Assembly (NCBI GenBank): GCA_028554795.2
Contig: CM068835.1
Location: 56,783,219-56,847,218 of the forward strand
From: Sinohyriopsis cumingii
Taxonomy: Eukaryota; Mollusca; Bivalvia; Unionida; Unionidae
Direction of reading: 5' to 3'
DNA: 64,000 bases
The position numbers and the translations under genes were made by a program. A model generated the notes under the pieces. The model was not told where the DNA came from and did no database searches. It saw only the letters and a list, made by a program, of their open reading frames with translations. Below are positions 1 through 64,000 of the stretch, one piece after another. Positions within the stretch are counted from its first letter, which is position 1, and the number at the start of each line of letters is the position of its first letter.

Positions 1-121
1 GCACCCTCTTCTAAAGTGTCTGATCGAGTGTCAATTGTCTTTAGGTAACACTTGCGTGCATCTTTACAGCGTAGATGATGTCTTCCTATCGGTCTTTTCT
101 CTTTTCCCTGTTCCCAGCTCC

Positions 122-123
<2 letters not shown>

Positions 124-177
<54 letters not shown>
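124..177. repeat. (AT)n microsatellite
   Basis: Uninterrupted AT dinucleotide array of about 54 bases. It sits at the 3' edge of the neighbouring LINE fragment, so it may have grown from or inserted next to that fragment's end. Confidence 0.97.
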
Positions 178-180
<3 letters not shown>

Positions 181-700
181 CCTTTGTAATGCGGCAGTCG
201 TCCATGCTGGACACGCGGCCCAAATAACGTATGCATCGTTTTTTTTTTTTGCCTATGAAGGGTAATACTTGTGATCCTGCTCTGTCAAGCACTGTGCTGT
301 TTGGAAATATGTCTCTCCAGGGATTGTTAATGATGCGCCTGAGATAGCGCACGTGGAATGCATTAAGCTTTCTTTCATGGTATGTATAAAAAGTCCAGGC
401 TTCACTCTCTTGTATGAGTGCACTCACCACACAAGCTTTGTATACGTGAACTTTAGTATGTTCCATCAGCTTGCTATTGGCCCATAATTGTTTTGTTTAT
501 CTGGAAGTGTGGTAGCAGCCTTCCCAACGTGCCTATTAAGTTCGCTCTCGAAGGAAATATTGTCTGTGATTAGAGACCACAATTACACACATTCATCAAT
601 AACCTGTGATTCAATGTCCTGAATGCTGAATGATGGAGGATCATCGACACCTTGTCCCATTACCTGCGGCTTGTGTAGGCTAAGGGTGTATATACATACG
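178..700 (-). mobile_element. 5'-truncated LINE fragment, same family as the 39-43 kb element
   Basis: Minus-strand translations match the region after the reverse-transcriptase core of the element at 39.2-43.1 kb in this window. Matching blocks include HERKLNAFHVRYLRRI (there HERKLNSFHLRCLRRI) and YLGRVSSMDDCRI (there WLGHVKRMDADRI). Upstream, a block reading VDDPPSFSIQD matches DSPPSVTIDG. Several frame changes and an in-frame stop around 480-580 show it is dead. Only the C-terminal third survives, as expected from incomplete reverse transcription. It lies downstream of the last recognised BIR exon, so it may sit in an intron or beyond the gene. Confidence 0.85.
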
Positions 701-765
701 AGTTTTATGCTGTGTTTTAAGTGTGCAAAATCATTTTATTAAAGTAGAAGAAAATTATTACGTAC

Positions 766-808
766 CATTCCTTTCATGAGAAACGATATTTTCATTACGA
801 ATCCGCTC
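766..808 (-). CDS. BIR-domain gene, internal mini-exon 3
   Basis: A 43-base exon on the minus strand, preceded by a pyrimidine-rich acceptor (TTCTTTTTTCAG) and followed by a strong donor (GTACGT). It enters in phase 0, exactly as left by the preceding exon, and exits in phase 1. It encodes ERIRNENIVSHERN, a charged helix that continues the segment after the BIR domain. Further exons were not found at lower coordinates, so the gene's 3' end, and any RING or CARD domain, lies beyond the left edge. Exon status is inferred from splice sites and phase, not from homology. Confidence 0.65.
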
Positions 809-1057
809 CTGAAAAAAGAAAGACCAGATTTGTCATTATTTGTTAAGAAAGTATTACCATGTCAAGTCTAGGACACAAACATAGATTAGTTCACAATGGA
901 CGAATCAAATCATTCTTTATTTTCTTTTACCGACAATTGACTAACGAAAAGGGACGTTATGTCATTACCTTCGGCGGATTAAATAATCCCCATCATTTTT
1001 ATTGAAATGCATGGAAAATTATAATTAAAAATAGATAGACACAATTTACAAGAATAC

Positions 1058-1209
1058 CTGGTATTCAGCAATTCTTCTCGGCTCAAGCTCTCTCCTCACA
1101 TATCCGCAGGAACTTGACTTCCGTACGTGTTCAAGGATAGGGTCATCATTTGGTGAAAGATTAGCAAGTTCTACGCCGCAAAAAAAGCACCTAACTGTGG
1201 TACCTTTTC
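1058..1209 (-). CDS. BIR-domain gene, exon 2 (zinc-binding half of the BIR)
   Basis: Minus-strand exon of 152 bases between an acceptor (TTCATTTTCAAG) and a donor (CAG|GTATTC). It encodes the second half of a baculovirus IAP repeat: GKGTTVRCFFCGVE, then DDPILEH, then SSSCGYV. Numbered from the start in exon 1, the ligands are C180, C183, H200 and C207. Their spacing (CX2C, 16 residues, H, 6 residues, C) is the BIR consensus. The codon for G173 is split across the intron, and joining the exons restores the expected FYNTGKG motif of the family. The gene product would bind caspases or signalling partners in the cytoplasm if it behaves like other BIR proteins; that role is inferred. Confidence 0.9.
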
Positions 1210-3167
1210 CTTGAAAATGAATGAAAAAAACTGGGTATATTGCATGAAACAATTGTGGACAAAGAGCATTTCGTCAAATATAATCTACATGTGTGGCTAT
1301 TTCCTGCGAAAATCACTTACATTTTTTGTTTTGTCCAGTTTCCTAATGACACGCATATTAAATGGCCGATCAAAATCATTAGTATACATATGTTTTATAA
1401 GTTGGAAAAAATTCATAACTGTAGTCATTCAAAGATATTTTGGTCTTGAAATAATGAAAGCCACATGCAATGGCGGATGCCTCAGTCTTTGTCTCAGATG
1501 TATACAATTTGTGGCCTGATTGATGTATGAAAAACGGGCTAAAACTGTTCAAGCGATTTTAAAATATAATTTGTGGGAAGTTCACACCACTCAATGCATG
1601 GCTGAACACAAATGTATACATGGTAGACTAACTTGTCTTATTTTAACGAATAATGTACAACAAAACTTAAATCAATCATGAAACATTCTTTCTATAAAAA
1701 AATAGCAATTAGAGATAAAGTACTTCCAAACAAATTTCTGGGAGACATGGTATACGATGAGTAATCTTTTAAATATAATTCTCAAAATTCCAACATAACG
1801 TTCGCTTTTTTAATATCCTTCCAACCTATCTTAGGTTGGTGTCTTGGTGATCGACCTGATATTCGCATATTCTTCCTTGACCGTGTGTGGTTTTGTTATG
1901 ATATGATGGGTGGGACTGATTATTGTTTTATGAGGCTGTTTGGTAATAAGGACTTCAATAATCGTTTGAAGATGACGATTGGTACAATTAATACTTGTTA
2001 TATATTATACTGTAATTCATATCATATTTGGCTTTCACACTGTTTAGAACAAGTGGGGGAAAACCCAATACACCGTCAAGACTGTCACGTTAGCTGTTTG
2101 ATATTAACATTGTAGTTATAAAGCATTTTAACCGCCAGAAATATCAGACAGACAATATAAGGTCAACGTAACAAACTGCTCTAGAGTTCTTAGAAAAATA
2201 GTTTACTGAACGGCTGACATTCAAAATATGTGGTGTTAAATGATGGCGAACGGTTCGCTGAACAAAATGTATTATCTTCAAGAATCAAAAAGCCAAAATA
2301 AGGTTTATTGGTGAAGAAACTTTCAAATTAGCCGCTATAGAGACCATTTCATATGAATTATCAACGAGCATGTAATTCTAATTTTGTTTCGCAAGTATAC
2401 TCTATCATCCTCCTATTTCACAAAAACTTAAAATATATCAAGATAACGGGAACCAAAACTAGATCGAGTATATGAGAGTAACCAACTCATGTTAAAATAT
2501 TAGTCGTTTCACAAAGACTCTATTTCAGTGTCATTCAGTCCTTCACTAAATTCGCAGTGGCCAGAACTTCATGGTGCTTCCACAGGAGTCTGACGTTTTA
2601 TCAATAAAGTACGGCGAAATCTCTGACAATATGAAATCCCCTTATCGGTAATATAAATAAACACAAGGAGTGCAAGCGTGACCACAACCCTTCGCTCGAA
2701 TTGACTTTTTCTCACGAGTCTTTTATCGCTTCAGAATCGCAAGAAGACTGAAAAACTACACATATACATTCAAAAGACAGTAACGGACCAACGCATATCT
2801 CTTAAATGACCATGTCCTGAATCCAATCCTGCAAATTAACCTTTATTTTCACCACTACGGTCAAAATCCCTTTCTAGCAAAATCGGCTAGACGGAAGTAG
2901 CACATTCTACCAGTGCTTCCCAGGACTGTATATATGGTTATAGTGTAGATATCTTAATACTTACCAAGTTGCAGACCAGGAGCTGAGTATCTGATGTGTG
3001 TGTGTTCCACTACCCAAGGCCTGTCGTAGCGACTTTAAAATCTCTATCTGGAAAGAGTTGCACGACATTACTCGCGTTTTCACGAACACACAAAAAGAAT
3101 GTCATAGCACCCCACCCCTCTGTTTTGCATAGCGCGGATATAATTATTCTAGTCTTTATCCATTTAC
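1210..3167 (-). other. Intron 1 of the BIR gene
   Basis: About 1.96 kb between two phase-matched BIR exons. It begins with the donor GTAAAT and ends with the acceptor AAG. It is AT-rich, and I see no coding sequence or recognisable mobile element in it. Confidence 0.75.
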
Positions 3168-3684
3168 CTGTATTATAAAATCCAGCACGAGCCAGCGAAT
3201 CCGTATCGAATAGTGCAAACTGTTGCCACGTAACATAGGATGCTCTGCGTTTGATGTATTCCTCAAATAAAGGATGCTGTGGCCGTTGGGCTCTTTCTGT
3301 GTTAGATCCCTCACATAGGTCTGAGACGTTCAGATTTCCCTCAGTTGCTCTACTTTCTACATGTACCCTCTCTTGAGAGAAGCTTTGGTTGGTAATAGAC
3401 TCGGCTTGTGCAAGTGACCCACTATCGGATGTCACACTAATTTGTACAGAATATTGAGAAGTTGGTGAATTGATTTGCGTTTTCTGCACCGATGAATTTT
3501 CCAAATGGGTGCACCGATCAGAATTCAAGCTTAAGTTTGAGACTGACTGACTAACAGCTGGGCGTCTGAAGCCACTTCCACCGGAATTAGCATCAGCTAA
3601 ACTCATACCGTTTGGTTGAACTAGATGATCATTACAGTACTGAAGAGAGTTATTCGATTCATCTGCAGAATCTCCATTCATCAT
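3168..3684 (-). CDS. BIR-domain (IAP-like) gene, first coding exon
   Basis: First coding exon on the minus strand. I chose the start at the ATGATG (3684) because it follows a pyrimidine-rich tract and an acceptor-like TAG at 3697-3696; a hydrophobic stretch upstream in the same frame reads like intron. Residues 1-135 are Ser/Asn/Gln-rich and look disordered. From about residue 137, HPLFEEYIKRRASYVTW and LARAGFYNT form the N-terminal half of a BIR domain, with the conserved Arg, Trp and AGFY positions. The exon ends in phase 1 before the donor GTAAAT and joins the exon at 1058-1209. BIR proteins inhibit caspases or act in immune signalling, and molluscs carry many copies. Single-BIR architecture with a long disordered N-terminus is seen; the C-terminal domains are unknown. 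Confidence 0.85.
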
Positions 3685-3899
3685 AAATCCAATAACTATA
3701 AACGGTATCGGAAAAGAAAAGAAAATTAATAACAGTAATGAACCCAAAGCCAATACAACGTTTGTTATGCTTTTGTATTTTAGAAGAAGAAAAAAAAAAC
3801 AACCAAGAAAAATTACTAACCTCACTACATAAATGTTGGTATGTAGCAAAGCATACCTGTAACTTTCCGGGGTTTTGCCCGGTTCGTCATAGACCACTT

Positions 3900-6500
3900 A
3901 ATGACTTTAAAGAACCCAAAAGCCACAAGCATATTAAGTCATATTGGTTTCAAGTTGCAAAGTGGACATGGATGACACACCAAAAGTCTCTTATTTAACT
4001 CATTAGCTAAAACAATAAATGAATTATATTTATTTCATCAAATTTAAAACAGCTAAGACATCATCTAAAAGCAAATATGTTATAGCCAGAAGTCGTGATA
4101 AATGAATCAGGTATACTGGTAAACAAGAAAGTATAAACAGTAACTAGATCAATACGCTGCACATACAGACTTTTTAATATGTACACTTCGGGTAAAAAAA
4201 TGATGCATAGTCGATGCTAACAGAACTTCCTCGACTAAATTTTATAAAATCTAACTGAGATAATCATGCAATGTAAAGATATGGTGCTATTATATACTGA
4301 TCGTAAAAAAGAAACTGTAATTTATGTATCAGATCTAATTTACCTAAATAAATCTGTAATAAGTCCATTAAATAACTAATAAATATAGTGATGTGGTACA
4401 GTGTCCAAGGTTAATTGAAGAATTAACTGTCATAAAAAAGCGCAAAATGCATACAGAATATGTACATTTTGTTTAGGTATATAATAAAATATTTTACGAG
4501 TGAAGAGAAAGCATTATCATGAGTGGCGTAACAGTACAAATTTTTTCTACTTCAAGAATAAAATATTTCCTTATATCTGCTCACAGAAACGTATTTTTAC
4601 TTTCTATTATACTTTTAGGGCGAAACCATGTATTTAAATGAACTTTTGTCCCTATTCTGTTCCAATATGTTTGACTGCATTCATGGAGCCATGGAAAGAA
4701 ATTTCGATATTTTACAACGACGGTTTTTACATATATCGTTCGGACATATAATGCTTCAAGTTGTAATGGCAAATTAACGACTGGTTCCATACGAAACAGA
4801 TTTTAATTTCCGTTAACACATTTCCTGCACGAATTGAGGATTGTTGGGAGGGGTCACTGTAGAAATAACACAGAGTGGTTGTATCTGATAGACTTCATAG
4901 CGTCAAGTCTTTAAATGTTTTAATGACTGTGAGTTTGCCTATATGATTTGGTTGTTTTTTATGTTGTTGTTTTATCTGCATTCAAACGGAAATTATGTCT
5001 CCTTTTCAAGCGTTCAGACTTGTTGGAAAACAGATGCTGAACCCAATTTTCCATTCCCATTTAATTTCGGTTTCAATCCGTACTCATCCATTTCCTATTT
5101 CTCTGTCATTTTCAAGCATGAGTATGATTGTAAAACGATTTACGCTCGCGTAAGGACATTTATGGGATGTGTGATTGGGTCTACAATTTCCTGTCAGATT
5201 TGTCGGGTAACGCGCTGTCAAGGGCCAATATATTTAAAGCTTTTAATCGCGTGTTCTGCCTAGCCAATCGCAATACTCTCGCTCCGGCAACGCGCGGAGG
5301 GATTCTCTCTGATAAGGTCTGAGGCTTCAGTTGAGCCAATTTCATTATGGGGTGCGGACGTGTTTCCTTTGTTCTGTAGAAATTTTCTCTCCTTTGTTAT
5401 CGGCTCACTTTGTTAGTTACCTTCCTCATCTCCTGGAATTTGGACCGAGTCGAATAGTCCTGGAAGTTAAGTATTTACTTACATTAACTTGTTTCCATTC
5501 CGCAAATTCTGCTAACGTTTCTTTTATTATACAGTGTCACACTCATAATGGGTCATTCCATCTGTAAAATATTGCAGTATCATTTGAAATCTGAAATAGA
5601 CGATCTATTGCGTCCCGATTTTAATATTCGGCGCTATTCTAAAATTTATATGCATGGGGTTGGGGCAGAATAGTCGACACAATTATCTGCTCGATCTTTC
5701 TGTTGTACGCAACTTTAAATCAGATAACCATAAATTTAAACGTATATATACTTCCCATCGTCTCGTGCATGATGTACCATTTTCAAGGCCTTGAAAGTTT
5801 GGAAAATCAAGCTGATTACTCTGGGATCTTTAAAAGTATTTGATAATTGAAATAAACTCAAACATTTTAATTTCCTTCCATAATCACAAATAAAATTGTC
5901 CAATATTGTTAGATTTAGAAGTAGTAGAGTTTTTTCTGGTTGCTTTCTTTTGAAGACCCGTTCAGTTTCATTTAATCATTAAACAATATTATATTATTTT
6001 GCATTCTTTGTTTTCTCATATACAATAAATGTTAGCGAACGTTGGTCTTGGAAATCTATGTTTGTAGTCTTTGAAAGTTTGGGAACGTCTTTGAATTCGT
6101 CATTTTTAAATTCAGCATGAACCCTGTGATAAGCTTTTGTCTGTCTTTGTGTACCTTTGTTATGTTGTGTCGATTATGGACGAAACGTTGTAACATATTG
6201 GAAGATTGCATTTTCTATCGATGGTCGATCGGAGGAGCCGTTTGTGGAATAATAACAAACATTTCCAACATGATGGTGTCATACTTTAATCATTTAGGAT
6301 TGTTCGAACTTTGTCGCCCAATTTTCGGTCCTTTCGTTCTGCATAATTGTGCTGACGAGTGGTCTTTCGGTTTGGTTGGTTTGTTTATCAATCGGATTGA
6401 CAATGTAAGTGCGCTTTCTTGATTTCACTTTACATGATTTTGTGAGGTCTTGTGTGGCTTTCTCGGGCTTAGCAGTATTTAGTTGGACCCTGTTCTTTTA
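3900..6500. other. No gene recognised
   Basis: AT-rich sequence with short open frames that lack homology or splice context. A slightly GC-richer patch at about 5240-5460 could be promoter-like or part of an element, but I cannot support a call. The 5' untranslated exon of the BIR gene may lie here. Confidence 0.5.
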
Positions 6501-6932
6501 ATTGGTTCCGTACCACTGGATTTTATGTTAGCCTTCTGCTTCACAGTTGATTCCGTATTACTGGCTTTGTTTGTTTACCAGTTGGTTCCGTACCACTGGC
6601 CTGTGTGTTTACCAGTTGGTTCCGTACCACTGGATTTTGTGATTACCAGTTGGTTTCGTACCACTGGATTTTATGATTACCAGTTGATTCCGTATCACTG
6701 GCATTTGTGTTTTACCAGTTGGTTCCGTACCACTGGATTTTTTGATTACCAGTTGATTCCGTATCACTGGCATTTGTGTTTTACCAGTTGGTTCCGTACC
6801 ACTGGATTTTTTGATTACCAGTTGATTCCGTATCACCGGCCTGTGTGTTTACCAGTTGGTTCCGTACCATTGGATTGGATGTTTAACATTTGATTCCGTA
6901 TCAGTGACATGTGTGTTTACCAGTTGGTTCCT
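6501..6932 (+). repeat. Minisatellite of TTCCGTACCACTGG units
   Basis: About a dozen units built on ACCAGTTGGTTCCGTACCAC followed by a short variable spacer. In the middle, two unit types alternate (GGTTCCGTACCACTGG and GATTCCGTATCACTGG), giving a higher-order unit of about 68 bases. The array decays on both sides. It lies about 430 bases upstream of the DIRS-like open frame and may belong to that element's leader, which I cannot prove. Confidence 0.9.
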
Positions 6933-7363
6933 TACGTTTTACGGTTGCTACGAGTTTCATGCTTGGCGTACTTGGGTCCCGCACCTCACTACTTGACACG
7001 TGATTAGTCATTCATGCTTTCTTCTTCCAACACTTCGTTCCATGTTAATGGGTATTGTGTTTCCAAGCTCGTTTAGGCCCACTGACCTTTAATTGTTCTG
7101 TTGATAATGTTGATGTTGCATTACGCACCTTAAAATAATGACCCATACTTTTCATAACGTTCAAATTTGGTTCTTTTCTTCAGTTTTTCTTTTTTCATAT
7201 TACGAAGTTTGTGCCTCATCCCAGTGCAGTGAACAGTGGTGTTCATAACATTACAATAAGGGGTATTCACTTGCAACGATTGCTACGTAGTAATACACTG
7301 AAATGTATGTAAATAACTTTTTCTGGCATTCGTTACAGCATGCCCCTTACATAGAGGGCTGCG

Positions 7364-8980
7364 TTGCAAATGGCAGTGAAGAGAGCCAGACAATCAAGGT
7401 CCATAATCCAAGAGGTGGTGAATAGGCCCATCAAGAAGGTACCATTGTCAACGCCTACGGCCGCCATCCCTCAACCTGGATCATCTAGCGAAGGGGCTTG
7501 GATGGACCCCAATCTTCTTAATGTTATAACGCAAGAGGTCTCCGACAGGCTCACCACCCATGTGACAGAGGAGATCCATGCCAAATATGATCAGCTTGTA
7601 GCTATGCGCAGAACGTCCATGGAAAATGGTCCACAAACTGGGTTTCAACTTGGACCCTCCGTAGCAACAGACAACAAACCAGCACCATCCATGGTCTCCC
7701 GCGCCATAGTGGAAACCAAGGCTTCACTTACAGGTACAGCGGTGGATACAGGTAACGTTGTCCAAATCGTTTCTGCCTCCGGAGGCATTCACAATCAAAA
7801 TATGTACGCTCGTCGTTTACTCCGTCAACTCTAATCCCTGATAAAGTTAAGGCAAATAAATGTGCGGATTCATACATAGGTTTTTCTACCCTTATGAATA
7901 TCTCGCAGGATGCTAGTTTCAAACTTCAGTTAGATAAACACAGTACTGGCCCTGAACTTAGCATTGTTCCAAAAAATAGGAACGTCTATATCACAGTAGG
8001 CTCGCTACATGTATAAAACACCTGGGTAGGGGGGATTTTATGACAAAAACAGACATATCAAATGCTTCGATATTTTTCAGATTTGTCCCATGCAATATCA
8101 TTGTTTTGGCTTTTTGTGGTGGAACATGTGTTGTTTTGACAAATGATTACCAATGGGTTGTAGTTCCAGTTGCAAGATATTTGAGACCTTTTGCAATTAT
8201 CTTCAATGCGAACACAAAGTTACCTATAACATACATGACGCATATTTTGGACGAGTTTTGATACTAGTTGCAACTCGTGTCCAATGCCAGCAGAAGCTCG
8301 ATCTCTTCCTGAATGTATGTGCCGACATCGGCGTTACTATGGCTGCGGATCAAACATTTCCTCCGTCAACAACGATGTTGTAAGTCTGATACGAACTGGA
8401 TTTCGTGGGAATGGAGGTTCGCCTTCCCACGGACAGACTAGAAAAATGTAATAAATTCTTACATTTATATCTTGCTTGAAATAAAATTACCCTCAAGGGG
8501 TTGCAATCCATCATATGTACTCTTAACTTTTCTTGCGCAGTTGTTTTGCCGCGACAAGCTTTTCTTAGGCGACTCATCAACTTGACAATTGGCATTGCAA
8601 AACCACATTAGATTAACAAAAGATGTAAAGGAAGATTTAAGGGACTGGCAAAACTTTTTAACCGGTTTCAACGGTAGATCCTTATTACTACCTGACATTT
8701 GGCTGACCTCCGACATGTTGGACTTGTACACAGATGTTTCTGCCTCAGTCGGATACAGTGCCATCCGGGTCACACTATTTCTATGGCATCTGGGATCAGA
8801 CATGGGCATATCAAAATATAACGCTTCTAGAATTATACCTCATTGTTCTGGCAGTTGTGGTCTAGGGAGAACACTTATCCAATAAATGTATCTATTTCCA
8901 CACTGACACTCAAGCTTTAGTTGAAACCATAAACAAACCATCCTCTAATGACACAAAACTCATGCATTTCCAGGGCTGAG
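7364..8980 (+). mobile_element. DIRS-like retroelement fossil (gag-like, RT and RNase H parts)
   Basis: A decayed DIRS-type element. The first part (7364-7834) is a 156-codon frame that resembles the gag-like first protein of animal DIRS elements; this is a weak resemblance. From about 8040 to 8400 there is a reverse-transcriptase region with the typical opening MTKTDISNA, the PMGCSSSC block and a SHILDDF-like block. From about 8480 to 8975 follow the connection and RNase H-like regions, with LQSIICTLNF, FLTGFNGRSLLLPD and LYTDVSAS. It is broken in several places and looks moderately old. I did not find a tyrosine recombinase or terminal repeats, so the true ends are unknown. Confidence 0.75.
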
Positions 8981-9079
8981 TAAATATTTGTTTTGACCAC
9001 TAGTCCAGGACAAGTGCTTTAAGAAAATTCACTTGTCCCACCTTTCTCATCACTAGCCCCACCTTACTTTTCACTGGTC

Positions 9080-11500
9080 CCAAAATAGCAATCACTTGCC
9101 GAGATTTGATGAGACGTATGTATTTAATCCATAGAAAAGAAGAAGAAAAAAAATAATAATATACAACATAATTATTTCTTAAAAGAATTTAATTTATCAA
9201 AAACAATGGTTGTTGTACATTTCGCTTCTTCGGGTTCATGCATATATGTTTTAGCTGATCGATTTGAAAATATGTTCATGTATATGTCTGCCACCTGCTC
9301 TAAGCCAGCAGTTTATAGCAAATTTGTACTCTTGTCTTAAATTAAATATCTTGTTCAGGGCATGACATACACTGGGGAAGCTGGCTTGGACGCTATACAA
9401 AGAGTTCACATCGGACGATTTGACCGTGTTCTCTCTATCAGTTTAAATAATCAATATGGCCTTTTCAGATGCATCTGAGAAAGTTATAAGGCTAGGTAAA
9501 AAGGTTTCAGCTTTGTAACCCTTTAATCACTTTTTCTAAGATCTCCATTCCGCCGTGTGCTAATTCCTCTTTCAGGTCTCGTGGGTTTTACAGACTTAGA
9601 ACCATAGGCATCGACCGTGCTTTGCTGGGATATCATTCACTCGACCCGGACTAATCTTTGTCTACCTACCTTTTCGACCGCCAGGAGCGTACGAGGGTAC
9701 TCTAACAGTTCTGGAAGACCAACAGGGCATTCAGGAAGTACGCGACTCCGTTTTAAAGTTTCTTCCCAATCCTCCATACATGCTGGATATATCCTAACTA
9801 GCGGGGAGTATGAGGGTGCTCAACTGCCCCGGCATTACAGAATTCATCGGTTTAATTTTGATCAACATTTATGCTTTCTTTGATGCTGGACACTTTTGTT
9901 CTTTGCCCCACCCTCCTTTTTGTGGCTGCCAGAAATACAACAAGCTTTATTTGCTGTATTTCTGTTTATGGCGGTTGCAGCCTCAAAAAATGTCTGTATT
10001 ATATGCTATGTCTCATTGTTCAATTTCTTAGCACGTTTACGATATAGACTTTGTCCACATAGTTATGTTATGCTGTAAATACATACCAAATATTTGGTTC
10101 ACTAAGATTATTTATGTTCAATACAAAGTCACAAAAGTGGCCAGCATCAAACACAACGTTTGTCTTTGTTTTAATTATGTACCCATATACTTAGACTTTG
10201 TAATATTTGCACGACTGACCTAGAGTATTCTGTCATTTCACTCTCTATCTTCCTCTTGACTCTATCGATGTCAGAAAGGGTAAGCTGGTGCTGGTACATT
10301 TCATTTTACAATCTCGTCAAACAAGTTAAGAATACAAACCATCGTTTTCAATCACTTTCGTTCTGACAATAACTTGCACCCCTCTTCTACATGTGCAAGA
10401 ACACATCACATAAAGAGAGTTAAAATCCTTATATAAAACAATTGTATTGCTATATTTAATCGAGAACTTTCTCCCTAAATATCTGGACCATTTTTTTTCG
10501 TCTAATGTAACAGATTGTATGGTTGACACGAATATCGAAAAGAGACAGGTCCAGTAATTTGTGGCACTGATAATTTCTATGATTCACGTAAAAATTTAAG
10601 AAGATAGTACTTGAAACCCACATTTTGTTTGGGGTTCGTCGTTAAGCATATTTGTCCATCCCACCTCAGTGTATACAAGTCTTCATATTTTAAGATCTAT
10701 TCGTGCTGATGGAGAACAAAGAAGGAAGGGAGGTGTATAGAAGAGGCAGATGAAGAAAATTGAATAGGCATCACTCTGGAAATATAAGATTTAGTAACAT
10801 AAAGAAGGGCAGACATTTTCCAAATTTTGAAAGTAAAGTGAGTCCAAAAAGTGATATCGACACTGTGGCGTTAAAATTTCTCGCTCTGATACATTGTAAT
10901 ATCTCATAATAAAATATATAATAAAATAGTCTTATTAGTCAAATTGGATTAACAAATTCAATTAAATTAATAATGTAAATCTCTTCATTAACCTACGCAA
11001 ATAAAATATCGAATACATACTGTACATTTTGTTTTTCTACCATCAATATTAATAACGTAGTTTCCAACGCTTTGTTTCATTTTTAAGAAATCTATCTCTT
11101 TTGTTTGAAAATTAGATTTCTGTTTTGTTGAGCCATTATAAATAGCTCTAGTTGAATTTTAAATCTCTTGAATTTGGGATATGAAGACAGCTGAAAAAAC
11201 ATTAGAACATCTCACCTGACATTAGAAAAATAAACAAATCAGTCGGTGAAAAGGGTCTATAGTACACATCACCAGGCGGAGACCCGGAGGCAAAGCTCCC
11301 AGAAGCTCCTTAATATTAAGCTTCCCAGGGTATGATTCTAACCATCTAACAGTAATGAAGAATAACTCTAGGAAGCGTTCTGATTCTCCTGCACTGTAGA
11401 AGGCAAATATTTTCTCCTCGATCCGCCCATGTATACTTCATTTAAAATTACATTTAAAAAAAGGTCTTTCGTGACCAGCTGGACTAATATATTAAATATT
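9080..11500. other. No gene recognised
   Basis: AT-rich sequence. Open frames around 9617-10078 are short and overlap in different frames without recognisable domains. There is no convincing splice-bounded exon. Confidence 0.5.
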
Positions 11501-11510
11501 TCTATTAGAC

Positions 11511-11516
11511 AACGAC

Positions 11517-11547
<31 letters not shown>

Positions 11548-11611
11548 CTGGTGGTGATGATGATGATGATAAAGACGACAACGACAACGATGCTAATGGT
11601 GATGAAGACGA
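11511..11611. repeat. Imperfect GAT/GGT trinucleotide repeat
   Basis: Runs of GAT, then GGT, then GAT again, decaying into AAC/GAC triplets. Confidence 0.9.
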
Positions 11612-11907
11612 TCGTGGTAATGATAATTTGCATTTCAATTAGTAGTATTATTATTCACGCTTCTCGTGAAACCAAAACAAAAAAGTTGAATTAAGCCAGA
11701 CATTATAAGTTCGTTTGGTAAGATCTAAAATGAGAACGTGGGTTATTTTAAAAAGATAAATTTGGACTTCACCTGATATTAAAGTCCTAAATAAATCACT
11801 TGGTGACAGACAACGACTGTAATTTAGTGGAAATAATTCACTGTCATTAGACCTTTTCAAGTAAAAAAACACAAAATTGTTGGTACAGGCTCAACCCAAC
11901 ACGATTG

Positions 11908-11909
<2 letters not shown>

Positions 11910-11991
<82 letters not shown>
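11910..11991. repeat. (TA)n microsatellite
   Basis: Pure TA array of about 82 bases. Confidence 0.97.
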
Positions 11992-11994
<3 letters not shown>

Positions 11995-12164
11995 TACACT
12001 TCCTACTTCTCTATTCCTGACCTGTTCTCTGTTTCCTTCTCTTAAATATTAAATTATCGTGTCATTTCTTTAGTTACAAAATAGAATTCACATTTAGTCC
12101 TAAACTAAAGTATGACCACATATGGGCCAATGATTTAACGATTTATCATAAAAACGCACGAAAA

Positions 12165-12166
<2 letters not shown>

Positions 12167-12230
<64 letters not shown>
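12167..12230. repeat. (AT)n microsatellite
   Basis: Pure AT array of about 64 bases. It is followed within 100 bases by a short (TG)n run at 12318-12340. Confidence 0.97.
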
Positions 12231-12233
<3 letters not shown>

Positions 12234-12430
12234 AGCCTATTTAGAATGTACGGATGAATAAATGTATGTATGTCTGTCTGTATATGTATGTGTATGTATT
12301 TATATATCTCGCTCAGTCTGTGTGTGTGTGTGTGTGTGTTCATGTAAAGTAAACCAGATATGCTCAAATTTCTTTTGATGAAACATTTATACGGGTGGTA
12401 ATCAAAGACAGTGGGTACATACGATGGATA

Positions 12431-13740
12431 CATTTTGATAATACCACATAATACATGTTACTGTTTACAAGGGAGGTAAAACGGATTTCCATACACTGTG
12501 GAGTTTAAAGGGAGTGAACTCACCCTAACCACTCACATATGAGTAGGCCCAGAATAGAAATGTTTCTTAATTTTATTCAACGGTCAATAATTAGTAATTA
12601 TTATGGGTTTCAAAATGTATTTAAAAAATGAAATAAACATACACAGTTCAGATTTAAAATATTTTTTTAGTTTTTATACGAACACTTAAACTGCAACTAA
12701 GCACGTGGATTCAAGCCAGAAAGCTTCAAGTGACAAAGAAATAAACGTTAATTAAAGACATTTAGTGTTGATTACAGTTCATTCATGCCGTATTTGTCCA
12801 TAATTTCCTCTTGCTACTTACTGTCAGTGTCGCTTTTTATAATTCTCCTCGTTTGGGATGTGGGGCACCTGCAGAAGTCCACAGTTACAACACTGGCTAT
12901 TGAATTTAATTACTAAAGAAAATGAATTTTCTTCCCTATGTATTATGTATTGTTGTGATACTCGGATATAGAATGGAGATATTTCGGATTTTTTCATCGG
13001 TTGCGGGAACTTTGATTTATTTTACAATGCTGAAAATTGAGTGTGAGTAAGAAATGTATAGATTTCTAAATGAAGAGAGATTGCAGTGTTCATAATTCAT
13101 CAATAAAACATTTCGGGCTGAAACACTCAACGACTATTTCGAAACGTACACGCAACATTGACCCAGGCAATGGAGTTAACTGAATGTTCTCAAGTTGTGC
13201 AAACAGTGATTTTCTTTTTCTTCTAGATTACTTTGGAACCATTGTACATGTTACCATGACGGTCCGATTACTTACACTCATTCTTCAGGACAGAGTGGAA
13301 CTTTTATATACAAAAAAAATTGAATGGCATCTAAAAAAATGACGATTTTTAGTTCGTATCATCACCACATAAACTGCCAACCCTCCTTAATTAGTGCTGG
13401 TTTTTTTCTGGTTTTTTTTTTTTTTTTTTTTCAGATATAATGACATTTTCTCACTACAGTGATAGGACTGCGATAAGAAAATGGGTCGATTGGTGAGGTT
13501 CAAAACATCCCCACATAAAACATTGGACGTTATGTTCTCAGCAACACACAGAAGACACATACAACCACCAAAACTTTACTTGAACAAATCCGAAATGAAA
13601 TTTGAAGAAGTAGCGAATTCTAACGAATGTTTATGACGAGCGCCTCTCATGAAGCAAGCACATAGCTGAGCTAGTGACTAGATGTGCGTGAGGTCTGAAC
13701 CTTTTGAGGAACCTTAAGGGAACCGATTGAAGGGAAGGCA
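12431..13740. other. No gene recognised
   Basis: AT-rich sequence with a T-homopolymer near 13410-13432. Nothing else recognisable. Confidence 0.5.
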
Positions 13741-13744
13741 TGAC

Positions 13745-14290
13745 AGACCACTCTACTTACGCCATATAGGACACTAATCCGACCAAACATTGATTATGAG
13801 TGCTAGGTATATGCCTTGGCTAGCACCAATGTGTTTGAGAAGCTTGACTGGATTCAGAACCAAGCTTTAATTATCTGCACTGGGGCTATCAAAAGCACCT
13901 ATGGGGAGGAGCTTCATATACTAGCAGGGGAACTGCCCCTCAGGGTTCCAAGAAAAGAACTTATCCTGCTATATCCCAATAGACCTGTTAGTGTAGTTGA
14001 AAGATGCAAGAAGCCCTTCAGGCCTCAGATATCATAAGATTCCCGGACCCAGAACCATGGAAGTGTATCACTCCAAAAATAAACTTTAAGACCTAAAATA
14101 TGGCATAAACAGGACCAAACCAAACAACTAATGGCCAAAGCTCTCTCAGATCTTGACCAAAATCACAAGAAATACACCGCCATACATACGGACGGTTACA
14201 AAGCATCTAACTCTGAGACCACTGCAGCAGTAGCGGTGACACAAGATTCATATTACACATTCCCTAACTTAACAGATGATATATGTGATC
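13745..14290 (+). mobile_element. I/Jockey-group LINE fragment with RNase H remnant
   Basis: The translation from about 13760 reads RTLIRPNIDYE, then FEKLDWIQNQALIICTGA, then LHILAGELPLRVPRKEL. This is the region after the RT core typical of I- and Jockey-group LINEs, in which a block like ALRICTGA precedes a conserved Leu-rich block. About 100 bases further on, a frame at 14131-14316 contains IHTDGYKASN, the first catalytic strand of a LINE RNase H. An RNase H after RT points to the I group. The 5' half and the rest of the RNase H are missing, and an in-frame stop lies near 13805. It is a dead, 5'-truncated copy. Confidence 0.75.
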
Positions 14291-14475
14291 GTATTTGTTT
14301 TAGACAAATAAATTAGATGTTAATGTCCATGAAGTCGATTCAACAAAGAATTATGGACTATAATTGTTGTTTACAATTTACCCATAAATCATTTATGTAC
14401 TATATATAGTAATCCAGGGAAGGAACGTTTCCCATTTCTCGTAAGGCCTTTTTAATAATCGACGCTAATATATCC

Positions 14476-14929
14476 GGCTAGACATCGCGTAGCATAGTAA
14501 CTTTAGTACCGATGTTTATGCTGGAGATAAAACTAATTAGACCTGTATCAAATTTGGTTCACTACCTCACCTTTAAGAAATACCAGCCCCTTTTCTAACG
14601 TTTCTGCTGATCATGATCATGCCCACTTAAATTTGCAAGTACATCGCATTGAATGGAATCTCGCCCTCTCATTGGTCGCCTTAAAATGAGGTAGAATGCC
14701 TAATGATGACCTCATTTTTAGTTGACCTATGAAAAGAGGTATTCCATTCAGTGCGTTTCATTTACACATTAAGATGACACAACCATGGTCAGGTACAGCT
14801 TTAACGTTGGAAAACGGGCAGGCATTCTTCACAGTGTTAGAATACTGAGTAAAATTGGTAGTTGGACTAAAAACCTCTAACTTAAACATCCATGCTAAAG
14901 TTATTACACTACGCTGTAAAAGTGTAGCC
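14476..14929. repeat. Long imperfect foldback (inverted repeat), about 455 bp
   Basis: The two halves are reverse complements around a centre near 14700. The inner arms are AAAATGAGGT (14683-14692) and ACCTCATTTT (14709-14718), with a 16-base loop. Further out, GCATTGAATGGAAT pairs with ATTCCATTCAGTGC. Still further, TAACTTTAG and GATGTTTA pair with TAAACATC and CTAAAGTTA, then GGCTA with TAGCC. By eye the arms agree at roughly two thirds or more of positions. It could be a foldback transposon, a MITE or an inverted duplication. No coding sequence lies inside. Confidence 0.8.
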
Positions 14930-15020
14930 TGACATGTCAGTCACAGGTAACACGGAAAAAGTGCCCAATACTAGTCCCTGCGTATTTAACATGCCTCGAT
15001 TTGAATAACAACTGTGGAAA

Positions 15021-15111
15021 ATATATCATGCACCTTGACGCATCGAGATGTATTTTGAATTTGAATTTCAAATGCAAAATGATTCTCGATGTGTCAAGTT
15101 GCATGATTTAT
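15021..15111. repeat. Near-perfect 90 bp hairpin
   Basis: The left arm (TCATGCACCTTGACGCATCG) pairs with the right arm (CGATGTGTCAAGTTGCATGA) around a centre near 15065, and the pairing continues through AAATTC/GAATTT-like bases into a tiny loop. The size fits a microRNA precursor or a small palindromic MITE. I do not recognise a known microRNA seed family. Confidence 0.8.
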
Positions 15112-15158
15112 TTAGGTGCATCTATATGCAATAATGAGATATATAAAAAAACGACTCG

Positions 15159-15202
15159 CTAACTACGGTAAATGAGTACGCTAACTACGGTAAATGAGTA
15201 TG
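15159..15202 (+). repeat. Two tandem copies of a 21-22 bp unit
   Basis: CGCTAACTACGGTAAATGAG occurs twice in direct succession. Confidence 0.9.
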
Positions 15203-16540
15203 AAAATAATACGTACATTCAGGGTTCTTCGTGAGCACGTCAGGACTGGACAAGAAAACAAACAATTGATCGAATATGCTATCGCTTAGTTTTGCCTATA
15301 TTCCCTCAGTTTTTTTTCAACTTACATTTTAATGAAAATAACAAGACAAAACACCATAATGTTCCACTCCACTTTACGCTCACACCAACCCATAAAGTGC
15401 AAGGAACCAGACTAAATTAACCCAGAAGAAATAACTCAAAGCATAATAAATTGTTAATTGAAACATTGCTCGGTTATATCCATGAAGAATGTCTCGGGAA
15501 TAGTGTAGGAATATATAAATATATACATTTGATTTGATTGGCAACTCGCCTCTTGCGGAGTGGACCAAACATTTAGCAACAGGAAAGGACAGTAATGCTC
15601 TGACTTTCACTTTATCTCTTTCCGCTGCCATATTGAAGCTTGTGGAATAAAATAGTGAAAATATAGTTCTCACTGGCGGCGAATTACATCTGAGGTTTAC
15701 TTCGACCCAGCGGTAAAGGCAAATAATGTTCCGATTGAAACTCCGCTATCAAATAATTGACTAGTAGGTGTGCACGTGGTAAGGTGTGGATTACATATAT
15801 TTATGTCAAACAAGTAATCGTTTCTAAGCTGTGTAAATTGACAATGATAATGCTTTAGCATCGTGAGAAAATCTTTAAAAAAAATTCCGTTGGTCTAGAT
15901 TATATTCAACTTCTCTACGGAAGCATTTGGCTGCCATTTACATTGCGAACTATTTCTACGTGATCAATATGAAGTCTTTTATGTCAACAAGAGGTGTCAT
16001 TGATTACAGTTTCATATCATGATTATGAAGAGATGAAGAGAAAATCGCATACTTGTGTTACTTATTGTTGCAACATTCCAGCTAGATATCTATATAAGAT
16101 ATATTTAACTATATGATTTGAGATTTCATAAATGTTTCACGTTGTTCACTGTTGTAAAATAAATAAGTTGAACTCAGTTGAATTGTATAGCTGCTGTGAT
16201 TGCAGAAAGCATTGTTTGTTCACGGTAAAATGGAATATTAACTATATCGCATATTCCATGCAATATTTTCACCCTTTCCGGCTTTATTCAGCAGCATGGA
16301 ACAACTACAGCACGGCATTGTAATTCTAGCACTATTTGATTTTGCTTCATTTTATAATGGACTTTGCTATTAAATTCTACAAAGAATGGAAGATACAATG
16401 TGCTAAATATAAATATGTTTCAATCGCTTTTACGTTAACACTGTAACATGTGCGCGAGGGCATGTGCTATTTATGCCCATTTGCTATCAGTTAGTCTGCT
16501 GAAAGAGTATTACATCAGTGAAAATTTATCTGCAACGGTG
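15203..16540. other. No gene recognised
   Basis: AT-rich sequence without recognisable coding, RNA or mobile-element content. Confidence 0.5.
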
Positions 16541-16549
16541 TTTGTGCGT

Positions 16550-16789
16550 GATTCATTCATAATAAATTAATGTCTGACAGAAAACAGAAAACTATACAAA
16601 AAGTTGTAAGATCGAAAGAGCAAAATGTCGGCACCGCAAAAGTAACACCTTATAAGATAAAAACTGTACGGAAATATTTTTCCATTTCATTCTTTTTCCT
16701 TTTCTTTGGGCCCCTCTTACACTTAATATCATTCAAGAACACACCACACATTTGGCAAGAAGACACATGGAGACAGAGAACGAATTGGG

Positions 16790-16875
<86 letters not shown>

Positions 16876-17465
16876 CTATGTATATCAGCACGCTCAGGAC
16901 TAGAGAAGAAATACTGCACACATGAAACTGTTAAAATGTATGAAATTTTCAGGAAGATAAACATTTCTAAATAGAGCAGATCTATTCTCTTACAAGTTAC
17001 ATTCTTAAAAGCTTAATAGTGTGTCGGTGGAGAGAGAAAGAGATTGAGAGAGACAGATTTCGCTCATTCTCTATCAATCGACAAAATTAAAATATCCCCG
17101 AAGATTTCAACTAAAACAGTGATTTAATAATTAATATAATACATTGATGTCTAACAGAAACCGGCGCACAAAGGCTGTAAAATCGGAGGCGCAGAAATTT
17201 CGGCATCGTGAAAAGAAAACATTATTGCACAACAAAAACAATTACTACTACAACCACTACTACCACTACACAAACATTTTTCTTTTTTATTCTCAATCCT
17301 ATATATTGGGTTATTCTTGTTCTCATTAATACACCGTATATCTAGCTATATAATGCCGAGAAGAAGAAAGATTCCAAAGATCTAAATTAAAAACACCAAG
17401 AAGATAAACGCCTCTAAATAATGTTAATACGTTCTCTTTGAAGATAATATTTTAAAAGGTATATA
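16550..17465 (+). repeat. Diverged tandem duplication of a roughly 450 bp segment
   Basis: Two segments (about 16550-17005 and 17120-17465) share starts and ends. Near the start, TTGATGTCTAACAGAAA (17141) matches TTAATGTCTGACAGAAA (16567), and both continue with purine-rich basic codons. Near the end, AGAAGATAAACGCCTCTAAAT (17398) matches GGAAGATAAACATTTCTAAAT (16953), and both continue to TTCTCTT and TTAAAAG. The interiors have diverged, and the first copy carries a TA array. Each copy opens a short frame beginning MS(D/N)R with many Lys and Arg. Whether either is a real exon is unknown. Confidence 0.7.
16793..16872. repeat. (TA)n microsatellite
   Basis: Pure TA array of about 80 bases inside the first copy of the duplicated segment. 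The second copy lacks it. Confidence 0.97.
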
Positions 17466-17632
17466 GACATCATGCCGCGCACAATCCAACACATTGGAAA
17501 TGTTAATATGAAAGAGCTCTAAAATACTGGATAAACATTTTTTATATAATAAACACTAATTTAGGAAGTACCTCATCAAAAAGCTGCTTCACTGAACTGA
17601 CGTCATATATTATTGTCTTACAGGGTGAAAGT

Positions 17633-17820
17633 GGATACACGTGACAAGAACGTGCTACATTCTCGGTTGATACATCTGGCAATAAATTACTACACTAGGC
17701 GGATACACGTGGCAATAATGTGCTACAGTCTCGGTATATACATCTGACAATAAAGTACTACACTCGGCGGATACACGTGGCACGAATGTGCTACACTCTC
17801 GGTAGATACACACAAGGTTC
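17633..17820 (+). repeat. 68 bp tandem repeat, about 2.8 copies
   Basis: GGATACACGTG starts at 17633, 17701 and 17769, an exact 68-base period. Each unit holds GTGCTACA, CTCGGT and ATACA blocks with substitutions. Confidence 0.93.
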
Positions 17821-17869
17821 ACAGTCGTTGTGAGCTTCGCACTATAGGATTTATACATGGACCAAATAT

Positions 17870-18892
17870 GTGTGCTCTACACGCGAGCGACACACTAGCA
17901 CATCGTCTCTGCACTTTCTTCAACATGAATGGTGCGTCCTCCGTTGATCGGTTTGATGATGTCTAGCTTTTTAATCAAGATTTAGTGCCACAAAATATGG
18001 ACATGCGGTAGATTAAAACTATGCTTTCAAATTCTTAATAATTTGCAATTTTGACAAAAATATACAAGAAGAAAAAAATATTAATTTAATGTATATTATT
18101 TGCACAAAAACATTCCATGTACTTTTAGTTTTTTAAAGGCAAAGTCGTTCATAATAGAGTATGTAGCTTTAGTTGTTTAAGTAAGTTCGTATCAATTCAT
18201 ACTTTTCTGCGTTTATATCAGATTCTCTTTGTGTCCGTTCCTTGGAATCGTCAATGCGTGTTAGTAAAGTTAATTATTCCAGTCAATTGAGCTGGTTCAT
18301 AATCGACGACCTAATAGCAATTAAACTACAAACTGAACTGAATAAATAGCAAATCTCAAATCAGAACTGTGTAGCAGCTCTGTCTATGAATGCGTACTAA
18401 TGGTCTAAAAGATTACATCTACGTTATAAATCCCAAGGCAAAGAAAAATGTAAACAATTAAGACTACAACCTAAAACGTTAAAGATTGGCAAATGCAATG
18501 ACGTAGCAAAAAGTATAAAGTGCACAACCATCATATCCTTCAATGGCTATAGATAAAAGTGATCTCTTATTTTATCAAGAATACTGCTCGTTATAGCGAT
18601 GAGAGACATAATTACACAAAAGCATGCAAAGTTTTAAATATAGTATAAGCCGGTATAAAAACAGTTTCTTCTTATGGACTAGGCCGAGCAGGAATAGTTA
18701 CAAGCATAGTCTTTCACGTTTACGTTTTATTGCTGTTAGTACAGCTCTCAAAGGCATTGCTGAAAAAGCTAATGAGAAAACTATTATTTATAACAAAGTG
18801 TTTAAATATAATACAATAGTAACATCTGTATCCGTATGTTGAACAGTTCCGTTAACGCGATAAGCAAAGAGATTAATGGCAATGATAACAAT
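17870..18892. other. No gene recognised
   Basis: AT-rich sequence. Nothing recognisable apart from short chance frames. Confidence 0.5.
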
Positions 18893-19160
18893 CTTAAGGG
18901 GGACCCCGAGTGGCCGAGTGGCCTAAAGCGCTTTCCGTTACGGATCAATGCCATCTCACCTCTGTCTGCCTCGGTTCGAGTCTCGAATTCAGCCATTGTG
19001 GGTAGGTGAAAAAGCTTGCCAGTAGCTTCTCGTGGGTCGGTGGTTCTTTCCGGAGTTTTCCCAGTTTCTTCCTCTACCATTAATACTGGCCGCCATGTAT
19101 AGCGCTATCGTGTGTTGATAAATGGCGTTAAACCCCAAAACAACAACAACAACCTTAAGG
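18893..19160 (+). mobile_element. Full-length tRNA-derived SINE with target-site duplication
   Basis: The head resembles a tRNA-Ser/Leu: box A is TGGCCGAGTGG (18911-18921) and box B is GGTTCGAGTCT (18973-18983). The body runs through CTTCTCGTGGGTCGGTGGTT and TACTGGCCGCCATGTATAG to TGGCGTTAAACCCC, then a (CAA)n tail. CTTAAGG flanks it on both sides (18893-18899 and 19154-19160), a 7-base target-site duplication. Two truncated relatives lie near 30245 and 56324. Transcription would be by RNA polymerase III and mobility would depend on a partner LINE; both are family knowledge. Confidence 0.92.
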
Positions 19161-19666
19161 AGTAGACAATGAATATCAGTGAGTATAACGGATACGATGT
19201 AAGAAACACAACCTGGGAATTAAAGTATTGAGAATAATGATGGCTTGGGTGGTTTGACGTCATACTTCAGAGATATCGGCATACATTATTGCAGAAAGGG
19301 GGTGGGGTGAATCGCCCTTTGTTGGGACCGACCCACTTGTGCTCTGTTTATTTTCCGTTTGTAGACTCGGAGCCTTGGAAAAATGTTGAGATCTTGTGTT
19401 AACAAAGCCAATCCGAGCTTTGTATCCACCGCAGACGAATCGCGGAGAGGGGTGTGTTGTCCACGGATGCAAATAAAGGGGGAGGGGCGGTGAGCCGATC
19501 TTTACAAAAACCGAACCTTCTGCCCACGGCCCGTCCACGGGGGTAAAAATATGGTAGCAGTGGGGGATAGAGGGTGTAGTGAGTTATAAACTAAATGCTT
19601 TGTCATTGATCCACAACAAAATATGAATTATAGTTTAAACTAAAGTGAAGTACTCAGCCAAAGATT

Positions 19667-20280
19667 CTATCTAGACCAATGCGATATCGTATTTGGAATG
19701 AACCCATGTGAGGTTCCCTGAGCATATGCAAGCACGTTTTCAATCTTATCTTTGTCCATGTGCCCGGGGCACCAAGTCTGATGAATATTTCGCAGCGTAT
19801 GTTTATCAACACCGTTAAAGATACCCGAACAATTACAGTTATTTCTGAACATGTTGGGCATCTGAGCGTACCGCTGTGTAATGTAAATGACATCTGTGTT
19901 TTTATGTCTGCCTCGTAACATTATTCTGGCTGAATTTGGTTGTTGGTCAAGCATGACATTGTTGTAAACCACAGGATAATAATTACTGCCATCAATCTCT
20001 TTGACGGAGGGAGCATCATTAATATCAGTGATAGATTCAACATGTGTATCAGACTACAGGTAATCTCCGGCCATTGAATCTCCTGTAGCAATACCGCTTG
20101 GCATATTCTTGAATTCCTTGAGGACATCATAACAATTCTGGTAGTCTGCGGATGGCGCTACCAAATAAAGTTTGTACCATTTGAGCCATCACATTATCAC
20201 CTTGAGCAACAAGTGAATTTACCAGACATAGACGGACCAATGATAATGGCACGAACATAATTTGGTAATGCTGGATGATG
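19667..20280 (-). pseudogene. Polinton packaging ATPase remnant
   Basis: This is a part of the Polinton fossil. A Walker A-like IIIGPSMSGKF lies near 20250, and a block of the kind that follows Walker B in this family (NNVMLDQQPNSARIMLRGRH, then VIYITQRY) lies at 19.83-19.97 kb. The family packages virus-like DNA into capsids. The remnant is broken in several places. Confidence 0.75.
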
Positions 20281-20345
20281 CTCTCACTTGTGTCACTGAA
20301 AAGTCAATCACGTTCATATTGTAGGAAAATGTATTATGTATATTC

Positions 20346-20975
20346 ATGCGTATATATTGTGTTCGATGCAAAGAGGGCACTGATATTATTGGCTTAAGAG
20401 CAAAAATAACAAGGAATCGTAGACGTGCACTTACAGGCAATTGTATAGACAAAATATACGTTTGTAGTCATTCCTATTTCTGGAACCGGTGGGCAAAGCC
20501 GGGGAGGATATATTGCTGCGGCACTCGGGAGATTACCAAGAACTCCTTGGGCTAAATGCCCAGGTGAAAAACATCTACCGGGATATAACTGCTTTGGTCT
20601 TGGACTCCGACTTGATATAAACCTTGACGAGGGAAACTGGGCAAAGGCTGCAGTAAATGTGGCTGATCAAGCGTGCCAAGCTCATGTTGCTAATGTCAAG
20701 TCGATGAACACACTGAAGTCGATTGCAAATAAAAATATGAGCGAGTCATTTGCCAACTTGTTGATAAGATCGGATATGAGTGGTAAGATATCGATGGGTG
20801 TCTAGCCCTCCAATTAATTGTCTGGTAATCAATAATGAAATTGATTTATTAGAGTCCAAGAGGATGGATACTGGAAAGGTACAGCAGCGATTAGCAAACT
20901 CTCAGCAGGTGTCGCGCGAGGTGTTGCTGCAGACTGGTTGTCCCGACAGGCAATACGGCACATGATTCTTGAACA
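20346..20975 (+). pseudogene. Polinton PLA2-like protein remnant
   Basis: This part is divergently oriented to the ATPase. It opens with MRIYCVRCKEGTD and a Lys/Arg-rich segment, the Cys-motif start seen in Polinton/adintovirus proteins that carry a parvovirus-type phospholipase A2 domain. A later block, CPGEKHLPGYNCFG, corresponds to the calcium-loop region of that domain. In the family the protein is thought to help the particle cross membranes. It is broken. Confidence 0.7.
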
Positions 20976-20999
20976 AGGTCTAGTTTATCCTATATAACC

Positions 21000-22260
21000 C
21001 AAATTAGTCCATCACGATGGTCGTCATCACCTTCAACGACAAATTTAATTCTAAATATATATAAATGTTATCACCCACAAGACGATCAACAATCATCCTT
21101 GTCCTCTGGTCCTTCGTTGTAGCATTCATGAAAATATTGTCGTGATCTATTCGTAACTTCTACCAAACATGAGTTGCACCGTCGTGCCTGAATTTCTCCT
21201 TAGCCATTCTTAGATAATTATGTAATTGTACATCAAAATGGCATTTTATTTTTGGCGTTTTTCTTACCTGTTACTCTGACAAATCAAACCTTTTATTAGC
21301 CTTTGCTAGTTTAATTACAGGTAATCTTGCAAACTCTCTCTCTCTCTCTCACTTTCTGTATATTTTATATGATATCGCAAATTTTTTTGGGCAATTTTTG
21401 TCCGAGAGAAGGCTGGCCTAATACCGATGAGATTATAGTACCTCTCTTACTTCCGTTGCTACAATCCACCTACTCATATACTTCAGGCAAACTAATTTCT
21501 TTAATTAAAGATCGTCGATATTATTATATGATGATGTCACGAATAAACAAAATAGCTGCAGATGCCTAATGATTGGATCAGCAACCCAATGTGGAAAACC
21601 ATGTTATTACGATTATAGCGGATATCATTCTGCAAGTGTTCGGAGAGGAAATTTAGGGCCTAAGCCGTGCATAAAATTCAGTGTTGTTGTCAGAGGTAAT
21701 TCGGAGCTTTGTGTTCCATGGGGTGCAGAAAATATAGAGCGCTAAAACGGTACTGTGATAAAATAAACAGCGGTGGGGTCGGAGTTGTCACAATAAAAGA
21801 CGCTTAATATTATCTCGATAAAAATCAGTGATTAGAAACAAATCATACTCATATTTTGAAGAAAAGACATCCATTAATATCCGCTGCTAGAAAATATTTT
21901 CATATTCAATATAATCAGAAAGTACGATTTCAGTATATATAACCTATTATCATATTTAGTTTACGCTGTTGCGGTACTGCACGCTGTGGAGCGAAACATA
22001 CTTCATCTCTAAAAATAGACAGGAATGTGAAAACAGATTTAGTCCAGTCTTAACTGGGATCTGATATGTACCTACAGATACACATGACTACACCGTAACT
22101 GTAATTATGTATATTTTCATTACTATTATTTGTTCCGTTGGTACTAAGTGAATATTTATCAAAACGCTAAACTACATTTTTGGTTTTAATCAGCACAGGC
22201 CGATTTCATTGTACAAAAGCCCACAGGCTTATTCAACCTTCATGTTATCTACCAAACCGG
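21000..22260. other. No further gene recognised
   Basis: AT-rich sequence with a short CT run near 21330. No recognisable protein segment. Confidence 0.5.
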
Positions 22261-22264
22261 GCAT

Positions 22265-22590
22265 GACTGAAGTTAGTAAATCCAGGAGGTTCTCTTGTAG
22301 GCCGGATCCAACATTGTATATTTAACGCACAATAATTAGCCTGTGTGTCTGTGTGTACACTCCCAGGAAAGTTTAATTTCAAGAGGTGGGGGGGGATTTG
22401 CTAACAAATACAGGAGGAGAATCCCTCTTGGTATTTATAAGGCACATAAATTAGCTTCTTTTTCTTCGTCCCAGGAAAGGCTAATTTCATGGGGGGGGGG
22501 GGGGGGGGTCCCACACTGTATTTATAAGCTTCTGTGTCTGTATCCCATAAAAGGCTAATATCAAGGCGGGATTTTTCAGCAACACCAGTT
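22265..22590 (+). repeat. Degenerate tandem repeat (about 100 bp unit) with poly-G tracts
   Basis: Three copies of a block reading TCCCAGGAAAGGCTAATTTCA or close variants (near 22363, 22469 and 22540) follow GTATTTATAA-like sequence and are followed by G-rich runs. The middle one reaches an uninterrupted G run of about 19. Such tracts vary easily in length and can form quadruplexes. Confidence 0.8.
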
Positions 22591-22697
22591 TCAGTACAAG
22601 GGTCCGGCTGAGGTAAGATTGGGGAAATGGTGGGAGGTGAAGGGACTCGCATGTCTCTTCAGCGTGTATCAGTTACGAAATATATTTCTGTAACAAG

Positions 22698-22980
22698 TGT
22701 CCATAGTCTGGTGGTTAATGTGTTTATAATCAAAGCGAAGCTGTCATATGTTCGAATCACGCCAGGGTCGAAAACGTTTTTCTATATATTGCCACATACT
22801 GAAGAGACAACCGAGCCTGACTGCAATGATGTCGAATAAACTTGGTAATTGTGTAGTTCGTTGCTAATTGTTTCAACTAGACACGCATAGGTCCTTGAAT
22901 GGTCAAGTTCGCTTGGGCCGCCTTCTAAACCTAGCTAGGATGTCGTTTGACACCTATGTGTTCGCCGGGGTGTGTGCCCA
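22698..22980 (+). mobile_element. Probable tRNA-derived SINE
   Basis: A box A-like TAGTCTGGTGG (22704-22714) and a box B-like TGTTCGAATCA (22749-22759) have the right spacing for a polymerase III promoter. The sequence downstream has no tRNA structure, which favours a SINE. The 3' end is uncertain. Confidence 0.5.
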
Positions 22981-23179
22981 CACACAAGTTAACATAGATC
23001 AGTAAATATCCTGTTGACCGTAAAATAATATATAAAACATCATCAGCTTACAGCGACAACGTGTTTGCATATGGGAGATATTTATATCAATCTCAGGAAA
23101 TATTGTTAATGGGCATTATCTGGGAACTGCCGTCACATTTTGGTGATTAAGCAAACAAATATATTTATTGTATAATGAA

Positions 23180-24900
23180 CAACAAAAAAAAATATTAATA
23201 CGATTATCTCTGCGATTGACAAATTACAGGAGAATGATCTATCGCATCAACACGATAGTGAAAACATAATCTACGACGATTTTGAAATGATAAAAGAGCG
23301 ACGGGAAGAGGATAGCTATAATATGTAAGCAGAAAATCGATTTATCAAATTAGTCTAACGCGCAACGGAAATGTCCCTCTCATGGATGAAGGATAATAGC
23401 GCGATTGCTGAATTTGCTTCTCTGGCAACAGCCATAGAGGAAATCAGATCAGCGCTGTCTTGAGAAAATGAAATGCGAAAGGCTGTAGGTATGCTTGCAA
23501 CACAGCTAAGGGATCTTTTGCATGATTCCGATTCCGATCGCGTAAAATCAGTTGAAGGCGAATTGGAAACCAAGCACGTAGTTATTCGGGCAGTGAAGCA
23601 TCCCGTGTGTTGGGCTGGGGCAAACACACTCTATCCATGTCCATAGTTCACGAAAACACATAACTTATCCACGGGTGACAATGTCGCCAGCACCGAAAAC
23701 AATACATTAAAGACTCTCTAAACGGTGAAAAGGCCCGCTATGAGAAACAAAATAATTATAATGTATCTTTTTTGCTAGTCACGGTGGAATGAAGTTCCAC
23801 GCGCTTTATTTTATTTGTTACGGCTTGTCACGCACATACAAACTCATAGTCAATTTTTCGCTGCGGATGTCCGATTAATGCCCATTTTGGTCGGTCAGAC
23901 GACACTGTATTCGTGACAACTAGGAATTATGACATCGTAAATAAACATGATTAGTAGGCACCGATACAATCAAATGGCCGGGGGGGGGGGGGACCTCAAG
24001 AGAAAAGCTGTAAAGAACATATCGCTGGATCGCTTAAGATCCGTTGCTTTCTCTGAGCGCTCTTACAACCACCGTTCACGGTGTAACAGACAAGACTTAC
24101 AGAAACCTTCGACGTGATATTAACTATACGCGGAGATATGTAATGACTACCACTATATGGGTTGTTGTTATATTTGAGAATAACTGTCAAGGTTCCTGTT
24201 TTTCTTTATACCACATAGATCTTTGGAAAGTATTTGTCAATAATGGCATCGATATCCCGCCAAATTGTATAGCTATCCAGTCTTGGTAGTTTGAAGTAGG
24301 TAGCTGGGCTTCGGTGATTTTACAATGCTCAGAGAATAACTTTATATGTACAGCATCTTTATCGAATAATCTGACATTCGTCATCATTGACAATCACCAC
24401 TGTGTATCGCCTGGCTCAGATGAGATTTAGCGGATAATCCACCAAATGAGTTTTCTCTGATATTAGGCGAACTATAATAAACTCATAATTGCGAAACGCT
24501 ATCTTTTCATACCTGTTACTAATTGCGGAAAATTTACTACCCGATATTTCACCGTCGTTTAACCACGTCGATATCATCGATAATAAATTTATACATGCAT
24601 TTGTCGCGGCCCACGCTGTAATTTCTTAATAGCACATGTTGATAGACGTTTCCCGATAATATTTAGGATGCCATACAATCCAACAACAGCAACACCGATT
24701 ATTATCACGTGTCACGTTGCCTGCCAGCGATTACGTAAAGTCAAGAACAAAGGAATAGGTTAGAAGCTATGTATCTATTTTAGACCCCGCGGCTATAGTG
24801 GTCCTGTTCGTATTTGTCACGAGAGCCCAGCTTTGTTGGGTGTCAAACGTCACAAAGGACCCTTACTGGCATCGTAAATTTCACCACGTAGACAGACGGT
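23180..24900. other. Coding-looking but unassigned stretch inside the Polinton interval
   Basis: Plus-strand translation near 23390-23620 gives helical, charged sequence such as IAEFASLATAIEEIRSAL and RDLLHDSDSDRVKSVEGELE. Minus-strand translation at 24187-24393 gives ITEAQLPTSNYQDWIAIQF and FQRSMWYKEKQEP. Base composition is less AT-biased than the flanks. I could not match either to a known family. They may be lesser-known Polinton proteins or unrelated relics. A G run of about 12 lies near 23980. Confidence 0.35.
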
Positions 24901-25521
24901 TGGAGCATTGTCTGCTAAGTTGAATAGAACAGGGTAGAATCGATAATCAATCAGAACTGATACAGGGTGAGGTCACCAATTAAACCCGAATTTAACTGAG
25001 TACTTTAGACTAGAAACTTCAGTCATTGAAAAAACATCGTATTGTGAAGTTGTAGCAATACCTCTGGGAAACCTTTCGTGAATTGGATTGAAAACTATGG
25101 AAATTCTAAGGAAAGACAAAGCTTCGTAAAGGTCAGTGAGTTATTTGCCCGATTGTTTGCAGAACATTACGGCATTGTAATTGTAATTACGTGCAGTATT
25201 TCTACTTCGTAACTAGAATCGTTAGTATGTAGAATACCTTCGTAGTGTTGAATTTACATGGTTATTTGAGAAAGGAGTTATGATTATGTAAAGAATCAAG
25301 TAGTTTGTTAGCTCGTAGTTAGAATTAATATTATAATTCGCTGTTTGGTTAATTCGTATTAAACAAGTGCATTTATTCATGATAATATAGATATTGCAAC
25401 TTTGGTTGCAGTGTGTAAAATTAATTAATATAGATATTTGAATATTTGTGTACACTTATGGGAGTGTAATGTACAGAGATGCGTCTGATTGATGTGATTT
25501 TGTTCAGTATAATGAGATTAA

Positions 25522-25522
<1 letters not shown>

Positions 25523-25602
<80 letters not shown>
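25523..25602. repeat. (TA)n microsatellite
   Basis: Pure TA array of about 80 bases. Confidence 0.97.
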
Positions 25603-25603
<1 letters not shown>

Positions 25604-25859
25604 GGATTTGACGCAATTTATTAATGTCTGTATGATAAGTAGTTGATACAGTGTTTTTATTACGACGTTGTTTACCATAAAGAGCGTATGGGTATTTCGA
25701 TGTCACGAATGCGTGACCAAAAAATGTAATAGTCTTTACCTGATGATTGATTGTTGGTTTAATGTGAGACGAGATGGCTAAGGAAATATGCTACGGTCCT
25801 TGTGTTTTCACCGGAAGCGTTTAGGGGACAGACTTCCTGTGTATTTTAGTCCCGAGTCT

Positions 25860-26050
25860 CTAAGAGAGAGACGGACTAGAGACTAGTGAAGAAGTCGATT
25901 GTGAATCGAAGACTAGTCGGAGAGCAGAGTCAAGGAGGAGGAAGAAAAGGAGTCAAGAAGGAGAAATTGGAGAAGGAGAGTCAAGGAGAAGGAGTTACGA
26001 GGGAAGTCGGAAGGATATAATGAATTGGCGAGATAGCAGAGATACAGATG
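25860..26050 (+). repeat. Purine-rich (GGAGAA-type) low-complexity tract
   Basis: About 190 bases strongly enriched for G and A on the plus strand, with recurring AGTCAAGGAG and GAGAAGGAG motifs. Confidence 0.7.
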
Positions 26051-26289
26051 AGTAGAAAACAAGGTCAGGTTGAGAAGCGATCTTACACTATAACTCACAG
26101 GATGCAAAAAGTTATCACCTGGTCGAGAGAAAGAAGAATGATTGGGAAATTATTATCATTTGACTATTGAATTGTATTAAGTTCTTATTCCTTTTAATTT
26201 CACCTTTGTGTTCTCAATAATTTAACTGTCGGCATTGCTGGCTGGGGGCTCGGAGCTTTACCCTCTCTATCACTAATTTTCTTCCTACA

Positions 26290-27120
26290 AATCAAGCCTG
26301 TGTGGGACTGCCACGGTAATTTAAATAATATATTGGGAGCACCACACCCCAACTATACCAAACCCTACATCACTGTTGATATCACGTACGTTACTGATAA
26401 TGCGCCGATTAACGTCGTTGTTTCACCGACCAACGCGGGTAAATCATATACAAAAATGTCTATCACGATGATGCGTCTGCAATATTTTCTATGTTTTAAC
26501 ATATGCATGTTGATGATGTTTTTCAGTGATACCTCCTACGCACATGCTTGATTGCCTTCGAATTTTCTGTTGACTGCTTTGACTGACATTTTAATGCTGA
26601 CTAGATCGCCAAGTCGTGTGAAAACTAACGTGAGCATAACGTCGACTACCATTGGATTTCTAGAGAAGTCCTTGGCGACTTTATAAATTCTCTGAAATTT
26701 TATCACTCATTGTCGTTAAGGCGATACCTATTGTCTTTGTCTTCAACGAATTTCTTCGTAGCGGCGCCATTTTTCTGATGATATTGCTCTCAAAAGAACA
26801 ATTATATTTCCGCTGATGCTGAGTTTACAGGTCACTGTATGGCCGGTTTTAGCAATACATCTATTGCACTAGTTTCTGATCGCTACGACATATTCGTTTG
26901 AGTCTCTTAATTTCCCACCAACAGTGGCTACGGGATATTATCGGTGTTCGAACCTAAAACTTGGAGGATAGTATCGACCCACTTAATATTGCTCGTTTTC
27001 AACATTCCATGTTTATTTCTGAACAGCAACAACAACAAAAACCGTATCTTTGCCAACCCCGGTGAGACCCATACGATCAACAAGTTCATATTTACTTGTA
27101 TACTTTGACAGATTAATGTC
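26290..27120. other. Unassigned stretch next to the Polinton protease
   Basis: Short open frames on both strands (for example GAPHPNYTKPYITVDITYVT on plus near 26340) look more coding-like than chance, but I could not assign a family. A P-loop-like GLTGVGKD on the minus strand near 27060 is too isolated to call. Confidence 0.3.
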
Positions 27121-27170
27121 ACCGGAGCCCTTGCCTCTGGCAGGATGAGATCTTCCGTAAATATTTACCT

Positions 27171-27518
27171 TTATGAATTATTAACCTGTTTAAAATTAAC
27201 GCGAGTGTACTCGTGCAGGACTTTAAGAGGCGACGCAGATGACGTTGACATAGCGCTAAGTACAGCAATTACTTCTGGACAGGATATAGGTGGATCTGTT
27301 ACTTTGTGCGTTGGCGATGTTGAATGCCAGATCGATATGTTGCTAGCAATATCTTGTGAATATTCTTTTGGCAGCGTCAATCCATACGAATCAAAATAAA
27401 CAGCACCACGTAGATCAATATCATATGCAATCCAGTGAGCGTCTGGACCTGAACGTCGAGAGAGATTAAAGATACCAGCTTTAATGCGAATCGGTTGTTT
27501 TGGTAATTGATCACGCAT
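27171..27518 (-). pseudogene. Polinton cysteine protease remnant
   Basis: The translation carries the hallmarks of the adenovirus-type maturation protease of Polintons: a start MRDQLPKQP, then a GPDAHWIAYDID block around the catalytic His, then VYFDSYGLTLPKEY. In the family it cleaves capsid precursors. This part is broken towards its C-terminus. Confidence 0.8.
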
Positions 27519-27534
27519 AGAAAACTCCTCTAAA

Positions 27535-27960
27535 GTGTTTCACGCTTACTCGCCGAGCAGCAACAAGTAAATCAAAATTGGACATAGGACATTTTAGTAA
27601 AACGTTCTTGGTAGTTGCAGAACTTGACCGTGCCATATTCATGGTAATTGTAGATCCCGCCCTTTTTTCTGGATGTCTTTAGACCTTGCAACGTTGTTTT
27701 TTTCGGTGGTGCAAAGTCTTGCTGTTTTTCAACAGCTGGAGCTGTAGCTGCAATCAGCGCATGTATAGCTGCAAGAATGGGAATATACCACGAGTCTTTG
27801 CTATATCGTTGATTGCATTTGCAGAAAGATCAAGTCGTACGCCAATCTTTGAATTAGTGTCGTCATTAAAGTGTTTCAGCTCACGCTCATTCAGCTTATT
27901 TGAGTTTTGCAAAGCCGTTTATATATTATTATTCCACAATTCTCCTTTTAATCTGAGAAG
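27535..27960 (-). pseudogene. Possible small Polinton structural protein remnant
   Basis: Directly upstream of the protease on the same strand is a region whose translation contains LNERELKHFNDDTNSKIGVR and an Ala-rich segment. Position and composition fit the small structural proteins seen near Polinton proteases. The assignment is by context only, and it is broken. Confidence 0.4.
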
Positions 27961-27974
27961 GTATCAAGGTGACA

Positions 27975-27977
27975 TTG

Positions 27978-28013
<36 letters not shown>

Positions 28014-29640
28014 TAAATCATAATAATGAGGACATTGTATAGCGCCTAATCTTTAGAAGCTCTAAGCGCTTTATAACATTAGACAATGCCTATAAGAAAA
28101 AAAACATATAATGATGTGATTACAAAAACAAACACAACGAAATTGGAAAACATAAAAAACATGCTGAAAATATTTAAGGTAAGTTACATTATTAGGTCTT
28201 TAAGTTTGTTCTTGCAGTTGAAATAAGTGAGTTTTAAGATTACTCTTGATTGGAATCACTGTGTCTTTGTGTCTAGGTTTAGTCGGCAATTCATTTCACG
28301 TTACTGGGCCCTGGTATTCAAAAAAACGCTCTCCTTATGACTTTGTTTTCATAATGGGATTAATGAGTATACGAATGTCAGAAGAAGAGCGTACGTATCT
28401 TGCTGGTGTGTACACATGGGTGAGGTCGGAAAGGTATGTTGAACTGGAGTCCGTCAGTGAAACGTAGCACAGAGAACAAATTTTGCGTTTGATTCTGGAT
28501 CTAATGGACAGCCAGTGTAGGGTACAGATCAGCAGGGATGTGTGCTCTGATCGTGGCACTCTAAGTATGACCCGAGCAGCTGTGTTTTGAACTTTTTGAA
28601 GTTTCTGGAGTAGATATTGAGATGAACCAGACAGAATTGAGTTACAATAGTCCAGTCTTGAAAGTACTAATGAACACACAAGTGTTTTAGTGGCATCAAC
28701 AGAAATATGTTTGCGAATGGAGCTGATGCGTCTCAGTTCAAGATAAGTAGGACTTGAACCACATAAAGGCTGAATGCCAAATACATCCTGGAGACGGTGA
28801 AGTAATATATCATAGTCTATTGTGTCAAATGCTGCAGACAAATGAAGGCGGGTGAGGACTGCAATATTTCCGCTATCCAAAGCAGTAAGAATGTCATTAA
28901 CTACTTTTAAAGGAGTAGTTTCAGTACTGTGGCAAGGGCGTTAAGCAGATTATACATTGCTAAAAAGACTGTTTGAATTCAGATGAGATACAAGCTGGGA
29001 TAGATCAAGCTTTTCTGAGATTGTTGATTTGAATGGGAGTTTCGAAACTGGGCGGTAGTTCTTTAAATCGTTATGGTCAAGTGTTGGTTTCTTCAACAGA
29101 GGCTTTAAAATGGCAGTTTTGAAAAATGATGGGAATTCCCCGGATGAGAGTGAGGTATTAATAACATCAGTTAGTGAAGGCAATACTGGATCTAAGCACT
29201 CTAGCAGAAGTGATGTTGGACTTGGATCAAGTTTACATGACTTTGGTGCACTCTTCATTAGGATTGTACGTACGAAATCCATAGAGACTGGTTCAAATGT
29301 TGCTAATGGTTGCCGCTCAAATTATGTATTCCAACTGTATGGTGACGACGAGTCAATTGAAATTGTGGTGTCAAGCTTATCTCTAATGGTTTGTACTTTG
29401 TCACGGAAGAAATATGCAAACATGTCAGGAAGGTCTACTGGAGAGAAGGTAATTGGAAGTGGTGTACATTTGTTCCTTGACATTAGCTTGCTAGTAATCT
29501 CGTTGTCGGTGGCACTTCGGGCAAGTGCAGCTGTTTGTTTAGCACTGAAATTAACTTTTCGGACATTTCTGCAAATCCAAGGATATGTCATAGTGGGATT
29601 ACACATGCAAATTCTTCAACGTGTGGCAAAAAACCTAGTT
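27975..29640 (-). mobile_element. L2-like LINE with internal RT deletion
   Basis: The minus-strand translation runs from LPDMFAYFFRDKVQTIRDKL through PSPTSLLLECLDPVLPSLT and FKTAILKPLLKKPTLD to LKNYRPVS, then LSAAFDTIDYDILLHRL. It then jumps to SVDATKTLVCSLVLSRLDYC and RVPRSEHTSLLICTLHWLSI. These are L2/CR1-group landmarks in order. The palm segment with the catalytic FADD motif is missing between about 28795 and 28740, an internal deletion of several hundred bases. Stops and frame changes occur near 28880-28950. The 3' end has a GCGCTTTATA-type tail and an (ATT)n-like microsatellite, as in L2 elements. It lies between the capsid and protease parts of the Polinton, so it probably inserted later. 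Confidence 0.85.
27979..28030. repeat. (ATA)n microsatellite tail of the L2-like LINE
   Basis: AATAATAAT array of about 33 bases plus decayed units, at the 3' end of the LINE. Confidence 0.9.
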
Positions 29641-29744
29641 GACGTTTTCATTTATCGATGCGATTTCACTTCTAGCGGAGTTCATTGTTACATTACGCTT
29701 CTGGGTGCGACCATTGGTACCTATGGCGATCATCGGTGATAGAC

Positions 29745-30070
29745 AAGCGGACTAATCATCGGAAAATCTTGCGAGACCCAGTATCGTCATTGCTACGTCA
29801 ACATTTCGAGACATGATTGAATATTCTTTCCATCAATCATGTATGTGGCACTGTTAAATAGCGCCATAACACCGTTGTTAATTAAAACCAACTCGATCTC
29901 CTATTCCATACGCTGTTATCTGCTTTAAAATGTTTCCCTTCCACCTCTGTGAGTTACTCGTCAGGGAGGAAATAGCTACTTGTATCCTGATATTGTAGTT
30001 CCATTTGTCCACGTGCGTCAGGTACACGTGCATCATATGATAAAATCCGATAATTGCAAATAGATTCATC
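29745..30070 (-). pseudogene. Start of a Polinton major capsid protein
   Basis: Two blocks in this part, QMELQYQDTSSYFLPDE and LINNGVMALFNSATYMIDGK, match the opening of the double-jelly-roll capsid protein of Polintons, in which a LINNG..LF segment precedes a conserved Gly-rich turn. Only the first part of the gene is present, and the rest is missing next to the L2-like LINE. It is broken. Confidence 0.65.
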
Positions 30071-30238
30071 TTAGTTTCATGTCCATTGCGGGATCACATA
30101 CACGCTTAAACAGTTTATTATATTATATGTTGTTTAAAACGACGTCGAGCCAAGCCACTTCCTGCTATCAGACTTGCGGTTGTATTTTTTTCTCTCTCGG
30201 CAGCTTATTGTTTTTATCAGTCCACGTGGGCTCGTCCG

Positions 30239-30392
30239 AATTGAATTTTTGAGAAAGTTTGCCAGAAGCTTCCCGTGGGTTGGAGGTTATTACCGGAGCT
30301 TTCCCTTGTTCTTTCTCCACCAGTTATACTGACATCCATGTATAGCCTATCGTGTGCTGAAAAATGGCGTTAAATCCACAACAACAACAATT
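30239..30392 (+). mobile_element. 5'-truncated SINE, same family as 18.9 kb
   Basis: The body matches the 18.9 kb SINE from TTGCCAGAAGCTTCCCGTGG through CATGTATAGCC to TGGCGTTAAATCC and a short (CAA)n tail. AATTGA occurs at both edges and may be a short target-site duplication. The tRNA head is absent. Confidence 0.85.
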
Positions 30393-30399
30393 GATATAA

Positions 30400-33300
30400 C
30401 CACCGGTTCAGGAAGAAAAACGATAAGAAATGTTTAAGCTGTCCGCCACTGTTACCACATTTGATATCAGGAGTGGCACTATTTTCAAATAGGTCAAGCA
30501 CGATGTTGGGATGAATTTGCATGAAAATTTTCATGGCAATCATCCAATTAGTTTAAGAGTAGTAGCAATAATAGCACGAACGATGTACAACAAACATATC
30601 AGGGCTTCTGAAAGACGTCACTGACGATTTTTGGTTAACTGCATGGGTTAAAACAAATACGACTGGACAAGGTACTGTGAATGAAGAGTCAGAAGACTGA
30701 GATCAGAGACAAGTACTACATAAAATACCGGTAGGTAAGCTGTACAGTTTTTGGTATATGAAAGAAACTTAGAAGACAACTGAACTTCCTGATATTACCG
30801 TAAACAGTGAATGAGAAAACAGCTATCTTACGGTATTATGAGATAGCTTCAGAATGAAAAAGACAAATGAAACCAACTAAGTGGAATTACTCTCTTTTAT
30901 GATTAAATCACTAGGGAACTTATTATGGACAAGTAGCCAACCCAATTTTATCAACTCTCACACTTGATTCTCTCGGGTTTCGATACGGATTAAATTAACA
31001 GAGAAATTGATCCTGAAAAGCTTTTTGACTCAGCAAGAGAACAAACGTTTTGCGGCTATAAACGGTATGCCAAATATTGTTTAGTCCCATGGTTGTAAGT
31101 CACTACGTATTGCATCAATGAGCAGAAATAGCACACCTAATTTAATAACACAAGTGCTGCAAATTAGTATATTGATAACTGTACACGGATGCATCTGGCT
31201 TATTGAGTGGTTTTAAATTAGATAACTTGCACAAGTTAACCTTGTTGAAAAAAATTAATATTCAATGGCAAAGTCAATAACAAACGTATCTATTGAACAG
31301 TGTTTCAAAAATAGATTAATCAAAAGCCAGCAAGTAAAAAATACATACCATCTTTCATCCTAACCAAAGATACAAGCAAGAAAGCACATTCGACGAGAAC
31401 TTCGGTAATTCATATCAGTAAACTGGTGTATACTTGCAGTTAAACAAAATGCACTATAACGTATATGTGCGATGTCAACATAACCAGTAACTTGAGAAGA
31501 AGAAACTTTGTTTACAAAACTGAAATATAATGCTGGGAACTGTTCGTTACTTAGGATGGGGCCATCGATGACGTCTACCGCGGCATTACGGTGTGTCTGC
31601 AATGCATATCAATTTGATACGGTGATTCGTCAAAACAATAAATGTTCTGAACAAACAGCGTTACGGAACCTTTAAAGCATTAATTATATCAGGAGATTTA
31701 GAAAAACAGCGTGTCTATTTTCCACTTTAGTGATGACGTTGAATCACAGGACAGTTTGAAGTGACCTCTGAGATTAAAGCAAATTCTCATCGTTTTTTAC
31801 ATATGCATTTGTGCGTATCAGGCTTTACAAAATAACACCGAGCAGGGTTTCAGCGTGTATTATTTTAAGGTAAAATCCCAAAGTTAGATAAAATTTGAAC
31901 CGATAATTTATAAGATGTTGGAGTTTCAAGTAATCATATATTTTAACCAAGAGCAACTAAAATCGTCCTACTGTACTACGTAGGTAACCATAATCATCAA
32001 ACTGTTGTATTTATTAATTCTATATATATGTAATGGTATATACCTTTGAAGAAACTAAAACTAAGTACTGATGTCATGTCCATATGGTATTACATTCACA
32101 GCCAAATTCGTGTGTTCATACAATAACTATGATTCCGGGTATACTTTTCTCTTTACATTATTGATAATAAAATTTATTTTAAAATGTCGAAACTTGAAAT
32201 TCGATTCACCAGTAATGACATGAACTATATTTTCGAACATTATAGAGTGCTTATGGTAATTTTATACTTTGTCTTCATTAAATAAATCAACGAATGAACA
32301 GATGAGTGTCGCTTCTGTGGCATAGGACATATTTTGTTTATTGCACTCCGAAGGTTACCACAAACCTGTCCATTAATAATACCGAAATTCTGATCTCTAT
32401 CTCCCGACAAATTATGTGGCAGTTTCAATGACTTCATCCTTGAAAGTCTTTATTGTTTTTATGCATAATGTTCACTTACTTTAAAACTACATAATCATAG
32501 ATGCTTTGAAATTTTCATATATCTTTCCAATTCATATATGGTGTCTATTCTGCACTAATCACTGCCCATGGGATGTTTTGCAGGCATACTTTATTGCTAA
32601 TACAGAGTCAACACACGATGTTTGGGATTTTATTTTTAATTAGATAAACGTATGCAGCTAAAAGAGCTTTGGTATTCGTCAATTATATACTGTGATAGGA
32701 CCAGTATCATATATTGAAGTAAGTACGCAAATTGTGTCAATGATAATAACCGGAAAAGGTGGTATTTGACTAGGAAAATATAGCTAGCTACCTGGAGATT
32801 TTACCTCAGTGATCCGTTGTTGATCTCTCTGATGAAGACCAAAGCCATTCATTTCTTTGAATTCTTTTTATCACAGTGTGGTAGTATGAATTAATACTGC
32901 TTGCTTTTTCCTGTTACATTGGTCGTTGCCTAGTTATGTATTGCTTCCACTGGAATGCTGGGTAAAATCCAAGCTAATCAAACTCTTCTAATTTGTTCCC
33001 AAGGAGATATAACAAATGACTCCATAATTTCATAAATTCCTTGGCTGAAACTAAATAAATACAACACACACTAGATATGGAGATTTCCAAATTACATTAG
33101 GTAAGTAAGCACAATGAAGAAAAACATTTAGCTTTGCAAAGTGACACTCTTAAGAGTGAGGCAGTGAACATTATTAGAGTGACTATTTATCGCAAAAATG
33201 TGGAACAGTTAAGATATATTAAAATGACTATTCATCAACAAAGTATGAGGCTTTGATAAATATGTTGCCAGAATATACTGAACAATTTACAGGTCAAATA

Positions 33301-33510
33301 AATAATGCAGAACACTACCTGTCAGACGACGAAGGAATGTCGCGATTCACTTGCATGCGCTACAGTATAGTAAACAAGATTTTAGAGGAAAGCTTCATGG
33401 TACTACATTCATTTTTTTACTGCAAAAAGGTCAATTCAACATGAAAATTTATATAACCATTTAAAATGTATGCGTCCTCTTCTGTAACATGACAGTTGTT
33501 TCTTATGTCT
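30400..33510. other. No gene recognised
   Basis: AT-rich sequence. No convincing domain or exon on either strand. Confidence 0.5.
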
Positions 33511-33615
<105 letters not shown>

Positions 33616-34275
33616 TGTAATGATAAAGATAGATATAATTCTGTTTCCATAACATTGAAACATAAAACCGTGTAATTTTAACATCAGTTGTACAAAAATA
33701 TTAAATGATCTATTTGAACATCTTTGGAATATATTTCAGAGTGTCTGTCAACAAATATTAAATTCAGTGGTACAAAGAGAATGTGATTTCAACTTCTTTA
33801 ACATGCTGCACTCCTTCAATCAGTGTCTCAATCAGGAATACTAATGACAAGGAATGTATTTAATGTTTTCTTTACGTAATGTTCCTGTTTGTCTATATTC
33901 TAGGTTTTTTTAAAGCATGGTGAAAAGTATATTTTATACTTTTGAAATATATTTCGTTTCACGCATTTCATTCTCAAACAGCAAATTCCAATTAGACAAG
34001 CATAATGCGGCGCACTATATACCATACTCCATCTTGTCATGAAGTACCACACAACTATGCTTATAAACATTTGTTGTAAGCTATATAAGCAGAACTGTAC
34101 AACTAATATAACGTGCTATCATAAGCACATAAACTGCACATTTAGACACGTGCTAACTAGTGTAAAAGACTGGCAGGCACAATATCAAATAGAATTATGT
34201 ATTTAATAATAATTTATGTGTTTTGCAAAAAGGTTCCATTCTGACTTTTAAGTGAGAAAGTATTGAAAATAAGAA

Positions 34276-34524
34276 TTACATTTTAAAAATTTGCTTACAT
34301 TTCTTCTTAAAATATCTAATTATAGACGTTTTATCAAATATAAAAAAATATAATTTGATTGCTTTTGTTAGATCCAAAATCGATGATTTTAAAGACAGCG
34401 AAGCCTTTTTGTAGCAGTACTGACATAATTTAGTACACAAGTTATTTGATCTGTATAGCAAACTGTCCGGTATGTCAAAATCCAAATAAACTGAACTCAA
34501 GACATCTTCCAGGACATACTTCAA
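34276..34524 (-). CDS. Possible isolated exon, unknown protein
   Basis: An open stretch on the minus strand begins right after an acceptor-like AACCTCAG and encodes YVLEDVLSSVYLDFDIPDSL, then NLCTKLCQYCYKKASLSLKS. The paired Cys residues and following helix loosely recall the C-terminal part of small zinc-binding domains such as the ZAD. I found no matching neighbouring exon. It may equally be chance in AT-rich DNA. Confidence 0.25.
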   Translation of the reverse strand: MKYVLEDVLSSVYLDFDIPDSLLYRSNNLCTKLCQYCYKKASLSLKSSILDLTKAIKLYFFIFDKTSIIRYFKKKCKQIFKM

Positions 34525-34539
34525 CTGAGGTTAGTTTTG

Positions 34540-35460
34540 TCTCTTACCGAGTGTTACGTTAAAACCTACACTGTAAACAAGTAATTCTTCGTGGCTACTT
34601 ATTTCATTTCTGGGCAGCATCACGTACTGATTACTCGTTTTGCACTGTAGCTAAAATAAACACAGACCAAATATTATCCTATTTTAAAGAATTAACCATT
34701 TCCTTTACATCAATACCAAAAATATCAATATCAAATTCAAGGATCACTACCAATCCAACACCCCAAAATTCATGGTGATATTTGGCTTAGATTTAGATAT
34801 TTTTCGTATTGATTGAAAGAAACTTGTATATTCTATATAATATGGATATTATGTCTTGATTGTCTGTTTGTATTTCGGAGATAGTGCAGTAAGTAAGGTA
34901 GCACTGATGCGGGACCGGAAGTGAAACACGTAGCAATTAGTTTTATTTAAAGTTGAGCCTCTTAAAAAAACGACAGTTAATCTACGACAGGAACATCACC
35001 TAATATGATACATAAAAAAAAAAATATGCACATTCCTTATTAAGCTTACATATATGACCAGTTTTCACAACTGTCTTGTGTGCGACAACCATAATAAAGA
35101 CCATTGCGCGAAAATATGCACGTTGAATAATACACTCCATCATTAATTTCACAAGAATGTTTAACGTTTAGTAAATTTTGTATGTACTTAACACTATCGT
35201 GAGAATCGGTCTATACATTGTAATTGGGGTAAAAACTGTTATCAGGACAATGATGAAACATTTAAATCAAAATAAAATTATCATATGGTTATAAAGGGAT
35301 TTACGTTCACATGAACTCGTGATAAGGGCAATTATAGCACTCGTTTGCATAGGATTTAAATATGCGATAATGAATTCAGAAAACCTTTCATAACGCAAGA
35401 ATTGTTAGAGCAATATTTTTAATATTTCTCTCTCTTCATATTTAGTCAGATGAAAATGAG
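34540..35460. other. No gene recognised
   Basis: AT-rich sequence without recognisable features. Confidence 0.5.
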
Positions 35461-35463
35461 TTA

Positions 35464-35920
35464 GGGTCTTCGCGAACTCCATAGCCTGACGCAGCTTGTC
35501 CCCGTAATCATCAAAACCTCGAAAGCAGCAGTCAGAGTTGAGTTTGCGGAATCCCACGCCTCATTAATCAACCCCCAATCCGACGAAGAGGTCGACACAG
35601 ACTGGTACAAATCGTCTACAATATTTGACTGCGAGGGCCAGTCGCCTAGCAGGACTATTTCCTATAGGCTCTTGGCGTGTTCGCCTTTACGTGGAAAAGA
35701 GGGTGGGGGTGGGGAAGGAAGTCTCGTAACTTATGCCTTAAGATCGTTGGAAACAGCATTCGATGCAACCATCTACAACAAATTCATCAAGGCTCACAAC
35801 AAAGTAACGGAGGCGGAAGGAGCTGTTAAAAACCTGCGTAAGTTACATGAGGATAACACGAATGTGTATACGGATGATGACCTGATGTATGCATTAAGGG
35901 TGGAAGACACTGCTGATTAG
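35464..35920 (+). pseudogene. Open frame of about 150 codons, possibly a retroelement gag fossil
   Basis: An open frame without an obvious start codon, clearly less AT-rich than its surroundings. It encodes LTQLVPVIIKTSKAAVRVEF, then SLINPQSDEEVDTDWYKSS and, after a Gly-rich linker, a helical part with HNKVTEAEGAVKNLRKLHED. Acidic, helical proteins of this style occur as the first product of BEL/Pao- or Gypsy-like elements, but I recognise no diagnostic motif. Coding-like composition continues weakly to about 36290. It appears broken. A host exon is possible. Confidence 0.35.
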
Positions 35921-36337
35921 GAGGTTGTGGCAGAGAACTCCAAACGCACTGACGATGAGTGAGTTACTTGGTCTCAACAGTCATGCAATGGCTAGTTTAA
36001 CCACCAAAGGAAATCGAGGTCAAAAACGATATAGACGAACTTGAAAAGACCATACAGAAGTAGAATGCAATCAGCTGAAAACGGAGCTAGTTGGGATGGA
36101 GGGCGAGCTTTCCTGAATAAATGATTCTAGCCGAAGATGGGTGGGGAATTAATCAAATACCTTTCCACAAACGTAACTTCCAGATTATTCACGAGAAACG
36201 GCAGGCCATCCGTGGCTATCGGCGATGATAAAAATGATCATTCACCTCGGTCGGGACAGGTGAGTAGGCTACTTGGAGTCTATGAAACAAAAATTGTATT
36301 AGCTATAGATGGTTTTAAAATCTTGTAAATTATGGGA

Positions 36338-36640
36338 TTAGTCATTAAAGTATATGGAGACATAAGATCTAATTAATGGACTGACAAAGTTCATTATTTC
36401 AAATCTCTGTGTTTTCATGCGTTTAGATACTTGCTGACGGATTTGTCCAACATTTTTCTTTATACAAGTTATCAAATAAATAGCATCAGATGTTGCACAG
36501 TTAGCATTATATCGTATCTTGAATGTTTGCTTGCTATTGATGTAGCTGAACAAGTATTTCCTTTAATGAATGAACAATGCGAACATTTGGGTATATTATA
36601 TTTAGATGATGAACCAATTATTTTGACCATTTAACTCGTT
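36338..36640 (-). mobile_element. Penelope-like element, GIY-YIG endonuclease remnant
   Basis: The minus strand encodes QTFKIRYNANCATSDAIYLI followed by TCIKKNVGQIRQQVSKRMK. This is the end of the linker and the start of the GIY-YIG nuclease of Penelope-like elements, where FKI..NCxSxNVIYLI.C is followed by YVGQT. A Cys-rich block (PKCSHCSFIKGN) lies just upstream in another frame, so there is at least one frameshift. The RT domain is absent, so only the C-terminal end of the element remains. Confidence 0.75.
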
Positions 36641-36649
36641 TAGTATTGA

Positions 36650-39155
36650 AATGAACTAAAATTGTGAAATCTGATTGAATAACCAACATTCCCTACTATC
36701 CAGTTATATTCTGTTATACTTAATAAACATACTTATATTTCACATTTTTATGTCGGCTCTTATTGTTTTGTATGTTTATGTACGTGTGTAACGTTCTTCC
36801 ATTCAGTCCTTTCTCAACGCTTGCTTATGGAATATGAATGCACTTACAACGCAACGTCTATAAGAGTTACTTATCCCTTTTTGTAATATTTGTACTTTAA
36901 CTTCTGATCCCATCATACCCTTGTATATGCGATTATAAAACTTTTTTAACCACAAAATAAGAACTTTACTGTCTTATACCAAACAGTGCAGTCCCTTCAT
37001 GTGCAAAATCTTTGTTCAAAAATACATTTCAAACAAAATCATGCTGTAAATAATGTTATGCAAGAAACAAATCAAATTGCTCCCTTGTAATATATCTCAT
37101 GCATATTAACCTTATTTAAAACTTTGTTACGTGCCTTTACTCCTTGTTACATGTTGTTACTTTTTGTTACATGCCATTACTATTGCGTCCACTCTTCGGT
37201 ACTTTTCTAAAGTACCAGTTTATTTTTTATTGGTGTATACCTGTCTGTTTTGCAACAGTCCAAACTGATAAAGCGCAACAGAAAGAGCCTTCAGTTGTCT
37301 GTGGAACTAGCATATGTGACTAGAATTGCATCACATCTTGTCAATACAAACGTATCTATATGCAACATGTAGATGGTACATGATTTTTGTTTGAGTGTTC
37401 ACCGCAAAACACTACAGAATGAATTTATTTGTAAACTAAGTATTTGATGATACATGTAAACTTTAACGACATTAAAAGAAGAGTGTACATGAAACCGTTA
37501 TTCGAATTCGTCCATATTGGTTTGCCTATGTCTAATATCAAACCATGACAGGTGATATAATGCTACGGCCGGTCGAGTAGATACCCTGCTCTTTGGCACA
37601 CCAATGCAATCTATTTAACTTCGTGTGGGCACGATTAGTACCCGCACCACCCTGGTCGCCTCTCAACACCCGAAGCTACCACATCTACGTCTTCGAAATC
37701 AAAATATAATCTATACCTTTAACAACAACACAATTTCATTATGCCATACATGGTATATGGCTTTAAAAAGAATAAATATTTGTATTCACAGACCAAATGG
37801 TGAATATGTGTAATTCCATAAAATTGATCTGTACACAAACCTGGTACATGAATCAGTTGACGACGCCTTTTTCTCAATATATTACTAAATATAAATACCT
37901 TAATAAAGCAACAACATTTTAAGCTGCGAATGAACTTTTCCGCTGAGTTTGTGGCATGACTATTTTATGATACGGCATGGATCTCAATAATGTTTCATCC
38001 TAAAATATCTATAGATGTTAACAAGTGAAAGTCTGGATAATGAAATAGGTCACTGACTTAAATTAGCCTTTTATGTGACCTTGACAGTGAGTTCAGGGAT
38101 TATGAATGAATTCATAAAACACTCTCAAGATGTAAAACATGCTTATGTTTGATTAAAATATTTTTTATGGGACCAATGCTAATGTTATGTATATTTATTT
38201 TATATTGCGTACTCAACTTTTGGCTATGATTGTAAGTTGTAAACCTAAGTATTACATAACTAATTTTTGTCCGTGATTGTAAGATGCCAATAGAACATTT
38301 CCTAGCATTTGAGCTTAGGATCAGTCTTGTTTACAGTTAGACTTACCTTTTCTATTGGAAATCTTTGTATTTTACTACGTTTATAGGTCAAGTAAATAGG
38401 GAGACGGTAATCAACTAATTCATTCCTGATTAAGATCAGTTTCTCAGATATAATTCGAGAGGAATTATTTATTTCAACTATTTAATGGAATTACTAAAAT
38501 GTTCATTGCCTTTTGGATTTTTGATACAACATTAGGATTATTGTGAACTCATTAAAAGACATTCTGGACTGTATAACTATTTTACATCAGGACATTCAAG
38601 ACATTTGGAGTTCGTTTAGAACATTCTATATTTTTGGAGCATTCAATATTGTTGGAGTTGTGATATAATATTTATGATTATTTGTGATTTAATTGGTATT
38701 ATAGAGAGATAAATTACTTGTTGAATTTAATTAAAATGTTGGTTTTACTTCTTTCTGTTACATCTGTTAAGACCTAGAGTTGTAACAATATCCGTACATG
38801 GACAGAGGTTATTATTTATATTTTCCGTTACCGTGACAGCAACTTTGAAGCGGGCTGAGGGGGGTGGCGGGGCTGAAAATGATATATGATGGTTAAAGTT
38901 CCAGAGGTTCAATAAGTTACATTCCGTGGCAGCTAGAATGATTTCGACCTTTTCCGCTAAAGCTAGAAAAATGTCCGCAGTAAAAATATGGATATATTTT
39001 AATATAAGTCTAAAGGTCCATGATGGTTGTTACATCATAATAACGGTATGGACGTCACAAAGCGATGCCATAACAAAACGCGATGTAAGCAAAATGTCAT
39101 GCTATTAAAAGGGAATGATGCCTGTTGATTGCTGATGCAATATAACACCTATCAT
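36650..39155. other. No gene recognised
   Basis: AT-rich sequence. A few TTGTTACATG-like short repeats lie near 37130-37180. Confidence 0.5.
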
Positions 39156-40043
39156 TTTATATAGTGGTCTAAGGTTGACATTGCCCGGGGTGGGAGTGGG
39201 AGACAAGCGCCCCAATCCTCCAAATAATGCCAATACGGCTTGCGTCTCTGACTGCCTCTGTCAACTAAAATCCAGCTCCTGGCCTTCGCGAGTGGCTTAG
39301 ATTTGAAGCCGGGCAGACCATGTTTTCTACTAACAGGAGAAGGGGTGAAGGCGGCCCACTGGCGCCTTAAAACCAGTTGCTTCGGGTAGATGAGACTCGT
39401 AAACCTTGGATGGTAGCTCATCTAGGAGAAGGAAAACTCCGATTCCAAACCTCTGCTGCCTTGTGGCTATACCCACTGATGGGAAAGGCTAAGGGAGTAA
39501 ACCCCGACAGAAAATCCGGAGATGGAGTCCCTAAGGCGGTCTGACATTGACTTCAATGTCATTCCGGCAACTCCTGCGACGCCGTTGGTGCCAAGCTGTA
39601 TCGGCATTCGTCGTTCCCTTGGGCACACCAGCTGCGTGGAGAGGGGGGATCTGCTGCATGGACAACAGCTGATTCTCCATACCACCCTGCCCAGGCTTCA
39701 TAGCTCCACTGGAGAGGACACTCCAGCGTCGTCGTACGGCGTCGGCACAACACGAGAAGTAGCAGTTTACTGGTTCTAAGTCAAAGCTCGATTGGCGTAG
39801 AGCTTGGCGCCAGGGGTTACTTCTGACTGTGGGAGAGATCACCAGGTCTCACTGGACAGCTACCGCCCGCCTCAAGCTGGGCAGCCCCCAGTCAGTAAGG
39901 TACTGCCCGCCATGGCCTGCCTGCTTCACTGGGTGCGTGGAGCTTAGAGAACCATCTCGACAAGTGGGCCACAAAACTCCGCACCAGGAAAGACTAAAAG
40001 AAGAAATAAGAAGACTCCAACTCTTCGTTTTGCAACTTCCAAA

Positions 40044-40883
40044 TTGACCGCTGACCTACAGCAGATCGACGATGCACGGAAGACTGCCGTCATTGACAGA
40101 GAACTCTCCCGACTGAACATCGACATTGCCTGCCTCCAGAAGACCCGACTGGCTGACAGCGGTGCCATCAGGGAAGCCAATTACACGTTCTTTTGGCAGG
40201 GGAAGTCCTCGGATGAACCTAGGCAGCATGGTGTAGGCTTTGCCGTAAAGAAAACGCTAATCGCCTTCATTGAACCTCCATCATCAGGTACTGAGAGAAT
40301 CCTTGCCCTCCGGCTGTCAACATCCTTAGGCCCGGTCAACATCTTCAGCGTGTACGCCCCAACCCTCTGCTCCACCTACGAGGAGAAAGACAAGTTTTAT
40401 GAGGCTCTGGATCAGGCAATATCCAGTATCCCCAACAATGAAAGCCTTTACTTACTAGGAGACTTCAATGCTAGAGTGGTAGCTGACCATGAGGCCTGGT
40501 CCACCTGTCTCGGCTTTTACGGAAGGGGCAAGATCAACGAGATTGGTCAGCGACTGCTGGAGATGTGCTGCTCCCACAGTCTATGTGTGACCAACACTTT
40601 CTTCAAATGCAAGGAGATCCACCAGGTGTCGTGGAGACACCCACGTTCACGCCACTGGCACCAGCTAGACCTCGTCATCACCAGGCTTGCAGAACTGGCC
40701 AGTGTCCTCCTCACCCGCAGCTACCACAGTGCCGATTGTGACACGGACCATTCCCTCGTGGTCAGCAAGGTGCGAATATTACCCAAGAAGCTGCACCACG
40801 CCAAGAAGAAGGGTCACCCACGCATCAACACCTGCTGTACAAGCAACCCAGAGAAAAAACACAGCAGTTCATCAGCAAACTGA
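40044..40883 (+). pseudogene. LINE AP-type endonuclease region
   Basis: A 279-codon frame with the family landmarks in order: LNIDIACLQKTRLADSG, HGVGFAVKK, SVYAPTL, LYLLGDFNARV, SWRHPRSRHWHQLDLVITR and SADCDTDHSLV. The domain nicks target DNA to prime reverse transcription. The usual LQETRL reads LQKTRL, so the metal-binding Glu is Lys and the enzyme is probably inactive. The real domain starts slightly upstream (LRFATS), where several residues including WNVRT are missing. The frame ends before the natural linker. Confidence 0.9.
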
Positions 40884-40900
40884 AGGAAGCCCTCACCAAA

Positions 40901-41703
40901 GTGACACCTGATTACACCATTGATTCCAAGTGGTCCCATATCCGTGACTCTGTGTACAATTCAGCCATCACAGCTTACGGGAAGAGGGAGCGAAAGAATT
41001 TCGACTGGTATGAGGCAAACTGGGAGGAGATGGAGCCCGTGACTGAGGCAAAGAGGAAAGCCCTCCTGGCATACAAGGCTGCACCTAGCCCCAGAACACT
41101 ACAAGCCCTCAGGATTGCAAGGAACAACGCCCAGATAACTGCCCGCCGCTGTGCCAACACCTACTGGCTGAACCTTTGCAACAGTATACAGACAGCTGAT
41201 GACACCGGGGATACAAGAGGAATGTATGAGGGTATCAAAAAGGCGACAGGCCCCCACAGCTACAAGACCGCCCCCCTCAAGTCCAAGATGGGCGAAGTCA
41301 TCACAGACCAGGGGAAACAACTTCAGCGATGCGATGGGTTGAGCACTATCTCGAGCTATATGCAACCCAAAACAATGTCACTGGAACTGCACTGGACGCC
41401 ATTCCAGACCTGCCTGTCATGGAGGAGCTAGACACACACCCCACCCTGGAAGAGCTCGGAAAAGGCATCGATTGGCTTGCCTGTGGGAAGGCTCCTGGAA
41501 GCGACGGCATTCCGCCTGAAGTCCGCAAGAGCGGAAAACCAGCACTGCTCCAACCCCTACACGCACTCCTCTGCCTTTGCTGGGAACAGGGATACATCCC
41601 ACAGGACATGCGTGACGCCAACATCGTCACTTTGTACAAAAACAAAGGAGACCGTAGCGACTGCAACAACTATCGGGGCATCTCCCTCCTCAGCATCGTT
41701 TGA
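40901..41703 (+). pseudogene. LINE linker and RT N-terminal region
   Basis: Two overlapping frames cover the linker: 40901-41431, with ITARRCANTYWLNLCNSIQT, and 41329-41703, with WLACGKAPGSDGIPPEV, DMRDANIVTLYKNKGDRSDC and NNYRGISLLSIV. The first loses frame near 41335, where the natural QRWVEHYLELYA block continues in the second. The second ends at a TGA that most likely replaced a Gly codon. Confidence 0.88.
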
Positions 41704-43103
41704 AAGGCTTTCGCCCGTGTTGCCTTGGCGCGCTTGCAAATCCTAGCCTTACGCGTCTACCCCCAGGGTCCCAGTGTGGATTTCGAGCCGGCAGGTCAAC
41801 TGTAGACATGATCTTCTCACTACGTCAGCTGCAGGAGAAGTGTCGCGAGCAGCAGATGCCCCTCTACATTGCCTTCATAGACCTGACGAAGGCGTTTGAC
41901 CTGGTTAGTCGGAGTGGACTCTTCAGACTCCTGCAGAAGATCGGCTGCCCCCCACGTCTGCTTGCTGTCATCATGTCGTTCCATGAGAACATGCACAGCA
42001 CAGTGTGCTTCAATGGCGCAACATCTGAAGCATTCACAGTCATCAGCGGAGTCAAACAAGGCTGTGTCCTTACGCCGACGCTCTTTGCCATCTTCTTCTC
42101 CATGCTTCTCCAGTACGCATTCAAGGACTGCAGCGAGGGAGTGTACATCCATACCAGGGCTGACGGCAAGCTGTTCAACATCGCCCGTCTCCGTGCTAAG
42201 ACTAAAGTCACAGAGGTACTCATCCGTGAATTGCTCTTCGCCGACGATGCAGCCTTGACATCACACACGGAAGATGGACTGAAGCAGCTGGCATGCAGAC
42301 TCTCCCATGCTTGTAAGGAATTTGGACTGACCATCAGTTTGACGAAAACGAACGTCATGGCGCAGGACGCAGACTCCCCTCCCTCTGTCACCATCGATGG
42401 GTACAACTTGGAAGTTGTCGAGACCTTCACATACCTCGGGTCTAACATCTCCAGCTCACTCTCCATTAATTCTGAGGTGAACGGCATGATTGCCAAGGCA
42501 TCAGCAGTGATGGCCAGACTTAACCAGAGAGTCTGGAACAACCCCAACCTCACAGAGAAGACCAAACTGCGTGTCTACCAAGCCTGCGTATTCAGCTCAC
42601 TTCTCTACAGCAGCGAAACATGGACCACCTATGCAAGACACGAGAGGAAACTCAACAGCTTCCACCTGAGATGTCTGCGGCGCATTCTGCACATCCAGTG
42701 GCAGGACAAAGTACCCAACACAGAGGTTCTAGAACGCGCCAACATGAACAGCATGTTCTCCATTCTCAGCGAGAGGCGCCTTCGCTGGCTTGGCCATGTG
42801 AAAAGAATGGACGCAGATCGCATTCCCAAGAACCTGTTATATGGGGAGTTAGCAGAAGGTGCACGACCAACTGGACGACCGCATCTGCGCTACAAAGATG
42901 TTTGCAAGAAGGATATGAAGACGGCAAACACCAATGTCAACGACTGGGAGAGCTGTGCAAACAACCGTTCCAGCTGGCGCCTAGCTGTCAGGCAGGGAGT
43001 TCAAAACGCAGAGGAAGAGAGAAGAATAAAACAAGCTGAAAAGAGAGCTAGAAAGAAGGATAGACAAAAGCTTACTTTGGAGATACGCCATCGTCTCCCG
43101 TAG
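41700..43103 (+). pseudogene. LINE reverse transcriptase core and C-terminal region
   Basis: A long frame of about 467 codons. After about 20 out-of-frame codons it enters the RT at QCGFRAGRSTVDMIFSLRQL and continues through AFIDLTKAFDLVSR (first catalytic Asp), SGVKQGCVLTPTLFAIFF and LLFADDAALTSH (catalytic Asp pair) to a long C-terminal region with KRMDADRIPKNLLYGEL and GRPHLRYKDVCKKDMK. All RT catalytic residues are present. The end is natural, with a Lys/Arg-rich tail. Confidence 0.9.
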
Positions 43104-43114
43104 ACGAACGGATG

Positions 43115-45060
43115 CCAAGATTTTACATAAATTTGTTCTTCACGCATCTAACTGGTGTTCGTCCGCCAAAAGCGTATAGGATGCCTCGGATACTGAGACT
43201 TTTCCTGAGAGTCGAAGCATTTGTTAGCAACAATTTCTCTTCATGTGACCGTCGCCTTGACGCTGGGTCATGCCAATCATAACACCTAGTGGCAACAAAA
43301 TTCGATCTCGGAAATACTTCTAAGAGTAATACAGCGTACACACAAATGGAATCGCCGGAAAATAGCTGACAAAACTATCATACGCCAAAGTACACTAGGG
43401 AAATTAATCCATATAAAAAGCATTTTAATATCTTTATGGAATTGTTTGAGCATGTGCAACGAAAATACTCTATAAAACTTATGCTTGAAAAATAACACTG
43501 GAAATGTTTCGGTTAAAATAAATCGTCTCAGTCGAGTTGCAGTAGAAATTGTGTGAAATGTTCACATATGTCATTTGGTGTATAAGGGACGTGTACATGC
43601 ATTGGCGGCTACTAAATCAATTTGATTATATTCTGATAACTGTGGGAACGCCTCGAGAGCTTTCCGATTGCCCATGGTAAGTAACACAGTCTATATATGA
43701 TGCAAGACTGATATATCGGTGGTTCAAACGTTATGCTCCGTATAAATACACGTCATAGATTTATATTCTCTTTTCATTACCCGGTCAAACAGATTCAGGG
43801 ATCGTGCCTATTGCACGCAACACGCTGTCTAGTCATGGTCATACTTATGCAAAATGTTCATTTAAAATATCTTGAGTGGTTCAAACGTTACACTACATGA
43901 CATTTTGCCCACATATATATCATGTCTAGACGGTGTGTCAAGTATCTATGCCAGTTTCTCGTGTCATGAAATTTCCACAAGAATTCAAGGCTGATTGACA
44001 ATTGTTATGTTACTCTTCGAGTTTCTAAGATGGGTACATCATTATGGTATTCAGTAACGTCATCGTCATAAACAAAGCGTTGTATAACATAGAATCTAAT
44101 TTTTTGTATATAAAAAACATATTTTGTCATTATTAACCTATATACATTTATACAGAAACACAATTATCTATAACCCGCTATGCTATGTCACTTGGATACG
44201 GGCACTTAAACTCAGTAGTTTCATGTGCTACAATGAGATAGTGATTGAAATATAGCGCTTAAATTCTATATCTATCACAATGGTGAATTCGAATCAAGTA
44301 AAACATATTGCGATACACTTAACAACGTAAGTTGCTAGTGTACTTGACAAGAAGAAACACTAAACAAGAAACATTACTTAAAATGTGTGCAAGCGAATAA
44401 ATATGGCTCACAACCACAAAATCTTGTCGGATCCAATTAGTAATCTTTACAAATTAAATTACAGAATCAAAAATTAATTTTAAAACTTTGCTCACTAGTT
44501 CTTCGATTATCTGTACTAGTATCGATGCCAATTCCAAACTCGTCCCACAGAAGAATCGCTTTGTATGTAAAGATCCACAAGGAAGCAACTAAATAATATG
44601 GCTGTCATCTTAAGATATTATACTTACCGAACCAGGAACACTTCTTGAACTTAATTGTGTGCTGAGGAAACTTTTTTTTAACTCGTTCTGTGACTATTAC
44701 TCATGTGTCTTTCAGGATGTTCCGTGTAACATATGACCACTGAGTGCACGCACAGTCACCATTGCTCGGGTTAAGATGGAACATAAAAAGATTCATAGTT
44801 ACTTAATTTTAGAGACCCAAAGGAGATGTTCTCATTATAAAGACATCGACGAAAGCAAGGAAAATAATATAGGGAAGTTTCTTGTGATTGTCATGCAAAT
44901 CAACGTAGCAGGAATGCGACCTGGCTGTATAGCCTTTGCTATAAGCTTTCGAAATAAAACATGTATGATGATGAAACGGTCTTGAGGTGTGATATACCAT
45001 TATAGGCCCATGTCATAGACATAAGATGAAGTCAATATGAAGTTTTAGCAACCAGTTGAC
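43115..45060. other. No gene recognised
   Basis: AT-rich sequence downstream of the LINE. Nothing recognisable. Confidence 0.5.
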
Positions 45061-45090
45061 CTACTATTGGCAGACTTAATTATATATATA

Positions 45091-45094
<4 letters not shown>

Positions 45095-45184
<90 letters not shown>
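45095..45184. repeat. Compound (CT)n(AT)n microsatellite
   Basis: About 42 bases of CT followed directly by about 48 bases of TA. Confidence 0.97.
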
Positions 45185-45186
<2 letters not shown>

Positions 45187-45284
45187 AGACGGAACCCAGA
45201 CGGAACGGAAAGTGCTATCACTGGATTCTATAGAAGAATGATTGATACTAGTAGGTAGAATTAGTATTTAATACAAGTAATACT

Positions 45285-45440
45285 AATTCGTGCTCTACGG
45301 AGATTCGAACCCAGTTCCGCGGGTAAACAGCACTCATCGCCTTGCCTGCACACACGAACCCATATTCCCTCCCAGCACACATCACCAAAAAAGTTGCTAC
45401 TAATTCGGTATTATATGCGCTTGTGTGTAGCAGACACTCT
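45285..45440 (-). mobile_element. Possible tRNA-derived SINE
   Basis: On the minus strand, GGTTCGAATCT (plus 45301-45311) is a perfect box B. It is preceded at suitable distance by a GGCAAGGCGATGAGTG segment that could be a degraded box A. Flanking TACTAATTCG copies at about 45280 and 45400 could be a target duplication. The tRNA cloverleaf cannot be completed, so I do not call a tRNA gene. Confidence 0.4.
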
Positions 45441-45449
45441 CGCACGACG

Positions 45450-47230
45450 ACTTAGAAATTATTTCTCATTTATTTACAGTCATTCCGGATTCCAATGAAA
45501 GAAATCAAGGTATATAGAATTAATTATAGACAATTATAAATATACAATAGACAGAACGGAAAGTGTTATATTTGTATCTGACAGCGACGCCTCAAAATTA
45601 ATCGACTTGTATCTCGGGAAAACCGTCAAAATCTGTAACATAAGATGATTGCTAAAAAAGATCTTATGGATTGTATTGACTTAATTTACGGTACGTTCTT
45701 CATTACATAAAATTTTAGATGTTTCGCTGTATCATAAGGGTCACAGTTGGGATTCGTCAATAGTTGACCGACAGTATAATAAGTCTCTCCCACAATATCT
45801 TGCTATAGAGTACAAAATATAAATATGCACTACACCAGGAAGTTGACATAAAAGTGGAATATTAAAGTAAATTCCCTTCTCAACGGGCAATCCTTTGGTT
45901 GTCTATAAGTAGCGTAAATTAACCAAAGTATCACATGGTGAGCATTCAAGTGTCTATAATGGGTTATCAAGGATATGATTTCATGATAGCTAGTGAAATT
46001 GACAGGATGACAAGGGAACACTATATTCGACTGAAAATAGAGTAAAAATACAGATGATTTCAGAAACGAAACGTTTTGCCTATACATTTATTCATGATAA
46101 TGACCATATAGGACAAAACATGTAAACGATTATAAAGCCAAATAATAAGGCCCCAATTAATTATAGAATATACTATGGAAATCTGGATTATTTCTGAAAT
46201 GTCACCAGAAAATTGATTGAAACAAAAACGTCTCAGCAGATGATATATAGCGAAGACGGGTTATAAAAATTACATAATTGTTGACAATGCAAGAGGTGAA
46301 ACTTTTCAGAACTAAAATACATTTTTCTTTTGTTAAATAATACTTCCTCAGAGTCTAATCATTTTTACATGAAAGAGAGTGATATATTTGTCTTCGAGAT
46401 CTGTCCTTAAAAAAGCTTCAGTAACCTCAGAGGTTACCTTATATTGTCGCGTCGAGGTGAATCGAACGTCATATGCCCTCGCATAATGCGCTAGTACATC
46501 TTGATATATGCAGTTTGTTAGAACTAATCAGCAGAACAAAACAAAACTGATTATGATATACTGTCGCATCATGAGATGGCAGATCAGGGTCTGTATTGTT
46601 CATTCCTGGCTGTACGGTAGATGTATTTTTAGAGACCTTGTATAACATGTAATGACACTTCTTTGAAAGCGGCTTTACCCTTTGCTTATTTCACCACAAT
46701 GTCCAGCGATCGTAGGTTGACGTATGTCGCCCGGCCTTAGGTCCTGAAATTTCTCGCCTATATTGACACCTGAAAGTAAAGAGTAGTTAATATGAATGGT
46801 AAATTGTCAAAACTATAGTATGCATTACCGTGTGGAGAAAGGAATCTTCAAATAAGAAAACAATCGCATTTAAACATAGTCGAAATTAATATCGTCTGAG
46901 TAAGAAATAAACTTTGTCTTCGCTTTGTAAATGAAATAAAACATGTGATAGATAAAGATCCATTATAAGATATAGATAATACTGTGTTAATTGAAATACA
47001 CCTCAGTGTATAGTACACACAATAAGCTGATTATGACGGCGTTTTCTATCGTAATGTTTACTTGATTACTCAATCTGATAACAGTGCCTGTCAGAATCTT
47101 GGTGCAAAGTTACAGTGATTCTTTCTCCACTTTACTCTCACAACTCAAATTTCGGAGACATTTAGCAACGCAGGATTTACCTAAACAAGTAGGTAATTTA
47201 AATGTTATAAAATATCTAACTATATCCCAA
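45450..47230. other. No gene recognised
   Basis: AT-rich sequence. A tRNA-like GTTCGATTCA on the minus strand near 46460 is isolated. Confidence 0.5.
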
Positions 47231-47235
47231 AATAA

Positions 47236-47318
47236 CTAGTGCTACACTACTGTTACACTAGTGTTACACTACTGTTACACTAGTGTTACACTACTGTTAC
47301 ACTAGTGTTACACTACTT
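47236..47318 (+). repeat. Short tandem repeat of TGTTACACTA(C/G)
   Basis: A 12-base-scale unit in which ACTACTGTTACACTAGTGTT alternates, giving a 24-base higher-order period over about 80 bases. Confidence 0.93.
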
Positions 47319-47329
47319 TAACATCTGAG

Positions 47330-48892
<1,563 letters not shown>

Positions 48893-49025
48893 TTCCGCAA
48901 TTTTCCTTCTTTAATATCATAACGTTTTCCCAGTAAATCGAAATCATAAACTCAAAATAGCAAAACAATCTTCGAACCCAAATTTCAGTTTCACACCAAA
49001 AACAACAACCCAAACAAATTTCAGA

Positions 49026-49112
49026 CTTAGCTGTTCAATTTCTGACATGGAAATGTACTTTAGCTGTTCAATTTCAGACATGGAAATGTTCTTTAGCTGT
49101 TCAATTTCTGAC
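49026..49112 (+). repeat. 38 bp tandem repeat, about 2.5 copies
   Basis: TTAGCTGTTCAATTTC(T/A)GAC repeats three times, with ATGGAAATGT between copies. Confidence 0.92.
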
Positions 49113-49192
49113 CCGCTTGACCAGATTACTTATGACTAGCAAATAGTGACTGATTCAGAACCAAAAGTGTATTATCCTCAGCAAATTAAGGC

Positions 49193-49195
<3 letters not shown>

Positions 49196-49234
<39 letters not shown>

Positions 49235-49252
49235 GGTGGTGGTGGTGGTGGT
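49196..49252. repeat. (TTA)n(GTG)n microsatellite
   Basis: About 38 bases of ATT triplets followed by GGT triplets. Confidence 0.95.
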
Positions 49253-49254
49253 GT

Positions 49255-50420
49255 TCATGTATTGTTCGGTATGTGGTTTGAACCATGCATTGATTGCAAT
49301 AAGACGTCCATAAAGAATGAAAAATACACATTTTCATAACAGATATGTAATTCTCGTAACAGCACTGAGACTATTTTCGTACCTTAGAGAAAGAAATTTC
49401 AGCAGCAAAGAGGTCTGGCGGATGACTGTACAAATGGTGCACGGGGACATCTTTATCTACGCAGAGACGACTGCTGTAATTGCTTTGGGACTCCCAATGC
49501 CAGTGAGTGATAAATGTTCGTATACAATCTTGACCCTTTTCACGTTACGTTATCTGAAGACCAACTGGTAGCATGCTGAGAGATTTCTTATTTACTTTAT
49601 AGGGTGTTCGCAAGATGAAATACATTTTTTTAAACTCAAAAAAATACTATTATTAATTTTGTCGGTATATACATTTTGTTCTGTATGTGCCTAGTTTGCC
49701 TCATTATACTTTGTTGAAAATGGCTTGGTCTTGGTAGCATTATATGGAAGACACGTGCAGGCTGTTAACCATACAGATGAAATGGACAGAAAGTGTTTTG
49801 CTAGGGACATTAGTGAGAAGGGTCTATGTTGACTCTTTATATGGTCACCTTCGCTAGGGATTAGGAAAAGGTGATGTCCCCTTGGTACCCAGCCATGATT
49901 TGACACTTCAAGAGCTGCGGCCTGAAAATGTAAAACGCTTTTAGATATACAAAAAAATAAATATAAATTATAGTACTATAGTATTCATTTATATTCAGTC
50001 AAAAGGTCAATTGCATTTCTATATATAGATCGATGTCCGTCATTTGCACTCTATTTGTGCTGATGAAAAAGCATTATCTATCAGATTTGCAAAAAACAAT
50101 CCTTACTTGTATGAAAACATTTTTGTGAATGACATCATAACGATATCGGTAGAAGCCCTGAAAATGGATATATCAACTAGGTGCTATTTCTTTCAAATCA
50201 TAGTATTTACAAGGACTTCAGACACTTGGACAAGAAAATGTATTAATAAAGAAATTCGAAATAGATAGGTCAGTTATACCACGCCAATTTTGATCATGAA
50301 AAAAAATCTGAAATTGACATTATAAAATTGACGTTATGGCCAAAAATCCGTAAAACATGCAAAATGTCAATATTACAGTCATACTCAAGAATTAATGTAA
50401 TAACACAAAATGCATCATAT
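49255..50420. other. No gene recognised
   Basis: AT-rich sequence with chance open frames only. Confidence 0.5.
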
Positions 50421-50423
50421 TGC

Positions 50424-53400
50424 AATATATATGAACACTCTCAATGTATATATGAACACTCTCAATGTATATATGAACACTCAATGTATATATGAACACT
50501 CTCAATGTATATATGAACACTCTCAATGTATATATGAACACTCAATGTATATATGAACACTCTCAATGTATATATGAACACTCTCAATGTATATATGAAC
50601 ACTCAATGTATATATGAACACTCTCAATGTATATATGAACACTCTCAATGTATATATGAACACTCAATGTATATATGAACACTCTCAATGTATATATGAA
50701 CACTCAATGTATATATGAACACTCTCAATGTATATATGAACACTCTTAATGTATATATGAACACTCAATGTATATATGAACACTCAATGTATATATGAAC
50801 ACTCTTAATGTATATATGAACACTCAATGTATATATGAACACTCAATGTATATATGAACACTCTCAATGTATATATGAACACTCTCAATGTATATATGAA
50901 CACTCTCAATGTATATATGAACACTCAATGTATATATGAACACTCTCAATGTATATATGAACACTCTCAATGTATATATGAACACTCTCAATGTATATAT
51001 GAACACTCAATGTATATATGAACACTCAATGTATATATGAACACTCTCAATGTATATATGAACACTCTCAATGTATATATGAACACTCAATGTATATATG
51101 AACACTCTCAATGTATATATGAACACTCAATGTATATATGAACACTCTCAATGTATATATGAACACTCTCAATGTATATATGAACACTCAATGTATATAT
51201 GAACACTCTCAATGTATATATGAACACTCTCAATGTATATATGAACACTCTCAATGTATATATGAACACTCTCAATGTATATATGAACACTCTCAATGTA
51301 TATATGAACACTCAATGTATATATGAACACTCTCAATGTATATATGAACACTCTCAATGTATATATGAACACTCAATGTATATATGAACACTCTCAATGT
51401 ATATATGAACACTCTCAATGTATATATGAACACTCAATGTATATATGAACACTCAATGTATATATGAACACTCTCAATGTATATATGAACACTCTCAATG
51501 TATATATGAACACTCAATGTATATATGAACACTCTCAATGTATATATGAACACTCTCAATGTATATATGAACACTCTCAATGTATATATGAACACTCAAT
51601 GTATATATGAACACTCTCAATGTATATATGAACACTCTCAATGTATATATGAACACTCAATGTATATATGAACACTCTCAATGTATATATGAACACTCAA
51701 TGTATATATGAACACTCTCAATGTATATATGAACACTCTCAATGTATATATGAACACTCAATGTATATATGAACACTCTCAATGTATATATGAACACTCT
51801 CAATGTATATATGAACACTCTCAATGTATATATGAACACTCTCAATGTATATATGAACACTCAATGTATATATGAACACTCTCAATGTATATATGAACAC
51901 TCTCAATGTATATATGAACACTCTCAATGTATATATGAACACTCTCAATGTATATATGAACACTCTTAATGTATATATGAACACTCAATGTATATATGAA
52001 CACTCTCAATGTATATATGAACACTCAATGTATATATGAACACTCTCAATGTATATATGAACACTCTCAATGTATATATGAACACTCAATGTATATATGA
52101 ACACTCTCAATGTATATATGAACACTCAATGTATATATGAACACTCTCAATGTATATATGAACACTCTCAATGTATATATGAACACTCAATGTATATATG
52201 AACACTCAATGTATATATGAACACTCTCAATGTATATATGAACACTCTCAATGTATATATGAACACTCAATGTATATATGAACACTCTCAATGTATATAT
52301 GAACACTCAATGTATATATGAACACTCTCAATGTATATATGAACACTCTCAATGTATATATGAACACTCAATGTATATATGAACACTCTCAATGTATATA
52401 TGAACACTCTCAATGTATATATGAACACTCTCAATGTATATATGAACACTCTCAATGTATATATGAACACTCTCAATGTATATATGAACACTCAATGTAT
52501 ATATGAACACTCTCAATGTATATATGAACACTCTCAATGTATATATGAACACTCAATGTATATATGAACACTCTCAATGTATATATGAACACTCAATGTA
52601 TATATGAACACTCTCAATGTATATATGAACACTCTCAATGTATATATGAACACTCTCAATGTATATATGAACACTCAATGTATATATGAACACTCTCAAT
52701 GTATATATGAACACTCTCAATGTATATATGAACACTCTTAATGTACATATAAACACTCTCAATGTATATATGAACACTCTTAATGTATATATGAACACTC
52801 TCAATGTATATATGAACACTCTCAATGTATATATGAACACTCTTAATGTATATATGAATACTCTTAATGTACATATGAACACTCAATGTATATATGAACA
52901 CTCTTAATGTATATATGAACACTCTCAATGTATATATGAACACTCTCAATGTATATATGAACACTCTTAATGTATATATGAATACTCTTAATGTACATAT
53001 AAACACTCTCAATGTATATATGAACACTCTCAATGTATATATGAACACTCTCAATGTATATATGAACACTCTCAATGTATATATGAACACTCAATGTATA
53101 TATGAACACTCTCAATGTATATATGAACACTCTCAATGTATATATGAACACTCAATGTATATATGAACACTCTCAATGTATATATGAACACTCAATGTAT
53201 ATATGAACACTCTCAATGTATATATGAACACTCTCAATGTATATATGAACACTCTCAATGTATATATGAACACTCAATGTATATATGAACACTCTCAATG
53301 TATATATGAACACTCTCAATGTATATATGAACACTCTCAATGTATATATGAACACTCTCAATGTATATATGAACACTCAATGTATATATGAACACTCTCA

Positions 53401-55311
53401 ATGTATATATGAACACTCTCAATGTATATATGAACACTCTCAATGTATATATGAACACTCTCAATGTATATATGAACACTCTTAATGTATATATGAACAC
53501 TCAATGTATATATGAACACTCTCAATGTATATATGAACACTCAATGTATATATGAACACTCTCAATGTATATATGAACACTCTTAATGTATATATGAACA
53601 CTCAATGTATATATGAACACTCTCAATGTATATATGAACACTCAATGTATATATGAACACTCTCAATGTATATATGAACACTCTCAATGTATATATGAAC
53701 ACTCAATGTATATATGAACACTCAATGTATATATGAACACTCAATGTATATATGAACACTCTCAATGTATATATGAACACTCTCAATGTATATATGAACA
53801 CTCAATGTATATATGAACACTCAATGTATATATGAACACTCTCAATGTATATATGAACACTCTCAATGTATATATGAACACTCAATGTATATATGAACAC
53901 TCTCAATGTATATATGAACACTCAATGTATATATGAACACTCTCAATGTATATATGAACACTCTCAATGTATATATGAACACTCAATGTATATATGAACA
54001 CTCTCAATGTATATATGAACACTCTCAATGTATATATGAACACTCTCAATGTATATATGAACACTCTCAATGTATATATGAACACTCTCAATGTATATAT
54101 GAACACTCAATGTATATATGAACACTCTCAATGTATATATGAACACTCTCAATGTATATATGAACACTCAATGTATATATGAACACTCTCAATGTATATA
54201 TGAACACTCTCAATGTATATATGAACACTCTCAATGTATATATGAACACTCAATGTATATATGAACACTCTCAATGTATATATGAACACTCTCAATGTAT
54301 ATATGAACACTCTCAATGTATATATGAACACTCAATGTATATATGAACACTCTCAATGTATATATGAACACTCTCAATGTATATATGAACACTCTTAATG
54401 TACATATAAACACTCTCAATGTATATATGAACACTCTTAATGTATATATGAACACTCTCAATGTATATATGAACACTCTCAATGTATATATGAACACTCT
54501 TAATGTATATATGAATACTCTTAATGTACATATAAACACTCTCAATGTATATATGAACACTCTCAATGTATATATGAACACTCTTAATGTATATATGAAC
54601 ACTCTTAATGTATATATGAACACTCTTAATGTATATATGAACACTCTCAATGTATATATGAACACTCTCAATGTATATATGAACACTCTCAATGTATATA
54701 TGAACACTCAATGTATATATGAACACTCTCAATGTATATATGAACACTCTCAATGTATATATGAACACTCTTAATGTACATATAAACACTCTCAATGTAT
54801 ATATGAACACTCTCAATGTATATATGAACACTCTTAATGTATATATGAACACTCTCAATGTATATATGAACACTCTCAATGTATATATGAACACTCTTAA
54901 TGTATATATGAATACTCTTAATGTACATATAAACACTCTCAATGTATATATGAACACTCTCAATGTATATATGAACACTCTTAATGTACATATAAACACT
55001 CTTAATGTACATATAAACACTCTCAATGTATATATGAACACTCTTAATGTATATATAAACACTCTTAATGTATATATGAACACTCTTAATGTCTATAATG
55101 AACACTCTTAATGTACATATAAACACTCTTAATGTACATATAAACACTCTCAATGTATCTATGAACACTCTTAATGTACATATAAACACTCTCAATGTAT
55201 CTATGAACACTCTTAATGTATATATAATCACTCTTAATGTACATATAAACACTCTCAATGTACATATAAACACTCTCAATGTATCTATGAACACTCTTAA
55301 TGTATATATGA
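50424..55311 (+). repeat. 4.9 kb satellite array of 21 bp and 19 bp monomers
   Basis: Roughly 240 monomers by length. The two main types are TATATATGAACACTCTCAATG (21 bases) and the 19-base form that lacks one CT. They occur mixed, often as two long and one short. A third type with CTTAATG, and a fourth with TACATATAAAC, become common from about 52740 and dominate the right end. Beyond 55080 the monomers decay (TCTATAATG, ATCTATG). All long frames here are repeat translations (MNTLNVY and antisense FIYTLRV) and are not genes. Confidence 0.98.
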
Positions 55312-55885
55312 GAATTTGAATTAAGCAAGCGAGATCAAGCTGAAGAAGCAATAAACACAATGGCAAAAGTGATACTTTAGTTATTAAGCAAAACTTATAA
55401 TCTTGGTCCTGTACATTATTTGTTTTTCCAACAAGAAAGGCGATTAATGACACTAAATTCTTGTTTTAGGATGTAGTTGTGGTATCAAACATCACTTTAT
55501 TTCAATACTGCTGTTATTTCTAAACTGAAGAAATGTTCATTTCCCTAAATCAAATTAATAATTATGTTGACTACGTTATAAGAACATTCAGGATCTTTTC
55601 GGGAATGTACAACACTACCATTACCACTACATCCACTACTACTACTACTACGAACAACAACAACAATAATAGTAATAATGATACTAATAATAACAACATA
55701 AAATGCACTGAGAACTGTATTTTTTTAAAACATTTGTTCTTGCCATTCATTTTTAAAGTACTTCAGCAATTCAAAAAGCATTTACAACAGCAACAAAAAC
55801 TTTCACTTACTTGTAAACGTTGTGTAATATATAAGTTTCTGCAGAAGACAGCCAGAAACGAGAGGATGATTTGCCCAAATAGCCC
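55312..55885. other. Spacer between satellites
   Basis: Non-repetitive apart from CTA, CAA and TAA triplet runs at about 55616-55697. No gene seen. Confidence 0.6.
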
Positions 55886-56240
55886 AAAAAATATACCCAA
55901 ATACGGGCTACATATACCAGAATACAGGCCATATATACCCCAAAACTGGTCATTACAGGCCATATATTCCCAAATACTGGCCTTATATAACCAAACAATT
56001 GTTTTATATACCCAAATACTGGCCTTATGTACCCAAATACTGGCCATATATACCCAAATACAGGCCACATATACCCCAAACAGGCCATTACAGGCCATAT
56101 ATACCCAAATACTGGCCTTATATACCCAAATACTGGCCTATATACCCAAATACTGGCCATATTTTCCCAAATACTGGCCGTATACACCCAAATACTGGCC
56201 ATATATACTCAAATACTGGCCATATATACTCAAATTCTGA
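55886..56240 (+). repeat. Second satellite: about 21 bp CCATATATACCCAAATACTGG units
   Basis: About 15 units with variants (TTATATA, ACAGGCC, insertions). It ends in a short (CA)n run near 56252. Frames across it are repeat translations. Confidence 0.93.
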
Positions 56241-56311
56241 AAACATACAAACACACACACACACACATGTATATATCCAAATATGACTAAACTAGATCCA
56301 AACAGTATCCG

Positions 56312-56476
56312 ATATAACATATCGTCAGTAGCTTCTCGTGGGTCGGTGGTTCTTTCCGGGGGTTTTCCGGGTTCTTCCTCCACCATTAATACTGGCCGCC
56401 ATGTATAGCCTATCGTGTGCTGAAAAATGGCGTTAAACCCTACAACAACAACAACAACAACAACATATAACATATC
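56312..56476 (+). mobile_element. 5'-truncated SINE with 12 bp target-site duplication
   Basis: Same family as the 18.9 kb SINE, starting inside the body at GTCAGTAGCTTCTCGTGGG and ending with TGGCGTTAAACCC and (CAA)n. ATATAACATATC flanks it exactly on both sides (56312-56323 and 56465-56476). This proves a retrotransposition event and a truncated start. Confidence 0.95.
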
Positions 56477-56479
56477 AGC

Positions 56480-56915
56480 ACAAAAGAATAAACCTTTACA
56501 GGTCACCCCGTTTGCTTCTACGATGTATGTTTCCTTGCTTTCCAAGATACAGCTAATACTAAAATGTAGACTTCCAACGCTTTCATGAATTGACTGAGAT
56601 ATTGATGTGATTACAAATGATGTTTACCAGTTTTAAATAATAAACAATTTACTCAATTAAGCCACCAGTTGACTTGTAATCAAGAAAAATACTACTCTCA
56701 GTTTTATAATTTTTGCGTAATAATTAATCGTCGGTACAAGTCTCTAAAGTATATTTGTCTTTAACAGCACGTAAGTACAATACTGGTAATATGGTACTGA
56801 TTTCAGAGTACGTTCTATAAAAAAACTTACAAAAACAGAAGAAAATAAACTTAAGGAAGATCATGCTTTCCAAAATATAAACGTAAACTTTGAAAATGGA
56901 AATGCAATTTGTAAA
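56480..56915. other. No gene recognised
   Basis: AT-rich sequence between a SINE and the third satellite. Confidence 0.5.
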
Positions 56916-56919
56916 AACT

Positions 56920-58130
56920 CTGTAAAAGATGTATAAAATATGGATAAAGGTAAAACTATGTAAAAGATGTAAAAAAATAACATATAACGGTTAAAACTCA
57001 GTAAAAGATGTATAAAATAATGGATAAAGGTAAAAACTATATAAAAGATGTATAAAGTAACAGATAACGGTTAAAACTCTATAAAAGATGTAAAAAAATA
57101 ACAGATAATGGTTAAAACTCTGTAAAAGATGTATAAAATAATGAATAAAGGTAAAAACTTAGTAAAAGATGTAAAAAAAAATAACATATAACGGTTAAAA
57201 CTCAGTAAAAGATGTATAAAATAATGGATAAAGGTAACAACTATGTAAAAGATGTATAAAATAACAGATAACGGTCAAAACTCTGTAAAAGATATATAAA
57301 ATAACAGATAACGGTTAAAACTCTGTAAAAGATGTATAAAATAATGGATAAAGGTAAAAACCATGTAAAAGATGTATAAAATAACAGATAGTGGTTAAAA
57401 CTCTGTAAAAGATGTATAAAATAACAGATAACGGTTAAAACTCTGTAAAAGATGTATAAAATAATGGATAAAGGTAAAAACTCTGCTAAAGATGTATAAA
57501 ATAATGGATAAAGGTAACAACTATGTAAAAGATGTATAAAATAAAAGATGTATAAAATAACAGATAAAGGTTAAACTCTGTAAAAGATGTATAAAATAAT
57601 GGATAAAGGTAAAAACTATGTAAAAGATGTATAAAATAACAGATAACGGTTAAAACTATGTAAAAGATGTATAAAATAATGGATAAAGGTAACAACTCTG
57701 TACAAGGTGTATAAAATAACAGATAACGGTTAAAACTCTGTAAAAGATGTATAAAATAATGGATAAAGGTAAAAACTATGTAAAAGATGTATAAAATAAT
57801 GGATAAAGGTAACAACTCAGTACAAGGTGTATAAAATAATAGTTAAAGGTTAAAACTCTGTAAAAGATATTTAAAATAACAGATAACGGTTAAAACTCTG
57901 TAAAAGATGTATAAAATAATGGATAAAGGTAAAAGCTATGTAAAAGATGTATAAAATAACAGATAACGGTTAAAACTATGTAAAAGATGTATAAAATAAT
58001 GGATAAAGGTAACAACTCTGTACAAGGTGTATAAAATAACAGATAAAGGTTAAAACTCTGTAAAAGGTATATACAATAATGGATAAAGGTAACAACTCTG
58101 TAAAAGGTGTATAAATTAAAGGATGGATGT
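56920..58130 (+). repeat. Third satellite: 40 bp units in an 80 bp A/B dimer
   Basis: The unit is GTAAAAGATGTATAAAATAA followed by one of two 20-base halves. Type A ends CAGATAACGGTTAAAACTCT and type B ends TGGATAAAGGTAAAAACTAT. The two types largely alternate, giving an 80-base higher-order unit and about 30 monomers. Edges decay. Confidence 0.96.
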
Positions 58131-58227
58131 TAAATATATCAAATCCTTAAAATACAGTGTCAATTTTTTTTATGTAAACCGAATTCACCAAAAAGTAAAT
58201 ATCATCCATGTAACCAGAATAGTGTCC

Positions 58228-58575
58228 CTGATCTGATGGCGAAGTGGTTAGCTCGTGATTGTCGGGACCAGAAGGTTGCTGGTTTGATTCCTGCTACGAT
58301 CCGGGTGGGAGGGGGGTCTTCCGAAGTAGTGTACCTATGGACAAGACACTCCAATCGCATCTGCACAATAGAAACTTGCATGTATGGTTGATAGGTTAAT
58401 CATTAATCGATCCGGGGATGGACCCTGACGATAAAACAGGGGGTGCATACACAATTAGTAGAGATATGTGGGATGGAATCATCAATGGGGGTCCCAAGGG
58501 ACGAAGCCCAATAAGATCTTGCCTTTTAAGCATTTCGAGGGCATAATTTAAATGATCTAAGTATCAATAAAGTTA
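58228..58575 (+). mobile_element. tRNA-derived SINE, second family
   Basis: Box A TGGCGAAGTGG (58237-58247) and box B GGTTTGATTCC (58281-58291) are close to the polymerase III consensus. An unrelated body of about 270 bases follows. No cloverleaf acceptor stem is present. Confidence 0.75.
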
Positions 58576-58584
58576 AACAATAAA

Positions 58585-58870
58585 GCACCGCTCCAGTGGC
58601 CTAGTGGTTAGAGCGTCCGCCTCGGTTGCGGGTTCGAACACCGGCCGAGTCATACCAAAGACTTACAAAAATGGTACAGTCAGCTGCCACGTTAGGCGCT
58701 CAGCATTAAGAGGTTAGTGTTAGGACTGGTTGGCCTAGTGTCAGGATAATGTGACTGGGTGGACATCATGCTACACGTCTGCGGCATGATGCCTCAGTGC
58801 TAGACATCACTATAAACTGTCACACTGCAGACATCGTAACGATATGACTAAAAAAATTGTTAAAGCTACG
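58585..58870 (+). mobile_element. tRNA-derived SINE, third family
   Basis: Box A TGGCCTAGTGG (58597-58607) and box B GGTTCGAACAC (58631-58641) form a tRNA-like head. The body contains ATACCAAAGACTTACAAAAA, GGCGCTCAGCATTAAGAGG and GGATAATGTGACTGGGTGG, which I recall as a widespread marine-invertebrate SINE body. It lies directly behind another SINE. Confidence 0.85.
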
Positions 58871-58882
58871 CTAAAAATCTAA

Positions 58883-58885
<3 letters not shown>

Positions 58886-58921
<36 letters not shown>
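58886..58921. repeat. (CA)n microsatellite
   Basis: About 36 bases of CA directly after the SINE. A G-rich tract (runs up to 11 G) follows at about 58973-59006. Confidence 0.95.
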
Positions 58922-58925
<4 letters not shown>

Positions 58926-59019
58926 GCGCTCAGGTTGTCCTGGGATCATTTTTTTAAATATTTTTTTTACGGGGGGAGAAGCTGAGGCGGGGCGGGGGGG
59001 GGGGGTAGTATACGGCGGT

Positions 59020-59710
59020 TTGGTCCCCTGTTACACAGCCCAGCTTCTGTAATCAGTCCTAAGTACTTTTTCTTTATCCGTTGCAAACATAAAATCAGGG
59101 AAAGCCTCCATACTATTAAACCGAGTCAGGTTTCATGTACATTAGTATAAGTAGACAAAACAAAGTGATAACTTGTGTTAAAATAGAATAAATGTTTCTT
59201 GAAATCCCCGCGTAAAGTTCGTAGCTATTTATAAGCACAAGTAATTGTAGTGTGTTCTAAAAATAGTGCTTGCTGTAGGCATGAAGTTTTGCTTTTAAGG
59301 AGAGAGAGCGTACATTATGAAATTATGAGTGGCTTTATGGAAATACCAACTACTACCATATGGGTGTATGTCTGTAATAGTAACCATCGTTGTTTTGTAT
59401 TTGGCAAGTTTTTACATGCCAACATTCGCATAACACGCTACCTTTTTAAAATCAATATTATACAACTTAATCAACTCTCGCGAGAAACGAGGCAAAAACG
59501 GGAGATATTATTAGGATCTATAAATAATCATTATTGGGATTTTGTTGTTGACACGCACTACTTCTATGTCACGTGATATAAAGCTCGTTCAAATAAGCGA
59601 GGCATTGTGAGTAAAAACATTTTGCCCCAACAAAACGAGACAAAATTATTTTCTTCTTTTCTGTTTTCTTTTCTTTTAAAATGAACAAAGCAAAAACCGA
59701 CATCACACTT
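59020..59710. other. No gene recognised
   Basis: A 108-codon frame (59250-59576) lies here but shows no domain, no exon signals and ordinary composition. Confidence 0.5.
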
Positions 59711-59713
59711 CTA

Positions 59714-59890
59714 TCGCAGCCCATGGCTCTGTGGTTAGTGTGCCGGAATCGTGGATGAAAGGGTGCCGGTTTGAATCCTACTAGTGGATCAGTCCGGGTC
59801 ATCTACCGTCTCATCATATTATGGCCTACTTTTTGCTGTACTGTAAAACACCAACCCAAACCCACTCACCCTACTCAAAGTTCAAATTCA
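59714..59890 (+). mobile_element. tRNA-derived SINE, fourth family
   Basis: Box A TGGCTCTGTGG (59724-59734) and box B GGTTTGAATCC (59768-59778) at normal spacing, followed by a short body ending near a CCAACCCAAACCCACTCACC segment. The 3' limit is approximate. Confidence 0.75.
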
Positions 59891-59894
59891 CGAT

Positions 59895-61705
59895 TCCATC
59901 ATTTGTTTAGGAAAACAGAATTACGCATATCACTTGCACAGTCTAAATGATGAGCAGAACTCTTGCTTTAACTCCCTAGTAAATATAGCGCACCTACCGT
60001 GAATTCTTAATGTATGAAGACGTAAATCCAGATTCCAGTATACCCAATCATAATTATTTGTCCCTTTTGTCAAAATCTGCGAATAAAGCCAAATATTGCC
60101 ATAATCTTTCCATTTTTCAAAGCAGCGAAACTGAGCAGACTTGTTTATTTCCCTTCCTCTGCCAAAATATGTATGACGTAATATTGAATGCATAAGGATG
60201 ACGTTATCATAATCACTCAATATATTGCTTTTGATTTTTACGTCCAAATTAACTGTAAAGGCATCAGACACAAAGTTACCCGCAAGAATACATCAATGCA
60301 TGGTCCTATAGTACAGAAACATTCTAGGCCAGATCTCATCGTAGTCCTACATGTAAGACTTCGACGCTGTTTTTTATGTTTTGGGAGTATGGATCTTACA
60401 GCCTAACTAACGGCGCTGTGTAGCGTGTTTTGATGACGACTTACATAATAACGAAAGTAAAATTTTCAGGAAAATCTCACACAATGCAGGCCAATAACGA
60501 CGTCTTTCTACAAAGTAAAGTCATAATGTTTTAGTCAGACTTTACTTAATGTGATGTCGTTTCTCTAATAAATTCAAATTCTCACAAAAGAAATGGACCT
60601 GTTTTCAAGTTTCGTTGGCCTACACGTCAGCTGGGTGGAAAGCTATGAAAGCAGAGAATGCCGAAATCGGGTTATGTTGAAATATTACTCTTTAACGAAA
60701 TGAATAAAAATATATTATGCCTATTGGAACTGTAAGCAACGTTTCGTTTCGTTCAAAAACATACCCCTCACATGAACCTTCTTGAACATATTTCGGCATA
60801 CCTCGACTACCAGAGCATCGCAACAATATCAAATGTATGTCAACGGAACATGAAAATGAGTCCATTTTCTAGTGTCAGATTTTGATTCCACCAGGATAAA
60901 AACAGCACAGTAAGTATATTAATTACATATCAATTTGTGGAAGAATGTCGCTATGGGCTGCCAAGTGTGCGAGATATTCCTGAAACTTTGACTACTCGTT
61001 CAAATCTCAACCAACGTCGGAACATGAAATATAAGACAGTTACTTGGGTAGTAAAACGTAGCATTAAAACATAAATAACATGTGATTTGTCTTACATTGT
61101 AGGGCTAATCTCAACCCAGTTTGTACACTCTAGCAGCGAACAAGAAAAGAACGTTTGATATCTTCAAAATAGAATCACTTTTATTTATTAAGTTGCATGT
61201 TTGACACACAACCAGAGCTAAGGATATGGCCGTCTTGACTCATCTAGGCAGGCAGTTGCAAGAGGAAGATCTTGGAATACAGCGCGGAGATCCAGAGTAT
61301 AGAAAGCGTATGTACGCTATACTTATATTTTAGATAGATACGATGGACAGACACTTCGTGTATACTGCAAACATTGGAGGTGTCCTTCTCTAAATTAAAC
61401 TGAATTAAGTTCTTTGCGCTCTGGTACTTGGAGGGTTTGATCTAGTAAACCAACTGAGGACTTCCTAACAGTTCAAACCTTGATTTTGCGATTCATTATC
61501 TTTTTTTTTTCTTATCAGATACCTGCCACTGAGTTCATTACGTGGTATTAAATGCAGCTTTACTCAAATCTGGAATTTTAAAACCATATTTCAGTCTTTG
61601 TACAGTGTCTGATCCAACAATGTAAACTCTAATGATATAGGAAAATAGCTTGTTAATGATTGTTCCTCTTTGAACCTTGTTTGACAAGGAGGGAGGAGAC
61701 ATACA
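59895..61705. other. No gene recognised
   Basis: AT-rich sequence. Overlapping frames at 59930-60406 on both strands lack recognisable domains. Confidence 0.5.
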
Positions 61706-61887
<182 letters not shown>

Positions 61888-61889
61888 GT

Positions 61890-62635
61890 GAAAGTGTAGA
61901 AAAGGAGATTTGAAAGGAGGGATACATTTCTGCACGAAGAACATCTTCTGAATGGACCTGAATGGCTAAAATGGTATTAGTTGTAAAACTAAAGCTAAAT
62001 GCTTAGTAAAGGAAGAAGATCAAATCAGTTAAGCATTTAATATTTTTCGTTTCCTTCCTTGTCTGAATTATTAGTTGATTGATGTATCGTGACACATCAA
62101 CGCAAGAATGATTATACCGTGCAGTGGTAATTAGAACCAAAATGCATGCCCAGAGACATACAGCGGTGACAGATCTGGAGTGGTCTGGGCAGGATATGTA
62201 CTTGCACCTTTCTGTACGTAAATGTGGTACGCTAACGACTGAGCAACCATACTGCTCATGCGTGTAGAGAGCCAAACTAATAATATCGCCTTACGCTTCA
62301 TTTTAGAATCACAATTACCTAAAATAATTATGGCACTATCAGAATGGAGACGCACACATGAAGCTACAAATAAAAGAGAAATGATAGTTAGAAAAGTTGA
62401 AAACTGTGGACGAAGCAAATCAAACAAAAAGGAGAGGGGGCAGATGTGAGTAAAGATGATGTGTGTCATTTAGCGTCTCAGTGGATCACCCCTAGATTGT
62501 AGAGCAAAGATAAGGCATAATAGTGATACATGTCACTACATATGCGCGTGGTCAATTAAATGAGAGCAGTGTTGTTAATCAGATAACTTTCTTCATCAGT
62601 TAGCAGGTAGTGTTGATTGATCGACACTAGTAGTG
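61890..62635. other. No gene recognised
   Basis: AT-rich sequence. Nothing recognisable. Confidence 0.5.
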
Positions 62636-62639
62636 AAAG

Positions 62640-62905
62640 GGGCCACCCTAGGGACAATGGGAATTAGCATTACAGACCCCCCCGGGCCTCTCTAGGGACA
62701 ATGGAAATTTAACATGGGAAAAATTGCTGGGCCACTCTAGGGACAAGAGGAATTAACATGGGGAATAGAGTTTGGGCTTGTCTAGGGACAAGGGGAATTG
62801 AACATGGGAATAGAGTTTGGGCTTGTTTAGGGACAAGGGGAATTTAACATGGCAGAAAAAAACTACTTTAGGGACAAGGGGAATTTAACATGGGATTTTT
62901 TTTTT
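62640..62905 (+). repeat. Tandem repeat of about 55 bp with CTAGGGACAAGGGGAAT core
   Basis: Six copies of TAGGGACAA(G/T)(G/A)GGAAT followed by TTAACATGGG, at spacings of about 50-57 bases. It ends in a long A/T homopolymer tract (62895-62937). It lies just beyond the 3' end of the histone-end gene. Confidence 0.93.
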
Positions 62906-62964
62906 AAAAATAAAAAAATAAAAAAAAAAAATAAAAGAAGGGTAGGCAATGGAAAGTCATTCTC

Positions 62965-63005
62965 TTTTCGAGACCTATGAGTGGCCCTGAAAAGGGCCTT
63001 TGGGT
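62965..63005 (-). promoter_or_regulatory. Histone-type mRNA 3' stem-loop and downstream element
   Basis: On the minus strand GGCCCT-TTTC-AGGGCC (62998-62983) is a 6 bp stem with a four-base loop. It has CCCAAA directly before it and ACTCA after it. Stem, loop and both flanks fit the consensus of replication-dependent histone mRNAs bound by SLBP. Fifteen bases downstream, GAAAAGAGAATGA resembles the purine-rich histone downstream element that pairs with U7 snRNA. Cleavage would fall about 5 bases after the stem, giving a non-polyadenylated mRNA. No AATAAA is needed. It starts only 18 bases after the stop codon of the 63017-63418 frame. Confidence 0.88.
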
Positions 63006-63016
63006 TTCTTCTGCTT

Positions 63017-63418
63017 CTAATTTCTTCTATTTCTCCACCAACTTCTTATTTTCTCTCCTACACTCTTTCTCTTCTTTTCTTTCTTTTCTTTCTTTTCTTC
63101 CTTTTTTTTCTCTTCTTTCTTCTTCTTCTCCTCCTCTTCTTTCTTCCTCTTCTCATTTTCTTCTTCTTTTTCAATTTTTTCATTCCATGCTCTTATCCTT
63201 ATCCTTTCCTCTTCATACTCCTTCTCCTCCTTTATTTCTTTCATCACAGCACTTATCATTTCCTTTACTTTTCTTAAGTTGTTAATCTCCATCTTTACTC
63301 GATGGGGGCTATAAGAACAGTGATCTTCATTTAGCCTCACTAGCATTTGTTCCATCATGCCCAAATTGTCTAGTACGTCTTGCAATGTTTGCATTTTATA
63401 GAGGTGGTTTGAAGCCAT
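63017..63418 (-). CDS. Intronless 133-residue Lys/Glu-rich protein with histone-type 3' end
   Basis: I do not recognise the family. The frame starts at an ATG in good context (AGAAGATGG), 14 bases after a CCATTC cap-like site, and ends with TAG 18 bases before a histone-type stem-loop. Residues 1-60 (MASNHLYKMQTLQDVLDNLG, then MMEQMLVRLNEDHCSYSPHR) have complex composition and predicted helices. Residues about 61-118 are a Lys/Glu-rich charged helix or coiled coil. The last residues (KRKSVGEKIRSWWRNRRN) are basic with two Trp. It lacks the histone fold and the H1 winged helix. No introns are visible. The Lys/Glu half is coded by a low-complexity purine tract, so repeat expansion shaped it. 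If the 3' end is used, expression would be tied to S phase or to stored maternal mRNA, as for histones; that is inference. Confidence 0.7.
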   Translation of the reverse strand: MASNHLYKMQTLQDVLDNLGMMEQMLVRLNEDHCSYSPHRVKMEINNLRKVKEMISAVMKEIKEEKEYEEERIRIRAWNEKIEKEEENEKRKKEEEEKKKKEEKKKEEKKEKKEKKRKSVGEKIRSWWRNRRN

Positions 63419-63425
63419 CTTCTCT

Positions 63426-63466
63426 GTAGAATGGTTTGAACGACGAATACTGTGGGTTCTTATACG
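63426..63466 (-). promoter_or_regulatory. TATA-like box and histone-style cap site
   Basis: GTATAAGA (63465-63458, minus strand) lies 32 bases before the A of CCATTCT (63434-63428). That spacing is right for a TATA box and start site, and YYATTC is the cap consensus known from invertebrate histone genes. The predicted leader is about 14 bases, short as in histone mRNAs. Confidence 0.6.
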
Positions 63467-63468
63467 AA

Positions 63469-63564
63469 AAGCGCGTACGTGATGGAAAACATCCCCCCTA
63501 GAACAAAATTGATATTACCTAGATTATCACTTAAAACGCGCGGACGTGATGGAAAACATCCCCT
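63469..63564 (-). promoter_or_regulatory. Duplicated 28 bp element upstream of the TATA box
   Basis: GATGTTTTCCATCACGT followed by (A/C)CGCGC occurs twice on the minus strand, 66 bases apart (copies at about 63497-63470 and 63563-63535), directly upstream of the TATA-like box. The 17-base core is identical while the spacer between copies is not, which suggests a functional site. Confidence 0.6.
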
Positions 63565-63579
63565 ACTTTTCTCATTTCA

Positions 63580-63685
63580 TATGATCTACTATCCACATAC
63601 GTGAAGCATCAATAAACAAACCCCTAATCTACTATTTACACACGCAAAGCATTAAAATGAAACCCAAATTTACTATCCACACCAA
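63580..63685 (+). repeat. Degenerate 42-44 bp repeat, about 2.5 copies
   Basis: CTACTATCCACATACGTGAA, CTACTATTTACACACGCAAA and TTACTATCCACACC begin successive units, each continuing with GCATYAA and an A-rich, CCC-containing end. Confidence 0.8.
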
Positions 63686-63784
63686 CCTACATCAGCGCTT
63701 ACAAACTCAAACACAAACACTATAAAAAAAAGAGTCAGTGTTTATATTCACACTACTTTACATACACACATTGGCAAATCGATT

Positions 63785-63835
63785 GTTATTTCTTTTCTAA
63801 AGGTTTGGGTAGCCCTGAAAAGGGCTGTTTGTTTT
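63785..63835 (-). promoter_or_regulatory. Second histone-type mRNA 3' stem-loop
   Basis: On the minus strand AGCCCT-TTTC-AGGGCT (63826-63811) has a 6 bp stem and TTTC loop, preceded by AACAAAC and followed by the canonical ACCCA. The outer pair is A-T in place of G-C, a variation that keeps pairing. A purine-rich AGAAAAGAAAT lies 12 bases further down. It begins 29 bases after the stop of the frame at 63856-63999. Confidence 0.85.
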
Positions 63836-63855
63836 TGAACTCCAGATGCACCTAT

Positions 63856-63999
63856 CTAATGCTGGCACCTTCCTGGCCTGGCACCACACACACATCTTCT
63901 ACTCCAATCTTTCCAGTTGACTCGTTTGACTGGGAGCGCAGAGGGAGGATAATTAGATTCATCACCCCAATCCTCTGTCTCTGGTATCTTGTAAGCCAT
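63856..63999 (-). CDS. Short frame before the second histone-type 3' end (partial or small protein)
   Basis: The minus-strand frame reads MAYKIPETEDWGDESNYPPS, then ALPVKRVNWKDWSRR, and ends in a Cys/Gly/Arg-rich tail (CVCGARPGRCQH). The ATG is the second base of the window edge, so either this is a complete 47-residue protein or the C-terminus of a longer one that continues beyond the window. No histone C-terminus is recognisable. Like its neighbour it would begin ATGGCT. The coding call rests on the position before the stem-loop and on non-repetitive composition. Confidence 0.5.
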   Translation of the reverse strand: MAYKIPETEDWGDESNYPPSALPVKRVNWKDWSRRCVCGARPGRCQH

Positions 64000-64000
64000 C

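Follow-up and report, generated by a model that had tools for sequence, protein, structure and literature searches.

Histone-type signals at accessory genes of a Polinton/Maverick-type element in the bivalve Sinohyriopsis cumingii

What is a gene that does not encode a histone doing with the 5' region and the 3' end of one? According to PMC2642717, and similarly PMC12775136, histone mRNAs are the only known cellular mRNAs of animals without poly(A); bivalve histone genes are treated in PMC6210712, and further prior work in PMC5011920. The question arose in a window of 64,000 nucleotides from Sinohyriopsis cumingii (C12:56783219-56847218, in a 2.9-Gb assembly), where a first-pass annotation, made from the letters alone, had described a single cellular gene with a histone-style architecture. 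We call this gene G1 (Table 1).

The intronless frame of 133 codons that had been proposed was found, and 18 nt after its stop (63017-63019) lies the claimed histone stem-loop. When the window was searched with the Rfam model RF00032, this stem-loop scored 36.5 bits, above the cut-off of 34 bits (E 5.4e-7; 64 kb, 4227 Rfam families). The stem-loop of the host's own H3 gene scored 35.9 bits, so that the G1 signal equals that of a true histone gene in quality. The predicted purine-rich downstream element, GAAAAGAG, is also in place, 13 nt 3' of the stem. Upstream of the frame, the TATA box and the CCATTC cap site are both present as described (TATAAG at 63464, CCATTC at 63434), but the pair alone is not significant, being no rarer than chance (0.64 expected; at least one in 47 of 100 shuffles), and its spacing was dropped as independent evidence.

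The first-pass annotation was right that G1 encodes no histone although both its 5' region and its 3' end are of histone style. No Pfam family matched the protein at 1e-3; among 15 weak matches the strongest was TAF4 (0.012, far below its cut-off), and the AlphaFold2 model, built from a two-sequence alignment, is a helical hairpin (helices at residues 2-31 and 38-132; mean pLDDT 93, pTM 0.55). A fold search with this model against viral structures returned 548 matches at E<=10 and none at E<=0.001. The second helix is long, and its residues 82-118 contain one hydrophobic residue in 37, which points to a charged helix there and not to the coiled coil that had been claimed. We can only guess at a function, perhaps that of a small accessory regulator or a structural adaptor. 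G1 has a relative in an assembly of Sinanodonta woodiana, an annotated protein of 82 aa (gene ACJMK2_006915) with 74-75% identity over ~82 residues; it stops where the Lys/Glu tract of G1 starts, so that the conservation seen with it concerns the part before that tract. Together with a pooled pN/pS of 0.25 among five intact copies, this relative supports the conservation and constraint that the first-pass annotation had expected of a real gene.

Beyond G1 we found a second gene, X. Its stem-loop, which the earlier annotation did not list, any more than it did the duplicated 23-bp promoter motif at 63560 and 63493, stands on the same strand as that of G1, 828 bp upstream, and has A-U in place of G-C as its first pair. 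A reading of X as the C-terminus of a histone was rejected, since no frame reads so and X recurs as an element gene. A homologue search with the partial X protein found none.

Table 1. Features of G1, X and their surroundings (positions counted from the first letter of the window)
Feature	Position	Strand	Remarks
Target-site duplication GACACT, 6 bp, left side	62623-62628	(+)	Right copy directly after C12:56865575
Part of the element within the window	62629-64000	.	Remainder beyond window end
Left terminal inverted repeat	62629-63007	.	Outermost 5'-AGTAGTGAAAGG; holds ~45-bp minisatellite, HDE and G1 stem-loop
HDE-like GAAAAG of G1	62964-62969	(-)	13 nt past stem-loop; offset in host H3/H4/H2B/H2A/H1 13-14
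G1 histone 3' stem-loop GGCCCTTTTCAGGGCC	62983-62998	(-)	RF00032 36.5 bits; same 16-mer as host histone H2B
Gene G1, intronless 133-codon ORF	63017-63418	(-)	Predicted helical hairpin and charged tail
Cap-like CCATTC	63429-63434	(-)	Identical hexamer precedes host H3
TATA-like GTATAAG	63459-63465	(-)	Read in sequence
Promoter motif, copy 2	63471-63493	(-)	1 mismatch to host H2B promoter motif
Promoter motif, copy 1	63538-63560	(-)	All 23 bp match host H2B promoter
HDE-like GAAAAG of X	63792-63797	(-)	13 nt past X stem-loop, read from sequence; as in other X copies
X stem-loop AGCCCTTTTCAGGGCT	63811-63826	(-)	RF00032 31.1 bits, below cut-off
Gene X, 3' part	63856-64000	(-)	103 codons in total; start past window end at L009:7167

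The single cellular gene of the first-pass annotation was not borne out: G1 belongs to a Polinton/Maverick-type element, in which it is the gene at one end. The element is 19,729 bp long (C12:56845847-56865575), window position 62629 being its outer end, and it is bounded by inverted repeats of ~385 bp (91.8% identity over 392 columns, in inverted orientation). Six minisatellite units, spaced 41-45 bp, were seen at 62640-62890 inside the left repeat. Its ORFs include a PolB (PF03175, E 2.4e-28), an ATPase (PF04665, A32; E 4.8e-8, above the cut-off), a zinc knuckle (PF00098, 1.9e-12) and a 186-aa ORF with a chromodomain at residues 139-183 (PF00385, 3.5e-8); the catalytic rve domain was unmatched in the C12 copy. 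A protease-like ORF had one weak PDB sequence match, to the cysteine protease S273R (E 1.2e-4), and none in Pfam. An ORF of 438 aa occupies the place expected of a capsid, with no Pfam or PDB sequence match, and a penton-like ORF had no Pfam match; the names of both reflect a likeness that we presume. We also observed an ORF with an inhibitor-of-apoptosis (BIR) domain (PF00653, E 1e-21) at L010:8322-8819 (-).

This anatomy is what we take to define a Polinton/Maverick. In common with Polintons/Mavericks and adintoviruses, the element has a length near 20 kb, terminal repeats in inverted orientation, a target duplication of 6 bp, a PF03175 PolB, an A32-type ATPase, a chromodomain ORF and an accessory BIR gene, and its protease-like and capsid-like ORFs may be further common features; what sets it apart is that its accessory genes bear histone stem-loops and, in part, a promoter motif of host histones. 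PMC11071296 defines adintoviruses by a PolB with an N-terminal OTU-like domain and a hexon recognisable by BLASTP, and names among their features a chromodomain at the end of the integrase.

Other mobile DNA was seen on the same chromosome sequence. By eye, pieces at C12:56878942-56889432 (L012:8724 to L013:9214) look like the degraded remains of another such element, with the stem-loop GGCTCTTTTCAGGGCC after a fragment resembling gene D (see below), a penton-like fragment (no Pfam match) and one resembling gene W. A reverse transcriptase ORF in the window at 41808-43103 (+) (PF00078, E 4.3e-20) belongs to an ordinary retroelement.

The architecture of G1 recurs across the genome. At least 150 G1 copies were scored (from 9,198 candidates), on each of C1-C19, and 148 of the 150 were free of stops within the matched part, with 91-100% identity. 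At C15:63.01-64.45 Mb we noted eight copies 183-248 kb apart, each in a 184-aa open frame (94-95% identity), a series that looks as though a large block containing the element had been duplicated. A scan of the genome with RF00032, listing what lies upstream of each match, had been proposed by the first-pass annotation; here 75 candidates were scored from 589,472 found at first look, and 68 loci were examined, the seven lowest-scoring being left out. All 68 contain element genes of the families G1, X, W, M and D (names coined in this analysis), and none contains a histone gene (tblastn with five histones, E 1e-4). The same annotation had held that a stem-loop found in many copies without open frames would mark a repeat. 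The copies are indeed many, but the open frames are present and under selection. Of the 126 stem-loops at these loci, 49 were assigned to W, 38 to M, 13 to X and 11 each to G1 and D, leaving four unassigned; assignments over long distances are doubtful (a “W” at 424 nt in L067, G1 at 528 nt in L031), and since the stem-loops of the host histones and of the window itself are missing from the 75, the list is a sample whose proportions are not genome-wide.

The genes have a regular layout. X adjoins G1, or D in other copies, while W and M are divergent neighbours; the C12 element has G1 and X at one end and M and W at the opposite end. G1 and W are oriented outward, with their stem-loop and downstream element within the inverted repeats, so that their mRNAs would take their 3' ends from the element's own termini; the stem-loops of X and M are internal. 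An extra stem-loop lies at L009:7627-7642, with a short frame 176 nt upstream, and the M gene of the C12 copy is interrupted by a stop. Among intact copies with a recognised stem-loop, the median distance from stop to stem was 16.5 nt in G1 (15-18), 26 in X (25-86), 24 in W (7-24), 25 in M (19-79) and 34 in D (18-90), usually 15-35 nt across families within an overall range of 7-90. The core ORFs had no stem-loop within 250 nt of the stop. AATAAA and ATTAAA were absent within 250 nt in 15 of the 16 ORFs examined, accessory and core alike; since the core ORFs share it, this absence in G1, X and W is no evidence and was dropped as not discriminating.

We compared these signals with those of the host. 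In the 8,001 bp read of the cluster on C14 (H3-H4-H2B-H2A-H1), each gene is followed by a stem-loop, with GAAAAG at +13 in H3, H4 and H2B and at +14 in H2A and H1 (a looser pattern gave an offset of 3 for H4, where it met an earlier AAAAGA). At C14:13.10 Mb and on many smaller contigs, the cluster was seen to be tandem, with a period of ~8.28 kb, and the H3 protein is identical in many of its copies. In the element genes GAAAAG stands at +13 in all four copies of G1 and all four of X, in 25/26 of M, in 30/39 of W and in 2/4 of D, and is thus missing there from nine W and two D copies. A search for U7 snRNA found none, nor did it detect any control.

The likeness extends to promoters. From each of the families G1, X and D, one copy matched the host H2B promoter exactly over 23, 24 and 24 bases, respectively, against a maximum of 12 in 200 mononucleotide shuffles, and the H1 promoter over 24/25, 25/26 and 25/26 bases. 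With the H4 promoter, X shares 20 of 21 bases and G1 only 12, a length that shuffles reach. Within 300 nt upstream, and allowing up to four mismatches, the motif was present in every intact copy of G1 (5/5), X (7/7) and D (5/5), and absent from those of W (0/40) and M (0/27). The genome contains 6,101 exact matches to the 23-bp motif (reversed control, 0). Among the first 100 places listed, one precedes a G1 copy by 75 nt, and 18 of the 99 successive gaps measure 736-1032 nt; because this is near the distance between the G1 and X motifs in the window's element (693 nt), many copies of the motif, perhaps thousands, probably lie in elements. The motif may have passed from the host to the element, or from the element to the host. 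The element genes thus resemble the replication-dependent histone genes of the C14 cluster in the 16-nt stem-loop, GAAAAG at +13, the intronless frame, CCATTC as in H3 and the 23-24-bp motif of H2B (with one mismatch in H1); they are unlike them in that their products are not histones and that they are dispersed in a mobile element.

Selection was assessed in intact copies from 70 loci (the 68 with L009 and L011). Intact copies among loci with a match numbered 5/12 for G1, 7/19 for X, 40/49 for W, 27/47 for M and 5/11 for D, four of the X matches being cut by locus ends. These sequences show the signature of purifying selection in all five families, with pooled pN/pS of 0.25 (G1), 0.40 (X), 0.20 (W), 0.42 (M) and 0.33 (D), values that the restriction to intact copies biases low. 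The intact copies of W, G1, X and D have diverged (pS 0.30-0.61); those of M are little diverged (pS 0.085) and so carry little weight.

The stem-loops have been retained along with the frames. Because loci were picked by stem-loop score, the fair sample consists of stem-loops that were not themselves the search match. In intact copies these were recognised in 20/21 cases for W, 14/15 for M, 4/7 for X, 1/2 for G1 and 0/1 for D; one W and one X miss were one base off the pattern, and two X copies have their stop elsewhere. Among copies that fit the search pattern, W (n=39) and M (n=26) had mean pairwise differences in the stem-loop of 0.003 and 0.010, and G1, X and D (n=4 each) had none, while the flank 36-200 nt downstream differs by 0.27-0.34 in W and G1 and by only 0.08-0.13 in M. 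The stem-loop figures overstate conservation, since the choice of loci depended on stem-loop score and copies that did not fit the pattern were dropped (G1 1/5, X 3/7, W 1/40, M 1/27, D 1/5), and near-invariance is partly by construction, since the pattern fixes many stem positions and leaves the loop and outer pair free. Two pairs vary across element and host, pair 1 (A-U in X vs G-C in the others) and pair 3 (U-A in host H1); both are compensatory among the ten sequences, nine of them distinct, and 6 of 500 shuffles scored as high.

Could G1 nevertheless be a cellular non-histone gene, in one or a few copies, that evolved histone-style ends? Its conserved frame and its annotated relative in S. 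woodiana would fit such an origin, which is hardly credible for a gene that lies within inverted repeats and a target duplication, has PolB, ATPase and chromodomain ORFs as neighbours and occurs in at least 150 scored copies on each of C1-C19. We also consider it very improbable that the stem-loop acts as DNA, for example as a terminal hairpin in replication or integration, with a likeness to histone genes that is coincidental. A position within the inverted repeats, as in G1 and W, would suit this role, but the stem-loops of M and X are internal, and the assigned ones stand on the coding strand, usually shortly past a stop. Moreover, stem, loop and flanks fit RF00032, the spacing of GAAAAG matches that of host histone genes, and G1, X and D also carry the promoter motif of the host.

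The remaining alternative has a host histone promoter and 3' end captured long ago, conservation that reflects recent amplification, and transcripts that are polyadenylated or silent. The copies do have a common recent ancestry, and those of M, at a pS of 0.085, would agree with such a history. The intact copies of W, G1, X and D have, however, diverged to a pS of 0.30-0.61 and most of them keep the stem-loop, even as the downstream flanks of W and G1 have come to differ by 0.27-0.34, and we regard this course of events as unlikely.

We are thus rather confident that G1 is the end gene of an endogenous Polinton/Maverick (adintovirus-like) element, the accessory mRNAs of which would be of histone type, probably unadenylated, and made in S phase or in eggs. 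In this explanation the element gives its five accessory families transcription units of histone type, each with an intronless frame and a histone stem-loop; most copies add a downstream element of U7 type at +13, and G1, X and D additionally bear a promoter motif of the host's histones. Host SLBP and U7 snRNP would most likely cut the transcripts after the stem, leaving them without poly(A). Synthesis of the accessory proteins may be confined in this way to S phase and to eggs and cleavage embryos, the stages that allow copying and insertion of element DNA, and 3' ends inside the inverted repeats would halt outward transcripts before they reach flanking host DNA. Replication-dependent histone mRNAs are made while DNA is copied, so that their timing would profit a DNA element with a polymerase of its own. 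The whole suggests that the element linked the expression of its genes to the DNA-copying machinery of the host. That a lineage of integrating animal DNA viruses took over the histone mRNA pathway, both promoter motif and 3' end, for its accessory genes, and so became a systematic non-histone user of SLBP and U7 whose spread is coupled to host S phase and early cleavage, seems to us a reasonably probable account.

Among the literature matches listed, in a search whose coverage leaves out most subscription journals, there was no description of Polintons or adintoviruses whose genes bear histone stem-loops together with a promoter motif of host histones. In IMG/VR, a collection that may lack such elements, no relative of G1 was confirmed among 157 pattern matches, none was found for the capsid-like ORF (two pattern matches), and no contig fitted a strict stem-loop pattern. 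PMC12220804 reports, and leaves undiscussed, six “histone 3'UTR stem-loop” matches in a collection of polinton-like viruses and virophages, none of them in cryptophyte elements. These six RF00032 matches may represent the same phenomenon in other hosts.

If our explanation is true, RF00032 matches in animal genomes need not be histones, the mRNAs of such elements would drop out of poly(A)-selected libraries, and their activity could therefore have been overlooked. An element with five families of this kind would make it possible to ask, in a natural setting outside the histones, what signals are sufficient for the histone mRNA pathway, and would show a virus-like parasite timing its expression by a new route.
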